Positions 1 to 58,991 of a stretch of 58,991 nt of DNA are shown here, one piece after another (within the stretch, counting starts at the first letter, position 1; every line of letters starts with the position of its first letter). Location of the stretch: positions 1 to 58,991 of the forward strand of contig CAJODC010000001.1 in NCBI GenBank assembly GCA_905233215.1, written 5' to 3'. This DNA is from an uncultured Synergistales bacterium (GTDB lineage Bacteria > Synergistota > Synergistia > Synergistales > Aminobacteriaceae). Under the pieces are notes generated by a model that saw nothing but the letters and a program-made list of their open reading frames with translations, was not told the DNA's origin and made no database searches. Made by a program: the position numbers and the translations under genes.

Positions 1-171
1 AAGAATACGGACTTAATCCGTTATGACTTGGGCGAAGATTTTTCGATTGAAACGGCTGTCGTTGTCGCTGAATTGTACAGGAGTTCGGGCGAATGGAAGT
101 TTAACGCTATCGGTTCGGGCTTTCAGGGCGGACTCAAGGCATTATGCCAGAACTTCGGAGTCAGTATCTAA
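1..171 (+). CDS. TerD-family protein, C-terminal fragment
   Basis: The reading frame is open from the window edge to a TAA at 169-171 and gives 56 residues. They match the end of the next gene: YDLGEDF, then [11 protein letters not shown] here, against YNLTEDYDQ, then GQWKFNAIGQG there. This is the typical C-terminal strand pair of TerD/CABP calcium-binding stress proteins. TerD proteins are cytoplasmic and accompany tellurite, phage and chemical stress resistance; their exact job is unsettled. The start lies outside the window. It sits 17 bases before a second TerD gene, so a tandem ter-type cluster probably continues to the left. Paralogy to the neighbour is seen directly; the stress role is family knowledge. 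Confidence 0.8.
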
Positions 172-188
172 CGCAAGGGGTGAACGTC

Positions 189-755
189 ATGGCGGTAAGT
201 TTGCAGAAAGGCCAGAAAGTCGAACTCAGGAAATCTGACGGAAGCAGCTTGAAGCGTGTCATCGTTGGTTTGGGTTGGGACGTTGCAGTTAAAGGACACA
301 GCATAGACTGCGATGCTTCTGCGTTTGCGTGCAGGAACGGGAAACTCATGAACTCCAGCGATATAGTGTATTTTGGACACCTGAAACACTCAAGCGGAAG
401 TATCATTCACACTGGGGACAATTTGACCGGCGCGGGCGATGGTGATGATGAGCAGATTATTGTTGATTTCAGTAAACTGCCTCAGGATTACGACAAAATT
501 GTTTTTGTTGTGAACATCTACAATTCGAAACAACGCAGACAGCATTTCGGAATGATTCAAAATGCTTTTATCAGGATTGTTGACGCTGAGAGCAACACGG
601 AACTTTGCAAATACAATCTCACCGAAGATTATGATCAAATGACGGCGATGATTTTTGGGGAAATATATTTGCGTAACGGTCAGTGGAAATTCAACGCAAT
701 CGGTCAAGGCACAAAGGACTCAAGCGTTGACGATTTAGCAGCAAGATTCAGATAG
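189..755 (+). CDS. TerD-family stress protein
   Basis: A 188-residue protein with the complete TerD fold signature: N-terminal VSLQKGQKVEL, an early VGLGWDV strand, the acidic calcium-binding loop LTGAGDGDDEQIIVDFSKLP (about residues 85-105), and C-terminal YNLTEDYDQ with NGQWKFNAIGQG. The start is ATG 189, not the in-frame ATG at 144, because AAGGGG lies 8 bases before 189 and the TerD homology begins there. Length is normal for single-domain TerD (about 190). It is the second of a tandem pair, and a strong terminator follows at 761. Family members bind Ca2+ and occur in ter operons for tellurite and envelope stress. No TerC or TerB partner is visible in the window, so the operon must extend left if it is complete. 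Confidence 0.9.
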   Translation: MAVSLQKGQKVELRKSDGSSLKRVIVGLGWDVAVKGHSIDCDASAFACRNGKLMNSSDIVYFGHLKHSSGSIIHTGDNLTGAGDGDDEQIIVDFSKLPQDYDKIVFVVNIYNSKQRRQHFGMIQNAFIRIVDAESNTELCKYNLTEDYDQMTAMIFGEIYLRNGQWKFNAIGQGTKDSSVDDLAARFR

Positions 756-760
756 CAACA

Positions 761-796
761 GCCTCCGGCTCAAAAAGCTGGGGGCAAAATTTTTTC
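761..796 (+). terminator. Rho-independent terminator after the TerD genes
   Basis: A 10-bp stem, GCCTCCGGCT with AGCTGGGGGC (two G-U pairs), closes a CAAAA loop and is followed by AAAATTTTTT. It ends the TerD transcript and separates it from the convergent GNAT gene. Confidence 0.85.
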
Positions 797-801
797 TCAG
801 C

Positions 802-1404
802 CTAAACGACTTTCAGCAACTGATTCAGTTTGTGGCAGTCATCGCCTGACGTTATTCGGGAGTCAAAATACTTGAATCCGTTGCGGGCGTAGAAATTCAT
901 CAACGCTTCGTTGTCTTCACATTCAAGAAACACAATCACTCCGCCCAAAAAATATTTTGCCCTGCTTATCGTATCAAGGGCTATTTCAAGCAATTCTGTA
1001 CCGTCAATCCGCTGTTCTTCGGAAAACGCAAAGTTCTTCCCTAATTGTGCGATGAGGTAAGCTGAAGCTGTGTACGTTTCGTTCTCCTCATTGAGTGCGC
1101 TGACCCTTGCTATCTTTCTTGCCATCGACTTGCTGATTCTGTCGGCTCTAATCGTTACAGGCTTCAATGCCAGCGAGAAATACCCGACCAATTCGGCATC
1201 AGTATTTCTGAGAACCAAGTAGGTTACGGACTGGTCTTTCTTCGTGAACTCAACAGCGTTGCGCTTCAGGAAACGTTCTACATCAGGGTTAGGGGGACAC
1301 GAGAAAGACTGTAGCCATTCGTGAAGTTTCTGCTCCCCCATAAAAGTTGCTTTGTTTTTCTCAAGGAAATCTCTGATATTAACTGCTCTATGCTGTTTTA
1401 CCAT
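802..1404 (-). CDS. GNAT-family acetyltransferase, probable toxin of a TA pair
   Basis: A 200-residue protein with the GNAT acetyl-CoA fold. The mid part carries LVGYFSLALKPV (beta 4 region), and the C-terminal part carries FLECEDNEALMNFYARNGF (about residues 158-176), the usual acyl-CoA binding helix and beta 5 of TacT-like GNATs. The first 40 residues (VNIRDFLEKNKATF) are a helical extension. The start ATG overlaps the upstream small ORF by 7 bases, so the two are translationally coupled. Known GNAT toxins such as TacT and AtaT acetylate aminoacyl-tRNA, and their antitoxin gene lies just upstream. Here the partner is 61-63 residues and does not show an obvious ribbon-helix-helix motif. The acetyltransferase call is firm; the toxin role is inferred from size, order and overlap. 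Confidence 0.7.
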   Translation of the reverse strand: MVKQHRAVNIRDFLEKNKATFMGEQKLHEWLQSFSCPPNPDVERFLKRNAVEFTKKDQSVTYLVLRNTDAELVGYFSLALKPVTIRADRISKSMARKIARVSALNEENETYTASAYLIAQLGKNFAFSEEQRIDGTELLEIALDTISRAKYFLGGVIVFLECEDNEALMNFYARNGFKYFDSRITSGDDCHKLNQLLKVV

Positions 1405-1589
1405 TTTTTCTTTGCCATTAACTCAAGGATTTCCTGTTCGTCAGTCAGAAGTTTCCAGTTATGTGAATGCTTTTCCTGACGAGTCGCCTTTTCTCTTTCC
1501 GACTCCTCAATGGCTTGTACAAATCTCTCAATGGCTGCCGGATCAGAAATCACAAAATTATGCGTAATACTTGACGTTGCCAAAATCAA
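1398..1589 (-). CDS. small antitoxin-like protein upstream of the GNAT gene
   Basis: A 61-63 residue ORF. Two TTG codons can start it: 1589 lies only 2 bases from a GGGGG Shine-Dalgarno, while 1583 lies about 8 bases away and is the better start. The N-terminal part (SSITHNFVISDPAAIERF, then VQAIEESEREK) resembles short antitoxin-like proteins of Firmicutes and phages that start SITKNFVI and pair with downstream toxins. The C-terminal part is charged and helical. It overlaps the GNAT gene by 7 bases. No DNA-binding motif can be proved by eye. Its role is inferred from gene order and coupling. Confidence 0.55.
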   Translation of the reverse strand: MILATSSITHNFVISDPAAIERFVQAIEESEREKATRQEKHSHNWKLLTDEQEILELMAKKKW

Positions 1590-1627
1590 TACCCCCTGAA
1601 ATTTTTATCACAAGTTTAGCACATAGC

Positions 1628-1659
1628 AAAAAAATCCCCCGTCATTCTCAGACAGGGGA
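1628..1659 (-). terminator. terminator of the TAXI-TRAP operon
   Basis: Read on the minus strand, TCCCCTGTC and GACGGGGGA form a stem with a 7-base loop, followed directly by seven T. It lies 11 bases past the TRAP permease stop. Confidence 0.8.
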
Positions 1660-1669
1660 CGCAAAATTT

Positions 1670-3733
1670 CTACACCGCAGGACTCGCTCGTCCCTTCATG
1701 TACTGCACAGTCACAACGAAGCCCACAAGCATTAAGCCGATCAAGTCGCTCACAATTCCCGGAACAAGCATACTCAATCCGCCAGCACAGATTACCGCCC
1801 TCAAAGCGATATTCATCGGGCCGAACAGGTAGCCGTTCAAGCTCGCAGCAACTCCGAAGATACCAAGCAATGCAGTAGCGCAAATCACAACAATCTCAAC
1901 AGCGATAAGCACATCAGTCAGCACAGGCCCGGCATCAACAATCCTCACTATCGGCTGAACGTTCTCGAATAGCATCGCTGGCGTGAACGCAAATATATAC
2001 GGCACTATGAACGCTCCGATTGCCAGCTTCGTTGCGTTGAACGCCGTCTTCATCGGGGGAGCTTTGGCGATTGCCGAGCCCGCATAAGCCGCCAACGCTA
2101 CAGGCGGTGTTATGTCCGCAACAATTCCGAAGTAGAACACAAAGAAGTGGGCGCAGATTTTCTCAATCCCTATCGCCGGTGCCATCAAAATCGGTGCGCA
2201 TGTCGCAGCCATTATGCAGTAATTCGCCGTCGTAGGCACTCCCATTCCCAGAATTACACAGCATATCATCGTCAGCACAAGCGCAATAAACGCATGACCG
2301 CCCGAAACATTCACGACCATTGTTATCAGCTCTGAGGCAAGCCCCGTTGACGTTATACAGCCTGCTACAAGTCCAGCCATCGCGCACGCTACAGCAACCG
2401 TTATCGTGCCTCGTCCGCCTGCTTCGAGAGCGTCAATGATTTTCTTGAACGTTATCCGCTCGTCCTTGTTGAGCAGTCCCACAAGTATCGCAAATCCAAT
2501 CGCTATAGCCGCTGAAAACTGCATCGTGTAAATATTCATCGACACCATGATTACAAGTATCACAAGCGGTAAGAGCAGATATATTTTCGGCAACAGAGAG
2601 AGTATTCTCGGCAGTTCCTCTTTCGGTATACCCTTCAGTCCGAGTTTCTTCGCCTCAAGGTGAACAGCTATGTATATTCCAGTGAAGTACAAAACCGCTG
2701 GCAATATCGCTTTCAGTGCCACCTGTGAATAAGGTATGCCCATGTATTCAGCCATAAGGAACGCTGCTGCCCCCATTATCGGCGGCATTATCTGTCCTCC
2801 CGTTGATGCTGCTGCCTCGACTGCTCCGGCAAATTCAGGCTTGTAACCTGTACGCTTCATCATCGGAATTGTTACACTGCCTGTTGTTACTGTGTTGCCG
2901 ACCGATGAGCCTGATACCATTCCGCAAAGTGCCGACGAGATTACAGCGACTTTCGCCGGACCTCCTGCGCTAGCTCCTGCGATTGCGTTCGCTAGATTGA
3001 TGAAGAATGTTGATATTCCCGTACGTTCTAGGAATGCTCCGAATATTATGAAGACCACAATATATTTCGCACACACTTCAATCGGTACGCTTCTCAGTCC
3101 GTCTCCTGTCGAATAAAACAAATCGTAGATGACTTTCCCGAATCTCACTGTTGAGAAAGCGTAGAACATTAACGCGCTCACAACGCACAAAATCGGAATG
3201 CCTACGCACCTTCTGCACAGTTCCATCGCTGACAGTATCGCTATCACAGCAAGCGTTATCATCATCGGCGAGTTGGGGTTACGCGGACTCGTTACACGCA
3301 GGGCAAGTTTGATGATGCTCTCGGCGTTGAAAGCAAAGTAGAAGAACGGCAACGCTCCAGCTACCATGAAGATTATGTCGTAGAACGGTATCGCGTTCAC
3401 TCTCGGTGTCGTATCGAACGTCAACGGAATCGAAAGTGAGTCGCTTATTCCGGGCTTGACCGTTCCTTTTCCCTTTCGTATCGGGTAATGAAGGTAGCCG
3501 AGAATCAATATCAGTCCCAAAAAAACATTCAGCCTCACCTCAGGCATCGCTGTGCTGAACAGAGTAACATAAATGCAGTACAGCGAGAATAACGCTGAAA
3601 GCCATCGCACTATGAACGCCGGTGTACCTTCCCAGATTCTTACGTTGGACTCACGGTCGTACTTCTTCATCACTGCGTCAACGTCCGCTTCCATTTGTGC
3701 GATGTCCTGTTTCGTTAAATCAGTATCACTCAT
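1670..3733 (-). CDS. TRAP transporter fused permease (TAXI type, DctQ-DctM fusion)
   Basis: A 687-residue integral membrane protein. Residues 1-30 are a charged cytoplasmic leader. About four helices follow (roughly residues 45-190), corresponding to the small DctQ-like subunit, and then the large DctM domain with GIVADITPPVALAAYAGSAIAK near residue 550 and SGSSVGNTVTTGSVTIPMMK near residue 285, both hallmarks of TRAP 4TM-12TM fused permeases. It moves small organic anions with Na+ across the inner membrane using an external binding protein. Two TAXI binding-protein genes lie directly upstream on the same strand. The length suits the fused family (about 650-850). An inverted repeat with a T-run lies between it and the upstream gene, so it may be made at lower level than the binding proteins. 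The substrate is not evident; glutamate or dicarboxylates are common for TAXI systems. Confidence 0.93.
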   Translation of the reverse strand: MSDTDLTKQDIAQMEADVDAVMKKYDRESNVRIWEGTPAFIVRWLSALFSLYCIYVTLFSTAMPEVRLNVFLGLILILGYLHYPIRKGKGTVKPGISDSLSIPLTFDTTPRVNAIPFYDIIFMVAGALPFFYFAFNAESIIKLALRVTSPRNPNSPMMITLAVIAILSAMELCRRCVGIPILCVVSALMFYAFSTVRFGKVIYDLFYSTGDGLRSVPIEVCAKYIVVFIIFGAFLERTGISTFFINLANAIAGASAGGPAKVAVISSALCGMVSGSSVGNTVTTGSVTIPMMKRTGYKPEFAGAVEAAASTGGQIMPPIMGAAAFLMAEYMGIPYSQVALKAILPAVLYFTGIYIAVHLEAKKLGLKGIPKEELPRILSLLPKIYLLLPLVILVIMVSMNIYTMQFSAAIAIGFAILVGLLNKDERITFKKIIDALEAGGRGTITVAVACAMAGLVAGCITSTGLASELITMVVNVSGGHAFIALVLTMICCVILGMGVPTTANYCIMAATCAPILMAPAIGIEKICAHFFVFYFGIVADITPPVALAAYAGSAIAKAPPMKTAFNATKLAIGAFIVPYIFAFTPAMLFENVQPIVRIVDAGPVLTDVLIAVEIVVICATALLGIFGVAASLNGYLFGPMNIALRAVICAGGLSMLVPGIVSDLIGLMLVGFVVTVQYMKGRASPAV

Positions 3734-3749
3734 GAATATTCCTCCCTAC

Positions 3750-3784
3750 AAAAAAACGGCCATGACGCAAAGCCACAGCCGTCA
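3750..3784 (-). terminator. intercistronic attenuating terminator between TAXI binding protein and permease
   Basis: On the minus strand GACGGC and GCCGT form a stem followed by seven T, 17 bases before the permease start. It likely lets part of the transcripts stop after the binding-protein genes, giving excess binding protein over permease. Confidence 0.6.
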
Positions 3785-3803
3785 AAAATTCCAATCGTTA
3801 CAG

Positions 3804-4760
3804 TTATTTGCCTGCGACTTTCATGTCCTTCTCGCCGAAATACTTGACCGCTCCTTTGTGGTACGGTACTGCCGTGTATGACGCAGCGAATTTCAGATCA
3901 AGTTCCGCTCCCTTAGCGTGTGCCTTCGTGATCTCTTCCTTGTTGTCGAAAACTCCGCAGAGGAAGTTATACACGTCAGCCTCTGACACGTCATCACGAG
4001 CTACTACCACCGCTCCGACAGCTACTGTTACTGTCTCTGACTCTGTGCCGTAGACTTCGGGCTTGATTACGTTCATGCTGTAGTAGGGCGACTTGGCGAT
4101 GAGAGCCATAACATGTTCGTCATCAAAGCCGACAAGGTACACCTTCTTTGTTGCCGCGAGCGATGTTACTGCCGTTGTCGGTGCGCCTGCAACGATGAAG
4201 GCAGCGTCAATCTTCCCGTCCTGCAACGCCTCTACACTGTCGCCGAATGACTGATACGTGGGCTTGATGTCCTTCTCGATGTCAAGTCCGTATGCTTCGA
4301 GAACGTCAACAGCGTTGAAGTAGACACCTGAACCGGCTGCACCGACTGAAACATTCTTGCCCTTCAGATCTTCAACGGTCTTAATCGAAGGGTCAAGCGT
4401 TACGATCTGCACCTGCTCCATGTAGAGGTTTGCGACTGTCGAGAAGTTCGTGATTTTGTCCTCAAAGAGCCTCATTCCCCTGTAGGCATAAGCTCCGACA
4501 TCTGACTGAACGAATGCTAATTGAGCGTCGCCGTCGTCCATCGCTTCAATGTTGGCCTTTGAACCGCCTGAAGTGATTGCCGTGATTGTCGTTGATGTCT
4601 TTTCGCCGACTTTACCAGCAAGAACTCCGCCGAATCCGTAATACGTTCCCTGCGCTCCGCCTGTCGTGAATACCAGTTTTGTTCCTCCCGGCATTCCGTC
4701 AGCAAAAGCACAGCCTGCGAACATCATCAATACTGCCGTTAATACCGCAACTTTCCTCAT
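3804..4760 (-). CDS. TAXI-family TRAP solute-binding protein
   Basis: A 318-residue exported protein. The start is ATG 4760 (AGGAGG at 4770-4775), giving a signal peptide MRKVAVLTAVLMMFAGCAFA; the longer ORF to 4871 has no ribosome site. The mature part begins KLVFTTGGAQGTYYGFGG, the TAXI signature for the first ligand-binding strand and loop, and continues with QLAFVQSDVGAYAYRG and LKGKNVSVGAAGSGVYFNA. It captures a small organic acid in the periplasm and hands it to the fused TRAP permease. A cysteine within the signal (GCAFA) could suggest a lipoprotein, but the box is poor. It is closely related to the gene upstream (4780-5760), from which it is separated by only 19 bases. Confidence 0.93.
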   Translation of the reverse strand: MRKVAVLTAVLMMFAGCAFADGMPGGTKLVFTTGGAQGTYYGFGGVLAGKVGEKTSTTITAITSGGSKANIEAMDDGDAQLAFVQSDVGAYAYRGMRLFEDKITNFSTVANLYMEQVQIVTLDPSIKTVEDLKGKNVSVGAAGSGVYFNAVDVLEAYGLDIEKDIKPTYQSFGDSVEALQDGKIDAAFIVAGAPTTAVTSLAATKKVYLVGFDDEHVMALIAKSPYYSMNVIKPEVYGTESETVTVAVGAVVVARDDVSEADVYNFLCGVFDNKEEITKAHAKGAELDLKFAASYTAVPYHKGAVKYFGEKDMKVAGK

Positions 4761-4779
4761 TTGAACATACCTCCTAATT

Positions 4780-5760
4780 TTATTTGCCTGACACAAGGAT
4801 ACCCTTTTCGCCGAGATATTTGACCGCTCCGGCGTGATAGGGTACCGCAGGATATTTCGCCGCAAAATCAAGGTTCAAATCGCCCGCTTTAGGGTGCGAA
4901 ATCTCACCGAGATTCTCGAACAGTCCGTACATGAAGTTATACACATCGTTGGCCGGAACATCATCACGAGCTATGATTACCGAACGAACCGCCACTGTAA
5001 CATCGCTGTCATCTGTCCCGTATACCGACTTGTCAAGCTCGCACTTCCCGTAATAGGGCGACTTCGCTATCAAGTCCATGATGTGCTTATCGTCAAAGCT
5101 CACAAGGTAGATTTTCTCAGTCTTCGCAAGTTCTGAGACTGCCGGAGTCGGTGCGCCGGCAACAACAATAGCCGCGTCAATCTTGCCAGCTCTCAGCGAC
5201 TCAATACTGTCGCCGAATGACTCGTAGACCGGGTTAATGTCAGTGTCAATGTCGAGACCGTAAGCCTTGAAGATGTCCATTGCGTTGAAGTATGTCCCTG
5301 AACCTTCAGCACCGATTGAAACGGTCTTGCCCTTGAGGTCTTCAACACGTTCGATTGAAGGGTTCATCGTTACGATCTGGACAGGCTCAAGATAGAGGTT
5401 TGCGACTGTCGAAAATTTAGCGTTCTTTGACTTGAACAGCCTCGTTCCCCGTGAGGCGTAAAATCCCACGTCCGATTGAATGAACGCAATCTGTACTCTT
5501 CCCGACTCAATGTCAGCGATGTTCTCGGCAGCTCCCTTTGACGCTACGACATTCAACGCCGTGCTTGTCTTTCTGCTCACAACTTTAGCGATCGCAGAAC
5601 CCAGAGCGTAATACTCGCCCTTCTCGCCGCCTGTAGCGAAAACAAGCCTCGAACCGTCCTTGTATGGTCCGCTCATCGGCATTCCGCCCGAAGACGCAGC
5701 AAACGCCGAAGCCGTCAGCGCAAGTACCAGAACAACAACAAGGGAAATCATTTTCTTCAT
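4780..5760 (-). CDS. TAXI-family TRAP solute-binding protein (paralogue)
   Basis: A 326-residue exported protein with a signal peptide of about 22 residues ending ASAFA-ASS. The start is ATG 5760, preceded by AGGAGGT at 5768-5774. The body carries RLVFATGGEKGEYYALGSA and VQIAFIQSDVGFYASRGTR, aligning along its whole length with the following gene. Both keep the C-terminal AVPYHAGAVKYLGEKG type motif. Two tandem TAXI receptors feeding one permease suggest either two related ligands or a recent duplication that is being divided by function. It is the first gene of the operon; a possible extended -10 (TGATAGAAT) lies about 35 bases upstream inside the end of the regulator gene. Confidence 0.93.
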   Translation of the reverse strand: MKKMISLVVVLVLALTASAFAASSGGMPMSGPYKDGSRLVFATGGEKGEYYALGSAIAKVVSRKTSTALNVVASKGAAENIADIESGRVQIAFIQSDVGFYASRGTRLFKSKNAKFSTVANLYLEPVQIVTMNPSIERVEDLKGKTVSIGAEGSGTYFNAMDIFKAYGLDIDTDINPVYESFGDSIESLRAGKIDAAIVVAGAPTPAVSELAKTEKIYLVSFDDKHIMDLIAKSPYYGKCELDKSVYGTDDSDVTVAVRSVIIARDDVPANDVYNFMYGLFENLGEISHPKAGDLNLDFAAKYPAVPYHAGAVKYLGEKGILVSGK

Positions 5761-5809
5761 GAAAATTACCTCCTGAAAAATTTTATGACTGTGCGAATAT
5801 TCTATCATA

Positions 5810-6112
5810 TCAGCTTCGTGAATGCTCAAGAACTGTCCTGTAACCGCCTGCTCCGTTCTCTAGGCATCGTTTCACACGGCTGATTGTCGCTGTCCCTGCT
5901 CCCGTAGCCCTCATGATTTCCGGGTAAGTCTTCGACTCGTTCAGCAGTCTGGCAACTTCCAGCCTCTGCGACATCGCTTTGATCTCTCCCGGCGATGCTA
6001 CGTCCTCAAGAAAATCATACACGCTGTCAACGTCATTGAGACTCACGAAGGCAGCGCATAAATTTTTGACCTGTTCACTCGGAGTCGTCCTGTTCATCAA
6101 AAAACATTGCAT
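5810..6112 (-). CDS. TrpR-like YerC/YecD family DNA-binding protein
   Basis: A 100-residue protein of the TrpR/YerC type: LCAAFVSLNDVDSVYDFLEDV, then SPGEIKAMSQRLEVARLLNE, then the helix-turn-helix SKTYPEIMRATGAGTATISR (about residues 62-82). The ATG at 6112 has GGGG 6 bases upstream; a second ATG at 6097 is possible. YerC proteins are small Trp-repressor homologues of unknown operator; the HTH is canonical. Position just upstream of the TAXI operon, on the same strand with 49 bases between, suggests a local regulator, but that is inference. Its Shine-Dalgarno is supplied by the terminal hairpin of the structured element at 6113-6422, so that element may have replaced its original upstream region. 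Confidence 0.88.
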   Translation of the reverse strand: MQCFLMNRTTPSEQVKNLCAAFVSLNDVDSVYDFLEDVASPGEIKAMSQRLEVARLLNESKTYPEIMRATGAGTATISRVKRCLENGAGGYRTVLEHSRS

Positions 6113-6422
6113 CGAATACCCCTAGCTTTAGCTATGGGCGCAATTTCTCTCCTTTCTGTGATTAACTTAACACCTAAAGGTGTGCGGGCTAATATCTGTT
6201 AATGTGAAACAGACTGCCACCCGCTAGCATTCTCCTTATTTCTAAGGGTAATAATCCTTCGCCAATGTTATCTTGCGGTTTATGTGATTACAGCACCGCT
6301 CCTACCACTCAGAGCTTTTAACCATAATCCTTAGAGCTGCAAACTAGGATTTGCATTCGCAGGTAACTATATATTCGCAAGTAACGTAGTCAGTTAAGAC
6401 TTAGGCTAGTCAGTAAGAACTT
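6113..6422 (-). mobile_element. structured non-coding element sharing IS200/IS605-like end hairpin
   Basis: A 310-base stretch with no credible gene. Its left edge holds an imperfect hairpin (CCC-TAGC-TTTA-GCTA-GGG, 6119-6138) followed by GCGC and a pyrimidine-rich stretch ending CCTTTCT. The same order occurs at 55,140 downwards on the other strand, within an IS200/IS605-derived remnant. Further internal hairpins are ACACCT/AGGTGT (about 6169-6182), TCTGTT/AACAGA (about 6197-6215) and GCGGG/CCCGC around them. Near the right edge are two direct-repeat pairs: ATTCGCAGGTAAC with ATTCGCAAGTAAC, and AGTCAGTTAAGA with AGTCAGTAAGAA. It abuts the YerC start codon on one side and the MscS stop codon on the other. 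A decayed transposon or a stable RNA is the best reading. Confidence 0.45.
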
Positions 6423-8672
6423 TCACAGTTCACAGCTTTGGCCGTGTGGTTGCTGACTGTCGTCCTTGCTGATGTGAATGACTCTCTGCGGGTAAGGTAT
6501 TTCGATTCCCTCACGCTTGAAGACTGCCGCTATGTGATGCCTCATGTCGCTTGAGACTTTCATTCCCGAAGACTTGCGAAGTTCTATCCAGTAATACACC
6601 TCGAACTCTAAGCCGTCATCGCCAAAGTTCTTGAAGATTATCGAAGGCGCAGGATTGCTCAGAATTTGCGAATGACTGTTCACGATTTCAAGCAGAAGTT
6701 TCTCAACCTGTCTGGTGTCAGAGTCGTAAGATACGCTGACCTTGAGGACTTCACGTTTCTTGAGGTCTGTACCGGTCCAGTTGATTACGTTGTTCTCAAG
6801 GAAATATTTGTTCGGCATGATAACATCGAAACCGTCCCAAGTTTTTATCGTCGTTGACCTTGAGCCTATGTCATTGACAACTCCCTGAACGCCAGCGACA
6901 TCAACTATATCATTCACTTTGAAGGGACGGCTGAATATGATGATGAAACCGCTGATGAGGTTGTTGAAAATATTTTGCATTCCAAACGCTATTGCAACCG
7001 TAATCGTACCGCCTGCGAACGCAAACGCCGTCAACGGTATGTTCACGATGTTCAGGGCTATCAGAAGGAAGACCAGCCAAAGAATATAGAACACTATGCG
7101 CTGTACTGCGTTGGCCGCCGATATGCTGGTTTTCTGACGCTTGATTATCCTGCGTTTTATCCAGTTGCTTCCCCATGAGCTGAGGAAGAAACTCGAAAGG
7201 AATACGAGAACCGCAATCACTAATTTGCTCACAGTAATTGAATATCCTTCGCCCTGCCATAATTCAGTGTGAAGAAAATTCATGATCGTCTCTTTGCTGA
7301 ATGAGCTGACTTTTTCGGCCAATCTCAACGCCGTCAGATTGTCGTTTGCTTCAATCAACAGTCTCTGCCAGAGGAATATCGTTTGAGGTAAAAATGTCTC
7401 GTAACGGTTTATACCATCGTAGATAAATCTGCGGTCATACTCAACCGCTTGAGCGAGATTCTGCTTTACCTTATCCGAGATTTCCGGCTGGCTTGCGAGT
7501 GCGTTCTTCTCGTTGATGTCTCGTATTATCAGGCTGGCAAGATTCCTCACCCCTTCAAGCAGCCGTTGAAGCTCTTGTATCCTGAGCGAAGAATTTTCCC
7601 TGAGTGTCCAAATTTCCTCGCCTGTCGCCTGATTGTGAAACAGCTTGTAACGGTTGCGCCATACTTCTTGGGACTCTCTGGTCATGTCGATTTCATCATT
7701 GAGCAGATATACCATGTATTCCCAGTAATTGACTCTTGACGTTCTAGCGGTAACAAGAGATGAAGCATCAGTGAGATTATTTTTGTCTGAAGGCTGAAGC
7801 GAATTTCTCGCCCGTCTCAATAAAGAATTTGCCGAGTCTAACGATCTCCTTGCCGCTTTCATTTCATCGGCGAGTTCCGTCAGCCTTGCCTGTAATTGCT
7901 TGACGTGATCGTCCAGTACAGACTCAGGGAATGAGAGTTTGCCTTCCATGTCCGCTAACTGCCGTCTCAGTCTTCGCATAGATGTTATGTTTTTGTCGAA
8001 TGTATCTTTCTCTTTGCGTACCTGAAGGCGTGAAAGTGCTGTGTTGATTCTGGCGTTCTCAAGTTCAAGCATGTGCGTTCGAGGAAGTTCGAGAGCCTGT
8101 CCGCCGTCTTCAGCTTCTTTTAACTGTTTACGGAGCGTTACCGCCTCGTTGAGGTCAAGACGAAGTTTGTTGAGTTTCGATTGAAGGTAAAATATTTGAA
8201 TGTCAAGGCTTCGTGATAATTTCAATATTTTCTGTCTCAGAACGTAACTATCGTTAATGTCAGGAGAGTCAATGCTTCCCAGTGAGGCAACGTCTTCTGA
8301 TGTTGTTGACTGAGAAACGGAGTCGATCAGCGATTTATACGTTGAGTAAGCGATACTGAGTTTGACAAGAACGCTTGTGTGAAGTTCGCGCTGTTCAGGA
8401 GTGTAACCCCATGAGGCCATGTCATCAGAGGCAGTCGCGGCAAGTTCGGCAAGCTGTTGTATTCGTGTGTCAATGTCGGCAGTGTTGAGGCTGATTGATG
8501 ACAATTCGTTTTCGACTGAGACTCTAAGCTGGGCGATGTCTGCGCTGATTTCTTTTTGAATGCGCTCAACCTGATCTGAAGCTGACGGCGGAGTCTCTGC
8601 ACATTCGGCGAGGTCTCCTACAGTCAAAAAAAGAATCAATGAAAGAATTATGAGCGTTAATTTTTTCTGCAA
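6423..8672 (-). CDS. mechanosensitive channel protein, MscS family with long periplasmic domain
   Basis: A 749-residue protein. I place the start at TTG 8672, which follows an AGGAGG and opens directly on a signal peptide (LQKKLTLIILSLILFLTVG). Residues 30 to about 450 are a long, charged, coiled-coil-rich periplasmic part. Several membrane helices follow, starting near residue 478. The pore helix region AFAFAGGTITVAIAFG and QNIFNNLISGFIIIFSRPFK, then the beta domain (DIVDVAGVQGVVNDIGSRST), are diagnostic of MscS. Such large MscK/YjeP-like channels open under membrane tension to release solutes in hypo-osmotic shock. It is monocistronic and divergent from the flavoprotein gene at 8794. The structured element follows its stop codon directly. 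Confidence 0.9.
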   Translation of the reverse strand: MQKKLTLIILSLILFLTVGDLAECAETPPSASDQVERIQKEISADIAQLRVSVENELSSISLNTADIDTRIQQLAELAATASDDMASWGYTPEQRELHTSVLVKLSIAYSTYKSLIDSVSQSTTSEDVASLGSIDSPDINDSYVLRQKILKLSRSLDIQIFYLQSKLNKLRLDLNEAVTLRKQLKEAEDGGQALELPRTHMLELENARINTALSRLQVRKEKDTFDKNITSMRRLRRQLADMEGKLSFPESVLDDHVKQLQARLTELADEMKAARRSLDSANSLLRRARNSLQPSDKNNLTDASSLVTARTSRVNYWEYMVYLLNDEIDMTRESQEVWRNRYKLFHNQATGEEIWTLRENSSLRIQELQRLLEGVRNLASLIIRDINEKNALASQPEISDKVKQNLAQAVEYDRRFIYDGINRYETFLPQTIFLWQRLLIEANDNLTALRLAEKVSSFSKETIMNFLHTELWQGEGYSITVSKLVIAVLVFLSSFFLSSWGSNWIKRRIIKRQKTSISAANAVQRIVFYILWLVFLLIALNIVNIPLTAFAFAGGTITVAIAFGMQNIFNNLISGFIIIFSRPFKVNDIVDVAGVQGVVNDIGSRSTTIKTWDGFDVIMPNKYFLENNVINWTGTDLKKREVLKVSVSYDSDTRQVEKLLLEIVNSHSQILSNPAPSIIFKNFGDDGLEFEVYYWIELRKSSGMKVSSDMRHHIAAVFKREGIEIPYPQRVIHISKDDSQQPHGQSCEL

Positions 8673-8793
8673 GGGTAAAAATCCTCCTGAATAAAAATAA
8701 TTTCGTTCGTGATTATACTCTCTTAATGTGTTATATTTACGTGTAATTTTTCCCATAGCTTATCAAAAATCAAAGAAGGAGGAATCTACAGCT

Positions 8794-10665
8794 ATGAAGA
8801 AAAAAGTATTTGCTCTTGTTTCAGCCATAGTGATAATCGCCATTATGGTCATCACTCAGTCGCAGAGAGGCTCATCAGTTTCGGGGACTGCTACGGCAGA
8901 CGGCTTCGGAGGTCCGGGAGCGTTGAGCGTAACCATAACGCTCAAGGACGGGAAGATCGCCGATGTCAAAGCTGAAGGCCCGAAGGAGACTCCCGGCATC
9001 GGTTCTGTGGCAATCGAGAAGATGCCCGGCGAAATGGTCGCAGGCAACACCATCAATGTTGACGGCGTAACCGGCGCAACGGTAACATCAACAGGAATCC
9101 TCAAGGCAGCCGAAGAAGCCCTCAAGGCCGCAGGTGTCAACCCCAACGACTTCAAGGGAGCGTCAACCGCAAAAGTTGAGGACAAGACGTATGATGTTGA
9201 CGTTGTTGTTGTCGGCGCAGGCGGTGCAGGAATGATAGCGGCAATCACAGCAGCCGATGCAGGCAAGAAAGTCGTTCTCATTGAGAAACAGGCCATGACG
9301 GGCGGTAACTCTGTCAGAGCGTCAGGAGGAATGAATGCCGCTCACACTCCTGAACAGAACAGCAACAAGTTCACCGAAGAAGCTGGAGTCGAAAAGACTC
9401 TGAAGACTGCCGCCGAAAAGTGGAGCAATCACCCCGTAATCACCAAACTTGCCGAAGAAGTCAAAACTGAATGGGAAGGCTACAAGGCCAAGCCTGAAGG
9501 ATATTTTGACCGTTCCGAACTCATGCAGCTTGATACTATCATCGGCGGACACGGCATCAATAATCCCGAACTGGTCAAGACTCTCGCTGACAATACGGCT
9601 GACGCTATAGCATGGCTCAAGACGATCAACATCGACCTTGTATCAGTCGGCGCGGCAGGAGCGGCTTCGGTCAAACGTATTCACAGACCTCTCAACGAAC
9701 AGAAGAAGGTTGTATCAGTCGGCGGTTATATGGTGCCAAGACTTGAGGCGGCTTGCAAGGCTCGTCCCAACATCACAATGTTGATGGAGACAACAGCGAA
9801 ATCAATCATGACTGACGAGAACGGCAATGTCTCAGGGATTGAGGCCGAGTGCAAGGGAGCGAAAATCACCGTCAATGCAAGAGCCGTAGTCATGGCGACA
9901 GGCGGTTTCGGTGCTAATCTCAAGATGGTGGCAAGACTTAACCCGGCTCTCGAAGGCTTCATGACCACCAATGCTCCCGGCATCAACGGAGACGGAATCG
10001 TTATGGCTCAGGAACTCGGAGCGGCTGTTGTTGACATGCAGCAGATTCAGATTCACCCGACAGTTCAGTATGACTCATCGAATCTCATCACTGAGGGTCT
10101 GCGTGGAGACGGTGCAATTCTGGTCAACACTGAGGGCAAGAGATTCATTGATGAAGTTCTCGCCCGTGATGTTGTGTCGAAAGCTGAGATTGAACAGCCC
10201 AACTCATTCGCTTACCTCATCATTGACCAGAAGATGGTTGATGACTCTCTGTTGATACAGGGCTACATCTCGAAGGGCTACACGTTCAAGGGAGACACTT
10301 ACGAAGCATTAGCCAACGAGATCAAGATACCTGCTGACGTTTTCACGAAGACGATGAACGACTGGAACGGTTATGTGAAGGCGAGGAAAGACCCTGACTT
10401 CGGACGTACCAGCTTCATTGAACCGCTGGACAAAGCACCGTTCTACGCAATCAAAGTAACGCCCGGAATACATCACACGATGGGCGGATTGAAGATTGAC
10501 ACGAGAACGAGAGTCCTCAAGGGCAACGGCGAAGCTATACCGGGACTTTTCGCGGCTGGAGAAGTTACCGGCGGTGTTCACGGAGGAAACAGACTCGGAG
10601 GAACGGCTGTATCAGACTTCGTTGTATTCGGAAGAATCGCAGGAGCTGAAGCGGCGAAATTCTAG
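8794..10665 (+). CDS. exported FMN-binding/FAD-dependent fumarate reductase-like flavoprotein
   Basis: A 624-residue protein with three parts: an N-terminal signal or anchor helix (about residues 4-22), an FMN-binding domain (about 38-118) with the DGVTGATVTSTG motif whose Thr/Ser carries covalent FMN, and an FAD_binding_2 domain from VVVVGAGGAGMIAA (about 140) to GEVTGGVHGGNRLGG near the end. HHTMGG near residue 560 is the substrate-loop histidine region of fumarate and urocanate reductases. The start is ATG 8794 behind AAGGAGG. There is no haem-binding CXXCH, so electrons must come from a separate donor. It likely reduces an unsaturated carboxylate in the periplasm as a respiratory acceptor. 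Fumarate, urocanate and acrylate-type substrates are all possible. Confidence 0.9.
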   Translation: MKKKVFALVSAIVIIAIMVITQSQRGSSVSGTATADGFGGPGALSVTITLKDGKIADVKAEGPKETPGIGSVAIEKMPGEMVAGNTINVDGVTGATVTSTGILKAAEEALKAAGVNPNDFKGASTAKVEDKTYDVDVVVVGAGGAGMIAAITAADAGKKVVLIEKQAMTGGNSVRASGGMNAAHTPEQNSNKFTEEAGVEKTLKTAAEKWSNHPVITKLAEEVKTEWEGYKAKPEGYFDRSELMQLDTIIGGHGINNPELVKTLADNTADAIAWLKTINIDLVSVGAAGAASVKRIHRPLNEQKKVVSVGGYMVPRLEAACKARPNITMLMETTAKSIMTDENGNVSGIEAECKGAKITVNARAVVMATGGFGANLKMVARLNPALEGFMTTNAPGINGDGIVMAQELGAAVVDMQQIQIHPTVQYDSSNLITEGLRGDGAILVNTEGKRFIDEVLARDVVSKAEIEQPNSFAYLIIDQKMVDDSLLIQGYISKGYTFKGDTYEALANEIKIPADVFTKTMNDWNGYVKARKDPDFGRTSFIEPLDKAPFYAIKVTPGIHHTMGGLKIDTRTRVLKGNGEAIPGLFAAGEVTGGVHGGNRLGGTAVSDFVVFGRIAGAEAAKF

Positions 10666-10671
10666 CAAAAA

Positions 10672-10720
10672 AACGGGGCTGTCCTCATTTTCGGGGACCG
10701 CCCTTTTTCTTTGTCAAAAA
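10672..10720 (+). terminator. Rho-independent terminator after the flavoprotein gene
   Basis: GGGCTGTCC pairs with GGACCGCCC (one mismatch) and is followed by TTTTTCTTTG. The stem overlaps the last codons of the convergent small membrane protein gene. Confidence 0.8.
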
Positions 10721-10903
10721 CAGCCAGCCCTGCCACATTCCGAACGCAGTTACAAGAGGCATAGCGCACAGTGAAACGAGCAAGGGCCAGCCGTTTTCGG
10801 ACAGCCAGTTTGACAGCCATACCCCTAAGAAGGCGTAACCGGCAATGACAAGCCCGGCAGATAATACTTTCCCGAACATTACAATATCATGCAAGCCCTT
10901 CAT
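10685..10903 (-). CDS. small two-helix membrane protein, AtpZ/AtpI-like
   Basis: A 72-residue protein with two hydrophobic helices (about residues 13-33 and 39-62) joined by WLSNWLSENGW, and a basic tail KKKGGPRK. The size, the GY-F-GVWLSNW pattern in helix 1 and the G-WQGW-FL pattern in helix 2 fit AtpZ/AtpI-type proteins, which occur with F0F1-ATPase operons and bind Mg2+/Ca2+. No ATP synthase gene is in the window, so the assignment stays tentative. It follows rsmG by 6 bases on the same strand and is likely cotranscribed with it. Confidence 0.55.
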   Translation of the reverse strand: MKGLHDIVMFGKVLSAGLVIAGYAFLGVWLSNWLSENGWPLLVSLCAMPLVTAFGMWQGWLFLTKKKGGPRK

Positions 10904-10909
10904 CGCTGC

Positions 10910-11557
10910 TCACTCCCAGAAAAATTTTGTCCCGGCGAGTCCCGTTCTTCTTGGGTACATGGCCGGGCACTTCTTCACTTTCTCCCACGTAACAACACAG
11001 CGTGAAGAATCTTCACCGCCGTAAAAATTCAATGACGGCTTCGACAGTCCGAGAAGATTCCATTTGTCATTGACCTGTGAAATTTCATCGTGGACTTTCT
11101 CGCCCTTGAAGGTGATAATTCGTCCACCTTTTTTGACCAGAGGCGAGAGCAATTCCGCCGTAACTCCTGCTGATGATAACGCTCTCGCTCCGGCGATGTC
11201 GAAAACTTCTCGGTGAGTCCTCGCGTAATCCTCACTCCTTGAGCAGATTACTTCAACGTTAGCGATACCGAGAGACGAAATGATTTCGGAGACCGCTTCA
11301 CACTTCTTGTTGATGCTGTCGATGAGTGTTACTTTGAGGTTTGGACGGTAGACAGCCCACACGATACCGGGCAATCCTCCACCGCTCCCAACGTCAACAG
11401 CAAGCCCGCTCTCAGGCACAAAGTCAACCGATGCTATACAGTCAGCAACTTGAAGCGTGTAAATCTCATCAGCTCCCTTCGTGCCTGTCAGCCTTGCACG
11501 TTTGCATGATGATAATAATTCGGCGTATCTATACAGTATGGATCTTTGAGGGTTCAT
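10910..11557 (-). CDS. rsmG: 16S rRNA (guanine-527-N7)-methyltransferase RsmG
   Basis: A 215-residue Rossmann methyltransferase. The SAM site is VDVGSGGGLPGIV (about residues 53-65) and the conserved RsmG features are LIDSINKKCEAV and GARALSS. It methylates N7 of G527 in the 530 loop of 16S rRNA; loss gives low-level streptomycin resistance in other bacteria. Length is normal (about 210-240). Its ATG at 11557 lies inside the nitroreductase gene, a 29-base overlap that points to translational coupling in the guaB-nitroreductase-rsmG operon. The usual gid/parA neighbourhood is absent here. Confidence 0.93.
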   Translation of the reverse strand: MNPQRSILYRYAELLSSCKRARLTGTKGADEIYTLQVADCIASVDFVPESGLAVDVGSGGGLPGIVWAVYRPNLKVTLIDSINKKCEAVSEIISSLGIANVEVICSRSEDYARTHREVFDIAGARALSSAGVTAELLSPLVKKGGRIITFKGEKVHDEISQVNDKWNLLGLSKPSLNFYGGEDSSRCVVTWEKVKKCPAMYPRRTGLAGTKFFWE

Positions 11558-12023
11558 AGCGGTCTTCTTGCGGTTTCTTGTTCACAGGATAACCGACTGG
11601 AATTATCGTGAACGCCTTGATGTTGTCGGGAAGGTTGAGAATTTCAGCAACCGCCTTCATTCTTTCCGGCAAAGGCGCAATCCCTATCATCACGGCTCCT
11701 AATCCGAGTTCTTCAGCCTCAAGCAATATATTTTCCACAGCAAGAGCCATGTCGATTTCGACCATAGGAGCGGCAATGAGACCGTCAGTGTTGTAGCACG
11801 GGACGATTACGGCTGGAGCGTTCTTGACGGGCGTTGCGTAAGGCGAGACCTGAGACAGACGCTCAATGATTTCGGGCTTATCGGTGATCCAGAACTCCCA
11901 AGGCTGTTGATTGCAAGCACTGGGAGCGGCCATAGCGGCACGGATAATTTTTATCAGATACTTGCTGTCAACTTTTTCGGGCGTGAAATTTCTCGTGCTT
12001 GTCCGTGTGAATATTGCGTTCAT
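11529..12023 (-). CDS. nitroreductase-family NAD(P)H:FMN oxidoreductase
   Basis: A 164-residue, single-domain nitroreductase. RTSTRNF (residues 7-13) is the phosphate-binding FMN motif, APSACNQQPWEFWI (about 33-46) the second FMN contact, and GLGAVMIGIAP plus IPVGYP the C-terminal FMN site. These are homodimeric cytoplasmic flavoproteins that reduce nitroaromatics, quinones or flavins with NAD(P)H. The start codon shares a base with the guaB stop (TAATG), and an AGGAGGT within the end of guaB serves as ribosome site. It is shorter than NfsB (about 217) and fits the compact anaerobe subgroup. The natural substrate is unknown. Confidence 0.9.
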   Translation of the reverse strand: MNAIFTRTSTRNFTPEKVDSKYLIKIIRAAMAAPSACNQQPWEFWITDKPEIIERLSQVSPYATPVKNAPAVIVPCYNTDGLIAAPMVEIDMALAVENILLEAEELGLGAVMIGIAPLPERMKAVAEILNLPDNIKAFTIIPVGYPVNKKPQEDRYEPSKIHTV

Positions 12024-13534
12024 TATTTCGACCTCCTCACTGCTTCTTTTGTGATTACGTCATGCGCTCCGCCTTCCATGAGCGTTACTGGCGAAACGAG
12101 AGTTAATTTTGCTTTCTCTCTCATCTCTTCCAGCGTCAATGCTCCACAGTTGCAGAACGTTGATTTTATTTTGCTCAATGTCTCCGTAACATTGTCTCTC
12201 AGGCTTCCGGCGTAAGGTACGTAACTGTCAACGCCTTCCTCGAATGACAATTTTGCCTGAGACGAGTCGCCAGAGTCGTATCTCTGCCAGTTCCTTGCAC
12301 GTGATGAGCCTTCGCCCCAATATTCTTTGACGTAATTCCCGTTGACCATGACTTTGTTTGTCGGGCTCTCGTCAAATCTAGCGAAGTACCTCCCCAACAT
12401 GCAGAAGTCAGCACCCATAGCGAGAGCAAGCGTTACATGATAATCCATGACGATTCCGCCGTCAGAGCATATCGGCACATACACTCCTGTTTCGGCAAAA
12501 TATTCGTCCCTAGCTTTTGCCACTTCGATGACGCTTGTTGCCTGACCGCGCCCGATGCCTTTCGCTTCACGTGTGATACAGATTGAGCCGCCTCCGATTC
12601 CTATCTTGACGAAATCAGCTCCTGCCTCCGCCAAGAATCTGAAGCCGTCAGCGTCTACCACATTGCCTCCGCCGACCTTCACTTCATCGCCGTATTTATC
12701 ACGAATCCATTTGAGCGTTCTCCTCTGCCACTCCGTGAAGCCCTCCGAACTGTCAATACACAAAACGTCAGCTCCAGCCTCAATCAGTGCCGGGACTCTC
12801 TGCTCGTAATCCCTCGTGTTGATTGCCGCTCCTGTCATGTAACGTTTCTGACTGTCGAGAAGCTCTAACGGGTTTTCCTTGTGCATGTCGTAATCTTTCC
12901 TGAACACAAACGCTACCATGTTTCCGTCTCCGTCAACAACTGGAAGAGCGTTGAGCTTGTGCGCCCACAAAAGATCATTCGCTTCTGTCAGGCTCAATCC
13001 GTCATGAGCCGCTATGACTTTGCTTATAGGTGTCATGAAGTCCCTGACTTTCGTGTCAATGTCGGTCCGGCTGATTCGGTAATCTCTGCTCGTTACTATT
13101 CCCAGTAACTTACCGTTCAGGCTTCCGTCATGAGTCACGGCAACGGTGGTGTGTCCTGTCTGTTCTTTGAGGGCGAGAATGTCGGCCAGAGTCTGATCGG
13201 GGCTTATGGCTGAGTCGTTGGCGACGAATCCGGCCTTGTAGCGTTTGACTTTTGCGACCATTTGAGACTGATTCTCGATTGTCTGCGAGCAGTATATGAA
13301 TGACAGTCCGCCTTCACGGGCGAGAGCTACGGCCATTTTGTCATCTGAAACTGACTGCATACACGCCGACACTAACGGAATGTTAATTGACAGAGGAGAC
13401 TGTTCACCCTTTCTGAACCTGCACAGGGGAGTTCTGAGAGAGACATTTGAAGGCACACAATTTTCTGATGAATATGTCGGTATAAGAAGGTACTCGGAAA
13501 ATGTGTGAGACGGTTCGCTGTAGTAATATGCCAT
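12023..13534 (-). CDS. guaB: IMP dehydrogenase
   Basis: A 503-residue IMPDH. It converts IMP to XMP with NAD+, the committed step of GMP synthesis. The barrel starts at about residue 25, two CBS domains lie at about 110-225 (VTSRDYRIS, then [14 protein letters not shown]), and the catalytic loop is [19 protein letters not shown] (about 320-338) with the nucleophilic Cys. Most bacteria have GPGSICTTR; the [10 protein letters not shown] version and an elongated N-terminus ([13 protein letters not shown]) resemble the branch that includes kinetoplastid IMPDH. The mobile flap [12 protein letters not shown] is present. It is first of an operon with the nitroreductase and rsmG, and divergent from tadA. 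Confidence 0.93.
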
Positions 13535-13574
13535 GCAGTATTCGCTGCTCCCTTCAAGAAATTTGCGGTGTATA

Positions 13575-13602
13575 TTAGCACATTCCTTATCTCATGTATA
13601 AT
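13575..13602 (+). promoter_or_regulatory. probable sigma-70 promoter of the tadA-recJ run
   Basis: TTAGCA and TATAAT are spaced by 16 bases, 37 bases before the tadA ATG. The -35 box is weak; the -10 box is perfect. Confidence 0.5.
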
Positions 13603-13638
13603 AACCTTCAAACAAAAAAGGAAGTGTCCTGAAATTTT

Positions 13639-14106
13639 ATGACAGATGATAATTATTACATGAATTTGGCATTGAATGAAGCTAAAAAGGCATTTTCACG
13701 AGGTGATGTCCCTGTAGGCGCATTGCTCGTGAAAAATGATTCTATAGTCTCGTACGGCAGCGACAGGAAATGTCATGATCCAACAGAACACGCCGAGATA
13801 ATCGCTATACGTTCATTCTCGGAAAAGTCAGCTGCTTGGAATCTTTCAGGCTGTACACTCTACGTGACTCTCGAACCCTGCCCGATGTGCGCTGGAGCCT
13901 GCGTAAATTCCCGTGTGTCAAGAGTCGTCTATGGTGCGAGAAATTACAAGTCAGGCGCAGGAGGTACACTCTACAATATTCTCAGGGACTCAAGGCTCAA
14001 TCATATGTGTAAAGTTCAAAGCGGCGTGATGGAAAACGAATGTGTCAAAATTCTTCAGGACTACTTTATTCAGAGGAGAAAGAAAAAATGCTCCCTACTT
14101 GTTTAG
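13639..14106 (+). CDS. tadA: tRNA-specific adenosine deaminase TadA
   Basis: A 155-residue cytidine-deaminase-fold enzyme. It makes inosine at position 34 of tRNA-Arg(ACG), needed to read CGN codons. HAEIIAIRS (His, Glu) and EPCPMCAGAC (Pro-Cys..Cys) hold the zinc and the proton shuttle; PVGALLV and GCTLYVTLEPC are typical TadA. The C-terminal RRKKK tail binds the anticodon stem. The gene overlaps recJ by 19 bases. The ATG at 13639 follows a short leader from the promoter at 13597. A separate tRNA-Arg(CCG) gene sits at 54.3 kb in this window. Confidence 0.95.
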   Translation: MTDDNYYMNLALNEAKKAFSRGDVPVGALLVKNDSIVSYGSDRKCHDPTEHAEIIAIRSFSEKSAAWNLSGCTLYVTLEPCPMCAGACVNSRVSRVVYGARNYKSGAGGTLYNILRDSRLNHMCKVQSGVMENECVKILQDYFIQRRKKKCSLLV

Positions 14107-15776
14107 AGTCTGACCTGAAAATATATAAGCCCGGCGATTATACCCGTCAGCTTGCCCAAAAACTTTCATGTCCCGAACTTGCTGCCGTTGTTCTTGAGAT
14201 GCTCAAGGGAGGAAATGACATTGACACTCTCAAGGAATGGATACGCCCTGATTTTGCGCGTCAGATTGACAGTCTCGACTTAGGCGAAGGAAGCAGGGCA
14301 GCGAAAGAATTGTGGGAGTCAAAAAGTTCTTTCGGCAACGTCTTGGTCTACGGTGATTATGACACTGACGGCATCAGCTCAACGGTCCTAGCGATGGAAA
14401 TTTTCAGGAACAAGGCCGCTCAAGTCCGTTACTTCATACCGAGAAGGGACGTTCACGGCTACGGACTTAACGCCGGTATTCTCGAAAAAGTAGCAGTGTC
14501 GGGCTGTAACACTCTGATTGTTACCGACTGCGGAACGAACGACTCAGAAATGCTCCATAAACTTGCCGAGAAGGGCATAAACATTTTCGTATTCGATCAT
14601 CATTCAGTGTCAGCACCAGTAACAATCCCAACGATAGTGAATCCCTCAATGAACATGGAAGCCGGAGAGCATCAAAAAATTTGCGCCACCGCTGTGTTAT
14701 GGTGCTGGGCGTGGAAAGAGGGAATAATCTCAAGGAAATTTCTTCAGTACGAGATAGATCTTGTTGCTCTTGCCACTATTGCCGACTGTATGCCCCTGCA
14801 TAATTTGAATCGTTCGCTTGTTCGTTACGGAATGAATCTTATGCGCTCGAATCCTAGAAGGGGATTGTCGGCTCTTTTTGACTGTCTCGGAATTAACCGG
14901 CATCAGCTCTCGGAGGAACATTTGTCGATGAGGGTTATACCATGTCTGAACGCTCCCGGAAGAATTGCTGCTGCTGACACGGCGGTTAGGGCGTTGCTGG
15001 GTGCAGGAAGCAGCGACAGTGTGTATTCATGTGTGAACGAACTGATGAGGATTAACCGTAAGCGTCAGACTTTGACCGAGAATATAGCCCGTGAGATTGA
15101 CAACGGCATAACAACCGGCAAGATTACCCGTAACGTTCTCTACGATGAGCGGTGGCCGATAGGAGTATTGAGCGGAGTAGCGAGCAGAATTTGCGCACAG
15201 TACAACAGGCCGATAGTGCTGGCCGCTCCTGTCGGCAAGGGACTCGTTCGCGGAACTCTGAGAGTCCCTGAAGGCGGAGATGCTGTAGGGATATTGCGTG
15301 AGATTGCCGGGAAACTTGACGCTTGGGGAGGGCATAAATACGCGGCAGGCTTCTCTGTTTTGGCTGAAACATGGCCGGAAGTCTGCAACGATTTGGAGCG
15401 TATGCTGACCGACATTGAGATAATCCCTGAAGGTGTTACGCCGGTGATTGATATAGTTCCGTCGGACATAACGATTTCTGACTGGCGTGCTGTCTGTGAG
15501 CTTGGGCCTTTTGGGAACAATAACCCATCGCCGAAATTTTACACTGAGAACGATCCTTCAGGCATTGAGATAAACACAATGGGCAAGGACGGCAAACACA
15601 GTTTCATTCGCATAACGGGTACGAAGCTGTTGGCGTTCAACACTCCTGCCAAAGATGTTGCCTCGATGAACGGCCATGTGAAAGGCTGGATATATCACCC
15701 TAGATTGGACTACTGGAGAAATGAGGAGCAGTTACAGTTTATACTTGACTGTGCAGTAACAGAAGGAGGGGAATAA
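14088..15776 (+). CDS. recJ: single-stranded-DNA-specific 5'-3' exonuclease RecJ
   Basis: A 562-residue DHH phosphoesterase. The catalytic metal motifs are DYDTDGISS (about residue 87), DCGTND (about 147) and DHHS (about 170); the DHHA1 domain carries GRIAAADTAVRALL and GGHKYAAGFS. It degrades ssDNA in recombination and base excision repair. The start is ATG 14088 with AGAGGAG just upstream; the longer ORF to 14040 lies in tadA and lacks a ribosome site. Length is normal. It overlaps tadA by 19 bases and is followed after 2 bases by rel, so they are coupled. Confidence 0.92.
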   Translation: MLPTCLESDLKIYKPGDYTRQLAQKLSCPELAAVVLEMLKGGNDIDTLKEWIRPDFARQIDSLDLGEGSRAAKELWESKSSFGNVLVYGDYDTDGISSTVLAMEIFRNKAAQVRYFIPRRDVHGYGLNAGILEKVAVSGCNTLIVTDCGTNDSEMLHKLAEKGINIFVFDHHSVSAPVTIPTIVNPSMNMEAGEHQKICATAVLWCWAWKEGIISRKFLQYEIDLVALATIADCMPLHNLNRSLVRYGMNLMRSNPRRGLSALFDCLGINRHQLSEEHLSMRVIPCLNAPGRIAAADTAVRALLGAGSSDSVYSCVNELMRINRKRQTLTENIAREIDNGITTGKITRNVLYDERWPIGVLSGVASRICAQYNRPIVLAAPVGKGLVRGTLRVPEGGDAVGILREIAGKLDAWGGHKYAAGFSVLAETWPEVCNDLERMLTDIEIIPEGVTPVIDIVPSDITISDWRAVCELGPFGNNNPSPKFYTENDPSGIEINTMGKDGKHSFIRITGTKLLAFNTPAKDVASMNGHVKGWIYHPRLDYWRNEEQLQFILDCAVTEGGE

Positions 15777-15778
15777 TC

Positions 15779-18103
15779 ATGACAGAGTCTCTTGAGACAG
15801 GCCGTAAAACTTTTTCGTCAATGATGAGTTCTATACCGCTGGTTGAAGACAATTCGACAAATTATCTGCGTGATATGTATTCATTGAGAGATGAATTTTT
15901 CGCAAAAATTCCGCCAGAGTCACAAATTCCGCTCGTTCGTGGAGCGTGGCAGGAACTTTGGGGGAAAGCGATGCTGTCATTAACCCCTGAACACTTGAAC
16001 AGACTCGGCGAGGCTTTCGTATTCGCTGCCATAGCCCATAAAGACCAGAGAAGGAAATCAGGAGAGCCCTACATCATTCACACCCTCAACGCAGCGTTGA
16101 TCCTTGCCGGAATGAGGCTTGACACTGCCACGCTTGAAGCTGCATTGCTTCATGACGTTCTCGAGGATACTGACGTAACGCCCGAAGAACTCCGGGAGAA
16201 GTTCGGCAATGATGTCGAGACTCTTGTTGACGGCGTAACGAAACTTGCTCAGGATAAAGTCAAAGAGTTCATGTCTCGTGAAGACCTGACCGCCGAGAGC
16301 CTCAGACACATGTTTATTGTCATGGCCAAAGACATTCGAGTAGTTCTGATAAAACTTGCTGACCGTCTCCACAACATGAGGACTCTTCAGATCATGAGGC
16401 CGGAAAAACAGAAGCGAATCGCCCGTGAAACGATGGAAATTTACGCTCCTCTCGCTCACAGGCTCGGAATATATCAGATTAAGAGAGAACTCGAAGATTT
16501 ATCGTTCATGTATCTTCACCCTGAAATTTACGAGGAAGTCCAGCGTAGAGTCAAAGAAAGAATGCCTCAAATGGAGTCGGTGATAGAGAAAGCGAAGAAG
16601 ACACTCGAAGAACGTCTCAGCAAAGAAAATATCCCCTGTCGAATCAAAGGCCGTTCAAAGCACATCTACAGCATCTACGAGAAAATGCAGAGGAAGAAAA
16701 TTTCTTTCGATGAACTGTATGACATTCTCGCAGTCCGTGTACTTGTCAGCGATGTTTCAACATGTTACGCCGTTCTCGGTGTCGTTCATGCCATATGGCT
16801 TCCTGTTCCCGGACAGTTCGACGACTACATCGCCAACCCTAAGAGCAACATGTATCAGTCACTGCACACAACCGTTATGGTGTCGGGAGTGCCTCTCGAA
16901 GTTCAGATACGTACTTACGAGATGAATAACTTTGCTGAATACGGCGTTGCAGCTCACTGGGTCTACAAAGAAGGAGGAAGCAAAAAACTCCTCAAAGGTC
17001 TCAACGAAAAGTTAATGCTAGTCCGTCAAGTCATGGAAGCAGGTCAGGAAGGCGAGAACACGAAGGATTTTGTCGACATTCTCAAGACCGACATACTTTT
17101 GACCAGTGAACTTTACGTCTTCACGCCTGACGGAAAGCCGATGATACTGCCGAACGGTTCAACAGTCCTCGACTTCGCTTACGCCGTTCACACAGAAATC
17201 GGCAATCACTGCGCCGGAGCGATGATTAACGGTCGAATAGTTCAGCTCAACACACAGTTACACAGCGGAGACAGAGTAAAAATCCTCACATCGCCTCAAA
17301 CATCACCGTCAAAGGACTGGCTAAAGATCGTAAGCAGTGCCAAGACACGCAGCAAGATTCGTTCATACTTCAAGCAGGCCGAGAAAGCCGACCGTGAAGA
17401 GAAGCTCGAAAGAGGCTGGAAACTCATCGAACGTGAACTCAAACGAAGAGGACTCGAAGACGTAAAACGGGAAGATTTCAGCAACATTGATGAGGAGTTA
17501 ATCAAAGTCGGTTCAGGTTCAGCCCCTGCAGGCGAGACCGCTCAGAAATTATCGCTTGCCTACCTTCAGCACCACGCTCCAGCCTCTCAGGCTGCGCCGA
17601 TAGATTACAGCGTAAGTCAGCCGTCATTCAAGAAGAAAGACAACAAGTCTGAAGTTCTCGTTGAAGGCGAAGGAGGAGTAAGCGTAACATTCGCTAGCTG
17701 CTGCGACCCTGTGCCGGGCGATGACATTGTCGGCTACGCGTCAACAAGAAGGGGCATAACGATCCACCGTACCGAATGCAAGAACATAGCCAACAAAGAG
17801 AACGGCCGTAAAATCAAAGTCGCTTGGTCAATTCAAGATTACTCGCTGACCGGCGGAAAACGTCCCAACATGTACACGGCAAGGCTCAAAGTCGAAGGCG
17901 AAGACAGGGAAGACCTTATCACCGACACAACGAAGGCTCTCGGTCTTGAGGGAAGCAGCATCGCAGGGATTAAGGCGGTAATGTCGGGAAACAGCCTGAT
18001 GAGAATGAAGATTGAGATTCGTGTGAGGGATTTAGCGCATTTGTATTCAGCAATGTCGAGAATAAACGAAGTTCGCGGTATATTAAGCGTTGAAAGAGAG
18101 TGA
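15779..18103 (+). CDS. rel: bifunctional (p)ppGpp synthetase/hydrolase (Rel/SpoT)
   Basis: A 774-residue long RSH protein. Domains in order: HD hydrolase (about residues 80-190; HALLHDVLEDT, ADRLHNMRT), synthetase (about 260-370; RIKGRSKHIYSIYEKM, YQSLHTTV), TGS (about 425-490; YVFTPDGKPMILPNGSTV), helical/zinc region (ASCCDPVPGDDIVGY) and ACT (about 695-774). The hydrolase metal residues and the RxKD-type region are all intact, so it should both make and degrade the alarmone according to ribosome stalling. It sits 2 bases after recJ and directly before dtd; this recJ-rel-dtd order is common in Firmicutes and Synergistota. Length is as usual (about 730-780). Confidence 0.95.
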   Translation: MTESLETGRKTFSSMMSSIPLVEDNSTNYLRDMYSLRDEFFAKIPPESQIPLVRGAWQELWGKAMLSLTPEHLNRLGEAFVFAAIAHKDQRRKSGEPYIIHTLNAALILAGMRLDTATLEAALLHDVLEDTDVTPEELREKFGNDVETLVDGVTKLAQDKVKEFMSREDLTAESLRHMFIVMAKDIRVVLIKLADRLHNMRTLQIMRPEKQKRIARETMEIYAPLAHRLGIYQIKRELEDLSFMYLHPEIYEEVQRRVKERMPQMESVIEKAKKTLEERLSKENIPCRIKGRSKHIYSIYEKMQRKKISFDELYDILAVRVLVSDVSTCYAVLGVVHAIWLPVPGQFDDYIANPKSNMYQSLHTTVMVSGVPLEVQIRTYEMNNFAEYGVAAHWVYKEGGSKKLLKGLNEKLMLVRQVMEAGQEGENTKDFVDILKTDILLTSELYVFTPDGKPMILPNGSTVLDFAYAVHTEIGNHCAGAMINGRIVQLNTQLHSGDRVKILTSPQTSPSKDWLKIVSSAKTRSKIRSYFKQAEKADREEKLERGWKLIERELKRRGLEDVKREDFSNIDEELIKVGSGSAPAGETAQKLSLAYLQHHAPASQAAPIDYSVSQPSFKKKDNKSEVLVEGEGGVSVTFASCCDPVPGDDIVGYASTRRGITIHRTECKNIANKENGRKIKVAWSIQDYSLTGGKRPNMYTARLKVEGEDREDLITDTTKALGLEGSSIAGIKAVMSGNSLMRMKIEIRVRDLAHLYSAMSRINEVRGILSVERE

Positions 18104-18107
18104 TTTT

Positions 18108-18551
18108 TTGAGACTGTTAATACAGCGTGTCAAGCGTGCGTCAGTAATCATAAACGGTAAAGAAAAACGTGAAATCAATCAGGGTATGTGCGTCTTCATC
18201 GGAGTAACTCACGGCGACAAAGAGTCAAACGCTGACTGGCTGGCTGAAAAAATTTCGGGACTGAGAATTTTTGAGGACATCAACGGTAAAATTAACCTCT
18301 CGTTGAAGGACATTGACGGGGAGATTCTTTTAGTGTCTCAATTCAGCCTCTACGCCTCATGCGTTAAGGGAAGGAGACCGGGTTTCACCGATGCGGCAAG
18401 ACCTGAAGAAGCGGAAAAGCTGTATGATTATTTTGTTGACAGGGTAAAATCTCTAGGACTGAAGAACGTACAGTGCGGTGAGTTCGGAGCTGATATGGAA
18501 GTTGAAATCATCAATGATGGGCCATTGACGTTCATTATTGACAGCATTTAG
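18108..18551 (+). CDS. dtd: D-aminoacyl-tRNA deacylase
   Basis: A 147-residue Dtd. It hydrolyses D-amino acids from tRNA and so guards translation chirality. SQFSLYA (about residues 78-84) is the conserved substrate-pocket stretch and DGPLTFIID near the C-terminus carries the cross-subunit Gly-cisPro motif. The start is TTG 18108 (LRLLIQRVKRASV), 5 bases past the rel stop, since family members begin with MR-VIQRV; the earlier ATG at 18090 lies inside rel. Length fits the family (about 145-150). D-amino acids from cell-wall turnover make this enzyme useful in a wall-active operon. Confidence 0.93.
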   Translation: MRLLIQRVKRASVIINGKEKREINQGMCVFIGVTHGDKESNADWLAEKISGLRIFEDINGKINLSLKDIDGEILLVSQFSLYASCVKGRRPGFTDAARPEEAEKLYDYFVDRVKSLGLKNVQCGEFGADMEVEIINDGPLTFIIDSI

Positions 18552-18564
18552 GGAGGAAAAGAAA

Positions 18565-19200
18565 TTGCATTACAAGCGGTTCCCTTTGGGAGCGTTATGG
18601 ACGAACGGTTATTTATTTTGGGACGAAGAAACGAAAGACGCTTTTTTTGTTGACCCGGGCGGAAAGACTGAAGACGTTACGAAATTCATGAATGACAACG
18701 GATTGACGCTGAAAATGGTCATTCTCACTCACGGACATATTGACCATGTAGCCGGATTGCGTGAATTTGTTCCTTTTGTCGGCGATAATATCTACATCGG
18801 CAGGAATGACGCTGACACACTCAAGCACCCGTCAAAAGAGTTACAGGAACTTTTAGGGGTAAATTTTGATGGACTGGAAAAATTCCGAGAAGTTGATGAC
18901 GGAAGAGTGATAGATTTTCCCGGTTACACGATAAAAGTTATCGCCACTCCCGGACACACTGAGGGCAGTGTATGTTTTCTTGTTACTGACAGGGAAGGAC
19001 ATAGAGTCCTCGTGTCGGGCGACACTCTTTTTGCTCAAAGCGTTGGAAGAACTGACCTTGAGGGCGGAGACTGGCTGAAGCTGGAGAACTCATTGAAGAG
19101 ACTGGCTGAATTTGATGACGGACTTCATGTTTTGCCCGGGCACGGCCCTGATACGAGCATCGGCAGTGAACGTGAATTGAATCCATATTGGCCGAGATAG
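18565..19200 (+). CDS. metallo-beta-lactamase-fold hydrolase (glyoxalase II/YcbL-like)
   Basis: A 211-residue MBL-fold enzyme. THGHIDH (about residues 54-60) is the HxHxDH metal motif; TPGHTEGSVCF, GDTLFAQSVGRTDLEGG and LPGHGPDT supply the further His and Asp ligands. The pattern, with GRTD after the bridging Asp, is typical of the YcbL/GloB-like branch that hydrolyses thioesters such as S-lactoylglutathione or similar. The start is TTG 18565 with GGGAGG 8 bases upstream; the ORF extension to 18538 lies in dtd. It is next to dtd and mreB, an order kept in many anaerobes. The real substrate is not known. Confidence 0.88.
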   Translation: MHYKRFPLGALWTNGYLFWDEETKDAFFVDPGGKTEDVTKFMNDNGLTLKMVILTHGHIDHVAGLREFVPFVGDNIYIGRNDADTLKHPSKELQELLGVNFDGLEKFREVDDGRVIDFPGYTIKVIATPGHTEGSVCFLVTDREGHRVLVSGDTLFAQSVGRTDLEGGDWLKLENSLKRLAEFDDGLHVLPGHGPDTSIGSERELNPYWPR

Positions 19201-19216
19201 GGACGGAGAAATTATC

Positions 19217-20263
19217 ATGTTCAATATATTTTCAAACGTTCTTGGAATGGACGTTGGAATAGATTTAGGCTCATCAAATACAGTCGCTTACGTCAAAGAC
19301 AAGGGCATAGTCTTCAGTGAACCTTCAGCAGTGGCAGGAAGAAGGAGACCACGCGGAGAAGGTTACGAGATTATAGCAGTCGGCGAGGCGGCAAAGGCGA
19401 TGTCAGGGAAAGTCCCCCACGGCATAGAAGCTGTGTGGCCTCTCGAAGGCGGAGTGATTGCTAATTTCGACATGACTCAGGAACTTTTGAAGTACTGCCT
19501 GAAACGTGTCAGTTCAAACAGTACTTTCATGATGCACCCGAAAGTTGTAATCTCAATTCCTGCCGAAGTTACCGAAGTTGAGAGGAAAGCCGTCATTGAT
19601 GCCACGCTTGGAGCCGGAGCGAGTGAGGCTTATGTTGTCGAAGAACCCATCAGCGCGGCACTCGGAGTCGGTCTTCCTATCGACAAGCCATCGGGCTGTA
19701 TGGTGATAGACATCGGCGGAGGCACAAGCGAAGTCAGCGTTATATCGCTCGGCGGTGTGGTCGTAACAAGTTCTCTCAGGACTGCCGGAAAGATGATGGA
19801 CAACGCAATAATTGCTATGGTCAGACAGCGTTACGCCTTGCTCATTGGCGAGACGACAGCCGAAGAAGTCAAAAACACAATAGGCTCTGCCCTTCCTTTA
19901 GAGCCTGAGATGGAGATGAACGTTAAAGGCCGTGATTTGTCGGACGGTCTGCCGAAAAGCGATACAGTCTCATCTGTTGAAGTGCGTGAGGCAATGGAAC
20001 CGATATTCAAGTCAATCGAAGACATGGTGAAAGTCGCATTGGAGAAGATGCCTCCTGAACTGGCAAAAGATGTTGTCGACAGGGGAATAATTCTCACAGG
20101 AGGCGTGGCGATGATGAGAGGCTTGAGCGAGAGATTATCACGAGCAGTCAACACACCGGTTATAGCGGCCGAACAGCCTCTAAACTCGGTGGCTCTTGGT
20201 CTAGGGAAAATTCTCGACAATCTCGGAACGATGCGTAAAGTTCTTCAGAGAACATCACGCTGA
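19217..20263 (+). CDS. mreB: rod-shape-determining protein MreB
   Basis: A 348-residue actin-like ATPase. GIDLGSSNTVAYVK (about residues 13-26) is the phosphate 1 loop, VIDIGGGTSEVSVIS (about 155-169) phosphate 2, and GIILTGGVAMMRGL (about 288-301) the adenosine motif. The N-terminal MFNIFSN could be the membrane-anchoring helix. It forms filaments at the inner membrane and steers lateral wall synthesis by the elongasome. ATG with GGAG 9 bases upstream. Its stop codon overlaps the mreC start (TGATGA at 20261-20266), and mreC, mreD and PBP2 follow in one operon. Length is normal. Confidence 0.95.
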   Translation: MFNIFSNVLGMDVGIDLGSSNTVAYVKDKGIVFSEPSAVAGRRRPRGEGYEIIAVGEAAKAMSGKVPHGIEAVWPLEGGVIANFDMTQELLKYCLKRVSSNSTFMMHPKVVISIPAEVTEVERKAVIDATLGAGASEAYVVEEPISAALGVGLPIDKPSGCMVIDIGGGTSEVSVISLGGVVVTSSLRTAGKMMDNAIIAMVRQRYALLIGETTAEEVKNTIGSALPLEPEMEMNVKGRDLSDGLPKSDTVSSVEVREAMEPIFKSIEDMVKVALEKMPPELAKDVVDRGIILTGGVAMMRGLSERLSRAVNTPVIAAEQPLNSVALGLGKILDNLGTMRKVLQRTSR

Positions 20264-21027
20264 TGAACAACAGAAGGACAGCCGCAAGAGAGTTCGTTCA
20301 CGGAATGACGGCTCTAATTCTCGCAATGTTCCTGTTGGGAGTGAGCAGCGGACTCGGTGTCATCAAGAATATTGTCGACATTTGGGGGGCTTTGCTGTCA
20401 GTACCTGAATACCCTGCTGTTGTGATGAGGGAATTTTATCAGTCATGGCGTTCATGGTCTCATGACAAGAGCTTTCTCAGCAGTGAAGTGAAACGCTTGA
20501 GGAGTGAGAACGCTGAATTACGGCTCGAACTTGCTAAAGTGTCAGGCAGTAAAATTTATTCTGAAGACAGAAGCCAGAAGACAGCCCGTGTAACTCTTCG
20601 TGCGCCGATGTCATGGTGGAGCGAAATCAGGATAGACAGAGGCTCACAGGACAATATCGCTCAAGGTCAGGCCGTGTTCAGTTCAGGTTACTTGATAGGC
20701 AGGGTCAGCACTGTCTCAAGAATGTCATCGTGGGCTGAACTGATAACATCATCATCGTTCATGATACCGGCAGTGATTGACCAGACACGCGAACTCGGAG
20801 TGATTGCCGGAGACGGTAACGGCTCTGTGCTTCTGAAGTACATTCCAGCCGGAAGGGGAGTACGTTCGGGAATGAAGGTCAGTACGGCCATGATTGGCGA
20901 CCAGTTACCGCCGGGACTGCCGATCGGGAAGATTGCCGGAGAGTTCATAGCAGGCACAGACGGCTACATGACATACAGGATTGAGCCGGGAGCGGATATA
21001 TCGAGTTTTTACACGGTGGAATACTGA
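20263..21027 (+). CDS. mreC: rod-shape-determining protein MreC
   Basis: A 254-residue single-pass membrane protein: TM helix at about 13-35, a coiled coil (VKRLRSENAELRLELAKV, about 72-90), and a periplasmic beta-domain with INRGSQD-like RIDRGSQDNIAQGQAV and GYLIGRVSTVS. It bridges MreB to the wall synthases and PBP2. Start and stop overlap with mreB and mreD by 1 base each. Fits the family in length and domain order. Confidence 0.92.
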   Translation: MNNRRTAAREFVHGMTALILAMFLLGVSSGLGVIKNIVDIWGALLSVPEYPAVVMREFYQSWRSWSHDKSFLSSEVKRLRSENAELRLELAKVSGSKIYSEDRSQKTARVTLRAPMSWWSEIRIDRGSQDNIAQGQAVFSSGYLIGRVSTVSRMSSWAELITSSSFMIPAVIDQTRELGVIAGDGNGSVLLKYIPAGRGVRSGMKVSTAMIGDQLPPGLPIGKIAGEFIAGTDGYMTYRIEPGADISSFYTVEY

Positions 21028-21500
21028 TGACACTGATTATACTTTGGCTGATACAGGATTTGCTGACGGTCTTCACTGGAGGTACTATGCAGGTTCCGGG
21101 ACTGTTCATGCTCGGCTTGGTGTTCAGGTTATTGTTCTGTGAAATCGGAAACGATGATGAAAGCGTATGGGCTGTATGGCTTGCGTTTGCCGGGGGGCTT
21201 TTATGGGATCTTCGGTGGATAGGGATACCGGGATTCTTCACGCTCGGTTACGTCATTGTCGTTCTGATTGTCATACAGGTCTGGGGGATAATTCCTCCTC
21301 ATGGCCGTGCATCAGGTACGGGGCTGATAGTCTTTCTGCTTCTTGAATGCTCACAGCTCATACCGCCTCTTCTGCCTCTGTTGATACTCGGAGGCTCAAC
21401 GGGAGGAAGCTATTTCGTCTGGCAGCAGACATATTCACTTCCTGCGATACTTTTCACGATGTATTTGTATTTCAAGAAAGTCAAGGACACGAATTTATAA
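21027..21500 (+). CDS. mreD: rod-shape-determining protein MreD
   Basis: A 157-residue polytopic protein with about five hydrophobic helices and little sequence conservation, in the standard place between mreC and PBP2. GLLWDLRWIGIPGFFTLGYV (about 60-80) matches the MreD motif G-L-D-----G-G----Y. It is a membrane component of the elongasome. Assignment rests on position, size, helices and that motif. Starts on the mreC stop codon (1-base overlap) and ends on the PBP2 ATG. Confidence 0.8.
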   Translation: MTLIILWLIQDLLTVFTGGTMQVPGLFMLGLVFRLLFCEIGNDDESVWAVWLAFAGGLLWDLRWIGIPGFFTLGYVIVVLIVIQVWGIIPPHGRASGTGLIVFLLLECSQLIPPLLPLLILGGSTGGSYFVWQQTYSLPAILFTMYLYFKKVKDTNL

Positions 21501-23212
21501 TGGAAATTTTAGACACGAGACTGAAATTATTTTTGTGGGGAATAATTTTGTCGGCCATGATGTTAATCGGCGGTCTTTATTTCTGTCAAATATATCAGGG
21601 CGATAAGTATATCAGTCTAGCGCACAGCAACAGACTCAGAATGATAAGATTTCCAGCTCCTAGAGGCGAAATTTTTGACAGAAACGGAGTCCCATTGGCC
21701 GTCAATGATACAACGTTCAGCATAATGGGCTATCCTCTTGACCTGAATACCCCCGAAAAGTTACAGAAGTTGAGCGATGTTCTCATGAAGCACGGAATAC
21801 CCTTCACGGTTTCTGACTTAGAGAAGACGATAAAACAGCAGAGATTAGCCCCTTACCGTGTCATGAAGATAGTACCCAATCTCACAATGACACAGATGGC
21901 CGACCTTGTAGCCGATTACGAATTTCCCCGTGAACTTTTCCCCCTAAGCGTTTGGCGTAGGACTTATCCTGCCGGTACGACAGCGGCTAATATCATAGGC
22001 TATGTCGGCGAAATCTCGGAGTCTGAACTTAAAGCACGAAGCGAAGAAGGTTACAGGGGCGGTGATATTGTCGGCAAGAGCGGAATCGAACGCTCATACG
22101 AGTCAGTCCTGAGAGGCGAGCCGGGACGAGAAGCACTTGAGGTTGACGCAAGAGGCCGAAAGATTCGCACACTAGACGCTAACCCGGCAGTCAAGGGTGA
22201 AGACATCAGACTGACAATCGACATGGGAGCGCAGAAATTAGCGGTCGAACTCCTGAAGAACTGGAAGGGCGCAATAATAGCGATGGACGTTCACACTGGA
22301 GCGGTTGTGGCGTTAGCGTCAAGTCCTGTTTACGATAACAACCCGTTAGCTTGGGGAGTGTCGGCGCGTGAATGGAACGCTTTTATGTCTGACCCTGAAA
22401 GACCGATGCTTAACCGAGCTATTGCCGGAGTCTATCCGCCTGCTTCAACGTTCAAGGCGTTCATGTCGATAGCTTCGCTTGAGGAGAATATCATCACTCA
22501 GTCAACAATGATTTCATGCAGAGGCGGTCTTCGTTTCGGTTCACACTTGTTCAAGTGCTGGAAACATTCCGGTCATGGCTCTCTGAACGTCATCGGAGGG
22601 CTTCAGCATTCATGCGATGTATTTTTCTATCAGGTCGGACTGAGAACTGGAATAGACAAGCTGATTAAATGGGGCAGAAAATTTCACTTAGGCGAGCCTA
22701 CAGGGATTGACTTACCCGGCGAGAGCGGCGGAAACATTGCCGGGCCCGAATGGAAATTGAGACGCTTCAAAACCGCTTGGGCAGGAGGCGACACAGTGAA
22801 TTACTCGATAGGACAGGGCTATATGCTGATGACACCAGTACAAATAGCGAGGGTATACGCAGCGATTGCCAACGGCGGAAAGATGGTAACGCCTCACTTG
22901 TGCAGCAAGGGCTACGCTCCTCCCGAAGACATCGAACTTGACCCCGTGAAACTCGAAATCGTCAGGCGGGGTCTTGAGGCTGTCGTGAGTCGCGGGACTG
23001 GCTCAAGGGCCGGGCGTTTCGGAGTACACGTGGCAGGCAAGACCGGGACTGCTCAGAACTCACACGGAGATGACCACGCACTATTTGCCGGTTACGCCCC
23101 TGCGGAGGATCCGAAATACGTAGCGGTTGCGGTAATCGAAGGCGGTAAACACGGCAGCAGCGTGGCAGGACCATTAGTCGGCCAAATGCTTGCTCACTTA
23201 TTGTCTCACTGA
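21500..23212 (+). CDS. mrdA: penicillin-binding protein 2 (class B transpeptidase)
   Basis: A 570-residue class B PBP. TM anchor at about 8-28, dimer/pedestal domain, then the transpeptidase with PPASTFKAFMS (SxxK Ser near residue 317), HSCD for the SxN motif near residue 370, and AGKTGTAQN (KTG near residue 510). It crosslinks lateral-wall peptidoglycan. The true start is ATG 21500, touching the mreD stop; the upstream ORF extension to 21347 is the mreD frame shadow. A RodA glycosyltransferase gene usually follows but is absent here, because the next gene is convergent. PBP2 is the last gene of the elongasome operon. Confidence 0.93.
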   Translation: MEILDTRLKLFLWGIILSAMMLIGGLYFCQIYQGDKYISLAHSNRLRMIRFPAPRGEIFDRNGVPLAVNDTTFSIMGYPLDLNTPEKLQKLSDVLMKHGIPFTVSDLEKTIKQQRLAPYRVMKIVPNLTMTQMADLVADYEFPRELFPLSVWRRTYPAGTTAANIIGYVGEISESELKARSEEGYRGGDIVGKSGIERSYESVLRGEPGREALEVDARGRKIRTLDANPAVKGEDIRLTIDMGAQKLAVELLKNWKGAIIAMDVHTGAVVALASSPVYDNNPLAWGVSAREWNAFMSDPERPMLNRAIAGVYPPASTFKAFMSIASLEENIITQSTMISCRGGLRFGSHLFKCWKHSGHGSLNVIGGLQHSCDVFFYQVGLRTGIDKLIKWGRKFHLGEPTGIDLPGESGGNIAGPEWKLRRFKTAWAGGDTVNYSIGQGYMLMTPVQIARVYAAIANGGKMVTPHLCSKGYAPPEDIELDPVKLEIVRRGLEAVVSRGTGSRAGRFGVHVAGKTGTAQNSHGDDHALFAGYAPAEDPKYVAVAVIEGGKHGSSVAGPLVGQMLAHLLSH

Positions 23213-23213
23213 C

Positions 23214-24077
23214 TTAGCCCCCGTAGTACTTGATGAGAGTCTGAGTGCCGTTCTCGCCGAAGCCGTCATCTTCGAGCTGTCTGTAATGATTCATTACCGT
23301 CAGCAAAACATCAAGGTCTAAACCTTCCTTTTTGGACTCGTCAGCGGCGAGTATCATGTCTTTGACGAAATGACGAATTGAGAATGTAGCCGTGAAATCA
23401 CGGTCGAGAATCTTCGGGCCTGCGCTTTCGAGCTGTTTTGAGGAAGCACCGCCTGTAGACACGGCACGGAGGAACTTGGGCATGTCGAGTCCCTTATTCC
23501 TTGCGTAAGTCATGGCCTCACAGACTCCGGCGATTGTTCCGGCGATGATGATCTGATTCGCAAGTTTAGTGTGCTGACCGTTTCCGGCCTCGCCCATGTA
23601 GTTTATGTTAGTTCCCATTGCCCTGAACAGCGGAAGGCACGCCCTGTAATCTTCCTCATCGCCTCCGACCATGATTGAGAGCGCAGCATCTTTGGCACCG
23701 TTCACGCCTCCAGTAACAGGAGCATCGAGAAAGTGAACGCCTCTTCTTTCTGCCTCATCGTGGATCATTTTGGCAAGCGAGGGGCTTGTTGTGGTCATGT
23801 CGATAATGTAAGAGCCTTCCTTCATCGAGTCGAGTAATCCTCCTGAAGCGAAGTAGACTTCCTCGACATCTTTCGGGAAACCGAGCATAGTTATCGCAAC
23901 ATCGGCGTTTCTCGCGCAGTCATGAACGGAACTGTGATACCTTGCGCCAATGCTGATGATGTCGTAGACTTTCATTATTGAACGTGCGAATACGTCAACG
24001 CTGAAACCGAGTTTGATTAAATTCTTTATCATGGGTTTTCCCATTTTCCCTGCGCCTATGAAGGCTATATTTTTCAT
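23214..24077 (-). CDS. NAD(P)-dependent beta-hydroxyacid dehydrogenase (3-hydroxyisobutyrate dehydrogenase/GarR-like)
   Basis: A 287-residue enzyme. IAFIGAGKMGKPMIKNLIK (residues 4-22) is the Rossmann GxGxxG region. Substrate and catalytic motifs are DAPVTGGVNGAKDAALSIMVGG (about 123-144) and the catalytic Lys in GNGQHTKLANQI (about 167-178). The family oxidises 3-hydroxyisobutyrate, tartronate semialdehyde or similar. The start is ATG 24077 preceded by CAGGAGGAT; the longer ORF to 24188 has no such site. Divergent from the glycosyltransferase. The exact substrate is open; tartronate semialdehyde reductase and 3-hydroxypropionate-type roles are equally plausible. Confidence 0.88.
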   Translation of the reverse strand: MKNIAFIGAGKMGKPMIKNLIKLGFSVDVFARSIMKVYDIISIGARYHSSVHDCARNADVAITMLGFPKDVEEVYFASGGLLDSMKEGSYIIDMTTTSPSLAKMIHDEAERRGVHFLDAPVTGGVNGAKDAALSIMVGGDEEDYRACLPLFRAMGTNINYMGEAGNGQHTKLANQIIIAGTIAGVCEAMTYARNKGLDMPKFLRAVSTGGASSKQLESAGPKILDRDFTATFSIRHFVKDMILAADESKKEGLDLDVLLTVMNHYRQLEDDGFGENGTQTLIKYYGG

Positions 24078-24104
24078 GATTGCAATATCCTCCTGATGAA
24101 ATGC

Positions 24105-24110
24105 TATAAT
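24105..24110 (+). promoter_or_regulatory. extended -10 promoter before the glycosyltransferase gene
   Basis: TGCTATAAT (TGn extended -10, TATAAT at 24105-24110) lies 47 bases before the ATG at 24158. No strong -35 box is seen. The same TGCTATAAT occurs before mfd, at 30.8 kb and at 48.5 kb. Confidence 0.5.
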
Positions 24111-24157
24111 CGGCTTAGTGAAGATAATATCACAGAAAGGATCTGAACATTCACAAA

Positions 24158-25096
24158 ATGCTGCGCCGTATCTCCGTAGTCTTAGCATCTTACAACGGCA
24201 TCAAGTTCATTGGTGAACAGCTCGACTCTATACGCGAACAAATCAAACGCCCTGATGAAGTCATCATCGCTGACGATAAATCAACTGACGGAACTTTTGA
24301 GTATTGTAAACAGTACGTAGTTGACAATAATTTATTGAAATGGACTGTCTACAGTAACACGCAAAATCTCGGTGTCAACAAAAATTTCCGTGAGGCTCTG
24401 AAAAGGGCGACAGGTGATTACATTTTCACTTGCGATCAAGATGACGTTTGGACACCCGACAAAATTTCCTCAATGATTCAGGTAATGGACGAACGCCCGG
24501 AAATATTATTGCTCTGCTCGAACTATCTTCCGATGAGGGACGGCGAGATTATTCACGCTCACGTCAGGAACATTTCACGTGATGACGGCACTGTGATTCC
24601 TATGAGGCTCAAAAAGTTTTGGCTCGGAAATTTACGGCCCGGCTGCACGTTCTGTTTCAGAAGAGAACTGCTCTCACGCTTCAGCATCATGGACGTTCCA
24701 GAAAGAGCGCATGACTCGATGTTGTGGAAGTACGCAATCGTCGCTGACGGATTGTACCTCTTGAACCGTCAGCTCATACTCTACAGACGGCACGAGTCTA
24801 ATTCGACAAATCAATTCGACCGCAAACCCATAACATTAAAGCAGAGAATAGAAATTTCGGACAGCGAGATAGAATTTCACAGAAAATTTCTTGACTGTTC
24901 CGAAAAACTCGGAATACCGCCGAAAAATCAGAAAGCGTTGAAAGGGAAGATGAAATTTCTTGAACGAAGAAAGAAAATTCTCTCACGTCATAATACCTTC
25001 TTGATCTCGCTCTTCGTTCTCTTCAACATGAAATATTACCCGACATTCCGAAACGCTCTCTCGGATATTTACGCTGCCTTGAAGCTCAAAGGCTAG
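24158..25096 (+). CDS. family 2 glycosyltransferase
   Basis: A 312-residue GT-A enzyme. ISVVLASYNGIKFIGEQLDS (about residues 5-24) and EVIIADDKSTDGT (about 35-47) are the nucleotide-sugar fold, and FTCDQDDVW (about 88-96) holds the DXD-type metal site, typical of rhamnosyltransferase-like GT2. It ends with a basic, partly hydrophobic helix. No signal peptide, so a cytoplasmic membrane-associated enzyme that adds a sugar to a lipopolysaccharide or glycan is likely. The nearest ribosome site (AAAGGA) is about 16 bases upstream, so the initiation context is weak. It stands alone, away from other polysaccharide genes. Confidence 0.85.
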   Translation: MLRRISVVLASYNGIKFIGEQLDSIREQIKRPDEVIIADDKSTDGTFEYCKQYVVDNNLLKWTVYSNTQNLGVNKNFREALKRATGDYIFTCDQDDVWTPDKISSMIQVMDERPEILLLCSNYLPMRDGEIIHAHVRNISRDDGTVIPMRLKKFWLGNLRPGCTFCFRRELLSRFSIMDVPERAHDSMLWKYAIVADGLYLLNRQLILYRRHESNSTNQFDRKPITLKQRIEISDSEIEFHRKFLDCSEKLGIPPKNQKALKGKMKFLERRKKILSRHNTFLISLFVLFNMKYYPTFRNALSDIYAALKLKG

Positions 25097-25105
25097 CGGT
25101 CATGC

Positions 25106-25111
25106 TATAAT
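25106..25111 (+). promoter_or_regulatory. extended -10 promoter of mfd
   Basis: TGCTATAAT with TATAAT at 25106-25111 lies 26 bases before the TTG start of mfd, right after the glycosyltransferase stop. Confidence 0.5.
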
Positions 25112-25137
25112 CTCGGCAAAAACGGAGAGTTCCCTAT

Positions 25138-28100
25138 TTGATTAACCGTCAAAAAATGAGAACGTTGACTCGTTCCCTCAGTAACAAGACCATATTTGAA
25201 CGTGCTGGAATTTCGGCAAGAGCCTATCTGACTCCAACAGATGGCCACACTCTTGCGATATTCCCTGACATGTCGCTTGTCTCATCATTCGCTCAGGACT
25301 TCAAAGCCTTTCACCCTGACAAAAATGTTTTCGTCCTCCCCGAAATGCCTATGTCGCCTCAAAGCGCAAGCATTCGAGCCCTTCTTCTTGAACGAGGCGA
25401 AACGATAAAACGATGGACAGAGTCAGGCGGTGTCATGGCCGCTTCACCCGGTGCGCTGATGGCCTCGTGTCTTGTCGGACTGTCTGACGTGAAGTTATCG
25501 CTCTCTCAGAATTTCGACCCCGACTCGCTGAGAGACTGGCTGACGAAATCAGGCTACACTCCTTCGAGTCTTGTGTGGCTTCCGGGACAGTTCGCTCAAA
25601 GAGGATTCATTCTCGACATTTACGACCCTTCATACGCAATGCCGATAAGACTCGAATTTATTGATGACGAAATCGAACGCATAGGAGCGTTTCACCCTGA
25701 CACGCAGAAATCAAGCAGTCAGTTAATGTCCATCGACACTGTAACGCTTCACGGCATAACGGAAGCGAATCGCTCTTCAACTGTACCGCTCATGCCGTCT
25801 GACACGTTAATCATTCTGAATGACCCTGTGAAAATTGAGACACAAGCCGAGTCATTCATGTGGCTATGGAGCGAAATTTTTGACACACTTAATGCAGGCT
25901 ACGATGTTGAGAACTGGTCTGAAGTTTTCTTGACACTCTCAAAATTTCCCATCGTCAGAATCACTAATGACCCGTCAAAATCCGATGCCGAGTTCCCGAC
26001 AGACTCTCTTCCTTCGTTCAAGGGAGACGCTTCGGTGATACTCAAGCTGTGCGATGACCTTTCACGAAGGGATTACAGCGTAGAAATTTTCACGAGTAAT
26101 CCAGTGTTCCAAAAACTGCCGTACACCGTTCATGATGAAAATTTGTCGTCAGGTTTTGTTGACAACGAGGCCAAAAAAGTTTTCATCTCAGACCGTGAAC
26201 TTTCAGGGATAAATTCTCTGCCGTCATTGTCGCAGAGGCACACTCCGAATGATTGGAGCTTCGGCCTGAAACTTTCGCCCGGCCAGCTTGTGATACATGA
26301 GGATTACGGGACGGGAATATTTCGGGGAGTTGAGACGATTGAGGGGACTGGAGGATTTCCGCTTGATGTAATAACGATTGAGTTCGCCGACAAACAAAGG
26401 CTTCTGATACCCGTAACACAGTCAGAAAAAATAGTCGGCCTCAATGAACACGAAAGCGAGTCGTCAAAAATCGACAGCCTTCGAGGTAAATCGTGGAAAA
26501 AGAATCTCCAAAAGACTCAGGAACGCGCACAAAAAGAAGCTGCTGCCCTAATGGAAATTTTCGCTAAACGAGAGCTTGAACGCCGTGAACCTTACGCCGA
26601 AAATGACGAAGCCTATGACGAATTTGTGAGAGCCTTCACTTTCAACGAGACGGGCGACCAGCTCAAAGCCGTCAGCGAAATCATGAAGGACTTGTCATCA
26701 CACTTTCCGATGGACAGGCTTTTAGTCGGCGATGTGGGTTTCGGAAAAACTGAAGTAGCGATGAGGGCAGCGTTTCGAGTGGTCATGAGCGGATTTCAGG
26801 TCTGTGTTCTTGTGCCGACAACGATACTGGCTCAACAGCATTACACGGCGTTTCAGTCGAGATTGTCGGGCTTCCCTGTAAGAGTCGGCTTACTGTCTCG
26901 TTTCGCCACCGCTAAACAGGCCAGAGAGGTTCTACAGTCAACCGAAGAGGGAAAGATTGATATACTGATAGGGACACACAAGCTGTTACGTGACGGAGTG
27001 AAGTTCAAACATTTAGGACTGCTGGTGATTGACGAGGAACACAGATTCGGAGTCATGGACAAGGAGAGCCTGAAATTTTCTTACGGCAACGTTGATGTTC
27101 TGAGTCTTTCAGCGACACCGATACCGAGAACTTTGGCGATGGCGTTGAGGGGATTGAGGAGCATTTCTGTTTTGTCGACACCGCCGGAGGACAGACTGCC
27201 GATCATGACGTACACGGGGCAGTTCAGCGCAGGAACGGTAAGACGAGCGGTAACGTTTGAACTGAATCGCGGAGGCCAAGTATATTTTCTGTCCTGCAAA
27301 ATTTCGAGGATAGCGGAATACATGAAGATGCTGACGGCGTTTTTTCCTGACGCTGTGATAAAGACTGCTCACGGCCAGATGAAAGAGAAGGAACTTGAAG
27401 CTACGATGCTTGAGTTCTATGACGGAAAGATAGACATACTCGTAGCGACAACGATAATCGAGAGCGGACTTGATGTAGGGCGGGCCAACACGATAATCAT
27501 CGACAACTCCGAAGAACTCGGACTGGCTCAAATGTACCAGTTAAGAGGCAGAGTCGGCAGAAGGGGTGAAAAGGCATTCGCTTACTTCTTCTACCCTGAT
27601 GAAGCTAGCCTGAACAAGGATACAAGGGAACGCCTCGAAGCTATTTCAACGATGACGGAACTCGGCTCAGGTTACGAGATAGCACGGAGAGACTTGGACA
27701 TTCGGGGAGGCGGTGAGGCTGGCGGAACTAATCAGCACGGTAACAGCCGTAACAGTTCCTACAATATTTTCTACAAGATGCTTGAACAGGAACTAGACAG
27801 GCTTCGAGGAAAAGACAAAATCCCTCAGCCCGATATTATTTCCGACAGGGGAAGCGGTTTCATTCCGGCAAGCTATATCCCTCAAGACGATGTTAGACTG
27901 ACTCTCTACAGGAGAATCATTAACGCTTTGGGATTTGACGAGATGGACGCTCTTTGCGATGAGATTGCCGACCGTTTCGGGAAAGTTCCGGGTGATGTGA
28001 GCTATCTAGTTGGGCTGACTGTAGCGAGGAATTTCGGCGGACGTTACGGTATTCATGAAGTCAGCGTGAGGAGAGGCACTGTAACGGTAAAACACAAGGG

Positions 28101-28182
28101 CTCAGAAATTCCCGAACGTATGAGAAAATATCTCAAGACATTAGGCCGTAACGTAAAATACACAGTGGAGGCAGAAAGATAA
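25138..28182 (+). CDS. mfd: transcription-repair coupling factor Mfd
   Basis: A 1014-residue Mfd, somewhat shorter than the usual 1100-1180. Domains: UvrB-homology part (about 20-340), CarD/RNAP-interaction domain (LSPGQLVIHEDYGTGIFRG, about 378-396), SF2 helicase (Walker A DVGFGKTEVAMRA near 533; DEEHRFGV near 630; ATTIIESGLDVG and QLRGRVGR), and TRCF C-terminal domain (DIRGGGEAGG). It dislodges stalled RNA polymerase and recruits UvrA. The start is TTG 25138 with GGAGAG 7 bases upstream. Downstream the P-loop gene begins directly at the stop codon. Shortening is within the N-terminal UvrB-like portion. Confidence 0.95.
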   Translation: MINRQKMRTLTRSLSNKTIFERAGISARAYLTPTDGHTLAIFPDMSLVSSFAQDFKAFHPDKNVFVLPEMPMSPQSASIRALLLERGETIKRWTESGGVMAASPGALMASCLVGLSDVKLSLSQNFDPDSLRDWLTKSGYTPSSLVWLPGQFAQRGFILDIYDPSYAMPIRLEFIDDEIERIGAFHPDTQKSSSQLMSIDTVTLHGITEANRSSTVPLMPSDTLIILNDPVKIETQAESFMWLWSEIFDTLNAGYDVENWSEVFLTLSKFPIVRITNDPSKSDAEFPTDSLPSFKGDASVILKLCDDLSRRDYSVEIFTSNPVFQKLPYTVHDENLSSGFVDNEAKKVFISDRELSGINSLPSLSQRHTPNDWSFGLKLSPGQLVIHEDYGTGIFRGVETIEGTGGFPLDVITIEFADKQRLLIPVTQSEKIVGLNEHESESSKIDSLRGKSWKKNLQKTQERAQKEAAALMEIFAKRELERREPYAENDEAYDEFVRAFTFNETGDQLKAVSEIMKDLSSHFPMDRLLVGDVGFGKTEVAMRAAFRVVMSGFQVCVLVPTTILAQQHYTAFQSRLSGFPVRVGLLSRFATAKQAREVLQSTEEGKIDILIGTHKLLRDGVKFKHLGLLVIDEEHRFGVMDKESLKFSYGNVDVLSLSATPIPRTLAMALRGLRSISVLSTPPEDRLPIMTYTGQFSAGTVRRAVTFELNRGGQVYFLSCKISRIAEYMKMLTAFFPDAVIKTAHGQMKEKELEATMLEFYDGKIDILVATTIIESGLDVGRANTIIIDNSEELGLAQMYQLRGRVGRRGEKAFAYFFYPDEASLNKDTRERLEAISTMTELGSGYEIARRDLDIRGGGEAGGTNQHGNSRNSSYNIFYKMLEQELDRLRGKDKIPQPDIISDRGSGFIPASYIPQDDVRLTLYRRIINALGFDEMDALCDEIADRFGKVPGDVSYLVGLTVARNFGGRYGIHEVSVRRGTVTVKHKGSEIPERMRKYLKTLGRNVKYTVEAER

Positions 28183-28746
28183 ATGTTCATGTTCATATGC
28201 GGACCGCACGCCAGCGGAAAGACAAGCATACTTCGCGCGCTTGAGAGGGATAACGTAATCACGGGCTGCGGTTATGAGATAGGCAAAGAGATTTTCTACA
28301 GGGACAGAGGACACCCTGAGAAAAGAGACGAGGAATTTGAGGTAGCATTAACTAGAATGGAGCTTGAACGGGATTACAGGTTCGCCAAGATGCCGGGAGT
28401 CTCAGCGTCTGAAACATGGCACCCGGGAAATCTCGCTTATGTCGCAGTACGTAACCCAAAAAGTTTCAAGAGGCTTTCGGCAATAATGAGGACATCGCCG
28501 TTAATCGAAACAGCTTGGGGAATAAAATTGCTGACGACCCCCGAACAAATGCACGAACGCACAAAAACTTTCAGCGAGAATAAAACATGGGCGGTTGATT
28601 TTCATTCGAGGGTCGGCGAAAAAATTGATGACTGCCTCTACGAACTCGGACTCATGGCGAGGACTGTCAGTGTTGACACGTCAGGAGGACTCGAACACAC
28701 AATCCGATTGGTGAAAGACATCATCATTGACAGGTGTTTGAACTGA
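28183..28746 (+). CDS. P-loop NTPase, unassigned
   Basis: A 187-residue protein with a Walker A GPHASGKTSI (about residues 7-16) in the first strand-loop. The rest has a helical core and ends IIIDRCLN; the Walker B and substrate motifs are not clearly assigned. It begins on the base after the mfd stop and is probably cotranslated. It could be a kinase- or AAA-type ATPase for a nucleotide or small metabolite. I do not recognise the family. Confidence 0.7.
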   Translation: MFMFICGPHASGKTSILRALERDNVITGCGYEIGKEIFYRDRGHPEKRDEEFEVALTRMELERDYRFAKMPGVSASETWHPGNLAYVAVRNPKSFKRLSAIMRTSPLIETAWGIKLLTTPEQMHERTKTFSENKTWAVDFHSRVGEKIDDCLYELGLMARTVSVDTSGGLEHTIRLVKDIIIDRCLN

Positions 28747-28751
28747 GAGCA

Positions 28752-30740
28752 TCACAACGCTTTCACGGCAAGTTCGACAGCATCGCCACGAGTGATTTTT
28801 TCGGGCAGGGAAATTTCAGTACCTGTCAATTTTTTCACACGGTCGACCAAAGATTTTCTATCAGCATCATTCAGAGGCTCATCGACTCCGAATCGTCCTT
28901 TGTCTTTTCCTTCAGCAATTTCCTTTGCGACTTCGGGGTTGTCAAGCACAGAAGTTATATCATAGCCGACATCATACGATACCATTTCGGGCAGTTTCTC
29001 CGGCTCAAGAAGCCCGTAAAGATTCGCAAGCTGTATAGCTTTGTAGTGCTTGTTTGTCGGTGGAACGTCTGAATACTCACACAGCGACAATTTCACGCCA
29101 GCGTCAAGAAGTGCGTTCTGAACGTGAATTGCTTTGACGTTACGGGGCTGAATGTTCTGTGATACAGCGATTGCCGCCAACGCTCCGGCAGCCTGACCTG
29201 TCATCATAGTAATCGGCTGAAGTCTCAAAGCTCCTGCGACAAGTCTTGACATTGAAAGATTCTTCTCGGCAAGAATAAGGCCGTCAACATTTCGAGGCAG
29301 TAAAATATTCATAGGCACCTGAAAATTTCCGTGCGGTCTGTGTTCGAGAATGAACGATGCTTTTTCGCCTAAGTCCGACTCCATGTCAGCGTCAACGTCA
29401 GTGTGATGAAGATCAAGATGGTAACAGCCGATCGCTATTGAGTCCTGAAACTCACTGCCCTTCCTGCCGTCCTTGTAGCTCAATGAGTTCTCGAAAAGCT
29501 CACGTGATGTCAATGTCTTTTCGCCGACTCCCCTGCGTGACTCTCTGACGTAAGGCACTGGGGGTAAATGACGAGCGATAACTTTCCATTCGTCCGGCAA
29601 ATCTTTCGCTGCTTCCTGTAAGTCGCCGTATTCGTTTTCATCGACCGACCATGACTCGCCGAGTTCGTTCTGAATGTAGTAGATGAAGTGTAATGTCTTG
29701 ATGAGTGCATCACGTTCGAGTCGTTTTCGTGCTGCTCTGTCCTCAAGGTAGTAGACGGGCATTCCGTACTTGTCGCCGAATTTCTGCTGGCCGGGAAAAT
29801 CATTTCCCCAGTTCACTGAACACTTTGAGATGTTGCGCCAATTCTCACGGTCAGCGTCAAAGTAACCGGGCGTGAACGAGTCCGGCAATCCCCTGTAAGC
29901 GTTATGAGTGATGAAATCGACAGGAAGTATTACAGGGTATTCTCCTTTGAAGGTGAAACCGCCTTTTGCGACATAATTCGAGTAATTCACTCTCGCTGCA
30001 TCGTAACCGGGAAGAGGCGATTTAGGCTTGAGGTGTTCGGGGATTCCTTCCGGGTATTTGCGGATTATCGCTGTCCATGTGATGTCCTGAATCATTGCGT
30101 TAGGATTGATGCTGGGGGTGATTGAGTTGCCAGCTCTGTAATCTGCGCCTGCGAGGGGAAGAATATCGCCGTATTCTGTAGCGTCAATGAGGACTTTGCA
30201 TGTGATGCTCTTCATTCCTTCGGGAGTTTTGACGATTACGCTGTTGATTCGGGGTGCTTCGCTTACGCTGTCGCCTGTTACGGAGATGACTTCATCTTTT
30301 CCGACGCCGACAATCTCGGAGTTATAGAGAATGTCGGGAGCGTCCTCGCCTCTGGCCATGTCTTGAAGGATTTTGCGTCCTACGTGGGGTTCAAAGGCTA
30401 AATTTCTGGGGTCCCAATAACTTGTGCCGATAGATTTTCCGCGAGCAGAATAATATTCATCAACCCTGCTGATGAAGTCGGCGTAAATTCCGCTTCTGCT
30501 TGAGGTTGTTGAGAGGTCGTCCATGTTGGCGACTCCTGCCGCTATTGCCTGACCTCCCAGCATCGGCGAAGGCTCAACAACTAGAACGTACGCTCCCATT
30601 GAGGCTGCCTGAATCGCTGCGGAGATTCCTCCCGTGCCTGCTCCGGCTACGATGATGTCATAATTGTCCCTGACATCGAAGGCATGAGCGGCTGTGATTG
30701 TGAGAATGAGAATGAGTGACGAAAGAAATATTTTTTTCAT
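28752..30740 (-). CDS. exported FAD-dependent oxidoreductase with SLH-like C-terminal tail
   Basis: A 662-residue protein. It starts at ATG 30740 with signal peptide MKKIFLSSLILILTITAAHA, so it works outside the cytoplasm. The FAD site is YDIIVAGAGTGGISAAIQAA (about 26-45) followed by EPSPMLGGQAIA; a middle domain has NYVAKGGFTFKGE and a second FAD strand QPITMMTGQAAGALAAIAVS near residue 500. It belongs to the FAD-dependent oxidoreductase group seen in sugar- and carboxylate-oxidising enzymes of anaerobes. The last 80 residues (TRGDAVELAVKAL end) resemble an S-layer homology unit that could hold it to the wall or outer membrane. Substrate unknown. A long leader or structured RNA locus follows upstream at 30.8 kb. 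Confidence 0.85.
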   Translation of the reverse strand: MKKIFLSSLILILTITAAHAFDVRDNYDIIVAGAGTGGISAAIQAASMGAYVLVVEPSPMLGGQAIAAGVANMDDLSTTSSRSGIYADFISRVDEYYSARGKSIGTSYWDPRNLAFEPHVGRKILQDMARGEDAPDILYNSEIVGVGKDEVISVTGDSVSEAPRINSVIVKTPEGMKSITCKVLIDATEYGDILPLAGADYRAGNSITPSINPNAMIQDITWTAIIRKYPEGIPEHLKPKSPLPGYDAARVNYSNYVAKGGFTFKGEYPVILPVDFITHNAYRGLPDSFTPGYFDADRENWRNISKCSVNWGNDFPGQQKFGDKYGMPVYYLEDRAARKRLERDALIKTLHFIYYIQNELGESWSVDENEYGDLQEAAKDLPDEWKVIARHLPPVPYVRESRRGVGEKTLTSRELFENSLSYKDGRKGSEFQDSIAIGCYHLDLHHTDVDADMESDLGEKASFILEHRPHGNFQVPMNILLPRNVDGLILAEKNLSMSRLVAGALRLQPITMMTGQAAGALAAIAVSQNIQPRNVKAIHVQNALLDAGVKLSLCEYSDVPPTNKHYKAIQLANLYGLLEPEKLPEMVSYDVGYDITSVLDNPEVAKEIAEGKDKGRFGVDEPLNDADRKSLVDRVKKLTGTEISLPEKITRGDAVELAVKAL

Positions 30741-30777
30741 GGCTTGACTCCTTTGAGTGATTTTGTGATTGAGATTG

Positions 30778-30812
30778 TAGCAGACTATGTGAATTTTATC
30801 GTCTGCTATAAT
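30778..30812 (+). promoter_or_regulatory. extended -10 promoter overlapped by an inverted repeat (possible operator)
   Basis: A perfect 8-base inverted repeat TAGCAGAC (30778-30785) / GTCTGCTA (30801-30808) with a 15-base spacer overlaps TGCTATAAT (TATAAT 30807-30812). This reads as a regulator site over a promoter that drives the structured small-ORF locus. Confidence 0.55.
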
Positions 30813-30894
30813 AACCTCACGAGGGAGTCCCAGATGAGAAACAGGGCTCATTGTCGAAACGGGGAGCCGCCCTGTGGAATTGAGGTGCAACGCT

Positions 30895-31011
30895 ATGGCT
30901 AAAGCTAAGCGCAAAACCAATAGAAAACAGCGGCGCAGTCTCTTTTACCGAATTGACATAATCGCCGCTGCTATCTACTGGGTTGTGAGGACCATCCTCT
31001 TATTCTTCTAA
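30895..31011 (+). CDS. small basic single-helix membrane protein, unassigned
   Basis: A 38-residue ORF with an excellent start: GAGGT and an 8-base spacer before ATG. The N-terminal half is strongly basic (MAKAKRKTNRKQRRS); the C-terminal half is one hydrophobic helix (IDIIAAAIYWVVRTILLFF). It is too short for most gene finders. The shape recalls small membrane peptides such as type I toxins or regulators of transporters, although most type I toxins put their charge at the C-terminus. It lies within a structured transcript with its own promoter and terminator. No homologue is claimed. Confidence 0.55.
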   Translation: MAKAKRKTNRKQRRSLFYRIDIIAAAIYWVVRTILLFF

Positions 31012-31048
31012 TGGTCAGCCCTTGAAATCGTTGGGCTAATTCACAGCG

Positions 31049-31090
31049 TTAGGGGTCATGCTAGCTCCTTCACCGCTGCCCCTATTTTAT
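31049..31090 (+). terminator. terminator of the 30.8-31.1 kb locus
   Basis: TAGGGG pairs with CCCCTA and is followed by TTTTAT. An alternative CAGCG/CGCTG stem competes with it, so conditional termination is possible. Confidence 0.55.
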
Positions 31091-31129
31091 CACCAAAACC
31101 GCCGAAACGTTAGCACCTAAAAATTCTTT

Positions 31130-31840
31130 TTAGTCCTTTCGTTTACCGAACAATCTTATCAGGTACAGGAACAAGTTAATGAAGTCCAAATACAGCGACA
31201 AAGCACCGATTACCGCAATTTTCCCGGTGGTCTCTTCATCGCTCATGCCATAGGCAAGTGATTTAATCTTCGCAGTGTCATACGCTGTCAATCCCATGAA
31301 GATTATTATTCCCATTACGCTTATGACAGTTTCAGCCATCGTTGAGCCGACAAACAGGTTAATCACCATCGCTATAATCAGTCCCCAAAGTCCCATTCTC
31401 AGGAAACTTCCCCATGATGTTATGTCGCTCTTCGTGTACAAAGCATACAGGCTCATCACTCCGAACATTCCAGCCGTTGACAGGAAAGCAGTGTATACGC
31501 TCTCTTGAGTGTAGACCAGAAGAACAACCGAACATGTTATCCCGTTCAAGACACTGTAAAGCCCGAAAAGCATCAGTGATGTTGAGGCCGAATGCTTCTG
31601 AATTGTCGCGCTCAGGTAGATTACCAGTCCGATTTCAGCAACCGCCACGATGATTATCGGTGCTTGAGAGCCGAAAAATGTTCTGATCATCGCAGGGCTT
31701 GACACTGTGAACCACGCTGTAACGGCCGTGAGTATCAAACCGAGTGCCATATACTGATAAACTTTTCGGAAAAGCGCATTCACCGCTTCAACCGTATCAA
31801 TTCCGGCAAAAGCTGGCGTGTATGATCCATATTGAGACAT
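31130..31840 (-). CDS. Bax inhibitor-1/YccA family membrane protein
   Basis: A 236-residue protein with seven hydrophobic helices and the BI-1 pattern: FRKVYQYMALGLILTAVTAW near the N-terminus and TAYDTAKIKSLAYG and ALSLYLDFINLFLYLIRLFG near the C-terminus, where the two conserved Asp of the calcium-leak pH sensor lie. Bacterial BI-1 proteins are Ca2+/H+ leak channels or FtsH modulators. Length is typical (about 230). Monocistronic; upstream TGCTAAAAT gives a likely extended -10. Its stop lies 35 bases past the small-ORF locus terminator region, facing it. Confidence 0.93.
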   Translation of the reverse strand: MSQYGSYTPAFAGIDTVEAVNALFRKVYQYMALGLILTAVTAWFTVSSPAMIRTFFGSQAPIIIVAVAEIGLVIYLSATIQKHSASTSLMLFGLYSVLNGITCSVVLLVYTQESVYTAFLSTAGMFGVMSLYALYTKSDITSWGSFLRMGLWGLIIAMVINLFVGSTMAETVISVMGIIIFMGLTAYDTAKIKSLAYGMSDEETTGKIAVIGALSLYLDFINLFLYLIRLFGKRKD

Positions 31841-31922
31841 GAAAAAATCATTCCTTTCACGTTAATCATAACTGTATTTTAGCACGTTAAATCCCCGTAA
31901 ATCGGTAAATTTTGAGTGCTTA

Positions 31923-31931
31923 TGTTACAAT
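31923..31931 (+). promoter_or_regulatory. extended -10 promoter of greA
   Basis: TGTTACAAT (TGn extended, TACAAT 31926-31931) about 112 bases before the greA start. No clear -35 box. Confidence 0.4.
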
Positions 31932-31942
31932 AACGGGGCATT

Positions 31943-32004
31943 CTTCCAACATTTGGAAGCATGTTGTTTAATGTTTTTTGTCGCAAGAAGGCAGAATGTC
32001 TGCC
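31943..32004 (+). promoter_or_regulatory. structured greA leader with two hairpins
   Basis: The about 105-base leader holds CTTCCAA/TTGGAAG (31943-31959, 3-base loop) with a T-rich stretch after it, and GGCAGA/TCTGCC (31990-32004). In Escherichia coli the greA leader gives the GraL RNA by early termination; this may be an analogous arrangement, but homology is not claimed. Confidence 0.4.
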
Positions 32005-32042
32005 GTTCCTGCGTGGATTGAAATAATGTGAAGGTGAAAATT

Positions 32043-32549
32043 TTGGCAGCTAGAAAAAATGACGTTCACGAAATGACTCGGAGCGGTTACGAGAGATTAT
32101 CCGAAGAATTGACTCACCTGCGTACAGTCAGAAGACTAGAAGTGGCAAAACAGCTTGAAGAAGCCAGAGCGTTCGGAGACCTGAGCGAGAATGCCGAGTA
32201 TGCAGCAGCAAAAGAGGAACAGGCTAAACTCGAAGACAGAATACTTGATCTTGAGGCGACACTGAGCAAAGTAACAGTAGTTGACGAAGAGAAACTCGAC
32301 ACAACAAGAGCCGGTGTAGGTCTAACCGTAACGATTAAGGACCTTGACCACGAAGGCAAGCTCTACACGTATGAGATCGTCGGTTCTGAGGAACTTTCAG
32401 GAGCAGTTGTATCAGCGTCAGGCATTCAGAGAATCTCGCAGAAGAGTCCTGTCGGTCAGGCAGTGTCGGGTCATGTTGTCGGCGAAGAAGTCATCGTGAA
32501 GATTCCCAGAGGGACTCGAAGACTGAGAATCATGGCGATCGAGAAATGA
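32043..32549 (+). CDS. greA: transcription elongation factor GreA
   Basis: A 168-residue GreA. The N-terminal coiled coil carries the acidic tip LEEARAFGDLSENAEYAAAKEEQ (about residues 39-61) that reaches into the RNA polymerase channel to trigger transcript cleavage; the C-terminal FKBP-like domain ends with SPVGQAVSGHVVGEEV. The better start is TTG 32043 with AAGGTG 7 bases upstream, not the GTG at 32028. Length matches the family (157-160, plus a few). Its TGA overlaps the ATG of the following epimerase (ATGA), so they are cotranslated. Confidence 0.93.
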   Translation: MAARKNDVHEMTRSGYERLSEELTHLRTVRRLEVAKQLEEARAFGDLSENAEYAAAKEEQAKLEDRILDLEATLSKVTVVDEEKLDTTRAGVGLTVTIKDLDHEGKLYTYEIVGSEELSGAVVSASGIQRISQKSPVGQAVSGHVVGEEVIVKIPRGTRRLRIMAIEK

Positions 32550-33514
32550 TAGATTATCCCAAGATTGACGGGCGTTACACGTGGCTTGTTACGGGCGCAG
32601 GAGGCTTCATAGGTTCACACTTGACCGAAACTCTCTTATCACTCGGACAGAAAGTAATCGGTCTCGACAACTTCAGCACAGGTTACAGGCATAATATTGA
32701 CATGGCCGTGAAGAAATCGGGACATTCTGAAAATTTCGCGTTCACCGAAGGAAACATCAATAACTCCGAAACTTGTCTGTCAGTCATGAACGGAGTCGAT
32801 TACGTTCTTCATCACGCTGCGTTCGTGTCGGTCCCTGCTTCAATGAATGAGCCTGCGAAATGTTTTGACGATAACGCAATGGGCTTCGTGAATATTCTTG
32901 AGGCTGCGAGGCTGAACGGTGTCAAGCGTGTAGTATATGCCACGTCAAGCGCAGTATACGGTGATGATGAGACGATGCCGAAAGTTGAAGGCTCAATCGG
33001 GAAATCATTGTCGCCTTACGCACTCACCAAGTACATCAATGAGTTATCCGCTGAGTTTTACACGAGGGTTTACGGACTCGAATGCACAGGGCTGAGATAC
33101 TTCAATGTCTTCGGAGTTAGACAGGACCCTAACGGAGCGTACGCCGCTGTTATTCCGAGATGGATTGACGCTGTAACGTCAGGAAAAGTCCCGGTGATCT
33201 ACGGAGACGGCGAACAGTCGAGGGACTTCTGCGCTGTTCAGAACGTAGTGAAAGCTAACATAATGGCAGCATTCTGTGAAAAGTCAGCAGGAAAAGTCTT
33301 CAACATAGGCTGCGGAGTCGAGACCAGTCTAAACGAATTACTGACGAAAATTTACTCTGTCTTCGCTCCCGGACGTGAAGTGAAAGCCGACTATCAGAGT
33401 CCCAGAGAAGGCGATATTATTCACTCGTCAGCGTCAATAGAATATGCTGAAAAAGTTTTGGGCTATGAGCCTGCTGTTTATCTTGAACAAGGATTAGAGG
33501 CAATGAAATGTTAA
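32546..33514 (+). CDS. NAD-dependent sugar-nucleotide epimerase, UDP-N-acetylglucosamine 4-epimerase type (WbpP-like)
   Basis: A 322-residue extended SDR enzyme. LVTGAGGFIGSH (about residues 14-25) is the NAD motif, SSAVYG and YALTKYINE carry the catalytic Ser/Tyr-x-x-x-Lys, and FNVFGVRQDPNGAYAAVIPR (about 190-209) is the UDP-sugar loop that is typical of WbpP/TviC-type UDP-GlcNAc(A) epimerases. It would supply a surface or capsular sugar. The gene overlaps greA and hemB (ATG inside its last codons). No neighbouring glycan cluster is present, so the product's destination is unknown. Confidence 0.88.
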   Translation: MIDYPKIDGRYTWLVTGAGGFIGSHLTETLLSLGQKVIGLDNFSTGYRHNIDMAVKKSGHSENFAFTEGNINNSETCLSVMNGVDYVLHHAAFVSVPASMNEPAKCFDDNAMGFVNILEAARLNGVKRVVYATSSAVYGDDETMPKVEGSIGKSLSPYALTKYINELSAEFYTRVYGLECTGLRYFNVFGVRQDPNGAYAAVIPRWIDAVTSGKVPVIYGDGEQSRDFCAVQNVVKANIMAAFCEKSAGKVFNIGCGVETSLNELLTKIYSVFAPGREVKADYQSPREGDIIHSSASIEYAEKVLGYEPAVYLEQGLEAMKC

Positions 33515-34473
33515 TCAGGCCGAGAAGACTCAGAGTTACTCAATCAATCAGGGACATGACAGCGGAAACGAGATTGTCGCCGTCAATGTTCGTCTACCCT
33601 GTTTTCGTTCGAGAGGGTCATAACATCATCGAGGACATTCCAGCGATGCCGGGACAGAAGCGTTACAGCCCCGACACATTGCCGAGAGTACTCGAAAGAG
33701 CCGTGAAGAATCGAATCGGCGGTGTGTTAATGTTCGGCATTCCTGAGCATAAAGACGATGAAGGCTCTGAGGCGTGGCGAGATGACGGAGCAGTTCAAAC
33801 GGCGATAAGGACGGCGAAGAGAGAATTTCCCGATTTGACGGTGATAGCTGATGTGTGCTTGTGCGAATACACTTCACACGGTCATTGCGGATTGTTGAAC
33901 GGCAACAAGGTCGATAATGATTCGACTCTCGAAGTTCTCGCAAAGGCTGCTGTCTCACATGCCCGGGCAGGAGCGGACATTGTAGCACCGTCTGACATGA
34001 TGGACGGACACACTGCCGTTATTCGTTCTGCTCTTGACGCTGAGAATTTCGCCGACACTCTGATTATGTCCTACGCCGTGAAGTATGCCAGCGCATTCTA
34101 CGGGCCTTTCAGGGAAGCGGCCGGGTCAGCTCCTTCATTCGGCGACAGAAAATCATACCAGATGGACTCACGAAATGTCAGGGAAGCCGTCAAAGAGGCG
34201 TTGCTTGACGTTGAAGAAGGCTCGGACATCATAATAGTGAAACCGGGTATGCCTTATCTTGACGTTTTGAAGACCGTGAAAGATGCCGTGAATGTTCCGG
34301 TAGCGTCTTACTGTGTCAGCGGTGAGTATTCGATGATTAAGGCAGCGAGTGAAAGAGGCTGGCTTGACGAGAGGAGAATTGCGACTGAAGCGGCGTTTTG
34401 TCTTGCAAGAGGAGGAGCGGACATTATCATAACTTATCACGCTCTCGAACTTTCCGAATGGATCAGGGAGTAG
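33508..34473 (+). CDS. hemB: porphobilinogen synthase (delta-aminolevulinate dehydratase)
   Basis: A 321-residue HemB. It joins two 5-aminolevulinates to porphobilinogen, the second committed step in tetrapyrroles. DVCLCEYTSHGHCG (about residues 112-125) holds the zinc-binding cysteines (CxC and a His/Cys), and MSYAVKYASAFYGPFR and IVKPGMPYLD contain the two catalytic lysines. Length is normal. It may feed cobalamin as well as haem; the cobQ-like gene at 55 kb shows corrinoid interest in this genome. Starts within the end of the epimerase gene. Confidence 0.95.
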   Translation: MLIRPRRLRVTQSIRDMTAETRLSPSMFVYPVFVREGHNIIEDIPAMPGQKRYSPDTLPRVLERAVKNRIGGVLMFGIPEHKDDEGSEAWRDDGAVQTAIRTAKREFPDLTVIADVCLCEYTSHGHCGLLNGNKVDNDSTLEVLAKAAVSHARAGADIVAPSDMMDGHTAVIRSALDAENFADTLIMSYAVKYASAFYGPFREAAGSAPSFGDRKSYQMDSRNVREAVKEALLDVEEGSDIIIVKPGMPYLDVLKTVKDAVNVPVASYCVSGEYSMIKAASERGWLDERRIATEAAFCLARGGADIIITYHALELSEWIRE

Positions 34474-34499
34474 GAATCGTCCTACCCCCTGTTTTTTTT
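34464..34499 (+). terminator. strong terminator shared by hemB and flagellin ends
   Basis: CAGGG-A-GTAGGA and TCCTAC-C-CCCTG form an 11-bp stem with one mismatch, an ATCG loop and eight T. The hemB stop lies within it, and the convergent flagellin stop lies just past it. Confidence 0.9.
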
Positions 34500-36313
34500 C
34501 ACATGTTGATGACGTTCATTATATTCTGTTGATTCTGATTCGCCTGAGTCAGCATTGAGTTTCCTGTCTGACTTAGAATTTGGAACTTCACGAAGTCCAT
34601 ATATTCCGTTGCCATGTCAGCGTCTTTGATTCTGCTCTCTGCTGCCTGAAGGTTGAGGCTTGTTTGAGTGAGACTGTTGGTGTTGTACTCAAGTTCATTC
34701 TGATACGATCCTAATTTTGACCGCTGGACACTGACTCTTCGTATTGCCGCGTCAAGGATAGTGATAGACTTTGAGGCGTTCTCCCTTGTTGTTACGTCAA
34801 CCTTGTCGATGCCGAGCGATTCCGTTCTCATGTCCCCGATGTTGATGTAAATATCCTCGCCCCGTCCCTGTCCAATCTGGAACGCTGTGCTTCTGTCCTG
34901 AATGTGAAGTGTAGTCTCGTAAGCGTTCGTTTCATTGCTGAGGACATAACGTTTTGATGACTCGTTCCATGTTGCTTTGACGTTGGCCATGCAGTCAAAT
35001 TCAACATCAGCGTTCGGGTGAATCACTCCCTGAAGAACGTTTCCGTCTGTTGCCACGTTCTTTGCGAGAACTTTCCCCGTGTGAGCGTCAAAGACTGAAG
35101 CGGTGAATTGATTTTCTTCCGATTTCTGTATCGTCTGAAGTCCGAGAGCGTTAATCAGTCCTTCGCTGTCTGAACTGAAAGTGAGTTCGCCAGCTTTCCC
35201 GGCGATGGCACTGCGTATAATGATTGTGCCTCTTCGGATCTGCATTTCGCTTTTTGCTTCGATAGGCGAGTCGTTCTCGTCAAGTATTATTTTGCCGTCC
35301 GAGTCTCTCTGGTACATCATAACATCTTCATGTGAAAGGACTGACTCTGATGTTCCCTGAGTGCCGTCGGAAATTGTGCAGAAGTTCTCCCTGTTGTCGG
35401 CGTATTGAGCCTGTCCGAGACCGTCAGCGATTGCGTCATTGATTTTTTTCCTGACATCATCGACAGTATCACCGCCGTACACGACAACATCAACCGTCTT
35501 TCCGTCCCCTTGAGTGATTCTGATTGTCTGAGGCTCTGTGAAGTATGACACTCCGCTTGCGTTGGTGAAACTCTTTATGTGTTCAAGCGTTGCAGGGTGG
35601 AGTCTCTTTTCGCTGACTGACACGGTAACTTCGATTTTGTTGCCCTTGTCGTCAAGCACAAAATTTCCGTCTTTGTCCCGCTTGTATGTTGTCTCGGTCA
35701 ACGGTATTTCTTCAACAGTGTCAAGCTCTATGATGTTGCTCTTCTGAATTTGATTCTGGCCGGGTTTGGCACGGACTTGGATTTTGTAATTTCCTTCGGT
35801 TAGTTTACGCTGTGAATATTTGTCAATGGCTGTAATCGCTCCTGAAACTTTGAGCTTTGTGCTTGAGCTGTCCGATGACCATTGAGCCGTTGAGCTTCCG
35901 TCAAGAAGTCTTTTACCGTTGAAAGTTGTTGACGATACTGCGCCGTCAATATTCTTTCGGAGTTCTTCAATCTCGGTCTGAATATAGCTTCTGTCCTGAG
36001 CCGTCAATGAGTCATTAGCTGCCTGAACTGAAAGCTCCCTCATTCTTTGAAGCGTTGAGTTAATCTGACTGAGTCCCCCTTCAGCCGTTTGAAGCATTGA
36101 TATACCGTCCTGAGAATTTTTTATGGCACGGTCAACCGCTGCAGCCTGAGCCGACATGCTTAGGCCGAGAGCGAATCCCGAAGCATCGTCAACAGCCATA
36201 GCGGCCTTGAGACCTGTAGAGAGGGCACGGGCGGTTTTCTCGATAGCTTTGTTAGTGGCAGTAAGGGCGTTCATAGTGAGGTTAATGGTGTTGCCGGTAT
36301 TGCCTATCATCAT
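34499..36313 (-). CDS. flagellin with large central variable insertion
   Basis: A 604-residue flagellin. The N-terminal D0/D1 domain (residues 1-140: ALSTGLKAAMAVDDASGFALG, then LQRMRELSVQAANDSLT, the Toll-like receptor 5 contact) and the C-terminal D1/D0 (about 520-604: QNELEYNTNSLTQTSLNL, AESRIKDADMATEYMDFV, SMLTQANQNQQN) are well kept. The 380 central residues are hydrophilic, repetitive in type (VTVSVSEKRL, KLKVSGAITAID) and make the surface-exposed D2/D3. It is made at the cell pole and exported by the flagellar type III system. The start is the first of two ATGs at 36313, with AGGAGG about 12 bases upstream. No other flagellar gene is near. A sigma-28-like promoter is present. Confidence 0.92.
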   Translation of the reverse strand: MMIGNTGNTINLTMNALTATNKAIEKTARALSTGLKAAMAVDDASGFALGLSMSAQAAAVDRAIKNSQDGISMLQTAEGGLSQINSTLQRMRELSVQAANDSLTAQDRSYIQTEIEELRKNIDGAVSSTTFNGKRLLDGSSTAQWSSDSSSTKLKVSGAITAIDKYSQRKLTEGNYKIQVRAKPGQNQIQKSNIIELDTVEEIPLTETTYKRDKDGNFVLDDKGNKIEVTVSVSEKRLHPATLEHIKSFTNASGVSYFTEPQTIRITQGDGKTVDVVVYGGDTVDDVRKKINDAIADGLGQAQYADNRENFCTISDGTQGTSESVLSHEDVMMYQRDSDGKIILDENDSPIEAKSEMQIRRGTIIIRSAIAGKAGELTFSSDSEGLINALGLQTIQKSEENQFTASVFDAHTGKVLAKNVATDGNVLQGVIHPNADVEFDCMANVKATWNESSKRYVLSNETNAYETTLHIQDRSTAFQIGQGRGEDIYINIGDMRTESLGIDKVDVTTRENASKSITILDAAIRRVSVQRSKLGSYQNELEYNTNSLTQTSLNLQAAESRIKDADMATEYMDFVKFQILSQTGNSMLTQANQNQQNIMNVINM

Positions 36314-36358
36314 GATAAATTTCTGCCTCCTGCTGTGAAAATTATAGCTCCATTTAGT

Positions 36359-36386
36359 TTTTCGGCAGGCGAAACGTTAATTTTTA
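36359..36386 (-). promoter_or_regulatory. sigma-28 (FliA/SigD) type promoter of flagellin
   Basis: On the minus strand TAAA (36383-36386), a 16-base spacer and GCCGAAAA (36359-36366) match the TAAA-N15/16-GCCGATAA flagellar consensus. It overlaps the end of the aldo/keto reductase gene and lies about 45 bases before the flagellin start. A TATAAT (GAGCTATAATT) lies a little further downstream. Confidence 0.6.
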
Positions 36387-37532
36387 CAGCCCGAAAATTC
36401 TCTTTGCCTCTCTCATGTTCTCCCTGATACTGACATCGAAGGGACATCGTTTTTCGCAGGCACCGCACTGAACGCACTCGCCAGCGTGATGTTCGAGGAG
36501 CCTGTAATGTTCCCTGACAGTTTCGGGAATGTTCTTGGCGGATTGAGCGAGGTTGAGGAATTTTGTTACTGAAGCGATGTCGATTTTGACTGGGCAAGGC
36601 TGACAGTGTGAACAGTACATGCAATGACCCTTCCAGCTTATTTTTGGGAATGACGAGAGAGCTACGGCGTAATCTCTTTCGCTTTCCGAAGCGTTTTCGT
36701 AAGCGACAGACTCCTTCAACTGTTCAACGCTGTGAGCCCCGGCCAGTACGCAAGAGACAGCAGGACGGCTCAAGGCGTAAGCGATGCACTGATTGACGGT
36801 GAGGGCAGCGGAAGCCGGAGACATTTCAGCACTCAGAAGGTCGCCGCCTCCAAAACATTTCATGACGGTGATACCGACTCCGAGTCTCTGGCAAGTCTCG
36901 TATAATTTCTGACGTTCCGGATTCATGTTGGTGAGGTGGCCTGCGTAATGTTCATCGGCCCAAAGGTCTTCAACGTCTTCGCTTGCTGGCTGAAGGTCGT
37001 AACATGGATTGACGGAGAACATTAACACCTCGATAGAATTGCTCTCGACAGCTTTCAACGCTACTTGAGGATTATGAGAACTGAGGCCGATGTGATGAAT
37101 TTTTCCTGACGCTTTCAATTCACGGGCGTAATCGAGTATGCCGTTGTTGATGATAGTATCCCAGTCGCTTAGAGCATCGCAGTAGTGTATCATTCCGACA
37201 TCAATATAATCTGTCTGTAAGAGAGTCAACATTTCGTTGAAGCCTTCTTTGACTTCAGCGAGGTTTCTGGTGCGCAGGTACTGTTCATTTTTCCAGACTG
37301 AACAGAGATGAGACTGAACGATGAATTTTTCGCGCCTGCCTTTGAGAGCATTGCCTATGGCTGAACGTAACTGAGGGTCAGATGCGTAGAGGTCAAAATA
37401 ATTTACGCCTGCTTCTTCTGCAAAGTCGAGAAGTTTTCCGCACATCGAATAATTTTCTTCTGTCATTCCCTCACAGCCGAGAGCGATTTCGCTGACATTG
37501 AGTCCTGTTGCGCCTAATTCACGGTAATTCAA
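36384..37532 (-). CDS. aldo/keto reductase with C-terminal ferredoxin-like 4Fe-4S domain
   Basis: A 382-residue protein: an aldo/keto reductase barrel (residues 1-285; YRELGATGLNVSEIALG start, catalytic Asp/Tyr/Lys/His region with FDLYASDP and VQSHLC) followed by two clusters, CMYCSHCQPCPVKI (about 303-316) and CVQCGACEKRCPF (about 350-362). It probably couples NAD(P)H to iron-sulfur electron carriers, as in Clostridia and Synergistota. The stop lies inside the flagellin promoter region. A MerR regulator gene sits 37 bases upstream on the same strand and probably controls it. Confidence 0.9.
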   Translation of the reverse strand: MNYRELGATGLNVSEIALGCEGMTEENYSMCGKLLDFAEEAGVNYFDLYASDPQLRSAIGNALKGRREKFIVQSHLCSVWKNEQYLRTRNLAEVKEGFNEMLTLLQTDYIDVGMIHYCDALSDWDTIINNGILDYARELKASGKIHHIGLSSHNPQVALKAVESNSIEVLMFSVNPCYDLQPASEDVEDLWADEHYAGHLTNMNPERQKLYETCQRLGVGITVMKCFGGGDLLSAEMSPASAALTVNQCIAYALSRPAVSCVLAGAHSVEQLKESVAYENASESERDYAVALSSFPKISWKGHCMYCSHCQPCPVKIDIASVTKFLNLAQSAKNIPETVREHYRLLEHHAGECVQCGACEKRCPFDVSIRENMREAKRIFGL

Positions 37533-37569
37533 AAAAATTTCCCCCTCTTAATATTCTGATGAAATTATA

Positions 37570-38016
37570 TCAGGGCTTTTTGAGGAGATTTTCGCGTGCT
37601 TTTCGGAACTTTTCGGGAATTTCCGACGCGCTCAATTTTTTCATGGCCGACTCGCTTCCGGCCTCACATGCTTTTTCGTAGTACCAGCATTTATACTCAA
37701 TGACATCGAGAACGCCCTGAAGGTCTTGAAGTTCCTGCCTGAGAATTTCGCGCCTCTTTCTGAAAATTTCAAGCCGTCCTGTGAGAGCTTCATTCTTACC
37801 GGCCATGTCTATGAAGTTTTTGATTTCTTTGATAGAGAGTCCCGAACGTTTGAGGCATTCAATGAGTCTCAACTGTCCGTAATCGTCATCGCTGAAGATT
37901 CTTTCGTTGTTTCTGTTGCGTTCTAAGTCGGGGAGGAGTCCCTGCTTGTCGTAATATCTGAGTGTTGAAGCAGGGAGTCCTGTGAGTTTTGACATGTCTT
38001 TGATTGTGTAAGGCAA
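37570..38016 (-). CDS. MerR-family transcriptional regulator
   Basis: A 148-residue MerR protein. The N-terminal winged HTH is YTIKDMSKLTGLPASTLRYYDKQGLLP (residues 3-29), followed by an effector/dimer helix with SGLSIKEIKNFIDM and a coiled coil. MerR proteins twist the spacing of the promoter and switch on by ligand or oxidation. The downstream gene, the iron-sulfur aldo/keto reductase, is on the same strand 37 bases away, so an aldehyde- or oxidant-sensing circuit is likely. The C-terminal Cys (CWYYEKAC) may sense, but this is a guess. Confidence 0.9.
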   Translation of the reverse strand: MPYTIKDMSKLTGLPASTLRYYDKQGLLPDLERNRNNERIFSDDDYGQLRLIECLKRSGLSIKEIKNFIDMAGKNEALTGRLEIFRKRREILRQELQDLQGVLDVIEYKCWYYEKACEAGSESAMKKLSASEIPEKFRKARENLLKKP

Positions 38017-38077
38017 AAATTATTCCTCCAGTCCGTGAGATGAGATAATTTTAACGCCTTTCACAAGAGATGAAGCA

Positions 38078-38271
38078 TTAAGCGTTTACTGTTTCAGCGA
38101 GTTCTCGAACCCTATCAAGCGTCAAGTGGCAAATTTTCGCAATGTCTTCAAACGCCATATTGCCGAGCTTAATTAAACTGAGTGCAATATTTTCACAAGT
38201 ATCAGTGCGTACTTTCGCTTTCATTTCTTCTAATGCTTTCACAGCCACGACATCTCCATTGCGTTCAAAGA
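38078..38271 (-). pseudogene. duplicated C-terminal tail of the Rpn/PDDEXK gene
   Basis: A frame from about 38265 down to the TAA at 38078-38080 encodes EMKAKVRTDTCENIAL and ends LTLDRVRELAETVNA. It aligns residue by residue with the end of the next copy upstream (EMKAKERADACENIAL, ending LTLEQVKNLAATVNA). It is in another reading frame and has no start of its own, so it is a remnant of a tandem copy whose front part is gone. Confidence 0.65.
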
Positions 38272-39069
38272 TTATGCGTTTACCGTTGCAGCGAGATTCT
38301 TGACCTGTTCTAATGTCAAGTTGCAGACTTTTGCAATGTCTTCAAGCGTATTCTTGCCGAGCTTGATAAAACCGAGTGCAATATTTTCACAAGCATCAGC
38401 ACGTTCTTTCGCTTTCATCTCCGCTATTGCCTTCATAATTCCATCATCTCCCTTGAGCTTCTCCGCACGTTCCATTATATCGGTATAATACCATTCCTTC
38501 GGATTCCTGCACCTCAAATCATGTATCAGCTTCCCTAGTGCCGTGCCTGTGTCCTTGTGGGAAGTGTTCACATAGATTATTTTCGTTCCGTCATTGAATG
38601 GCCTGCTCACCTCTCGGATTACACGCTCTATCGTGTACAGCGGTCTTCTGCCTCGAAGAACATCTGTTCTCGTGATGAATATTACGACACGTTCACGTTT
38701 CTACAGCTCAGAATACTTCTCCGTCTTCTTCAGTGTCCTCACCGTCATCATCGAGCTGTAGTAATCCGCTCTTTGGGGACTCGCTCCGTCAGCGTCATTC
38801 TGAAACTCAATATCATACTGTCTGCCCTCAGAGTCTACAGCGTAAACGTCAAACCTAACGCCGTGAGAATCTTCAAATCCCTTGAACTTTTCTTGAACGC
38901 TCACAGACATAACGATTAAGTCAGGCTTGTCCATGATTATGCGCAAAACTTTTTGAACAGCAGGAATATTATCCTCAAAGAAAGCACGCATGAAATCATT
39001 ATCCATCAGCGTGGTTTCCTTAAATTCCCTTATCTGTTCAGGAGTAACCGCAAACTTTTCACCGCTCAT
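38272..39069 (-). pseudogene. Rpn/PD-(D/E)XK nuclease-family transposase-like gene interrupted by an in-frame stop
   Basis: Two ORFs on the minus strand share one frame. The first (from 39069) encodes DNDFMRAFFEDNIPAVQKVL and a PDDEXK-like RFDVYAVDSEGRQYDIEFQ. A TAG at 38701-38703 interrupts it: YSEL*KRERVVIFITR. The frame then runs on through TRTDVLRGRRPLYTIERVI, FNDGTKIIYVNTS to a TAA at 38272. Rpn (PDDEXK_2) proteins are about 270-310 residues and read through this point. The gene is thus probably a pseudogene, unless the stop is a sequence error or recoded. It lies between a MerR gene and the LplT-like transporter. Confidence 0.8.
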
Positions 39070-39081
39070 CTCGCCAGCACC

Positions 39082-40341
39082 TCAAAGCCTCCCAACAAGC
39101 AGTCCGACAATAAACGTCGTCGGTCCCATCGTCAGGAAAATTTGAGGAATGCTCAAGCCCGTTGAGATTAACACGCTCGCCATCACAGCGGCTACAGCCA
39201 TGAAGATTGAGTCCGAAATGTTTGAACACGCTATCACTCCAGACACTTTGTCGCCCGCTTCCGTCTGCATCACAGCGTACAACGGCACAATGTACAGTCC
39301 TCCGCAGAAAGCTATCACGAACAGGCACGCAGTGATCATGAAATTCTCAGGCCTCGTGAAAAATTCCCACGCTCCGATTACCGGCGTTCCTTCTGGGACT
39401 GGCGGACGGCTGCTCGCATACCACAGCAACACGCTCGCAATCGCTATACCGTACGCAGCGGAAGGAACGTATTTCGCCGTTATCTTGCCCTTGAGCAATG
39501 AGTCGCAGAACATAGAGCCTATTCCTATTCCGCATGAGAATATCGCAAGAAACGCTGTTGCTACACTCTCATCAGCTCCGAGATTCATCTTCGCGTACGT
39601 TGGAACTTGCGCCAAAAATACCGACCCAACAAGCCAGAACCACGAAATCGCCAGCATTGCCCCGAAAACTTTTTTCATCGGGTAAACTTCTCCGAACATT
39701 TCAGCAGTCCTTCTCACAATTCTGAACGACACTTCACGTGATGGGTCAATCGGTTTCGTTGGAGGTATGAACATTGACGACAGCCAGCCGAGTGCAGCTA
39801 TTGTTACGGCAAGACCGCCGACCAAATATATGCCGTTGTCGCGCAGAATCATCATTCCTCCCGCTATTGTTCCAGTCAAAATAGCGAGGTACGTTCCCAT
39901 TTGAATCAATCCGTTTCCGGCGATTAGTTCTTCTTCTCTGAGGTGCTGAGGGAGTATGCTGTACTTGGCCGGTGAAAAGAACGCTGACTGCGCTCCCATC
40001 ATGAACAGTACAGCCATCAAGAGCCATGCGTTACCGAGCCAGAACCCAAACGCCGCTCCCGACATCACGACAATCTCAGCGAACTTCACCCAGCGCATCA
40101 GAGTCGAACGGTCATACTTATCGGCAAGATCGCTGGCTGTTGGAGCGAACACAAAGAACGGCAGTATAAACACTCCGGCAGCAGCATTCACCAAAATTCT
40201 CGGGTCAACACCGGCTGCATCGCCAATACGGTAAGTGATCAACATCATTAACGCACTCTTGAAGAAATTATCGTTAAACGCTCCCAAGAACTGCGTCAGG
40301 AACAACGGCATAAAACGTTTCACAAAAAATAATTTGAACAC
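39082..40341 (-). CDS. MFS transporter, LplT-like
   Basis: A 419-residue protein with about 12 hydrophobic helices. The N-terminus (FLTQFLGAFNDNFFKSALM) and loop DLADKYDRSTLMRW match LplT-like lysophospholipid transporters of the major facilitator superfamily. LplT brings lysophospholipids into the inner leaflet for re-acylation. The Aas acyltransferase that is often fused or adjacent is not in this window. Overlaps the start of cysS by 1 base (ends 40341). Confidence 0.85.
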   Translation of the reverse strand: MFKLFFVKRFMPLFLTQFLGAFNDNFFKSALMMLITYRIGDAAGVDPRILVNAAAGVFILPFFVFAPTASDLADKYDRSTLMRWVKFAEIVVMSGAAFGFWLGNAWLLMAVLFMMGAQSAFFSPAKYSILPQHLREEELIAGNGLIQMGTYLAILTGTIAGGMMILRDNGIYLVGGLAVTIAALGWLSSMFIPPTKPIDPSREVSFRIVRRTAEMFGEVYPMKKVFGAMLAISWFWLVGSVFLAQVPTYAKMNLGADESVATAFLAIFSCGIGIGSMFCDSLLKGKITAKYVPSAAYGIAIASVLLWYASSRPPVPEGTPVIGAWEFFTRPENFMITACLFVIAFCGGLYIVPLYAVMQTEAGDKVSGVIACSNISDSIFMAVAAVMASVLISTGLSIPQIFLTMGPTTFIVGLLVGRL

Positions 40342-41768
40342 TATAATTCACGCTTCCATTTCGTACCCTGCGGAGTGTCCTCAAGAACTATCCCACGTGC
40401 CTTCAGCGAGTCTCTTATCTCGTCAGACCTTGCGAAATTCTTTGACTTCCTAGCTTCTGCTCTCTCTTGAATCAGTCTCTCAATCTCTGCTGACTCTTCA
40501 TCGTGTTCACTCTCAGCAAAATCTTCACCAATCACGCCGAGTATCGAGTCGTATTCGTCAAGAGCTTTTTTCGACAGTGTGAAAAATTCTTCGGGCAGTG
40601 TCTCATTCTCCTTGAGGCTTGTGTTGATCAGGTAGACGACATCAAACAATACTCCCATCGCTGCAGCAGTGTTGAAATCGTCATTCATTGCCTCAGAAAA
40701 TTTAGCGTGAAGTTCGTCAAGCTCCTTCCTGTAACCGTCAACATCAAAATTTGACTCGCCCTTTCTCGTTTTTGCGGCGAAATCTAAATCGCTCCGGCAG
40801 TTTCTCAGTCTCTCTACACCTGCTGAAGCCTGTTCAAGCGACTCGGGCGTGAAATTTATCGGGCTTCTGTAATGTGCGCTCAACATGAAAAATCTTATCG
40901 CTAAAGGCGGATACTTCTTGAGTGCGTCTCTTGCTGTAACAAAATTTCCGAGAGACTTGGCCATTTTCTCACTGTCAATCAGAAGGAAGCCGTTATGAAG
41001 CCAATAGTTGACGAAGGGTTTTCCTGAATTTGACGCTGCCTCGCTCTGAGCCGCTTCGTTCTCGTGGTGCGGAAACATCAAATCAACACCGCCGGAATGA
41101 ATGTCGATGTTATCGCCGAGATATTTTGACGACATCGCAGAACATTCTATGTGCCAGCCCGGACGGCCTTTGCCCCAAGGACTCGGCCATGAAGGCTCGC
41201 CGGGTTTTTCGGCTTTCCATAGGGCGAAATCGAGGGGATCTCTTTTCTTTTCACCGGGTTCGATCCTTGCGCCTGCTTCGAGGTCTTCGAGATTCTGCTT
41301 GCACAGTGAGCCGTATTTCGGCCAGCTCTGAATATCAAAGTAAACATCTCCGTTTGACTCGTAAGCGTGGCCGTTGGCGATGATTCTCTCAATCGTTGAA
41401 ATTATTTCGGGTATATGCTCGGTTGCTCTCGGCGAAACGTCAGGCCGTTTTATTCCGAGTGCGTCAGCGTCCTTGTTGTATTCGGCGATGAATCTCTCGG
41501 CAAGTTCGGCGACTGTTATGCCTTCCCTTTTCGCACGGTGTATCATCTTGTCGTCAATGTCCGTGAAATTCTGCACGAACGTTACGTCATAACCTTCATG
41601 TTCAAGCCAGCGTCTTAGAACGTCAAAAACGATGAAGGGTCTTGCGTTCCCGATGTGGAAAAAGTCATAGACTGTCGGCCCGCATGAGTAGAAACTGACT
41701 TTGCCGGGCGTTATCGGCGTGAAGGGTTCTTTTTTTCTCGTGAGGTCGTTGAATAGTACGAGACTCAA
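40341..41768 (-). CDS. cysS: cysteinyl-tRNA synthetase
   Basis: A 475-residue class Ia synthetase. GPTVYDFFHIGNARPF (about residues 30-45) with HIGN and KMAKSLGN (about 265-272; the usual KMSKS has Ser replaced by Ala) are the ATP signatures; CSAMSSKYLG, HHENE and the zinc Cys/His set are present. The start is TTG 41768 with AAAGGA upstream. It ends overlapping the LplT-like gene, so the two are coupled. Preceded by a terminator. Confidence 0.93.
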   Translation of the reverse strand: MSLVLFNDLTRKKEPFTPITPGKVSFYSCGPTVYDFFHIGNARPFIVFDVLRRWLEHEGYDVTFVQNFTDIDDKMIHRAKREGITVAELAERFIAEYNKDADALGIKRPDVSPRATEHIPEIISTIERIIANGHAYESNGDVYFDIQSWPKYGSLCKQNLEDLEAGARIEPGEKKRDPLDFALWKAEKPGEPSWPSPWGKGRPGWHIECSAMSSKYLGDNIDIHSGGVDLMFPHHENEAAQSEAASNSGKPFVNYWLHNGFLLIDSEKMAKSLGNFVTARDALKKYPPLAIRFFMLSAHYRSPINFTPESLEQASAGVERLRNCRSDLDFAAKTRKGESNFDVDGYRKELDELHAKFSEAMNDDFNTAAAMGVLFDVVYLINTSLKENETLPEEFFTLSKKALDEYDSILGVIGEDFAESEHDEESAEIERLIQERAEARKSKNFARSDEIRDSLKARGIVLEDTPQGTKWKREL

Positions 41769-41825
41769 AATTTTTCAATCCTTTCAATTTTTTCTCGTCG
41801 AAATATTTTACATTCAAAGGCAAAA

Positions 41826-41860
41826 AAAATCCCCCCGTCCGTTCATGGACAGAGGGATAT
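41826..41860 (-). terminator. terminator of the TolC operon
   Basis: On the minus strand TCCCTCTGTCC and GGACGGGGGGA make a stem with ATGAAC loop, followed by eight T. It lies just past the Synergist-CTERM gene. Confidence 0.85.
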
Positions 41861-41871
41861 TTTCTTTCGGT

Positions 41872-42978
41872 CTACCTTCGTTTCATCACGGCGTAAAGCA
41901 TCGTCATTAAAATCAATCCTGCTCCGCTCAAGTTACAGCCGCTTGAGCTGCTGCTGCTGTTGTTATAACCGTAAACAGATGCTGCTGCAATACCCACAGG
42001 ACGGCCTCCGAGTTCGCTCGTTCCGTAAGTTCTGAGAAATTTTCCCGTCTTCATGTCGAACAGTGCTATCTCTTCAGCGGTCATCACTGCGAGAGTGTTA
42101 TGTGTCCTGTCTCTTATCATCTTTATGTAGGGGTAATCGCTGAGGATTGTAACGGGCTCGAATTTTTTGGACACTGCGGTATTTTGAGAGTGCGACACGG
42201 TGAAGACATCACCGCTTCTCGTAGCGTAATAAAATCCTCTGTCATCATCGTTGCAGAATGCTTCAACAGGCTTGTCAGTACTCAAGACGAAAACAAATTT
42301 GTTCGTCCTGTTGAGGCCGGAAATGCCTTCCCTGTGTCCGAGAAATACTGTATTGTCCTGTATGGTCAGGCACGAAGCGTCCGCGCTGACATCTGCGCTC
42401 ATGAAGTACGTTACACGCTCCTTCAACTGGCCGTCAAACCTCACGTACCTTCTCGCATCTCCTGCGCTGGCGATAGCGTTCACTGTGTCATACCCGACAA
42501 CAACGGTCTCAAGTCCCGTTTCGTAACCGTCCCTGCTGATGACCTTCCTGCAATCGTAGGACTTTACGACACCAAAATTCTCGGTGCTAACTTCATAGAG
42601 AACCGACCCTGCTCCCATGAAAAGGCTTCGGCCATTGAGCGAATAAGAAGCTGTATTCATTCCGTGTATTCCTACAAGATCATGACTCGATGCCATTACG
42701 GACAAATCACTCGGGCTGAACAAATACGCCCTGTCGCCTGATGATGTCTTGTCGGCCTCAATCATCAGAATGTCCGTGTCCTTTCCGTTCCAGTAAGCGT
42801 CAAGATACGGATCATTGATGCCGCTCCTGTAAGCGATTGAAGGCTCGCCGATGTCTGACGATGATTTTATCTCCAGCGAACCGAGTGAGCCATCGTGAGT
42901 CGCGTAAACAATATCAGCCCACGAATGACCGCAGAAAAGCATCAACATTACTATTGCTGTCAAAAATTTCTTGAACAT
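41872..42978 (-). CDS. exported protein with Synergist-CTERM sorting signal
   Basis: A 368-residue protein. Signal peptide at residues 1-22 (MFKKFLTAIVMLMLFCGHSWA), then a repeat-like body of short beta-strand blocks (IVYATHDGSLGSLEI, YRSGINDPYLDAYWNG, YYATRSGDVFTV) that could form a beta-propeller. The C-terminus is NNSSSSSSGCNLSGAGL, a hydrophobic helix and KRR. This is the Synergist-CTERM architecture: a Ser-rich linker, SGC, a membrane helix and a basic stop, processed and anchored in Synergistota. The start ATG 42978 has AAAGGGA about 10 bases upstream. It overlaps the upstream transglycosylase gene by coordinate arrangement and belongs to the TolC operon. Confidence 0.8.
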   Translation of the reverse strand: MFKKFLTAIVMLMLFCGHSWADIVYATHDGSLGSLEIKSSSDIGEPSIAYRSGINDPYLDAYWNGKDTDILMIEADKTSSGDRAYLFSPSDLSVMASSHDLVGIHGMNTASYSLNGRSLFMGAGSVLYEVSTENFGVVKSYDCRKVISRDGYETGLETVVVGYDTVNAIASAGDARRYVRFDGQLKERVTYFMSADVSADASCLTIQDNTVFLGHREGISGLNRTNKFVFVLSTDKPVEAFCNDDDRGFYYATRSGDVFTVSHSQNTAVSKKFEPVTILSDYPYIKMIRDRTHNTLAVMTAEEIALFDMKTGKFLRTYGTSELGGRPVGIAAASVYGYNNSSSSSSGCNLSGAGLILMTMLYAVMKRR

Positions 42979-42982
42979 TAAA

Positions 42983-43522
42983 TCATTTCCCTTTCTTTTT
43001 CGCATTTTTTGACTCTAGTTCCCTGACTGTCGACAAAACTTTATCCCTCAGATTTTTGTTGCCAGCACTGTAACGGAGTAAGCCTTTGCCGACATCACCG
43101 CCGGATTTTTTCACGCAGTCATAAAAAATTTCAGTCCCGAAAAATATATTCACCCTTGCGTCAAACATTCCTTTTGAATTTTTCACGCTTGGGAAACGTT
43201 GTTTGACTGCCTTTTCGTGGACTTTCCAGCGTACCTGCATCAATCCGTAGTCGCCGCCTTTTGATACGGCTTTGTTGTTCACGGTAGACTCATGAACGAT
43301 TATCGCCGCTATCACGTAAGGATTCAGCTTGTATTTTTCCGCTGCTTCAATGATGATTTCGGCGTACTTCTTTGCGCTTGCTCCCGACAATTTCGGATTA
43401 ACCCTCGTGAAAAGTGCGTAAATGTTTCGTGAACGTTCATCAACTTTGGCGGCGCAAAGTGTCAAAAAGGCTGTGCAAATTATCAGAAGGCACGATATAT
43501 TTCTGTGTCTCAATGAAATCAT
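42983..43522 (-). CDS. soluble lytic transglycosylase (SLT) domain protein
   Basis: A 179-residue exported enzyme. N-terminal signal (ISCLLIICTAFLTLCAA), then the SLT motif HESTVNNKAV and GDYGLMQV (about residues 82-103) with catalytic Glu. The rest (SAGNKNLRDKVLSTV) matches the C-terminal helix. It cuts the glycosidic bond of peptidoglycan, so it may open the wall for the TolC-like and Synergist-CTERM proteins beside it. Its start overlaps the end of the TolC-like gene by 4 bases. Confidence 0.85.
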   Translation of the reverse strand: MISLRHRNISCLLIICTAFLTLCAAKVDERSRNIYALFTRVNPKLSGASAKKYAEIIIEAAEKYKLNPYVIAAIIVHESTVNNKAVSKGGDYGLMQVRWKVHEKAVKQRFPSVKNSKGMFDARVNIFFGTEIFYDCVKKSGGDVGKGLLRYSAGNKNLRDKVLSTVRELESKNAKKKGK

Positions 43523-44922
43523 TGCTTAGTGTTAATCCTGTTCCTGATGTTATTACGGAGCTTCTTCATTCCGAGTTCGCCGAGTACGGGCTTTCCCTTC
43601 CCTTTTCCGTAAAGTTTAACGGCCTCTTTCCATGATCCGTCCTCGTTCGGTGAGTAGTCTCCGATTGCCTTCCTCATTGCCACGAGTGCAACGTACATGT
43701 TTTTGACGGAGTTGAGGTACTCGGTTCTGACGGATTGATACGCTGTCTGAGCGTTAATGAGGTCAATCTGCGCTCCCATTCCTTCGCCGTACATGAGTTC
43801 GGTTATCCTGAGTTCCTCTTCGGAGCGTTCAACCTGCCTTCGTCTGTCCTGCTCCGATGCTGAAGCGTTGCGCCAGTTGTTCATGGCTACGGTGATGTCT
43901 CGTCTTGTCTGTTCACGGAGGGCATCGAGATTGGCTTCTGCTGCCTGAATGAGTCTGTCAGCGTTGAAGACTTTGTACTTCGTGGTGTTGCCGTCAGAAA
44001 TCGGCACCGTGAACACTAAAGAGCCTCCGAGCTGTTGATTGTTGGGAGTAGCATAGCTCTCAGGGTCTGACCAAGGGGTGAACTGGAAGGCGAAATCAAG
44101 CGTCGGCGCGAGTCCTTTAGCGGTGAGTTTCTTGACGGTCTTGGCACGTTCAAGATTTAGCCGTGCAGCTCTCATGTCGGGTCTGAACTGTACAGCGTCC
44201 TCGAAGTTCAGAGCCACATCGAACTCAGGAACTTTCAGCTCCTCGTCAATCGGTTCAACGTCAAGACCTCCGGCCATGAGGGACAATTCAGCGATGAGAT
44301 TCAAGTAAGTAGTCTCTGCGGACTTCACGAGAGTTTCAGCTTCGACAACTTGAGCCTCACTTCGCACTATGTCGAGTCTTGGGACTAACTCTTGATTGTA
44401 CTTCTCGACTGTAACACGGTGATTCTCGCTTCTCTGTAACAGAATTTCGCGCTGTAGCTTCATGTTCTCCCGTGCCAAAACGGCTGACCACCATGTCTCT
44501 TCGGCAGAGGCGATCAATGTGTTCACTGTGTTGTCAAAATTCGCCCGTGATACCTCATAGCCGAGTATGTTCTGACGTTCATCGAGCCTGTAGCTTCCGT
44601 TGATGTCGATTCTCTGAGTCAGACGCAGACCGATGTTGCCGGCAAAAACATTTTCCTGAGACTGATTGCCTGATGACTGTTTCGTTGTGTATGAGCCGGT
44701 GAATGTACCGCTAGTACTCGGACGCTGATAACCTACAGCAGAAAGCACCGAAAAATAACCGGCCTCTATGTTTTTGACTCCTGCTCTCAATGAATGATTG
44801 TTGAGTAATATTTCATTGACGTATTGAGGCAGTGTCATAGAAACTGAAGCTGATGATTCCGAAGTCACCACGAATAAAATCGCAACAGTAAACATCGTGA
44901 TCATGTATTTAAGAATCTTCAC
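43519..44922 (-). CDS. TolC-family outer membrane efflux protein
   Basis: A 467-residue protein with signal peptide (MITMFTVAILFVVTSESSAS) and two OEP repeats. Motifs: TYLNLIAELSLMAGG, YRPDM-like FRPDMRAARLNLERAKT, DLVNAQ-like QIDLINAQTAYQSVRTEYL. It forms a trimeric channel across the outer membrane. It heads an operon with a transglycosylase and a Synergist-CTERM protein; inner-membrane and adaptor subunits of a pump are missing, so a type I secretion role is possible. Divergent from the BaiN-like gene, and a Fur-like box lies between. Confidence 0.9.
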   Translation of the reverse strand: MKILKYMITMFTVAILFVVTSESSASVSMTLPQYVNEILLNNHSLRAGVKNIEAGYFSVLSAVGYQRPSTSGTFTGSYTTKQSSGNQSQENVFAGNIGLRLTQRIDINGSYRLDERQNILGYEVSRANFDNTVNTLIASAEETWWSAVLARENMKLQREILLQRSENHRVTVEKYNQELVPRLDIVRSEAQVVEAETLVKSAETTYLNLIAELSLMAGGLDVEPIDEELKVPEFDVALNFEDAVQFRPDMRAARLNLERAKTVKKLTAKGLAPTLDFAFQFTPWSDPESYATPNNQQLGGSLVFTVPISDGNTTKYKVFNADRLIQAAEANLDALREQTRRDITVAMNNWRNASASEQDRRRQVERSEEELRITELMYGEGMGAQIDLINAQTAYQSVRTEYLNSVKNMYVALVAMRKAIGDYSPNEDGSWKEAVKLYGKGKGKPVLGELGMKKLRNNIRNRINTKQ

Positions 44923-44950
44923 AACAAACTTTCACACCTTTGCTCACATT

Positions 44951-44980
44951 TTGAGATAGTTTCAGTTATTATACTATAAT
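44951..44980 (+). promoter_or_regulatory. sigma-70 promoter of the flavoprotein-coaX-dus operon
   Basis: TTGAGA (44951-44956) and TATAAT (44975-44980) with an 18-base spacer, about 40 bases before the better start at 45020. Confidence 0.6.
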
Positions 44981-44997
44981 GATAAAAATGATTATCA
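44980..44997. promoter_or_regulatory. Fur-box-like palindrome
   Basis: TGATAAAAATGATTATCA: the last 15 bases agree at 13 of 15 positions with TGATAATNATTATCA. It starts at the last base of the -10 and covers the expected transcription start. Confidence 0.45.
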
Positions 44998-45019
44998 CAT
45001 GGAGGAATTTTTTGTTGAC

Positions 45020-46273
45020 ATGGAAAATTTCGACACCCTCATAATCGGCGGAGGCCCGGCAGGTTTAATGGCAGCAATAAGAGCCTCATCGCTTGGCCAG
45101 AAAGTAGCAGTCGCTGAAAAGAATCATTCATTCGGTGAAAAGCTCCTGTTATCCGGGAAAGGCCGATGCAATTTCACCAATGCCGAGTCTAACATGGACA
45201 CATTCGTTTCACGCTACGGCGATAACGGAAAGTTCCTCTACTCAGCTTTCAGCAAGTTCGGCCCTTTGAGAACTCGTGAATGGTTCAGCCACATCGGCGT
45301 GAAGTTCGTTGAGGAACGAGGAAAAAGAATCTTCCCGAAAGAAGGAGGAAGCCAGAGAGTACTTGATGCCCTTCTCATGCAGTGTAAAAAAAACGGAGTA
45401 AAGCTCATGCGGTCGACTCCAGTAACGGCAATCAAGATGAACAATCATCACATTGATTACGTCATCACCGACAACAGCGAATACAGAGCGGACAAATACA
45501 TCATAGCTACTGGCGGAAAGTCTTACCCTAAGACAGGCTCAACAGGAGACGGCTACGACTTCGCACGCCGTGCAGGACACACGATCACGCCTCTTTACCC
45601 TTCGCTTGTGCCGGTGAGGACTCGTGAGACTTGGCCGAAACTCGCAAGCGGCTGCGACCTCCGAAACGTCAGACTCACAGTCATTGTCGGCGGAAAGAAA
45701 ATCACAGACAGATTCGGCGAAATGGAGTTCACGAACTTCGGTGTCTCAGGGCCTATCGTCATGGAGCTGAGTCAATACGTCCCCGACTGGCTGAAACATG
45801 ATGACGGAACGAAGGCCGAGCTGGAATTTTCACTGGACATGAAACCGACATTGACGCACGAAATTTTGACCAAAAGAATCGAGCGCGACATCTGGGAACA
45901 TTCCGGTTACGGAAAATTCTCGGGGCTTGTCCGCTCTTTAGTCCCGGCGAAAATGATGGCGTTGTTCCTCGAACTGTCAGACATTCCAGCCGACAAACCG
46001 ACCGACTGTATGAGCAGCAAGGAAATCGGCGACACTGTAGCTTTGCTCAAGGACATCAGAATGACAGTCAACGGCCTTTGGAGTTTCGACCACGCTATGG
46101 TAACGAGAGGCGGAGTCAGTCTAAATGAGGTCAACCCTTCGTCAATGATGTCAAAAATTTGCGACAACCTTTATTTCGCCGGTGAAGTCTTAGACCTTAA
46201 CGGGCCTTCAGGAGGCTTTAACCTTCAAGTCTGCTGGTCGACAGGATATGTAGCAGGGAGCGTGAAAGAATAA
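45020..46273 (+). CDS. BaiN/HI0933-family NAD(P)/FAD-dependent flavoprotein
   Basis: A 417-residue protein. IIGGGPAGLMAAIRASS (about residues 8-24) is the FAD-binding dinucleotide fold, SGKGRCNFTN (about 44-53) the BaiN signature, and GEVLDLNGPSGGFNLQ near the C-terminus closes the FAD site. The start is more likely ATG 45020, because GGAGGA lies ahead of it and the FAD motif begins 8 residues later; ATG 44999 overlaps that ribosome site. BaiN members reduce C=C bonds, for instance bile-acid intermediates, or are of unknown role. It overlaps coaX by 1 base. A Fur-like box lies over the promoter. Confidence 0.87.
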   Translation: MENFDTLIIGGGPAGLMAAIRASSLGQKVAVAEKNHSFGEKLLLSGKGRCNFTNAESNMDTFVSRYGDNGKFLYSAFSKFGPLRTREWFSHIGVKFVEERGKRIFPKEGGSQRVLDALLMQCKKNGVKLMRSTPVTAIKMNNHHIDYVITDNSEYRADKYIIATGGKSYPKTGSTGDGYDFARRAGHTITPLYPSLVPVRTRETWPKLASGCDLRNVRLTVIVGGKKITDRFGEMEFTNFGVSGPIVMELSQYVPDWLKHDDGTKAELEFSLDMKPTLTHEILTKRIERDIWEHSGYGKFSGLVRSLVPAKMMALFLELSDIPADKPTDCMSSKEIGDTVALLKDIRMTVNGLWSFDHAMVTRGGVSLNEVNPSSMMSKICDNLYFAGEVLDLNGPSGGFNLQVCWSTGYVAGSVKE

Positions 46274-47043
46274 TGTTACTGGTAATCGACACAGGAAACA
46301 CAACGACAGCGGCAGGAATTTACGATAATGACGAACTGATAGCGCATTGGCGTTTGTCATCAATATTGCGGACTTATGACGAGTTCGGGATTTACTTTTT
46401 GAATCTCATCGCTACAAAAGGCTTGAAGCCTTCCGACATTCACGGTGCAGCGTTCGCCAGTGTTGTGCCGTCGCTTGACTTCCCGATGGCTTCGGCAATC
46501 CGTCAGTATTTCGGGGTCGATCCCCTTCAGGTGAACGGCATGACCGACACAGGAATGAAGATTCTCTGCGACAATCCTCACGAGGTCGGAGCCGACAGAA
46601 TCGTGAACGCTCTGGCAGGGCGTGAGAAGTACGGTTCGCCCTTAATCGTTGCTGATTACGGGACGGCGATAACGTTCGATGTAGTTTCGCCGGAAGGAGC
46701 CTACATGGGCGGAGTGATTGCGCCCGGCCTAAACTCTGGAATTTCCGCTCTATTCTCGAAGGCTGCGAAACTCCCTCAAGTCGCCCTGAACATTCCCGAA
46801 AGCGTCATAGGCAGGAACACGGAGAAGGCTATACAGTCAGGAATACTCTTCGGCAACGCTGGACTGACTGACAGAATCGTTGACATGATTCACTCAGAGC
46901 CCGGCATGAAGTCGGCGAGAGTCATAGCGACTGGAGGACACGCAGGTTTGATGGCGAAAGTGTCAGAGAGGATTGACGTTGTAGACAAGTGGCTGACTCT
47001 CGAGGGACTCAAGATGATTTACGAGAGAGTGAAAGAAAATTGA
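46273..47043 (+). CDS. coaX: type III pantothenate kinase
   Basis: A 256-residue ASKHA-fold kinase. DTGNTTTAAGIYD (residues 6-18) is the phosphate loop, GADRIVNALAG (about 105-115) and VADYGTAITFDVV (about 125-137) the substrate and metal sites; GGVIAPGLNSG is the second. It phosphorylates pantothenate in coenzyme A synthesis and needs a monovalent cation. Starts at the end of the flavoprotein gene and overlaps the dus TTG start. Length is normal. Confidence 0.95.
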   Translation: MLLVIDTGNTTTAAGIYDNDELIAHWRLSSILRTYDEFGIYFLNLIATKGLKPSDIHGAAFASVVPSLDFPMASAIRQYFGVDPLQVNGMTDTGMKILCDNPHEVGADRIVNALAGREKYGSPLIVADYGTAITFDVVSPEGAYMGGVIAPGLNSGISALFSKAAKLPQVALNIPESVIGRNTEKAIQSGILFGNAGLTDRIVDMIHSEPGMKSARVIATGGHAGLMAKVSERIDVVDKWLTLEGLKMIYERVKEN

Positions 47044-47984
47044 CGATCGGCGGTCTTGAATTAGGCGGTCGCTTGTGCCTTGCTCCTCTTGCTGGTGTTA
47101 CGACTGTTCCTGTGAGGAGATTTTTTTCACAGCACGGGGCGTTTCTGACTCACACCGAGATGATTTCATGCGCCGGGTTGATTCGTGAGAACGCTAAAAC
47201 TTTTGACATGCTGGCGGTTGACGGAAGCGAGTCGCCTCTTGTTGTTCAGTTGTTCGGCAACGATGAGGGCGTTTTAGTGTCAGGCGGTGAAGTTGTGATG
47301 AAACGCTGTGAAAAGTTTTCGGCGTTCGGCATCAACATGGCCTGTCCCATGCCTAAAATCACGAAGAACGGCTGCGGTTCCGCCCTACTCAAAAAACCCG
47401 AACTAGCTCAGAGAATGACACGAGGCTTGAAATCTCTGGGCCTTCCCGTTTGGGTGAAAATCAGGAGGCTTGAGAGTGATGACGATACATTGAGGTTTGT
47501 TGACGGACTTGTTACGGCTGGAGCTGATAACGTCTGCATTCATGGCCGGACACCTTCACAGCGTTACGAGGGCAGAGCCGACAGAACGATAACGTCCAAA
47601 GCGGCGAATGAATTTCCGGGAATGATAAGCGCGAGCGGTGATGTCCGTGAAGTTTCTGACATTGAGGAATATTTAGCGTCTGGCTGTGCTGCTGTGATGA
47701 TTGCTCGTGGAGCGTTCAGTAATCCGTTTATATTTGAGGAATATGCCGGGCGTTTCAGGAGTCGTGATGAAAAAATTGAAGAACTGGTAAACTTTGCCCG
47801 AAAAGCTGACGAAATATCAGGTGGACATAAAGCACTTGTCTTGATGAAACGATTTGCCGGAAGTATGCTGAAATTTGAGCGAGGTTCCGCTGAGATGAGA
47901 CAAAGGGCAATGATGTCGACAAGTCTTGAGGATATAATAAACATTTTTACAGGAGGAATGAAACAAAATGTTGATAGAATTTGA
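47040..47984 (+). CDS. dus: tRNA-dihydrouridine synthase
   Basis: A 314-residue TIM-barrel flavoprotein. LAPLAGVTTVPVRRF (FMN site), NMACPMPKITKNGCGSALL (catalytic Cys in GCGSALL) and IHGRTPSQRYEG are diagnostic of DusB-like enzymes, which reduce uridine in the D-loop of tRNA. The start is TTG 47040, overlapping the coaX stop; ORF parts further upstream are inside coaX. The C-terminal helical domain is complete. Overlaps the next gene by 17 bases. Confidence 0.92.
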   Translation: MTIGGLELGGRLCLAPLAGVTTVPVRRFFSQHGAFLTHTEMISCAGLIRENAKTFDMLAVDGSESPLVVQLFGNDEGVLVSGGEVVMKRCEKFSAFGINMACPMPKITKNGCGSALLKKPELAQRMTRGLKSLGLPVWVKIRRLESDDDTLRFVDGLVTAGADNVCIHGRTPSQRYEGRADRTITSKAANEFPGMISASGDVREVSDIEEYLASGCAAVMIARGAFSNPFIFEEYAGRFRSRDEKIEELVNFARKADEISGGHKALVLMKRFAGSMLKFERGSAEMRQRAMMSTSLEDIINIFTGGMKQNVDRI

Positions 47985-48240
47985 ACCTAAAGGAATTTGC
48001 AGCAGGAAGATAACATTTGAGATTGAGGGCGGAAAAATTTACAACCTGAAATTTTACGGAGGCTGTCCCGGAAACTTGAATGCGATAGTGAAACTCTTAG
48101 AGGGAGCTGACGCAATGAAGACGGCGAAACTTCTTCGTGGGAATCAATGCGGCGGTCGCGGGACATCATGCGCCGATCAGCTGGCAATAGCAATCGAACA
48201 GGCATTGATCTCGAAATCGATTCACAGGAGGGCATCATGA
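47968..48240 (+). CDS. TSCPD-domain protein (TIGR03905-like)
   Basis: A 90-residue protein with GGCPGNLNAIVKLLEG (about residues 32-47) and RGTSCADQLAIAI (about 65-77), a pair of Cys motifs of the TSCPD domain found alone or on ribonucleotide reductases. The function is not settled; metal binding is likely. It overlaps dus at the 5' end and the following gene at its stop (ATGA). Confidence 0.9.
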   Translation: MLIEFEPKGICSRKITFEIEGGKIYNLKFYGGCPGNLNAIVKLLEGADAMKTAKLLRGNQCGGRGTSCADQLAIAIEQALISKSIHRRAS

Positions 48241-48542
48241 AGATTGACACACGTTACGGAAGCATATGGGACGAGATGCCCGTGAAATATGAGCCGAAAG
48301 TCCCCGACACTCAGGAGGAAGCCGAAGAGTTAGCCGAAGCGGCAAAGGCAAGCGCACATGACGCACTGATGAAGACGATAGACGCTCACAACGAGTCAGT
48401 GAAACGTTCAGCCGAACTCAGACGCAAAGCCCAGATGAAAGAAGAGATCGAGAAGAGAGCGATTGAACATCGGGAGGAACAGCACAGAATTTTTGAGGAA
48501 GAAGCGGTAAAACGAAGAGAACGTGCTATAATTTTTGCATGA
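48237..48542 (+). CDS. small coiled-coil protein, unassigned
   Basis: A 101-residue, highly charged, helical protein: EEAEELAEAAKASAHDALMK, then a Lys/Glu/Arg-rich coil (KEEIEKRAIEHREEQHRIFEEEAV). The ATG at 48237 overlaps the TSCPD stop (ATGA), so it is the last gene of the operon. I do not recognise the family; no catalytic motif is visible. The end of the gene holds a TGCTATAAT promoter for the next transcript. Confidence 0.7.
   Translation: MKIDTRYGSIWDEMPVKYEPKVPDTQEEAEELAEAAKASAHDALMKTIDAHNESVKRSAELRRKAQMKEEIEKRAIEHREEQHRIFEEEAVKRRERAIIFA
48527..48532 (+). promoter_or_regulatory. extended -10 promoter of the AGCS leader
   Basis: TGCTATAAT (TATAAT 48527-48532) at the end of the preceding gene. 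Transcripts would begin near 48539 and run through the leader at 48540-48728. Confidence 0.5.
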
Positions 48543-48572
48543 CAATAAAAAAATTCATGACGTTGAAACTGT

Positions 48573-48614
48573 TATGACACGGCAAAGAATCCCGGTCGGG
48601 GTTCTGCTGTCATA
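48573..48614 (+). promoter_or_regulatory. large leader hairpin upstream of the AGCS symporter
   Basis: TATGACA and TGTCATA form the outer 7-bp stem; AGAATCCC and GGGGTTCT form an inner 8-bp stem with a GGTC loop, with asymmetric bulges. A cis-acting RNA is likely. It is followed by a terminator-like hairpin. Confidence 0.55.
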
Positions 48615-48637
48615 GCACGAAAAATATTGTGAACATT

Positions 48638-48680
48638 CAGGCTTGGGAGAAAGAAAATTTTTCCTGAGCCTGTTTTTATT
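48638..48680 (+). terminator. terminator-like hairpin in the leader of the AGCS symporter
   Basis: CAGGCT and AGCCTG, with GGGA/TCC inside, make a stem followed by TTTTTATT, 49 bases before the symporter ATG. It can end the leader and so work as an attenuator, or simply end the upstream transcript. Confidence 0.6.
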
Positions 48681-48728
48681 GTCAAAATATTCTTAGCAAC
48701 AAAATATATTTCACAAGGAGGTTATATT

Positions 48729-50141
48729 ATGGACGAGCTGTTGAGAATCGTATCAGATGCTAACGGCTTTCTTTGGGGTACAAGTTTTCTCATTCCGTTA
48801 TTATGCGGTACGGGCTTGTACTTCACGCTTCGGCTTGGTTTCGTTCAGATAACGAAATTCGGGACGGCCTGCCGAAAATTGTTTGGCAGTTTCTCATTAT
48901 TCGGAGAGGCTGCCGGGGCGCACGGAATGAGTTCATTCCAGGCACTTGCAACAGCAATAGCGGCGCAGGTAGGAACGGGGAATCTTGCCGGTGCTATGAC
49001 TGCTCTTGTGTCCGGCGGACCGGGCGCGATATTTTGGATGTGGCTTGCCGCGTTTTTCGGAATGGCCACGAATTTTGCTGAAGCCTGTCTCGCTCAGTTG
49101 TACAGGGAAAGAGACGAGACAGGACAAATTGTCGGCGGGCCTGCGTATTACATTTCGAGGGGATTGGGGAATAATTCCTTTTCGAAATTTCTCGCTGGCT
49201 TTTTCGCCGTCTCTATAATATTAGCACTCGGCTTTATGGGCAATATGGTACAGGCAAACTCAATCAGTGATGCCTTCAACGGCGCATTCGGTATTGACAC
49301 GAAGGTTATCGGAGGAGTCCTCGCTGTCATCGCTGGATTGATCTTCATCGGAGGAGTCAAGCGCATAGCGTCAGTAACAGAAAAACTCGTTCCGATAATG
49401 GCCATTCTTTATATCGTCGTGGGACTCGCATTGATCGTCATCAACATTCATCATCTCCCGGCGGTATTCGGCGAAATATTCTCATGCGCATTTGCCCCGA
49501 AAGCTGTTTGGGGAGGCATGGCCGGAGTAGCGGTATCACAGGCGGCACGTTACGGAATCGCTCGAGGACTCTTCTCGAATGAGGCCGGAATGGGATCAAC
49601 TCCTCACGCTCACGCAGTCGCTAACGTCTCTCACCCCGTTGAACAGGGCGTACTCGGAATCATCGCCGTATTCATTGATACGTTTGTCGTGCTGAACATC
49701 ACGGTGTTCGCTGTAATGAGTTCGGGAGTCCTCGACAAGAATTTTGTTGAGGGAGGAGCGAATCTCAGGGGAATATCGTTAGTACAGGCTGCGTTCTCTG
49801 AACACTTCTTAGGCTCATGGGGCTATTCATTCATAGCGATATGTCTTCTGTTCTTCGCTTTCTCGACCGTCATAGGCTGGTACTATTTCGGCGAGACTAA
49901 TATCCGCTACCTTTTCGGGGCTAAGGCGTTATTGCCGTATCAGCTCCTTGTTATGGCGTTCATATTCGTGGGAAGCGTCCTGAAAATTGATCTTGTTTGG
50001 GAGCTGTCAGACTTCTTCAACGGAATAATGGTTATCCCGAACCTGATAGCGATATTATTCCTGAGCAACAAAGTAGCGAGGCTTCTGCGTGAATACAACG
50101 AGGGCAAAAAATATAATCAGCAGGAATTTTTGAAAGGCTAG
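48729..50141 (+). CDS. AGCS-family sodium:alanine/glycine symporter
   Basis: A 470-residue protein with about 11 helices. GTGNLAGAMTALVSGGPGAIFWMWL (about 75-99) is the AGCS hallmark, with SNEAGMGSTPHAHA (about 283-296) the second. It imports alanine or glycine with Na+. An AAGGAGG lies 11 bases before the ATG. It stands just before the glycine riboswitch and the glycine reductase genes, so glycine is the likely substrate. Its own leader has a large hairpin and a terminator. Length is normal. Confidence 0.92.
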   Translation: MDELLRIVSDANGFLWGTSFLIPLLCGTGLYFTLRLGFVQITKFGTACRKLFGSFSLFGEAAGAHGMSSFQALATAIAAQVGTGNLAGAMTALVSGGPGAIFWMWLAAFFGMATNFAEACLAQLYRERDETGQIVGGPAYYISRGLGNNSFSKFLAGFFAVSIILALGFMGNMVQANSISDAFNGAFGIDTKVIGGVLAVIAGLIFIGGVKRIASVTEKLVPIMAILYIVVGLALIVINIHHLPAVFGEIFSCAFAPKAVWGGMAGVAVSQAARYGIARGLFSNEAGMGSTPHAHAVANVSHPVEQGVLGIIAVFIDTFVVLNITVFAVMSSGVLDKNFVEGGANLRGISLVQAAFSEHFLGSWGYSFIAICLLFFAFSTVIGWYYFGETNIRYLFGAKALLPYQLLVMAFIFVGSVLKIDLVWELSDFFNGIMVIPNLIAILFLSNKVARLLREYNEGKKYNQQEFLKG

Positions 50142-50199
50142 AAAATTTTACTGGTCTGTTCTGTAACAACAGGCAATAGCGGTTAGTTGTCAATTCAGG

Positions 50200-50205
50200 T
50201 ATAAT
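50200..50205 (+). promoter_or_regulatory. -10 promoter of the grd operon
   Basis: TATAAT at 50200-50205, about 20 bases before the glycine riboswitch P1. No strong -35. Confidence 0.45.
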
Positions 50206-50214
50206 TCTATCGTA

Positions 50215-50349
50215 ACCCTGAATGAGGAATACACGAGAGAGCCTTAAAAGGCCGCCGAAGGTGCAAACGTAAAAGTGAAACTCTCAGGCAAAAAGATTGT
50301 ATTCTGACAGGACTTCTGAAGCCGTTTGCTTGTGGCAACAGATGCAGAA
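50215..50349 (+). promoter_or_regulatory. glycine riboswitch (single aptamer with ghost helix)
   Basis: P1 is GAATACA (50227-50233) with TGTATTC (50298-50304). The core has CGAGAGAGCC, GCCGCCGAAGGTGCAAAC and GTGAAACTCTCAGGCAAAA, the strictly kept gcvT glycine aptamer blocks. A single aptamer is followed by TTCTG/CAGAA (50314-50349), the ghost helix of type-1 singlets. The AGGAGG of grdX is 12 bases later, so glycine binding probably opens translation or transcription of the grd operon. Confidence 0.92.
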
Positions 50350-50369
50350 AGTTCGAGGAGGGTTAAATA

Positions 50370-50786
50370 ATGTTGAAACTTATCACAAACAATGCAGGTC
50401 TTCACGTCAGCGTGTCATCATCAGAATATGTTGACGGATCATCGCTTGATGTTTTGATTCGCGTGCGCGGTCTCGTGCATTCAGGAAGCATAATCTTAAC
50501 CCATCCCCTTTGCGGTAATCTCAGACCGAATCAGCAGCCTTTTAGATCCGTAATAGTTGACGCTGAATCGAGAGCTGTAGATTTGGACTCCCTTTCAATA
50601 ATCGAGTCGGCAGTAAACGTTTACCAGTCATCAAAATTAGTTTTCCCGAAAGATTTTGACGACAAAACGAGAGCTGATTACGCATATATTGACTCGGAAC
50701 TGATGAGGGAGAGTCTTGGGCGTTACGGGTTAATCAGAGATGAAAGACTCTGTAATGCTCCGTCATTAAAAGTGAAGGAGGTATAA
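50370..50786 (+). CDS. grdX: GrdX-family protein
   Basis: A 138-residue protein at the head of the glycine reductase genes, with LTHPLCGNLRPNQQPFRSV (about residues 45-63) characteristic of GrdX. The function is not known; it occurs only with grd operons. AGGAGGG is about 9 bases before ATG 50370, and it lies directly after the glycine riboswitch. grdE starts 3 bases after its stop. Confidence 0.9.
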   Translation: MLKLITNNAGLHVSVSSSEYVDGSSLDVLIRVRGLVHSGSIILTHPLCGNLRPNQQPFRSVIVDAESRAVDLDSLSIIESAVNVYQSSKLVFPKDFDDKTRADYAYIDSELMRESLGRYGLIRDERLCNAPSLKVKEV

Positions 50787-50789
50787 ACA

Positions 50790-52082
50790 ATGAAACTTGA
50801 GCTTCACAGGCTGAAAGTCAACAGCCTGAAATTTGGAGAGAAGACCGGTTTTGCTGACGGCGTATTGACCGTGAACAAGGCCGAAATTCTCGCGCTCATA
50901 TCGGAAGACCCGTTACTCGGCAAGAATCTCGATGTAGATATTGCCATGCCGGGCGAGTCTGTCAGGGTCATGCCCGTCAAAGATGTCATCGAACCTCGCT
51001 GGAAACTCTCAGGAAAGGGTCAAGTCTTTCCGGGAATGATCAGCGATGTTGAGACAGTCGGCGAAGGTCAGACTCTTGTGTTGTCGGGCTGTGCCGTACT
51101 CACTGCCGGTAAGCTGGTGCGCTTTCAGGAAGGCATCATCGACATGTCCGGGCCCGGAGCTGATTACACGCCTTACTCGAAGACATGCAACGTTGTGTTA
51201 GTGCTTGAACCTTCAGACCCTAACATGGACAAGCATGACTATGAGAAGGCTTGCAGGATTGCCGGGCTGAAAACAGCGGCTTATCTCGCAAAATCTTGCG
51301 CTGATGTCAAAGCTGATACTGTCGAAACTTTCGAGCTTCCTACAATGCGTGAGGCAATGACACAATTCCCTGAACTTCCGAAAGTCGGCTACATCTACAT
51401 GTTACAGACACAGGGACTTCTTCATGACACTTACCTTTACGGCGTTGATGTCAAGAAGATACTGCCTACGATAATTTCACCGCTCGAAGTCATGGACGGC
51501 GCAATAGTTTCGGGCAACTGTGTCTCAGCGTGCGACAAAAACAGCACTTATTCTCACCTGAATAACCCGGTAATCGCCGACATGCTCAAGCGTCACGGAA
51601 AAGATTTCAACTTTGTCGCAACAATCGTAACGAACGAGAATGTTACTCTCGCCGACAAGAAACGCAGTTCATCTTATGCCGCTAAACTCGCAGGAATGCT
51701 CGGTCTTGACGGTGTAGTTATCACTGAGGAAGGTTTCGGCAATCCTGACGCTGACCTCATCATGAACTGCAGGAAGTGTGAACAGCTCGGCATCAAGACG
51801 GCATTGCTCACCGATGAATACGCAGGGCAGGACGGAGCGTCTCAATCACTGGCCGACTCATGTCCTGAAGGTACTGCCTGTGTTACGGCAGGAAACGCCA
51901 ACGAGGTCATAACCCTTCCGCCGATGTCGAAAGTTATCGGTTATCCTGAGGAAGCCAACGTTATCGCAGGAGGCTGGCAGGGTTCGCTTGCTGATGACGG
52001 GTCGATCACTGTTGAGCTTCAAGCGATAACGGGCGCGACCAGTGAGTTGGGTTACACGAAACTCGGAGCATACACACTCTAA
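50790..52082 (+). CDS. grdE: glycine reductase component B subunits alpha/beta precursor GrdE
   Basis: A 430-residue proprotein. It is cut between Asn243 and Cys244 in SGNCVSACDK to leave the N-terminal pyruvoyl group on the larger subunit, which forms the Schiff base with glycine. VIAGGWQGSLADDG near the C-terminus and GAIVSGNCVSACDKNSTYSH are typical of GrdE. The products are 47-kDa-type complexes with GrdB. The riboswitch and glycine symporter beside it favour glycine over betaine or sarcosine. AAGGAGG just upstream; the gap to grdX is 3 bases. Confidence 0.93.
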   Translation: MKLELHRLKVNSLKFGEKTGFADGVLTVNKAEILALISEDPLLGKNLDVDIAMPGESVRVMPVKDVIEPRWKLSGKGQVFPGMISDVETVGEGQTLVLSGCAVLTAGKLVRFQEGIIDMSGPGADYTPYSKTCNVVLVLEPSDPNMDKHDYEKACRIAGLKTAAYLAKSCADVKADTVETFELPTMREAMTQFPELPKVGYIYMLQTQGLLHDTYLYGVDVKKILPTIISPLEVMDGAIVSGNCVSACDKNSTYSHLNNPVIADMLKRHGKDFNFVATIVTNENVTLADKKRSSSYAAKLAGMLGLDGVVITEEGFGNPDADLIMNCRKCEQLGIKTALLTDEYAGQDGASQSLADSCPEGTACVTAGNANEVITLPPMSKVIGYPEEANVIAGGWQGSLADDGSITVELQAITGATSELGYTKLGAYTL

Positions 52083-52095
52083 GGGGGTGAAGAAA

Positions 52096-53400
52096 ATGGC
52101 ATTCAGAATAGTACACTACATCAATCAGTTTTACGCGGGAATAGGCGGTGAAGAGAAAGCCGACTATGAGCCTGAAATCCGTGAGGCTGTTGTCGGTCCC
52201 GGAATGGCTCTCAAAGCAGCGTTCAAGGGCGAGGCTGAAATTGTCGCTACTGTAATCTGCGGAGACTCTCATTTCGCCTCCAACATGGACGATGACACAG
52301 CGAAAATTCTCGGAATGATTCGTGAATACAAGCCTGACGCATTCATTGCCGGGCCTGCTTTCAACGCTGGGCGTTACGGTACGGCCTGCGGTGCTATGTG
52401 CGCTGCTGTGGCTAAAGAGTTCGGCATTCCTGTCATTTCGGGAATGTACCCGGAAAATCCCGGCGTTGAAATGTTCCGTAAGTATGCGTGGATCATCGAG
52501 ACTCCAGACAGTGCAGCAGGAATGCGCAAGGCTGTCCCGGCGATGGCGAAACTTGCGTTGAAACTCCTCAAGGGCGAAACTCTCGGCAAACCTTCCGAAG
52601 AAGGCTACATCGAACGCGGTATCCGTAAAAATATGTTCTACGGAAAGTTAGCGGCTCAAAGATGCGTTGACATGTTCGTATCAAAATTGAAGGGCGAAAC
52701 TTTTGAGACTGAATACCCGATGCCCGTTTTTGACCGTGTAGACCCTCAACCGGCCGTGAAGGACATGAAACACGCAGTAATCGCACTCGTAACGTCAGGC
52801 GGAATTTGTCCCAAAGGCAACCCCGATCACATAGAGGCTTCAAGCGCGAGCAAGTTCGGAGAGTACGACATAACAGGAGTGAATGACCTGACCAGCGAGA
52901 CTCACTGCACGGCTCACGGAGGCTATGACGCTACGTATGCAGATCAGGACGCTGACAGGGTGCTACCTGTTGACGTACTGAGAGACTTGGAGCGTGAAGG
53001 CGTAATCGGCAAGTTACACAACAAGTTCTACACAACTGTCGGCAACGGTACTTCAGTGGCAAACGCCAAGAGATTCGGCGCGGAAATCGTCAACAGACTC
53101 GTGAATGACGGAGTTACGGCGGTAATTCTCACATCGACCTGAGGAACTTGTACTCGTTGCGGTGCAACGATGGTCAAGGAAATTGAGCGCAAACTTCCAG
53201 TTGTTCACATGTGTACGATAGTACCGATCTCACAGACGGTAGGAGCAAATAGAATCGTCCCGACAATCGCTATACCTCACCCGTTCGGAGACCCTTCAAA
53301 GACTCCGGAAGAGGAAAAAGCGTTGAGGCGTTCTCTTGTTGAAAGAGGCCTGAAGGCTTTACAGACAGAAATAACAGAGCAGACAGTTTTCACTGAATGA
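52096..53400 (+). CDS. grdB: glycine reductase component B gamma subunit GrdB, selenoprotein
   Basis: A 434-residue selenoprotein. The frame from ATG 52096 (GGGGGTG ribosome site) reads ILTST, then TGA at 53140-53142, then GTCTRCGATMVKEIERK and on to a TGA stop at 53398. The UGA at codon 349 encodes Sec in the GrdB motif TSTUGTCTRCGATM. A hairpin follows 12 bases later (see SECIS). Sec attacks the imine on the GrdE pyruvoyl group and passes the carboxymethyl group to GrdA. Annotation software that ends at the UGA would split this gene in two. GrdA, GrdC and GrdD are not in the window. Confidence 0.95.
53155..53169 (+). promoter_or_regulatory. bacterial SECIS hairpin of grdB
   Basis: A perfect stem CGTTGC/GCAACG with the apical loop GGT lies 12 bases after the UGA. 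Its G-U loop and distance fit the bSECIS element that binds SelB. Confidence 0.85.
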
Positions 53401-53410
53401 CACCAAAAAA

Positions 53411-53438
53411 GACCCTTCCCACGAAATCGGGAGGGGTC
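53411..53438. terminator. terminator between grdB and the ADP-ribosylglycohydrolase gene
   Basis: GACCCTTCCC and GGGAGGGGTC pair over 10 bases with one mismatch. A run of A precedes it, so it is strongest on the minus strand, with a weak T stretch on the plus side. Confidence 0.75.
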
Positions 53439-53439
53439 T

Positions 53440-54246
53440 CTAATTTCTCCACTGTTCCCACTTTTCCTCAAGATATTGCAAGTATGGGTGTAACTTAGCG
53501 AATGCCTCAACCTGAATCAATGTCGGTATACTGAAGAAAGGTTCAGCGATTGACCCGGCAATACATGCGATAGTGTCAGAATCTCCTCCGATTGATACAG
53601 CCTTTCTCACAACGTCCTCAAAGTTTTCGCCCTCAAGAAATGCCGTGAACGCTTCAGGAAGCGAGCCCGGACACGATGAACTGAACGTGTAATCCGGCCT
53701 TATCTCGTCAATAGTCCTCGACAAATCATAACCGAATTTCCCGGTGATGTAGCCTCTGATTTCTTCCTTAGTGTGTCCAGTCCGAGCAAGAAATACCGCT
53801 CCTGCTGTTGACACTGCGCCTTTGATGCCCTCGATGTGATTGTGTGTGATGAGTGCGCTGAGTTCGGCGAAATGTTCGACTGAAGACAGGTCATCGAATG
53901 CCCACGCTACCGGCGAGACTCTCATTGCCGAACCGTTGCCCCAGCTCCTGTAGGGGCGAGGGTCTTTCGAGTACAGCCAGCTAGTGAAGCCCTTTCCGTA
54001 ACCTGCGTAAGGAAAACGCCGGGCAAGTTTTCGTATTGAGTTGAACACTGAAATCTTGAAGGTTATATCGTCAACAACATCACCGTGAAACTTCATACAG
54101 CTCATGACGGCTCGAACGATTGCGAAAGTCATAACGGTGTCATCAGTGAAGTGTGATCTTTTCGTAAAGAGAGGGAAATTAACAGTCTTGATGTCAAAGT
54201 GTTCGTAAGGACTGCCGATTATGTCCCCGACAACAGCACCGAGCAT
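53440..54246 (-). CDS. ADP-ribosylglycohydrolase family protein
   Basis: A 268-residue protein with the DraG fold. GDIIGSPYE (about residues 6-14), DDTVMTFAIV (about 34-43) and the C-terminal GGDSDTIACIAGSIAE (about 225-240) carry the dinuclear metal ligands. It removes ADP-ribose from proteins, nucleic acids or small molecules. The start is ATG 54246, with AAAGGGG about 14 bases upstream; the GTG at 54270 would add VKGVIIVK. A tRNA gene lies directly upstream. No partner ADP-ribosyltransferase is visible. Confidence 0.88.
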   Translation of the reverse strand: MLGAVVGDIIGSPYEHFDIKTVNFPLFTKRSHFTDDTVMTFAIVRAVMSCMKFHGDVVDDITFKISVFNSIRKLARRFPYAGYGKGFTSWLYSKDPRPYRSWGNGSAMRVSPVAWAFDDLSSVEHFAELSALITHNHIEGIKGAVSTAGAVFLARTGHTKEEIRGYITGKFGYDLSRTIDEIRPDYTFSSSCPGSLPEAFTAFLEGENFEDVVRKAVSIGGDSDTIACIAGSIAEPFFSIPTLIQVEAFAKLHPYLQYLEEKWEQWRN

Positions 54247-54275
54247 TTTAACGATTATGACCCCTTTCACAGTTA

Positions 54276-54348
54276 CGCGCCTGAGGAGATTCGAACTCCT
54301 GACCTTCGGCTCCGGAGGCCGACGCTCTATCCGCTGGGCTACAGGCGC
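54276..54348 (-). tRNA. tRNA-Arg, anticodon CCG
   Basis: A 73-base cloverleaf: acceptor GCGCCTG/CAGGCGC, D-arm GCCC-GAGC region, anticodon stem TCGGC/GCCGA with loop CTCCGGA (anticodon CCG), T-arm AGGAG-TTCGAAT-CTCCT. CCA is not encoded. The extended -10 TGTTATAAT lies just upstream on the same strand. Confidence 0.95.
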
Positions 54349-54358
54349 AACGCCGAAA

Positions 54359-54364
54359 ATTATA
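54359..54364 (-). promoter_or_regulatory. tRNA-Arg promoter (-10)
   Basis: TGTTATAAT on the minus strand, about 11 bases before the tRNA 5' end. Divergent from the promoter at 54370. Confidence 0.5.
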
Positions 54365-54369
54365 ACACA

Positions 54370-54398
54370 TTGACATTCTTCCGAGTGTAAGACATAAT
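54370..54398 (+). promoter_or_regulatory. sigma-70 promoter of the 117-residue gene
   Basis: TTGACA (54370-54375), 17-base spacer, CATAAT (54393-54398). Near perfect. Confidence 0.7.
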
Positions 54399-54435
54399 TC
54401 TTTAACTCGAAATTCTTTCAGTAACAGGAGGCTAT

Positions 54436-54789
54436 ATGTATCAAACCGTAACAGATGACATAGACGAACGAATTTGGAAAGTCTTTCTCTGTTTCGCAGG
54501 AGAGACATTCAAAACAACTAAAGGGCTTCCCTTCACCTATCACCCAAAAATCAGCAGAAACGGCGAGGCTTCAGGCGAAATTGTTATCGACCGCAGAGGA
54601 AAGACCATCACTCGAAGTACTGTTCTTCTAGCTTATCATAACGCACTCGATATTATGGAAAAAGAAGGCTGTGTGTCAGGCCCTAAGAAACTCGGAGTTT
54701 TCGGAGCAAGTTATATTTACCCTGTGTTCCTTGAGATTGGAATTTGCAGAAAAGACAAAACTAACTCTCTTGTAATGGAGGAATACTAG
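54436..54789 (+). CDS. conserved hypothetical protein, unassigned
   Basis: A 117-residue protein with a clear AGGAGG 4 bases before ATG and a strong promoter. KKLGVFGASYIYPVFLEIGI (about residues 84-103) and RRGKTITRSTVLLAYHNAL (about 52-70) look conserved. Similar short proteins occur in Firmicutes without known function. It lies between a tRNA gene and an IS-derived remnant, a usual place for accessory genes. A DNA-binding or phage-related role is possible but unproven. Confidence 0.7.
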   Translation: MYQTVTDDIDERIWKVFLCFAGETFKTTKGLPFTYHPKISRNGEASGEIVIDRRGKTITRSTVLLAYHNALDIMEKEGCVSGPKKLGVFGASYIYPVFLEIGICRKDKTNSLVMEEY

Positions 54790-54790
54790 T

Positions 54791-55140
54791 AAATATCCCC
54801 ATGCCTAAAGGCAGGGGCTTTCGGTGAAGTTTGGTACTCGGCCTAACGTCTGGACTCGCTTATTACCGCTCCAGAATACCTTTATTCGCCGGGGCTGGTT
54901 TACACAGCCTCTAGACCGTAGAACCGTTAAGGTTCACCGGGTTACGTTGTCAAGCACAGTGTGTGCAATCGTTTTTACAGAACGTCTAACTGTTTACCTT
55001 AAGTCGCTTAAGATTTTCCGGACAGAGCGTTTTGTCAATCCAACCTCCAACCTTAACTCATTAAAGGCTGGAGAGATTATATCAAAAAGAAAGGAGTTTA
55101 GCGCGCTTCCTCCCCATAGCTAAAGCTAGGGGTATCCGCG
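54791..55140 (-). mobile_element. IS200/IS605-family remnant (tnpB deleted) with both end hairpins
   Basis: A 350-base element without a coding frame. On the minus strand it starts at 55,140 with a hairpin (CCCC-TAGC-TTTA-GCTA-GGGG, 55112-55132) followed by GAGGAAGCGCGC and a TATAAT, and ends with CCGAAAGCCCCTGCC, TTTAGGCATGGGG (54797-54817), the typical 3' end of tnpB/omegaRNA units. tnpB itself is gone. It abuts the cobQ-like start codon. The left-end hairpin is shared with the element at 6113-6422, so the two are related. Confidence 0.55.
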
Positions 55141-55151
55141 CGCAATATTTG

Positions 55152-56012
55152 ATGAACGGAATAATGATTCAGGGAACATCAAGCGGATCGGGAAAAACTT
55201 TCATCGTTACGGGACTTTGCCGACTCTTTGCGGACATGGGACTCAATGTCTGTCCGTTCAAGTCCCAAAACATGAGCAGCAATTCATCAATCACTCCTGA
55301 CGGTCTCGAAATGTCTACAGCTCAATACCTTCAGGCACTCTCAGCCAGACTCGCTCCAAAAGTATTCATGAATCCGATTCTGCTCAAGCCTATTCATGAC
55401 CAGTCATCACAAATTATCTTGAACGGCAAAATTTACGCTCAGTCAACAAAAAATTACTCTGCCTTCACTCAGTCAATCGGCATCGAATCAGTACGTCAGG
55501 CATTGTCCATCATCGAACGAAATTATCAGGCCGTCATAATCGAAGGCGCAGGAAGTCCCGCTGAAGTCAACCTCAACAAGTCCGAGATCGTCAACATGAG
55601 AGTCGCTAGAGAGGCTGATGTCCCTGTCGTTCTTGTCGCTGATGTCGACAGAGGCGGTTCGCTCGCTTCAGTCGTTGGGACTCTTGAACTTCTCGGCAAT
55701 GACAGAGAGCGTGTGAAAGCTATCATCTTCAACATGTTCAGAGGAGACATGAAACTTTTTGATGACGCTGTGAAATGGACTGAAAGTTACACGGGCGTTA
55801 AAGTCGCCGGAGTCGTTCCGTTCGTGAAGGGCTTGAATATTCCCGAAGAAGACAGCCTAATCAGACGAGGAGCAGAAAAAAGCAGTGAGAGTAAACTCAC
55901 CGCTCTTGATGACGATTTCAACACTGTCGCCGATGTCTTGTCGAAAAATCTTGACGTTGATTACCTTCTCAGACTAATACGCCATGAAGACACCATGCTT
56001 CAGCCTCAGTGA
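55152..56012 (+). CDS. CobQ-like cobyric acid synthase without glutaminase domain
   Basis: A 286-residue protein. IMIQGTSSGSGKTFIVTGLCR (P-loop, residues 5-24) and KSQNMSSNSSITPDG are the N-terminal amidotransferase ATPase of CobQ. IIEGAGSPAEVNLNKSEIVNM and VLVADVDRGGSLASVVGTLEL complete it. CobQ is normally about 490 residues with a C-terminal class I glutaminase domain. Here the ATPase ends at FVKGLNIPEEDSLIRR and the C-terminal tail follows directly (LDDDFNTVADVLSKNLDVDYLLRLI), so the glutaminase (about 200 residues) is missing. It may use free ammonia, need a separate glutaminase, or be decaying. No ribosome site is visible; the IS remnant ends just upstream. It overlaps miaB tail to tail by 44 bases. 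Confidence 0.75.
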   Translation: MNGIMIQGTSSGSGKTFIVTGLCRLFADMGLNVCPFKSQNMSSNSSITPDGLEMSTAQYLQALSARLAPKVFMNPILLKPIHDQSSQIILNGKIYAQSTKNYSAFTQSIGIESVRQALSIIERNYQAVIIEGAGSPAEVNLNKSEIVNMRVAREADVPVVLVADVDRGGSLASVVGTLELLGNDRERVKAIIFNMFRGDMKLFDDAVKWTESYTGVKVAGVVPFVKGLNIPEEDSLIRRGAEKSSESKLTALDDDFNTVADVLSKNLDVDYLLRLIRHEDTMLQPQ

Positions 56013-57297
56013 TTTTGACGTTCACGAACTGTCCGAGCAGACTGCGTTTTCCCTCAAAGATTACTACCTTGTCTGACGCTGTACGGCCCTGCAATAATCC
56101 CTCACCTTTCGGCGCGTCATCGTCAACAAGCACCTCGAACGTTTCTCCCGTCAACGCCTCATTGATGCTCAATGTGATACTGTCCTGAAGTTCGTTGAGA
56201 GTGTTCAGCCTCGACAGCCTCAAGTCAACAGGCAATGCACCCTCCATTGTCGCCGCAGGAGTGCCTTCCCTCTCTGAGTAAGCCGCGCTGTGTACCAAGT
56301 CAAAACGAATCTCACTCAACAGACTCATCGAGTCGTCAAAATCTTCGTCTGTCTCTCCGGGAAATCCTACGATTAAATCAGTGGTGAGTCCGAGTCCGGG
56401 AATCTTTGAGCGTGTCATGTTGACCTTCTCGATATACTCTTCACGCGTGTACTTCCTGTTCATCAGTCTCAAAATTCTCGTGCTTCCCGACTGTACAGGC
56501 AGGTTCAGCGATGGGCATACTGTCTCATTCCCGGCCATGACATCAACAATATCGGGCGTGAAGTCCTGCGGTAATGACGTTACGAAACGGACTCGCTTTA
56601 TTCCGTCAAGCCTCGCTACATTCTCAAGAAGCCGCGAAAAATTCAGGCCGATGTCTTTGCCGTAACTGTTCACGTTTTGGCCGAGCAATGTTATCTCCTT
56701 CACTCCGTCATCAATCAGCATTCGGCATTCATCGAGGACTTCATCAGGCTTTCTCGACACAAAACGCCCTCGAACGTAAGGAACAATGCAGTATGTACAG
56801 AAATTGTCGCAGCCGTGAGCGATCGTTACGTAGGCTTTGTACTTGTTTGAGCGTTTTATCGTTACGTTGTCGGAGTCGAAGCTGAGACCGTGAAATTCTC
56901 TCGGGTCATCGTCAAGCAGATTGATTCGGCTCTTAGGGTGTTCGGCAATTTGTTCGATTGCGTCCGGCAATAGTCCGATGTGCCGGGGGCCTGCTACCAG
57001 TCTCACGTATGGGAAGCGGTTCAGTGCGTTAAGTCCGATTCTCTGCGCAATGCAGCCCGTCAACGCTACGAGAGGACGCTGTGATTTCTTCCATGAAGGG
57101 CTGTAGAGGCCGAGTTCGCTCCAAACTTTCTGCTCTGCTTTCGCTCTGACGCTGCAGCCCGTTATCATCACTATGTCGGCTTCGTCCTCGCTGACTTCCT
57201 GCCAGCCTCTTGAACACAAAACAGTTCGGACTCTGTCGGCATCGTAGACGTTCATTTGACAGCCGTAGACTTTGACGCAGAATTTCTTAGCGGTCAT
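55969..57297 (-). CDS. miaB: tRNA-2-methylthio-N6-dimethylallyladenosine synthase MiaB
   Basis: A 442-residue radical-SAM methylthiotransferase. N-terminal UPF0004 domain with three Cys (VKVYGCQMNVYD; ITGCSVRAKAEQKV; LTGCIAQR), the radical-SAM site HGCDNFCTYCIVPYVRG (about residues 156-172), and a C-terminal TRAM domain. It adds the 2-methylthio group to i6A37 in tRNAs reading UNN codons. The second Cys context is TGCSVR rather than NTCSIR, with the Cys kept. Overlaps purB by 1 base and the CobQ-like gene at the far end. Length is normal. Confidence 0.93.
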   Translation of the reverse strand: MTAKKFCVKVYGCQMNVYDADRVRTVLCSRGWQEVSEDEADIVMITGCSVRAKAEQKVWSELGLYSPSWKKSQRPLVALTGCIAQRIGLNALNRFPYVRLVAGPRHIGLLPDAIEQIAEHPKSRINLLDDDPREFHGLSFDSDNVTIKRSNKYKAYVTIAHGCDNFCTYCIVPYVRGRFVSRKPDEVLDECRMLIDDGVKEITLLGQNVNSYGKDIGLNFSRLLENVARLDGIKRVRFVTSLPQDFTPDIVDVMAGNETVCPSLNLPVQSGSTRILRLMNRKYTREEYIEKVNMTRSKIPGLGLTTDLIVGFPGETDEDFDDSMSLLSEIRFDLVHSAAYSEREGTPAATMEGALPVDLRLSRLNTLNELQDSITLSINEALTGETFEVLVDDDAPKGEGLLQGRTASDKVVIFEGKRSLLGQFVNVKITEAEAWCLHGVLV

Positions 57298-58592
57298 TAC
57301 TCGTCAAAAAACCTCGCAAAAACTTCGTCAACATATCTCAAGTAAAAATCATTCTCGAAAAGTGCCTTCAGTCTTTCAGGGTCAACACTCTTCATTCTCT
57401 CGTCAGTCAGCAAAAGATCAAGGAACGCTACACCGCTTGAGGCCGTCTTCATTGCGTTTTCCTGAACGATTGCGTAAGCGTCTTCCCGTGAGAGTTTCAG
57501 TTCGTCAAGCAAAAACGTCAGAACCCTCTGTGAATAAACGAGGCCGTTTGTCTTGTTGATGTTGTGCTTGACTCTCGTTTCGTCAACGACAAGACCCTTG
57601 AGTATTTTCGTCATGCTACGTGTCATGAATGCTGCTATGTTGAAAGCGTCAGGCCAGATTACTCTTTCTGTTGACGAGTGGGAGATGTCTCGTTCGTGCC
57701 AAAGAGCTATATTCTCCATTCCTGTCAGGGCGTAACCTCTCAAGAGCCTTGACATTCCGCAGATTCTCTCACACTTGACGGGGTTGCGCTTGTGAGGCAT
57801 GGCCGACGATCCTTTTTGGCCGACACCGAAGGGCTCAAAGGCTTCACGGACTTCTGTTCTCTGAAGGTTGCGGATTTCCAGTGCCATTCTCTCAAGTGTT
57901 GAGCCGAAAATCGCTAGAGCGTTGAGAACTTCGGCGTGTCTGTCCCGCTGAAGAATTTGATTCGACACTTTAGCCGGTTCAAGTTTCAACAGTTCGCAGA
58001 CTCTCGCCTCAAGTTTCGGGTTGCTCATTGCGTAAGTTCCGACAGCTCCGGAAATTTTCCCGGCTGAAACAACCTTGCGTGCTGCTTCGAGTCTCGTCTT
58101 GTCCCGTAAAAGTTCCGAGTGCCAATTCAGGAACTTCAAGCCCATTGATGTAGGTTCTGCGTGAATGCCGTGTGTCCTGCCTATAGTGGGAAGATATTTG
58201 TACTTCTTCGCCAAATCAGCAACAACTTCATCAAGTTCATTGAGAGCCTCAATGATAATGTCAAGAGAGTCCCTGAGCATTATCGAGCTTGCGGTGTCGA
58301 GAATGTCGCTTGATGTCATTCCGAGATGCAAATACCTTCCGTTTGCCCCGATATTTTCAGCCACTGCCGACACGAACGCTACAACATCATGCTGTGTCCT
58401 TCGCTCAATTTCCTGCACTCTTTCGACCGTGAAACTTGCGTGCGCTACGATGTCCTCGAGAGCCTCTTCAGGGATACGCCCCTGTTCGCACCATGCCTGA
58501 CAGACTGCAAGCTCAACATCAAGCATAACCTTCAGCCTGTTATACTCGTCCCACAAAGCTGAAATGTCCCGCTCTGAATATCTTTCTATCAT
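57297..58592 (-). CDS. purB: adenylosuccinate lyase
   Basis: A 431-residue fumarase/aspartase superfamily enzyme. It makes AICAR from SAICAR and AMP from adenylosuccinate. GSSAMPHKRNP (about residues 257-267) is the superfamily signature; HGIHAEPTSMGLKF holds the catalytic His. The start is ATG 58592 (MIERYSERD), with GGAG 9 bases upstream. A strong promoter TTGACG-N17-TAAAAT lies 45 bases before. It starts the purB-miaB operon. Confidence 0.95.
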   Translation of the reverse strand: MIERYSERDISALWDEYNRLKVMLDVELAVCQAWCEQGRIPEEALEDIVAHASFTVERVQEIERRTQHDVVAFVSAVAENIGANGRYLHLGMTSSDILDTASSIMLRDSLDIIIEALNELDEVVADLAKKYKYLPTIGRTHGIHAEPTSMGLKFLNWHSELLRDKTRLEAARKVVSAGKISGAVGTYAMSNPKLEARVCELLKLEPAKVSNQILQRDRHAEVLNALAIFGSTLERMALEIRNLQRTEVREAFEPFGVGQKGSSAMPHKRNPVKCERICGMSRLLRGYALTGMENIALWHERDISHSSTERVIWPDAFNIAAFMTRSMTKILKGLVVDETRVKHNINKTNGLVYSQRVLTFLLDELKLSREDAYAIVQENAMKTASSGVAFLDLLLTDERMKSVDPERLKALFENDFYLRYVDEVFARFFDE

Positions 58593-58636
58593 GTGAATAA
58601 TCTCCATGCGTCATGAAATTTTCAATTACGCCAATG

Positions 58637-58665
58637 ATTTTAGTTGTCAGATAATCATGCGTCAA
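58637..58665 (-). promoter_or_regulatory. sigma-70 promoter of purB-miaB
   Basis: On the minus strand TTGACG (58660-58665), 17-base spacer, TAAAAT (58637-58642). Confidence 0.75.
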
Positions 58666-58689
58666 GATTGAGTATTTATGCAGAATTAG

Positions 58690-58991
58690 TGTGAACTACT
58701 CCCCCTTACGGTTATGGGAGCTTCCTAATTCAACGAGGCTGCGCCGCGATGTTCTGCCAGCGTCTTACGTCCTCTCCAAAGGCGTTAATTTCCTACGTCC
58801 CATAGGTATTTTATTCTTTTTGAGTGCTTTCTTCCTTCTTAGACGGAGCGTTCTGCTGTCCTAGTGGCTGGCTTGCGGTTTTCCGAGCATCTCCAGAAGC
58901 GTCCATTTCCTTGCTGACTCAGTGGTATTTTGTTTTGTTACTCTCTTGTCTTTTTCTGCTCGACCCAAATATTTTCTACACGTGCCACCCC
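58690..58991 (-). mobile_element. right end of an IS200/IS605-type (tnpB/omegaRNA) element, cut by the window edge
   Basis: On the minus strand it ends with GAAGCTCCCATAACCG, then GGGGGAGTAGTTCAC, i.e. a CTCCC/GGGAG hairpin (58699-58720) followed by TAGTTCAC. This is a common right end of tnpB elements. Inside there is no open frame; two degenerate copies of a block (GCGTNNATTTCC, then GGTATTTTNTT, about 118 bases apart) suggest structured RNA. The coding part must lie to the right. Confidence 0.5.

Follow-up and report, generated by a model that had tools for sequence, protein, structure and literature searches.

A candidate type I toxin-antitoxin family of rumen and gut Synergistota whose mRNA leader covaries with its own terminator loop

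What is encoded by the short stretch of DNA between the genes for an FAD-dependent oxidoreductase (28752-30740, minus strand) and a Bax1-I family protein (31130-31840, minus strand), which lies within the 58,991 nucleotides of Synergistales DNA analysed here as a whole (the window) and also has greA among its neighbours? A first-pass annotation of the letters had described an 8-base inverted repeat over an extended -10 promoter, a structured RNA, a Shine-Dalgarno sequence, a 38-codon ORF and a terminator, had assigned them to no RNA or protein family and had offered three options, namely a regulatory RNA with a peptide, a small membrane regulator or a type I-like toxin. Direct reading finds every one of these elements in place. 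The sense promoter TGCTATAAT (30804-30812, plus strand) has the form TGnTATAAT, which is conserved across the copies described below; a consensus scan found no -35 box, and transcription would start near 30819. The terminator (31050-31088, plus strand), likewise conserved across copies, consists of a TAGGGG/CCCCTA stem with an inner AGC/GCT and an apical loop at 31066-31074, followed by U residues; the GC-rich hairpin proper spans 31050-31084. The positions of promoter and terminator predict a sense (toxin) mRNA of approximately 270 nt (30819-31088, plus strand), which folds only moderately better than shuffled sequences (z -2.2).

Leader, ORF, terminator and promoter are all found again in the majority of genomes of the same genus, and the module is thus conserved far beyond chance. 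A DNA search gave matches in 15 of 24 other genomes of the genus, often at several sites per genome, whereas the 16 genomes searched from the order's other families gave none. With a covariance model built on the leader (R1), 38 of the 43 genus genomes proved to contain the module, with 1-10 copies per genome that are often arranged in tandem around 300-450 nt apart; the model also reached five genera of the family. A wider model (R2) recovered copies in 40 of the 43 genus genomes and in 7 of 63 genera of the phylum, two of them belonging to another family. Outside the window's genus, the copies are scattered over six other genera in two families. The impression that the locus falls into no known family was borne out: Rfam covariance models, including the type I antitoxins held there, gave only chance-level matches, none of them near the gathering score, and the peptide had no match above noise in Pfam (seven diverse peptides), PHROGs, NCBIfam or the PDB, nor was a sequence match to Fst/Ldr, Ibs, TisB or the other type I toxins of Pfam and NCBIfam found. 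The module was not found in phages and plasmids (tblastn) or in IMG/VR (DNA pattern), and nothing therefore suggests that phages or plasmids carry it. The stretch in the window is a single representative of a module that is widespread in rumen and gut Synergistota and had not been described before. Pattern matches in other phyla fitted the leader profile poorly and were taken as chance.

The ORF (30895-31011, plus strand) encodes the 38-residue peptide MAKAKRKTNRKQRRSLFYRIDIIAAAIYWVVRTILLFF, which has a basic N-terminus and one predicted hydrophobic helix, and is preceded by the conserved Shine-Dalgarno sequence GAGGTG (30882-30887, plus strand), most commonly found as GAGGTGA across the copies. 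The 124 reading frames of the family are 38-53 residues long (median 46), the one in the window being the shortest. They have in common a K/R-rich N-terminus with a median net charge of +8 over 22 residues, which in most frames includes a KKQRR-like motif, and a single hydrophobic segment with (I)DWFTR or LWDRF at its end; the hydrophobic 15-mer has a median KD of 2.26, and a membrane helix is predicted from this hydropathy. The family stays within the bounds used for type I toxins, i.e., fewer than 60 amino acids and one membrane helix (38-53 residues; helix from hydropathy). Computed on pairs that are 72-95% identical, the median dN/dS is 0.26, with dN below dS in 99% of the pairs; the peptide is under purifying selection. 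In the window copy, a TAA at the position of the relatives' Asp removes around six residues, and the usual C-terminal (I)DWFTR is missing; the ortholog in genome G004 shares this stop and carries a frameshift in addition. In a minority of the copies, the reading frame is shifted, truncated or without a start codon and the RNA parts persist; where a shift falls in a homopolymer of a draft genome, it could stem from an error of assembly.

Covariation reveals a pseudoknot in the leader, in which GATGAG/CTCATC interlocks with ACAGGG/CCCTGT. In the window copy, stem 1 is made of GATGAG (30833-30838) and CTCATT (30847-30852), stem 2 of ACAGGG (30841-30846) and CCCTGT (30870-30875), and a mini-hairpin CGG-GGAG-CCG (30860-30869) is located inside stem 2, all on the plus strand. 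Compensatory changes support stem 1 (6/6 pairs in 55 diverse copies), as do the 23 close copies, and stem 2 covaries as well. Among the 23 close copies, the three helices are paired in 96% of the cells, with 6 doubly changed pairs versus 1.4 in shuffles; the 55 diverse copies show 60 doubly changed cells versus 18 ± 4.4, and in one subfamily CACGG/CCGTG replaces CAGGG/CCCTG. One copy (L023:708-823) has a much longer stem instead of the small CGG-GGAG-CCG hairpin, and another (L024, around 850-945, minus strand) is a remnant in which the leader is fused to the terminator tail and the entire ORF is deleted.

A second interaction links the two ends of the mRNA. The sequence GAGGGAG at the 5' end (30821-30827, plus strand) can form seven pairs, one of them G-U, with CTCCTTC in the terminator loop (31065-31071, plus strand), and in divergent copies leader and loop change together: GAGGAAG/CTTCCTC, GAGGGG/CCCCTC, GAAGGGG/CCCCTTC, GAAGAGG/CCTCTTC, GAGAGG/CCTCTC, CGGTGGG/CCCACCG, GGAGAGG/CCTCTCC, GAGGGAG/CTCCCTC and GAGAGAG/CTCTCTC. 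With the terminator loop placed by folding alone before leader and loop were matched, an exact complement of a 6-mer of the own loop was present in 91 of 131 leaders, versus 29.0 ± 4.1 after swapping (maximum 43 in 1000). When the leader was scanned against windows taken from as far as 140 nt upstream of the stop codon through to the 3' end, leader positions +0 to +13 stood out with the region located 30-49 nt downstream of the stop (z 11.2), the next independent region reaching 4.1. RNAduplex energies were a weak test of this pairing because a G-C-rich background dominates them; the exact loop matching is decisive, and the covariation shows a pairing between the start of the mRNA and the loop at the tip of its own terminator. 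The closure may extend further, as a weaker complementarity between CCCGG in the leader (+4 to +24) and CCGGG after the stop gives 57 versus 39.6 cases at 5 nt, approximately 3.5 sd over swapped pairs and with no excess at 6-7 nt, which is only suggestive. A second copy in the window's genome (L105, G000:C30:11282-11380) has the leader GAAGAGG and the loop CTCCCTC, which form 4/7 pairs, as if the copy had undergone recombination or were in decay. The antisense -10 box, of the kind described next, is intact in this copy and lies well apart from the terminator.

The plus-strand sequence directly past the terminator is ATTnTAnCAnA, i.e., TnTGnTAnAAT on the minus strand, which is an extended -10 element with a TRTG feature. 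In the window, this putative antisense promoter, TG-A-TAAAAT (31084-31092, minus strand), overlaps the terminator tail. A match at seven or more of eight positions was found in 97.8% of 132 copies; dinucleotide shuffles reach 6.1%, and a control region further downstream reaches 10.9%. In approximately 20 copies, the box is located 9-25 nt beyond the terminator helix, and it is therefore not simply the U-tract. The predicted antisense RNA (antitoxin) of around 160 nt (30918-31077, minus strand) is complementary to the terminator hairpin and to two thirds of the ORF, counted from the 3' end. Its start would fall within the terminator stem, and its 5' hairpin would be the complement of the terminator loop. 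Its predicted 3' end coincides with a hairpin inside the ORF (30914-30984), which has 22-nt arms (30914-30935 and 30963-30984) in the window, is far more stable than synonymous recodings (-24.8 versus -15.7 kcal/mol), and on the minus strand reads CGCCGCTG followed by the U-tract TTTTCTATT. The antisense-terminator score is -18.1, versus -11.3 in the synonymous recodings, and hairpin and U-tract are present in 117 of 132 copies. The sense strand is lower in energy in 98 of the 132 copies, with more G-U pairs on the sense side; the hairpin is therefore probably also selected in the mRNA, perhaps mainly so, and is only likely to serve as the intrinsic terminator of the antisense RNA.

The comparative evidence favours the type I-like toxin among the three options offered by the first-pass annotation, and it bears out the peptide, the structured RNA and the promoter described there. 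The module is most plausibly a chromosomal, multicopy type I toxin-antitoxin system of a new family (probability roughly three in four), a reading that draws on four features missing from the earlier account, namely the promoter on the opposite strand, the pairing of the two mRNA ends, the leader pseudoknot and the existence of a family with many copies. The sense RNA would encode a membrane-active toxin of 38-53 residues with a K/R-rich N-terminus and one membrane helix. Pairing between 5' end and terminator loop, together with the pseudoknot, would keep the full-length mRNA translationally poor, and 3' trimming would remove the terminator loop and thereby activate the mRNA, as in hok and aapA. 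That trimming would release the Shine-Dalgarno sequence is proposed by analogy, since in nested folds the accessibility of this sequence showed no clear gain upon removal of the 3' end (0.38 vs 0.42). From the promoter just past the terminator, an antisense RNA would be made; its 5' hairpin, exactly complementary to the terminator loop, could kiss this loop, and the duplex could then grow across the 3' UTR into the C-terminal codons, thereby blocking expression or triggering decay by RNase III. The window copy itself speaks against the reading in two respects, the G-U pair in the long-distance interaction and the truncated peptide, and is a variant of the family; the 4/7 pairs of the other copy in its genome also count against it. 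The RNA plan is retained with another peptide in a second family of the order (f4): in L194, the leader GGAGAGG, the loop CCTCTCC and a reverse TGCTATAAT flank the peptide MARKKSLQMALWIALLALLLGAATRFLEALVDLIRIVL, and L193 and L195 follow the same plan. The f4 peptide is different, basic and has one predicted helix; a type I system would be expected to keep its RNA plan while the peptide turns over. Whether a single terminator loop performs three jobs, i.e., ends the toxin mRNA, closes it to the 5' end and acts as the recognition loop for the antisense RNA, with the -10 box in the terminator tail, in an order-wide Synergistota family in which loop and leader drift together as the peptide is replaced and thus give rise to many potentially insulated copies per genome, is rated as an even call.

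Other explanations were weighed against the same data. A non-toxic, physiological small membrane protein made from a structured, antisense-controlled mRNA would account for a conserved peptide under purifying selection, and is nevertheless judged unlikely: many copies of nearly identical plan per genome and tandem arrays do not fit it, frameshifted and start-less copies are retained with intact RNA parts, and fold-back combined with antisense control is the pattern of type I toxins, unlike that of a housekeeping peptide. If the locus were mainly a regulatory RNA, riboswitch-like or acting in trans as an sRNA, with a secondary role for the peptide, the conserved, pseudoknotted leader and the copies with broken ORFs would be explained; the dN/dS of 0.26 over 124 pairs, the mostly intact ORFs, the leader's own ORF and terminator behind it and the absent Rfam match make this clearly improbable. 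A cationic antimicrobial peptide, similar to leaderless bacteriocins and under antisense control, fits the size, the positive charge and the single helix, yet neither a transporter nor an immunity gene adjoins the window copy (the oxidoreductase, Bax1-I and GreA genes are found there), and internal toxins are the ones that typically show strong control by RNA in cis combined with 5'-3' pairing, which renders this origin very improbable.

The last alternative concerns the promoter region, where the first-pass annotation had taken an operator-like repeat, and hence a regulated promoter, as the mark of significance. The 8-base arms TAGCAGAC (30778-30785) and GTCTGCTA (30801-30808) sit within a 15-nt inverted repeat (87%) that spans the promoter, as expected if a repressor bound there. 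However, the halves of the repeat are extended -10 boxes in opposite directions, the plus-strand TGCTATAAT facing the minus-strand TGCTACAAT (30774-30782), which probably serves the FAD oxidoreductase gene. At two orthologous sites, the arms drift, and it is the boxes TGnTACAAT (minus strand) and TGnTATAAT (plus strand) rather than the palindrome that persist; in module copies at other loci, the inverted repeat is missing. For these reasons, it is not part of the conserved module, and a repressor-bound operator is hardly credible. The repeat is most likely the trace of two overlapping promoters from which the oxidoreductase gene and the module are transcribed in opposite directions. Conservation in related genomes, which had been named as the point on which the locus would stand or fall, thus holds for the ORF and the stems and fails for the inverted repeat.

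A type I toxin-antitoxin module of this architecture can be compared with several known systems. In hok/sok, the 5' end of the mRNA pairs with the 3' end (tac/fbi), and a membrane peptide is placed under antisense control; the Synergistota module has a similar 5'-3' pairing, a predicted membrane peptide and a presumed antisense control. Sok targets the 5' leader (mok region), whereas the Synergistota antisense RNA is not placed at the 5' leader, and the seven diverse peptides had no match to the Hok family (Pfam HOK_GEF). In txpA/RatA and bsrG/SR4 of Bacillus, the toxin mRNA is overlapped at its 3' end by the antisense RNA, with RNase III decay as the likely route. The predicted Synergistota antisense RNA overlaps the 3' end of its mRNA as well; the peptides, however, are unrelated, the antisense promoter overlaps the toxin terminator itself, and the 5' end covaries with the loop. 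RatA is treated together with msoT1/msoA1 of Microcystis, a type I system described in 2025 outside Proteobacteria, Firmicutes and Tenericutes (PMC12390103). The Synergistota module shares this position outside the three phyla, but belongs to another phylum, has another peptide (msoT1 has two predicted helices) and was found by RNA conservation, in contrast to msoT1, which was found by protein features. In aapA/IsoA of Helicobacter and other Epsilonproteobacteria, the full-length aapA mRNA is closed by a 5'-3' interaction and remains untranslated until its 3' end is trimmed (PMC6733600). Multicopy chromosomal loci, a short basic one-helix peptide, a primary mRNA closed by 5'-3' interaction and a cis-antisense RNA from its own promoter, which is predicted here, are common to both. 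However, IsoA lies opposite the ORF, whereas the Synergistota antisense promoter is located 3' of the terminator rather than inside the ORF; the AapA interaction sequesters the Shine-Dalgarno sequence, whereas in Synergistota it is the apical loop of the terminator that engages the very start of the mRNA; and the Synergistota leader has a pseudoknot. No sequence relation was found between the two. By its anatomy, the module would work like aapA/IsoA and hok/sok, and the placement of its antisense RNA is similar to that of the Bacillus systems with 3' overlap; by sequence, it is a member of none of these families.

Type I systems have been stated to be known only from Proteobacteria, Firmicutes and Tenericutes, with Cyanobacteria added in 2025 (PMC12390103), and a search of the open literature found no paper linking Synergistota with type I toxins; the family would thus add a phylum. 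It also suggests RNA covariation as a route to type I loci whose peptides are so short that homology searches fail. Approximately 150 natural variants with covarying leader and loop pairs provide a data set on the joint evolution and specificity of fold-back inhibition and antisense recognition. At one locus (L053; G041 contig C147:5985-7422), five copies are arranged in tandem and have leader and loop sequences that are mostly unlike each other, hinting at selection against cross-talk between neighbouring copies.
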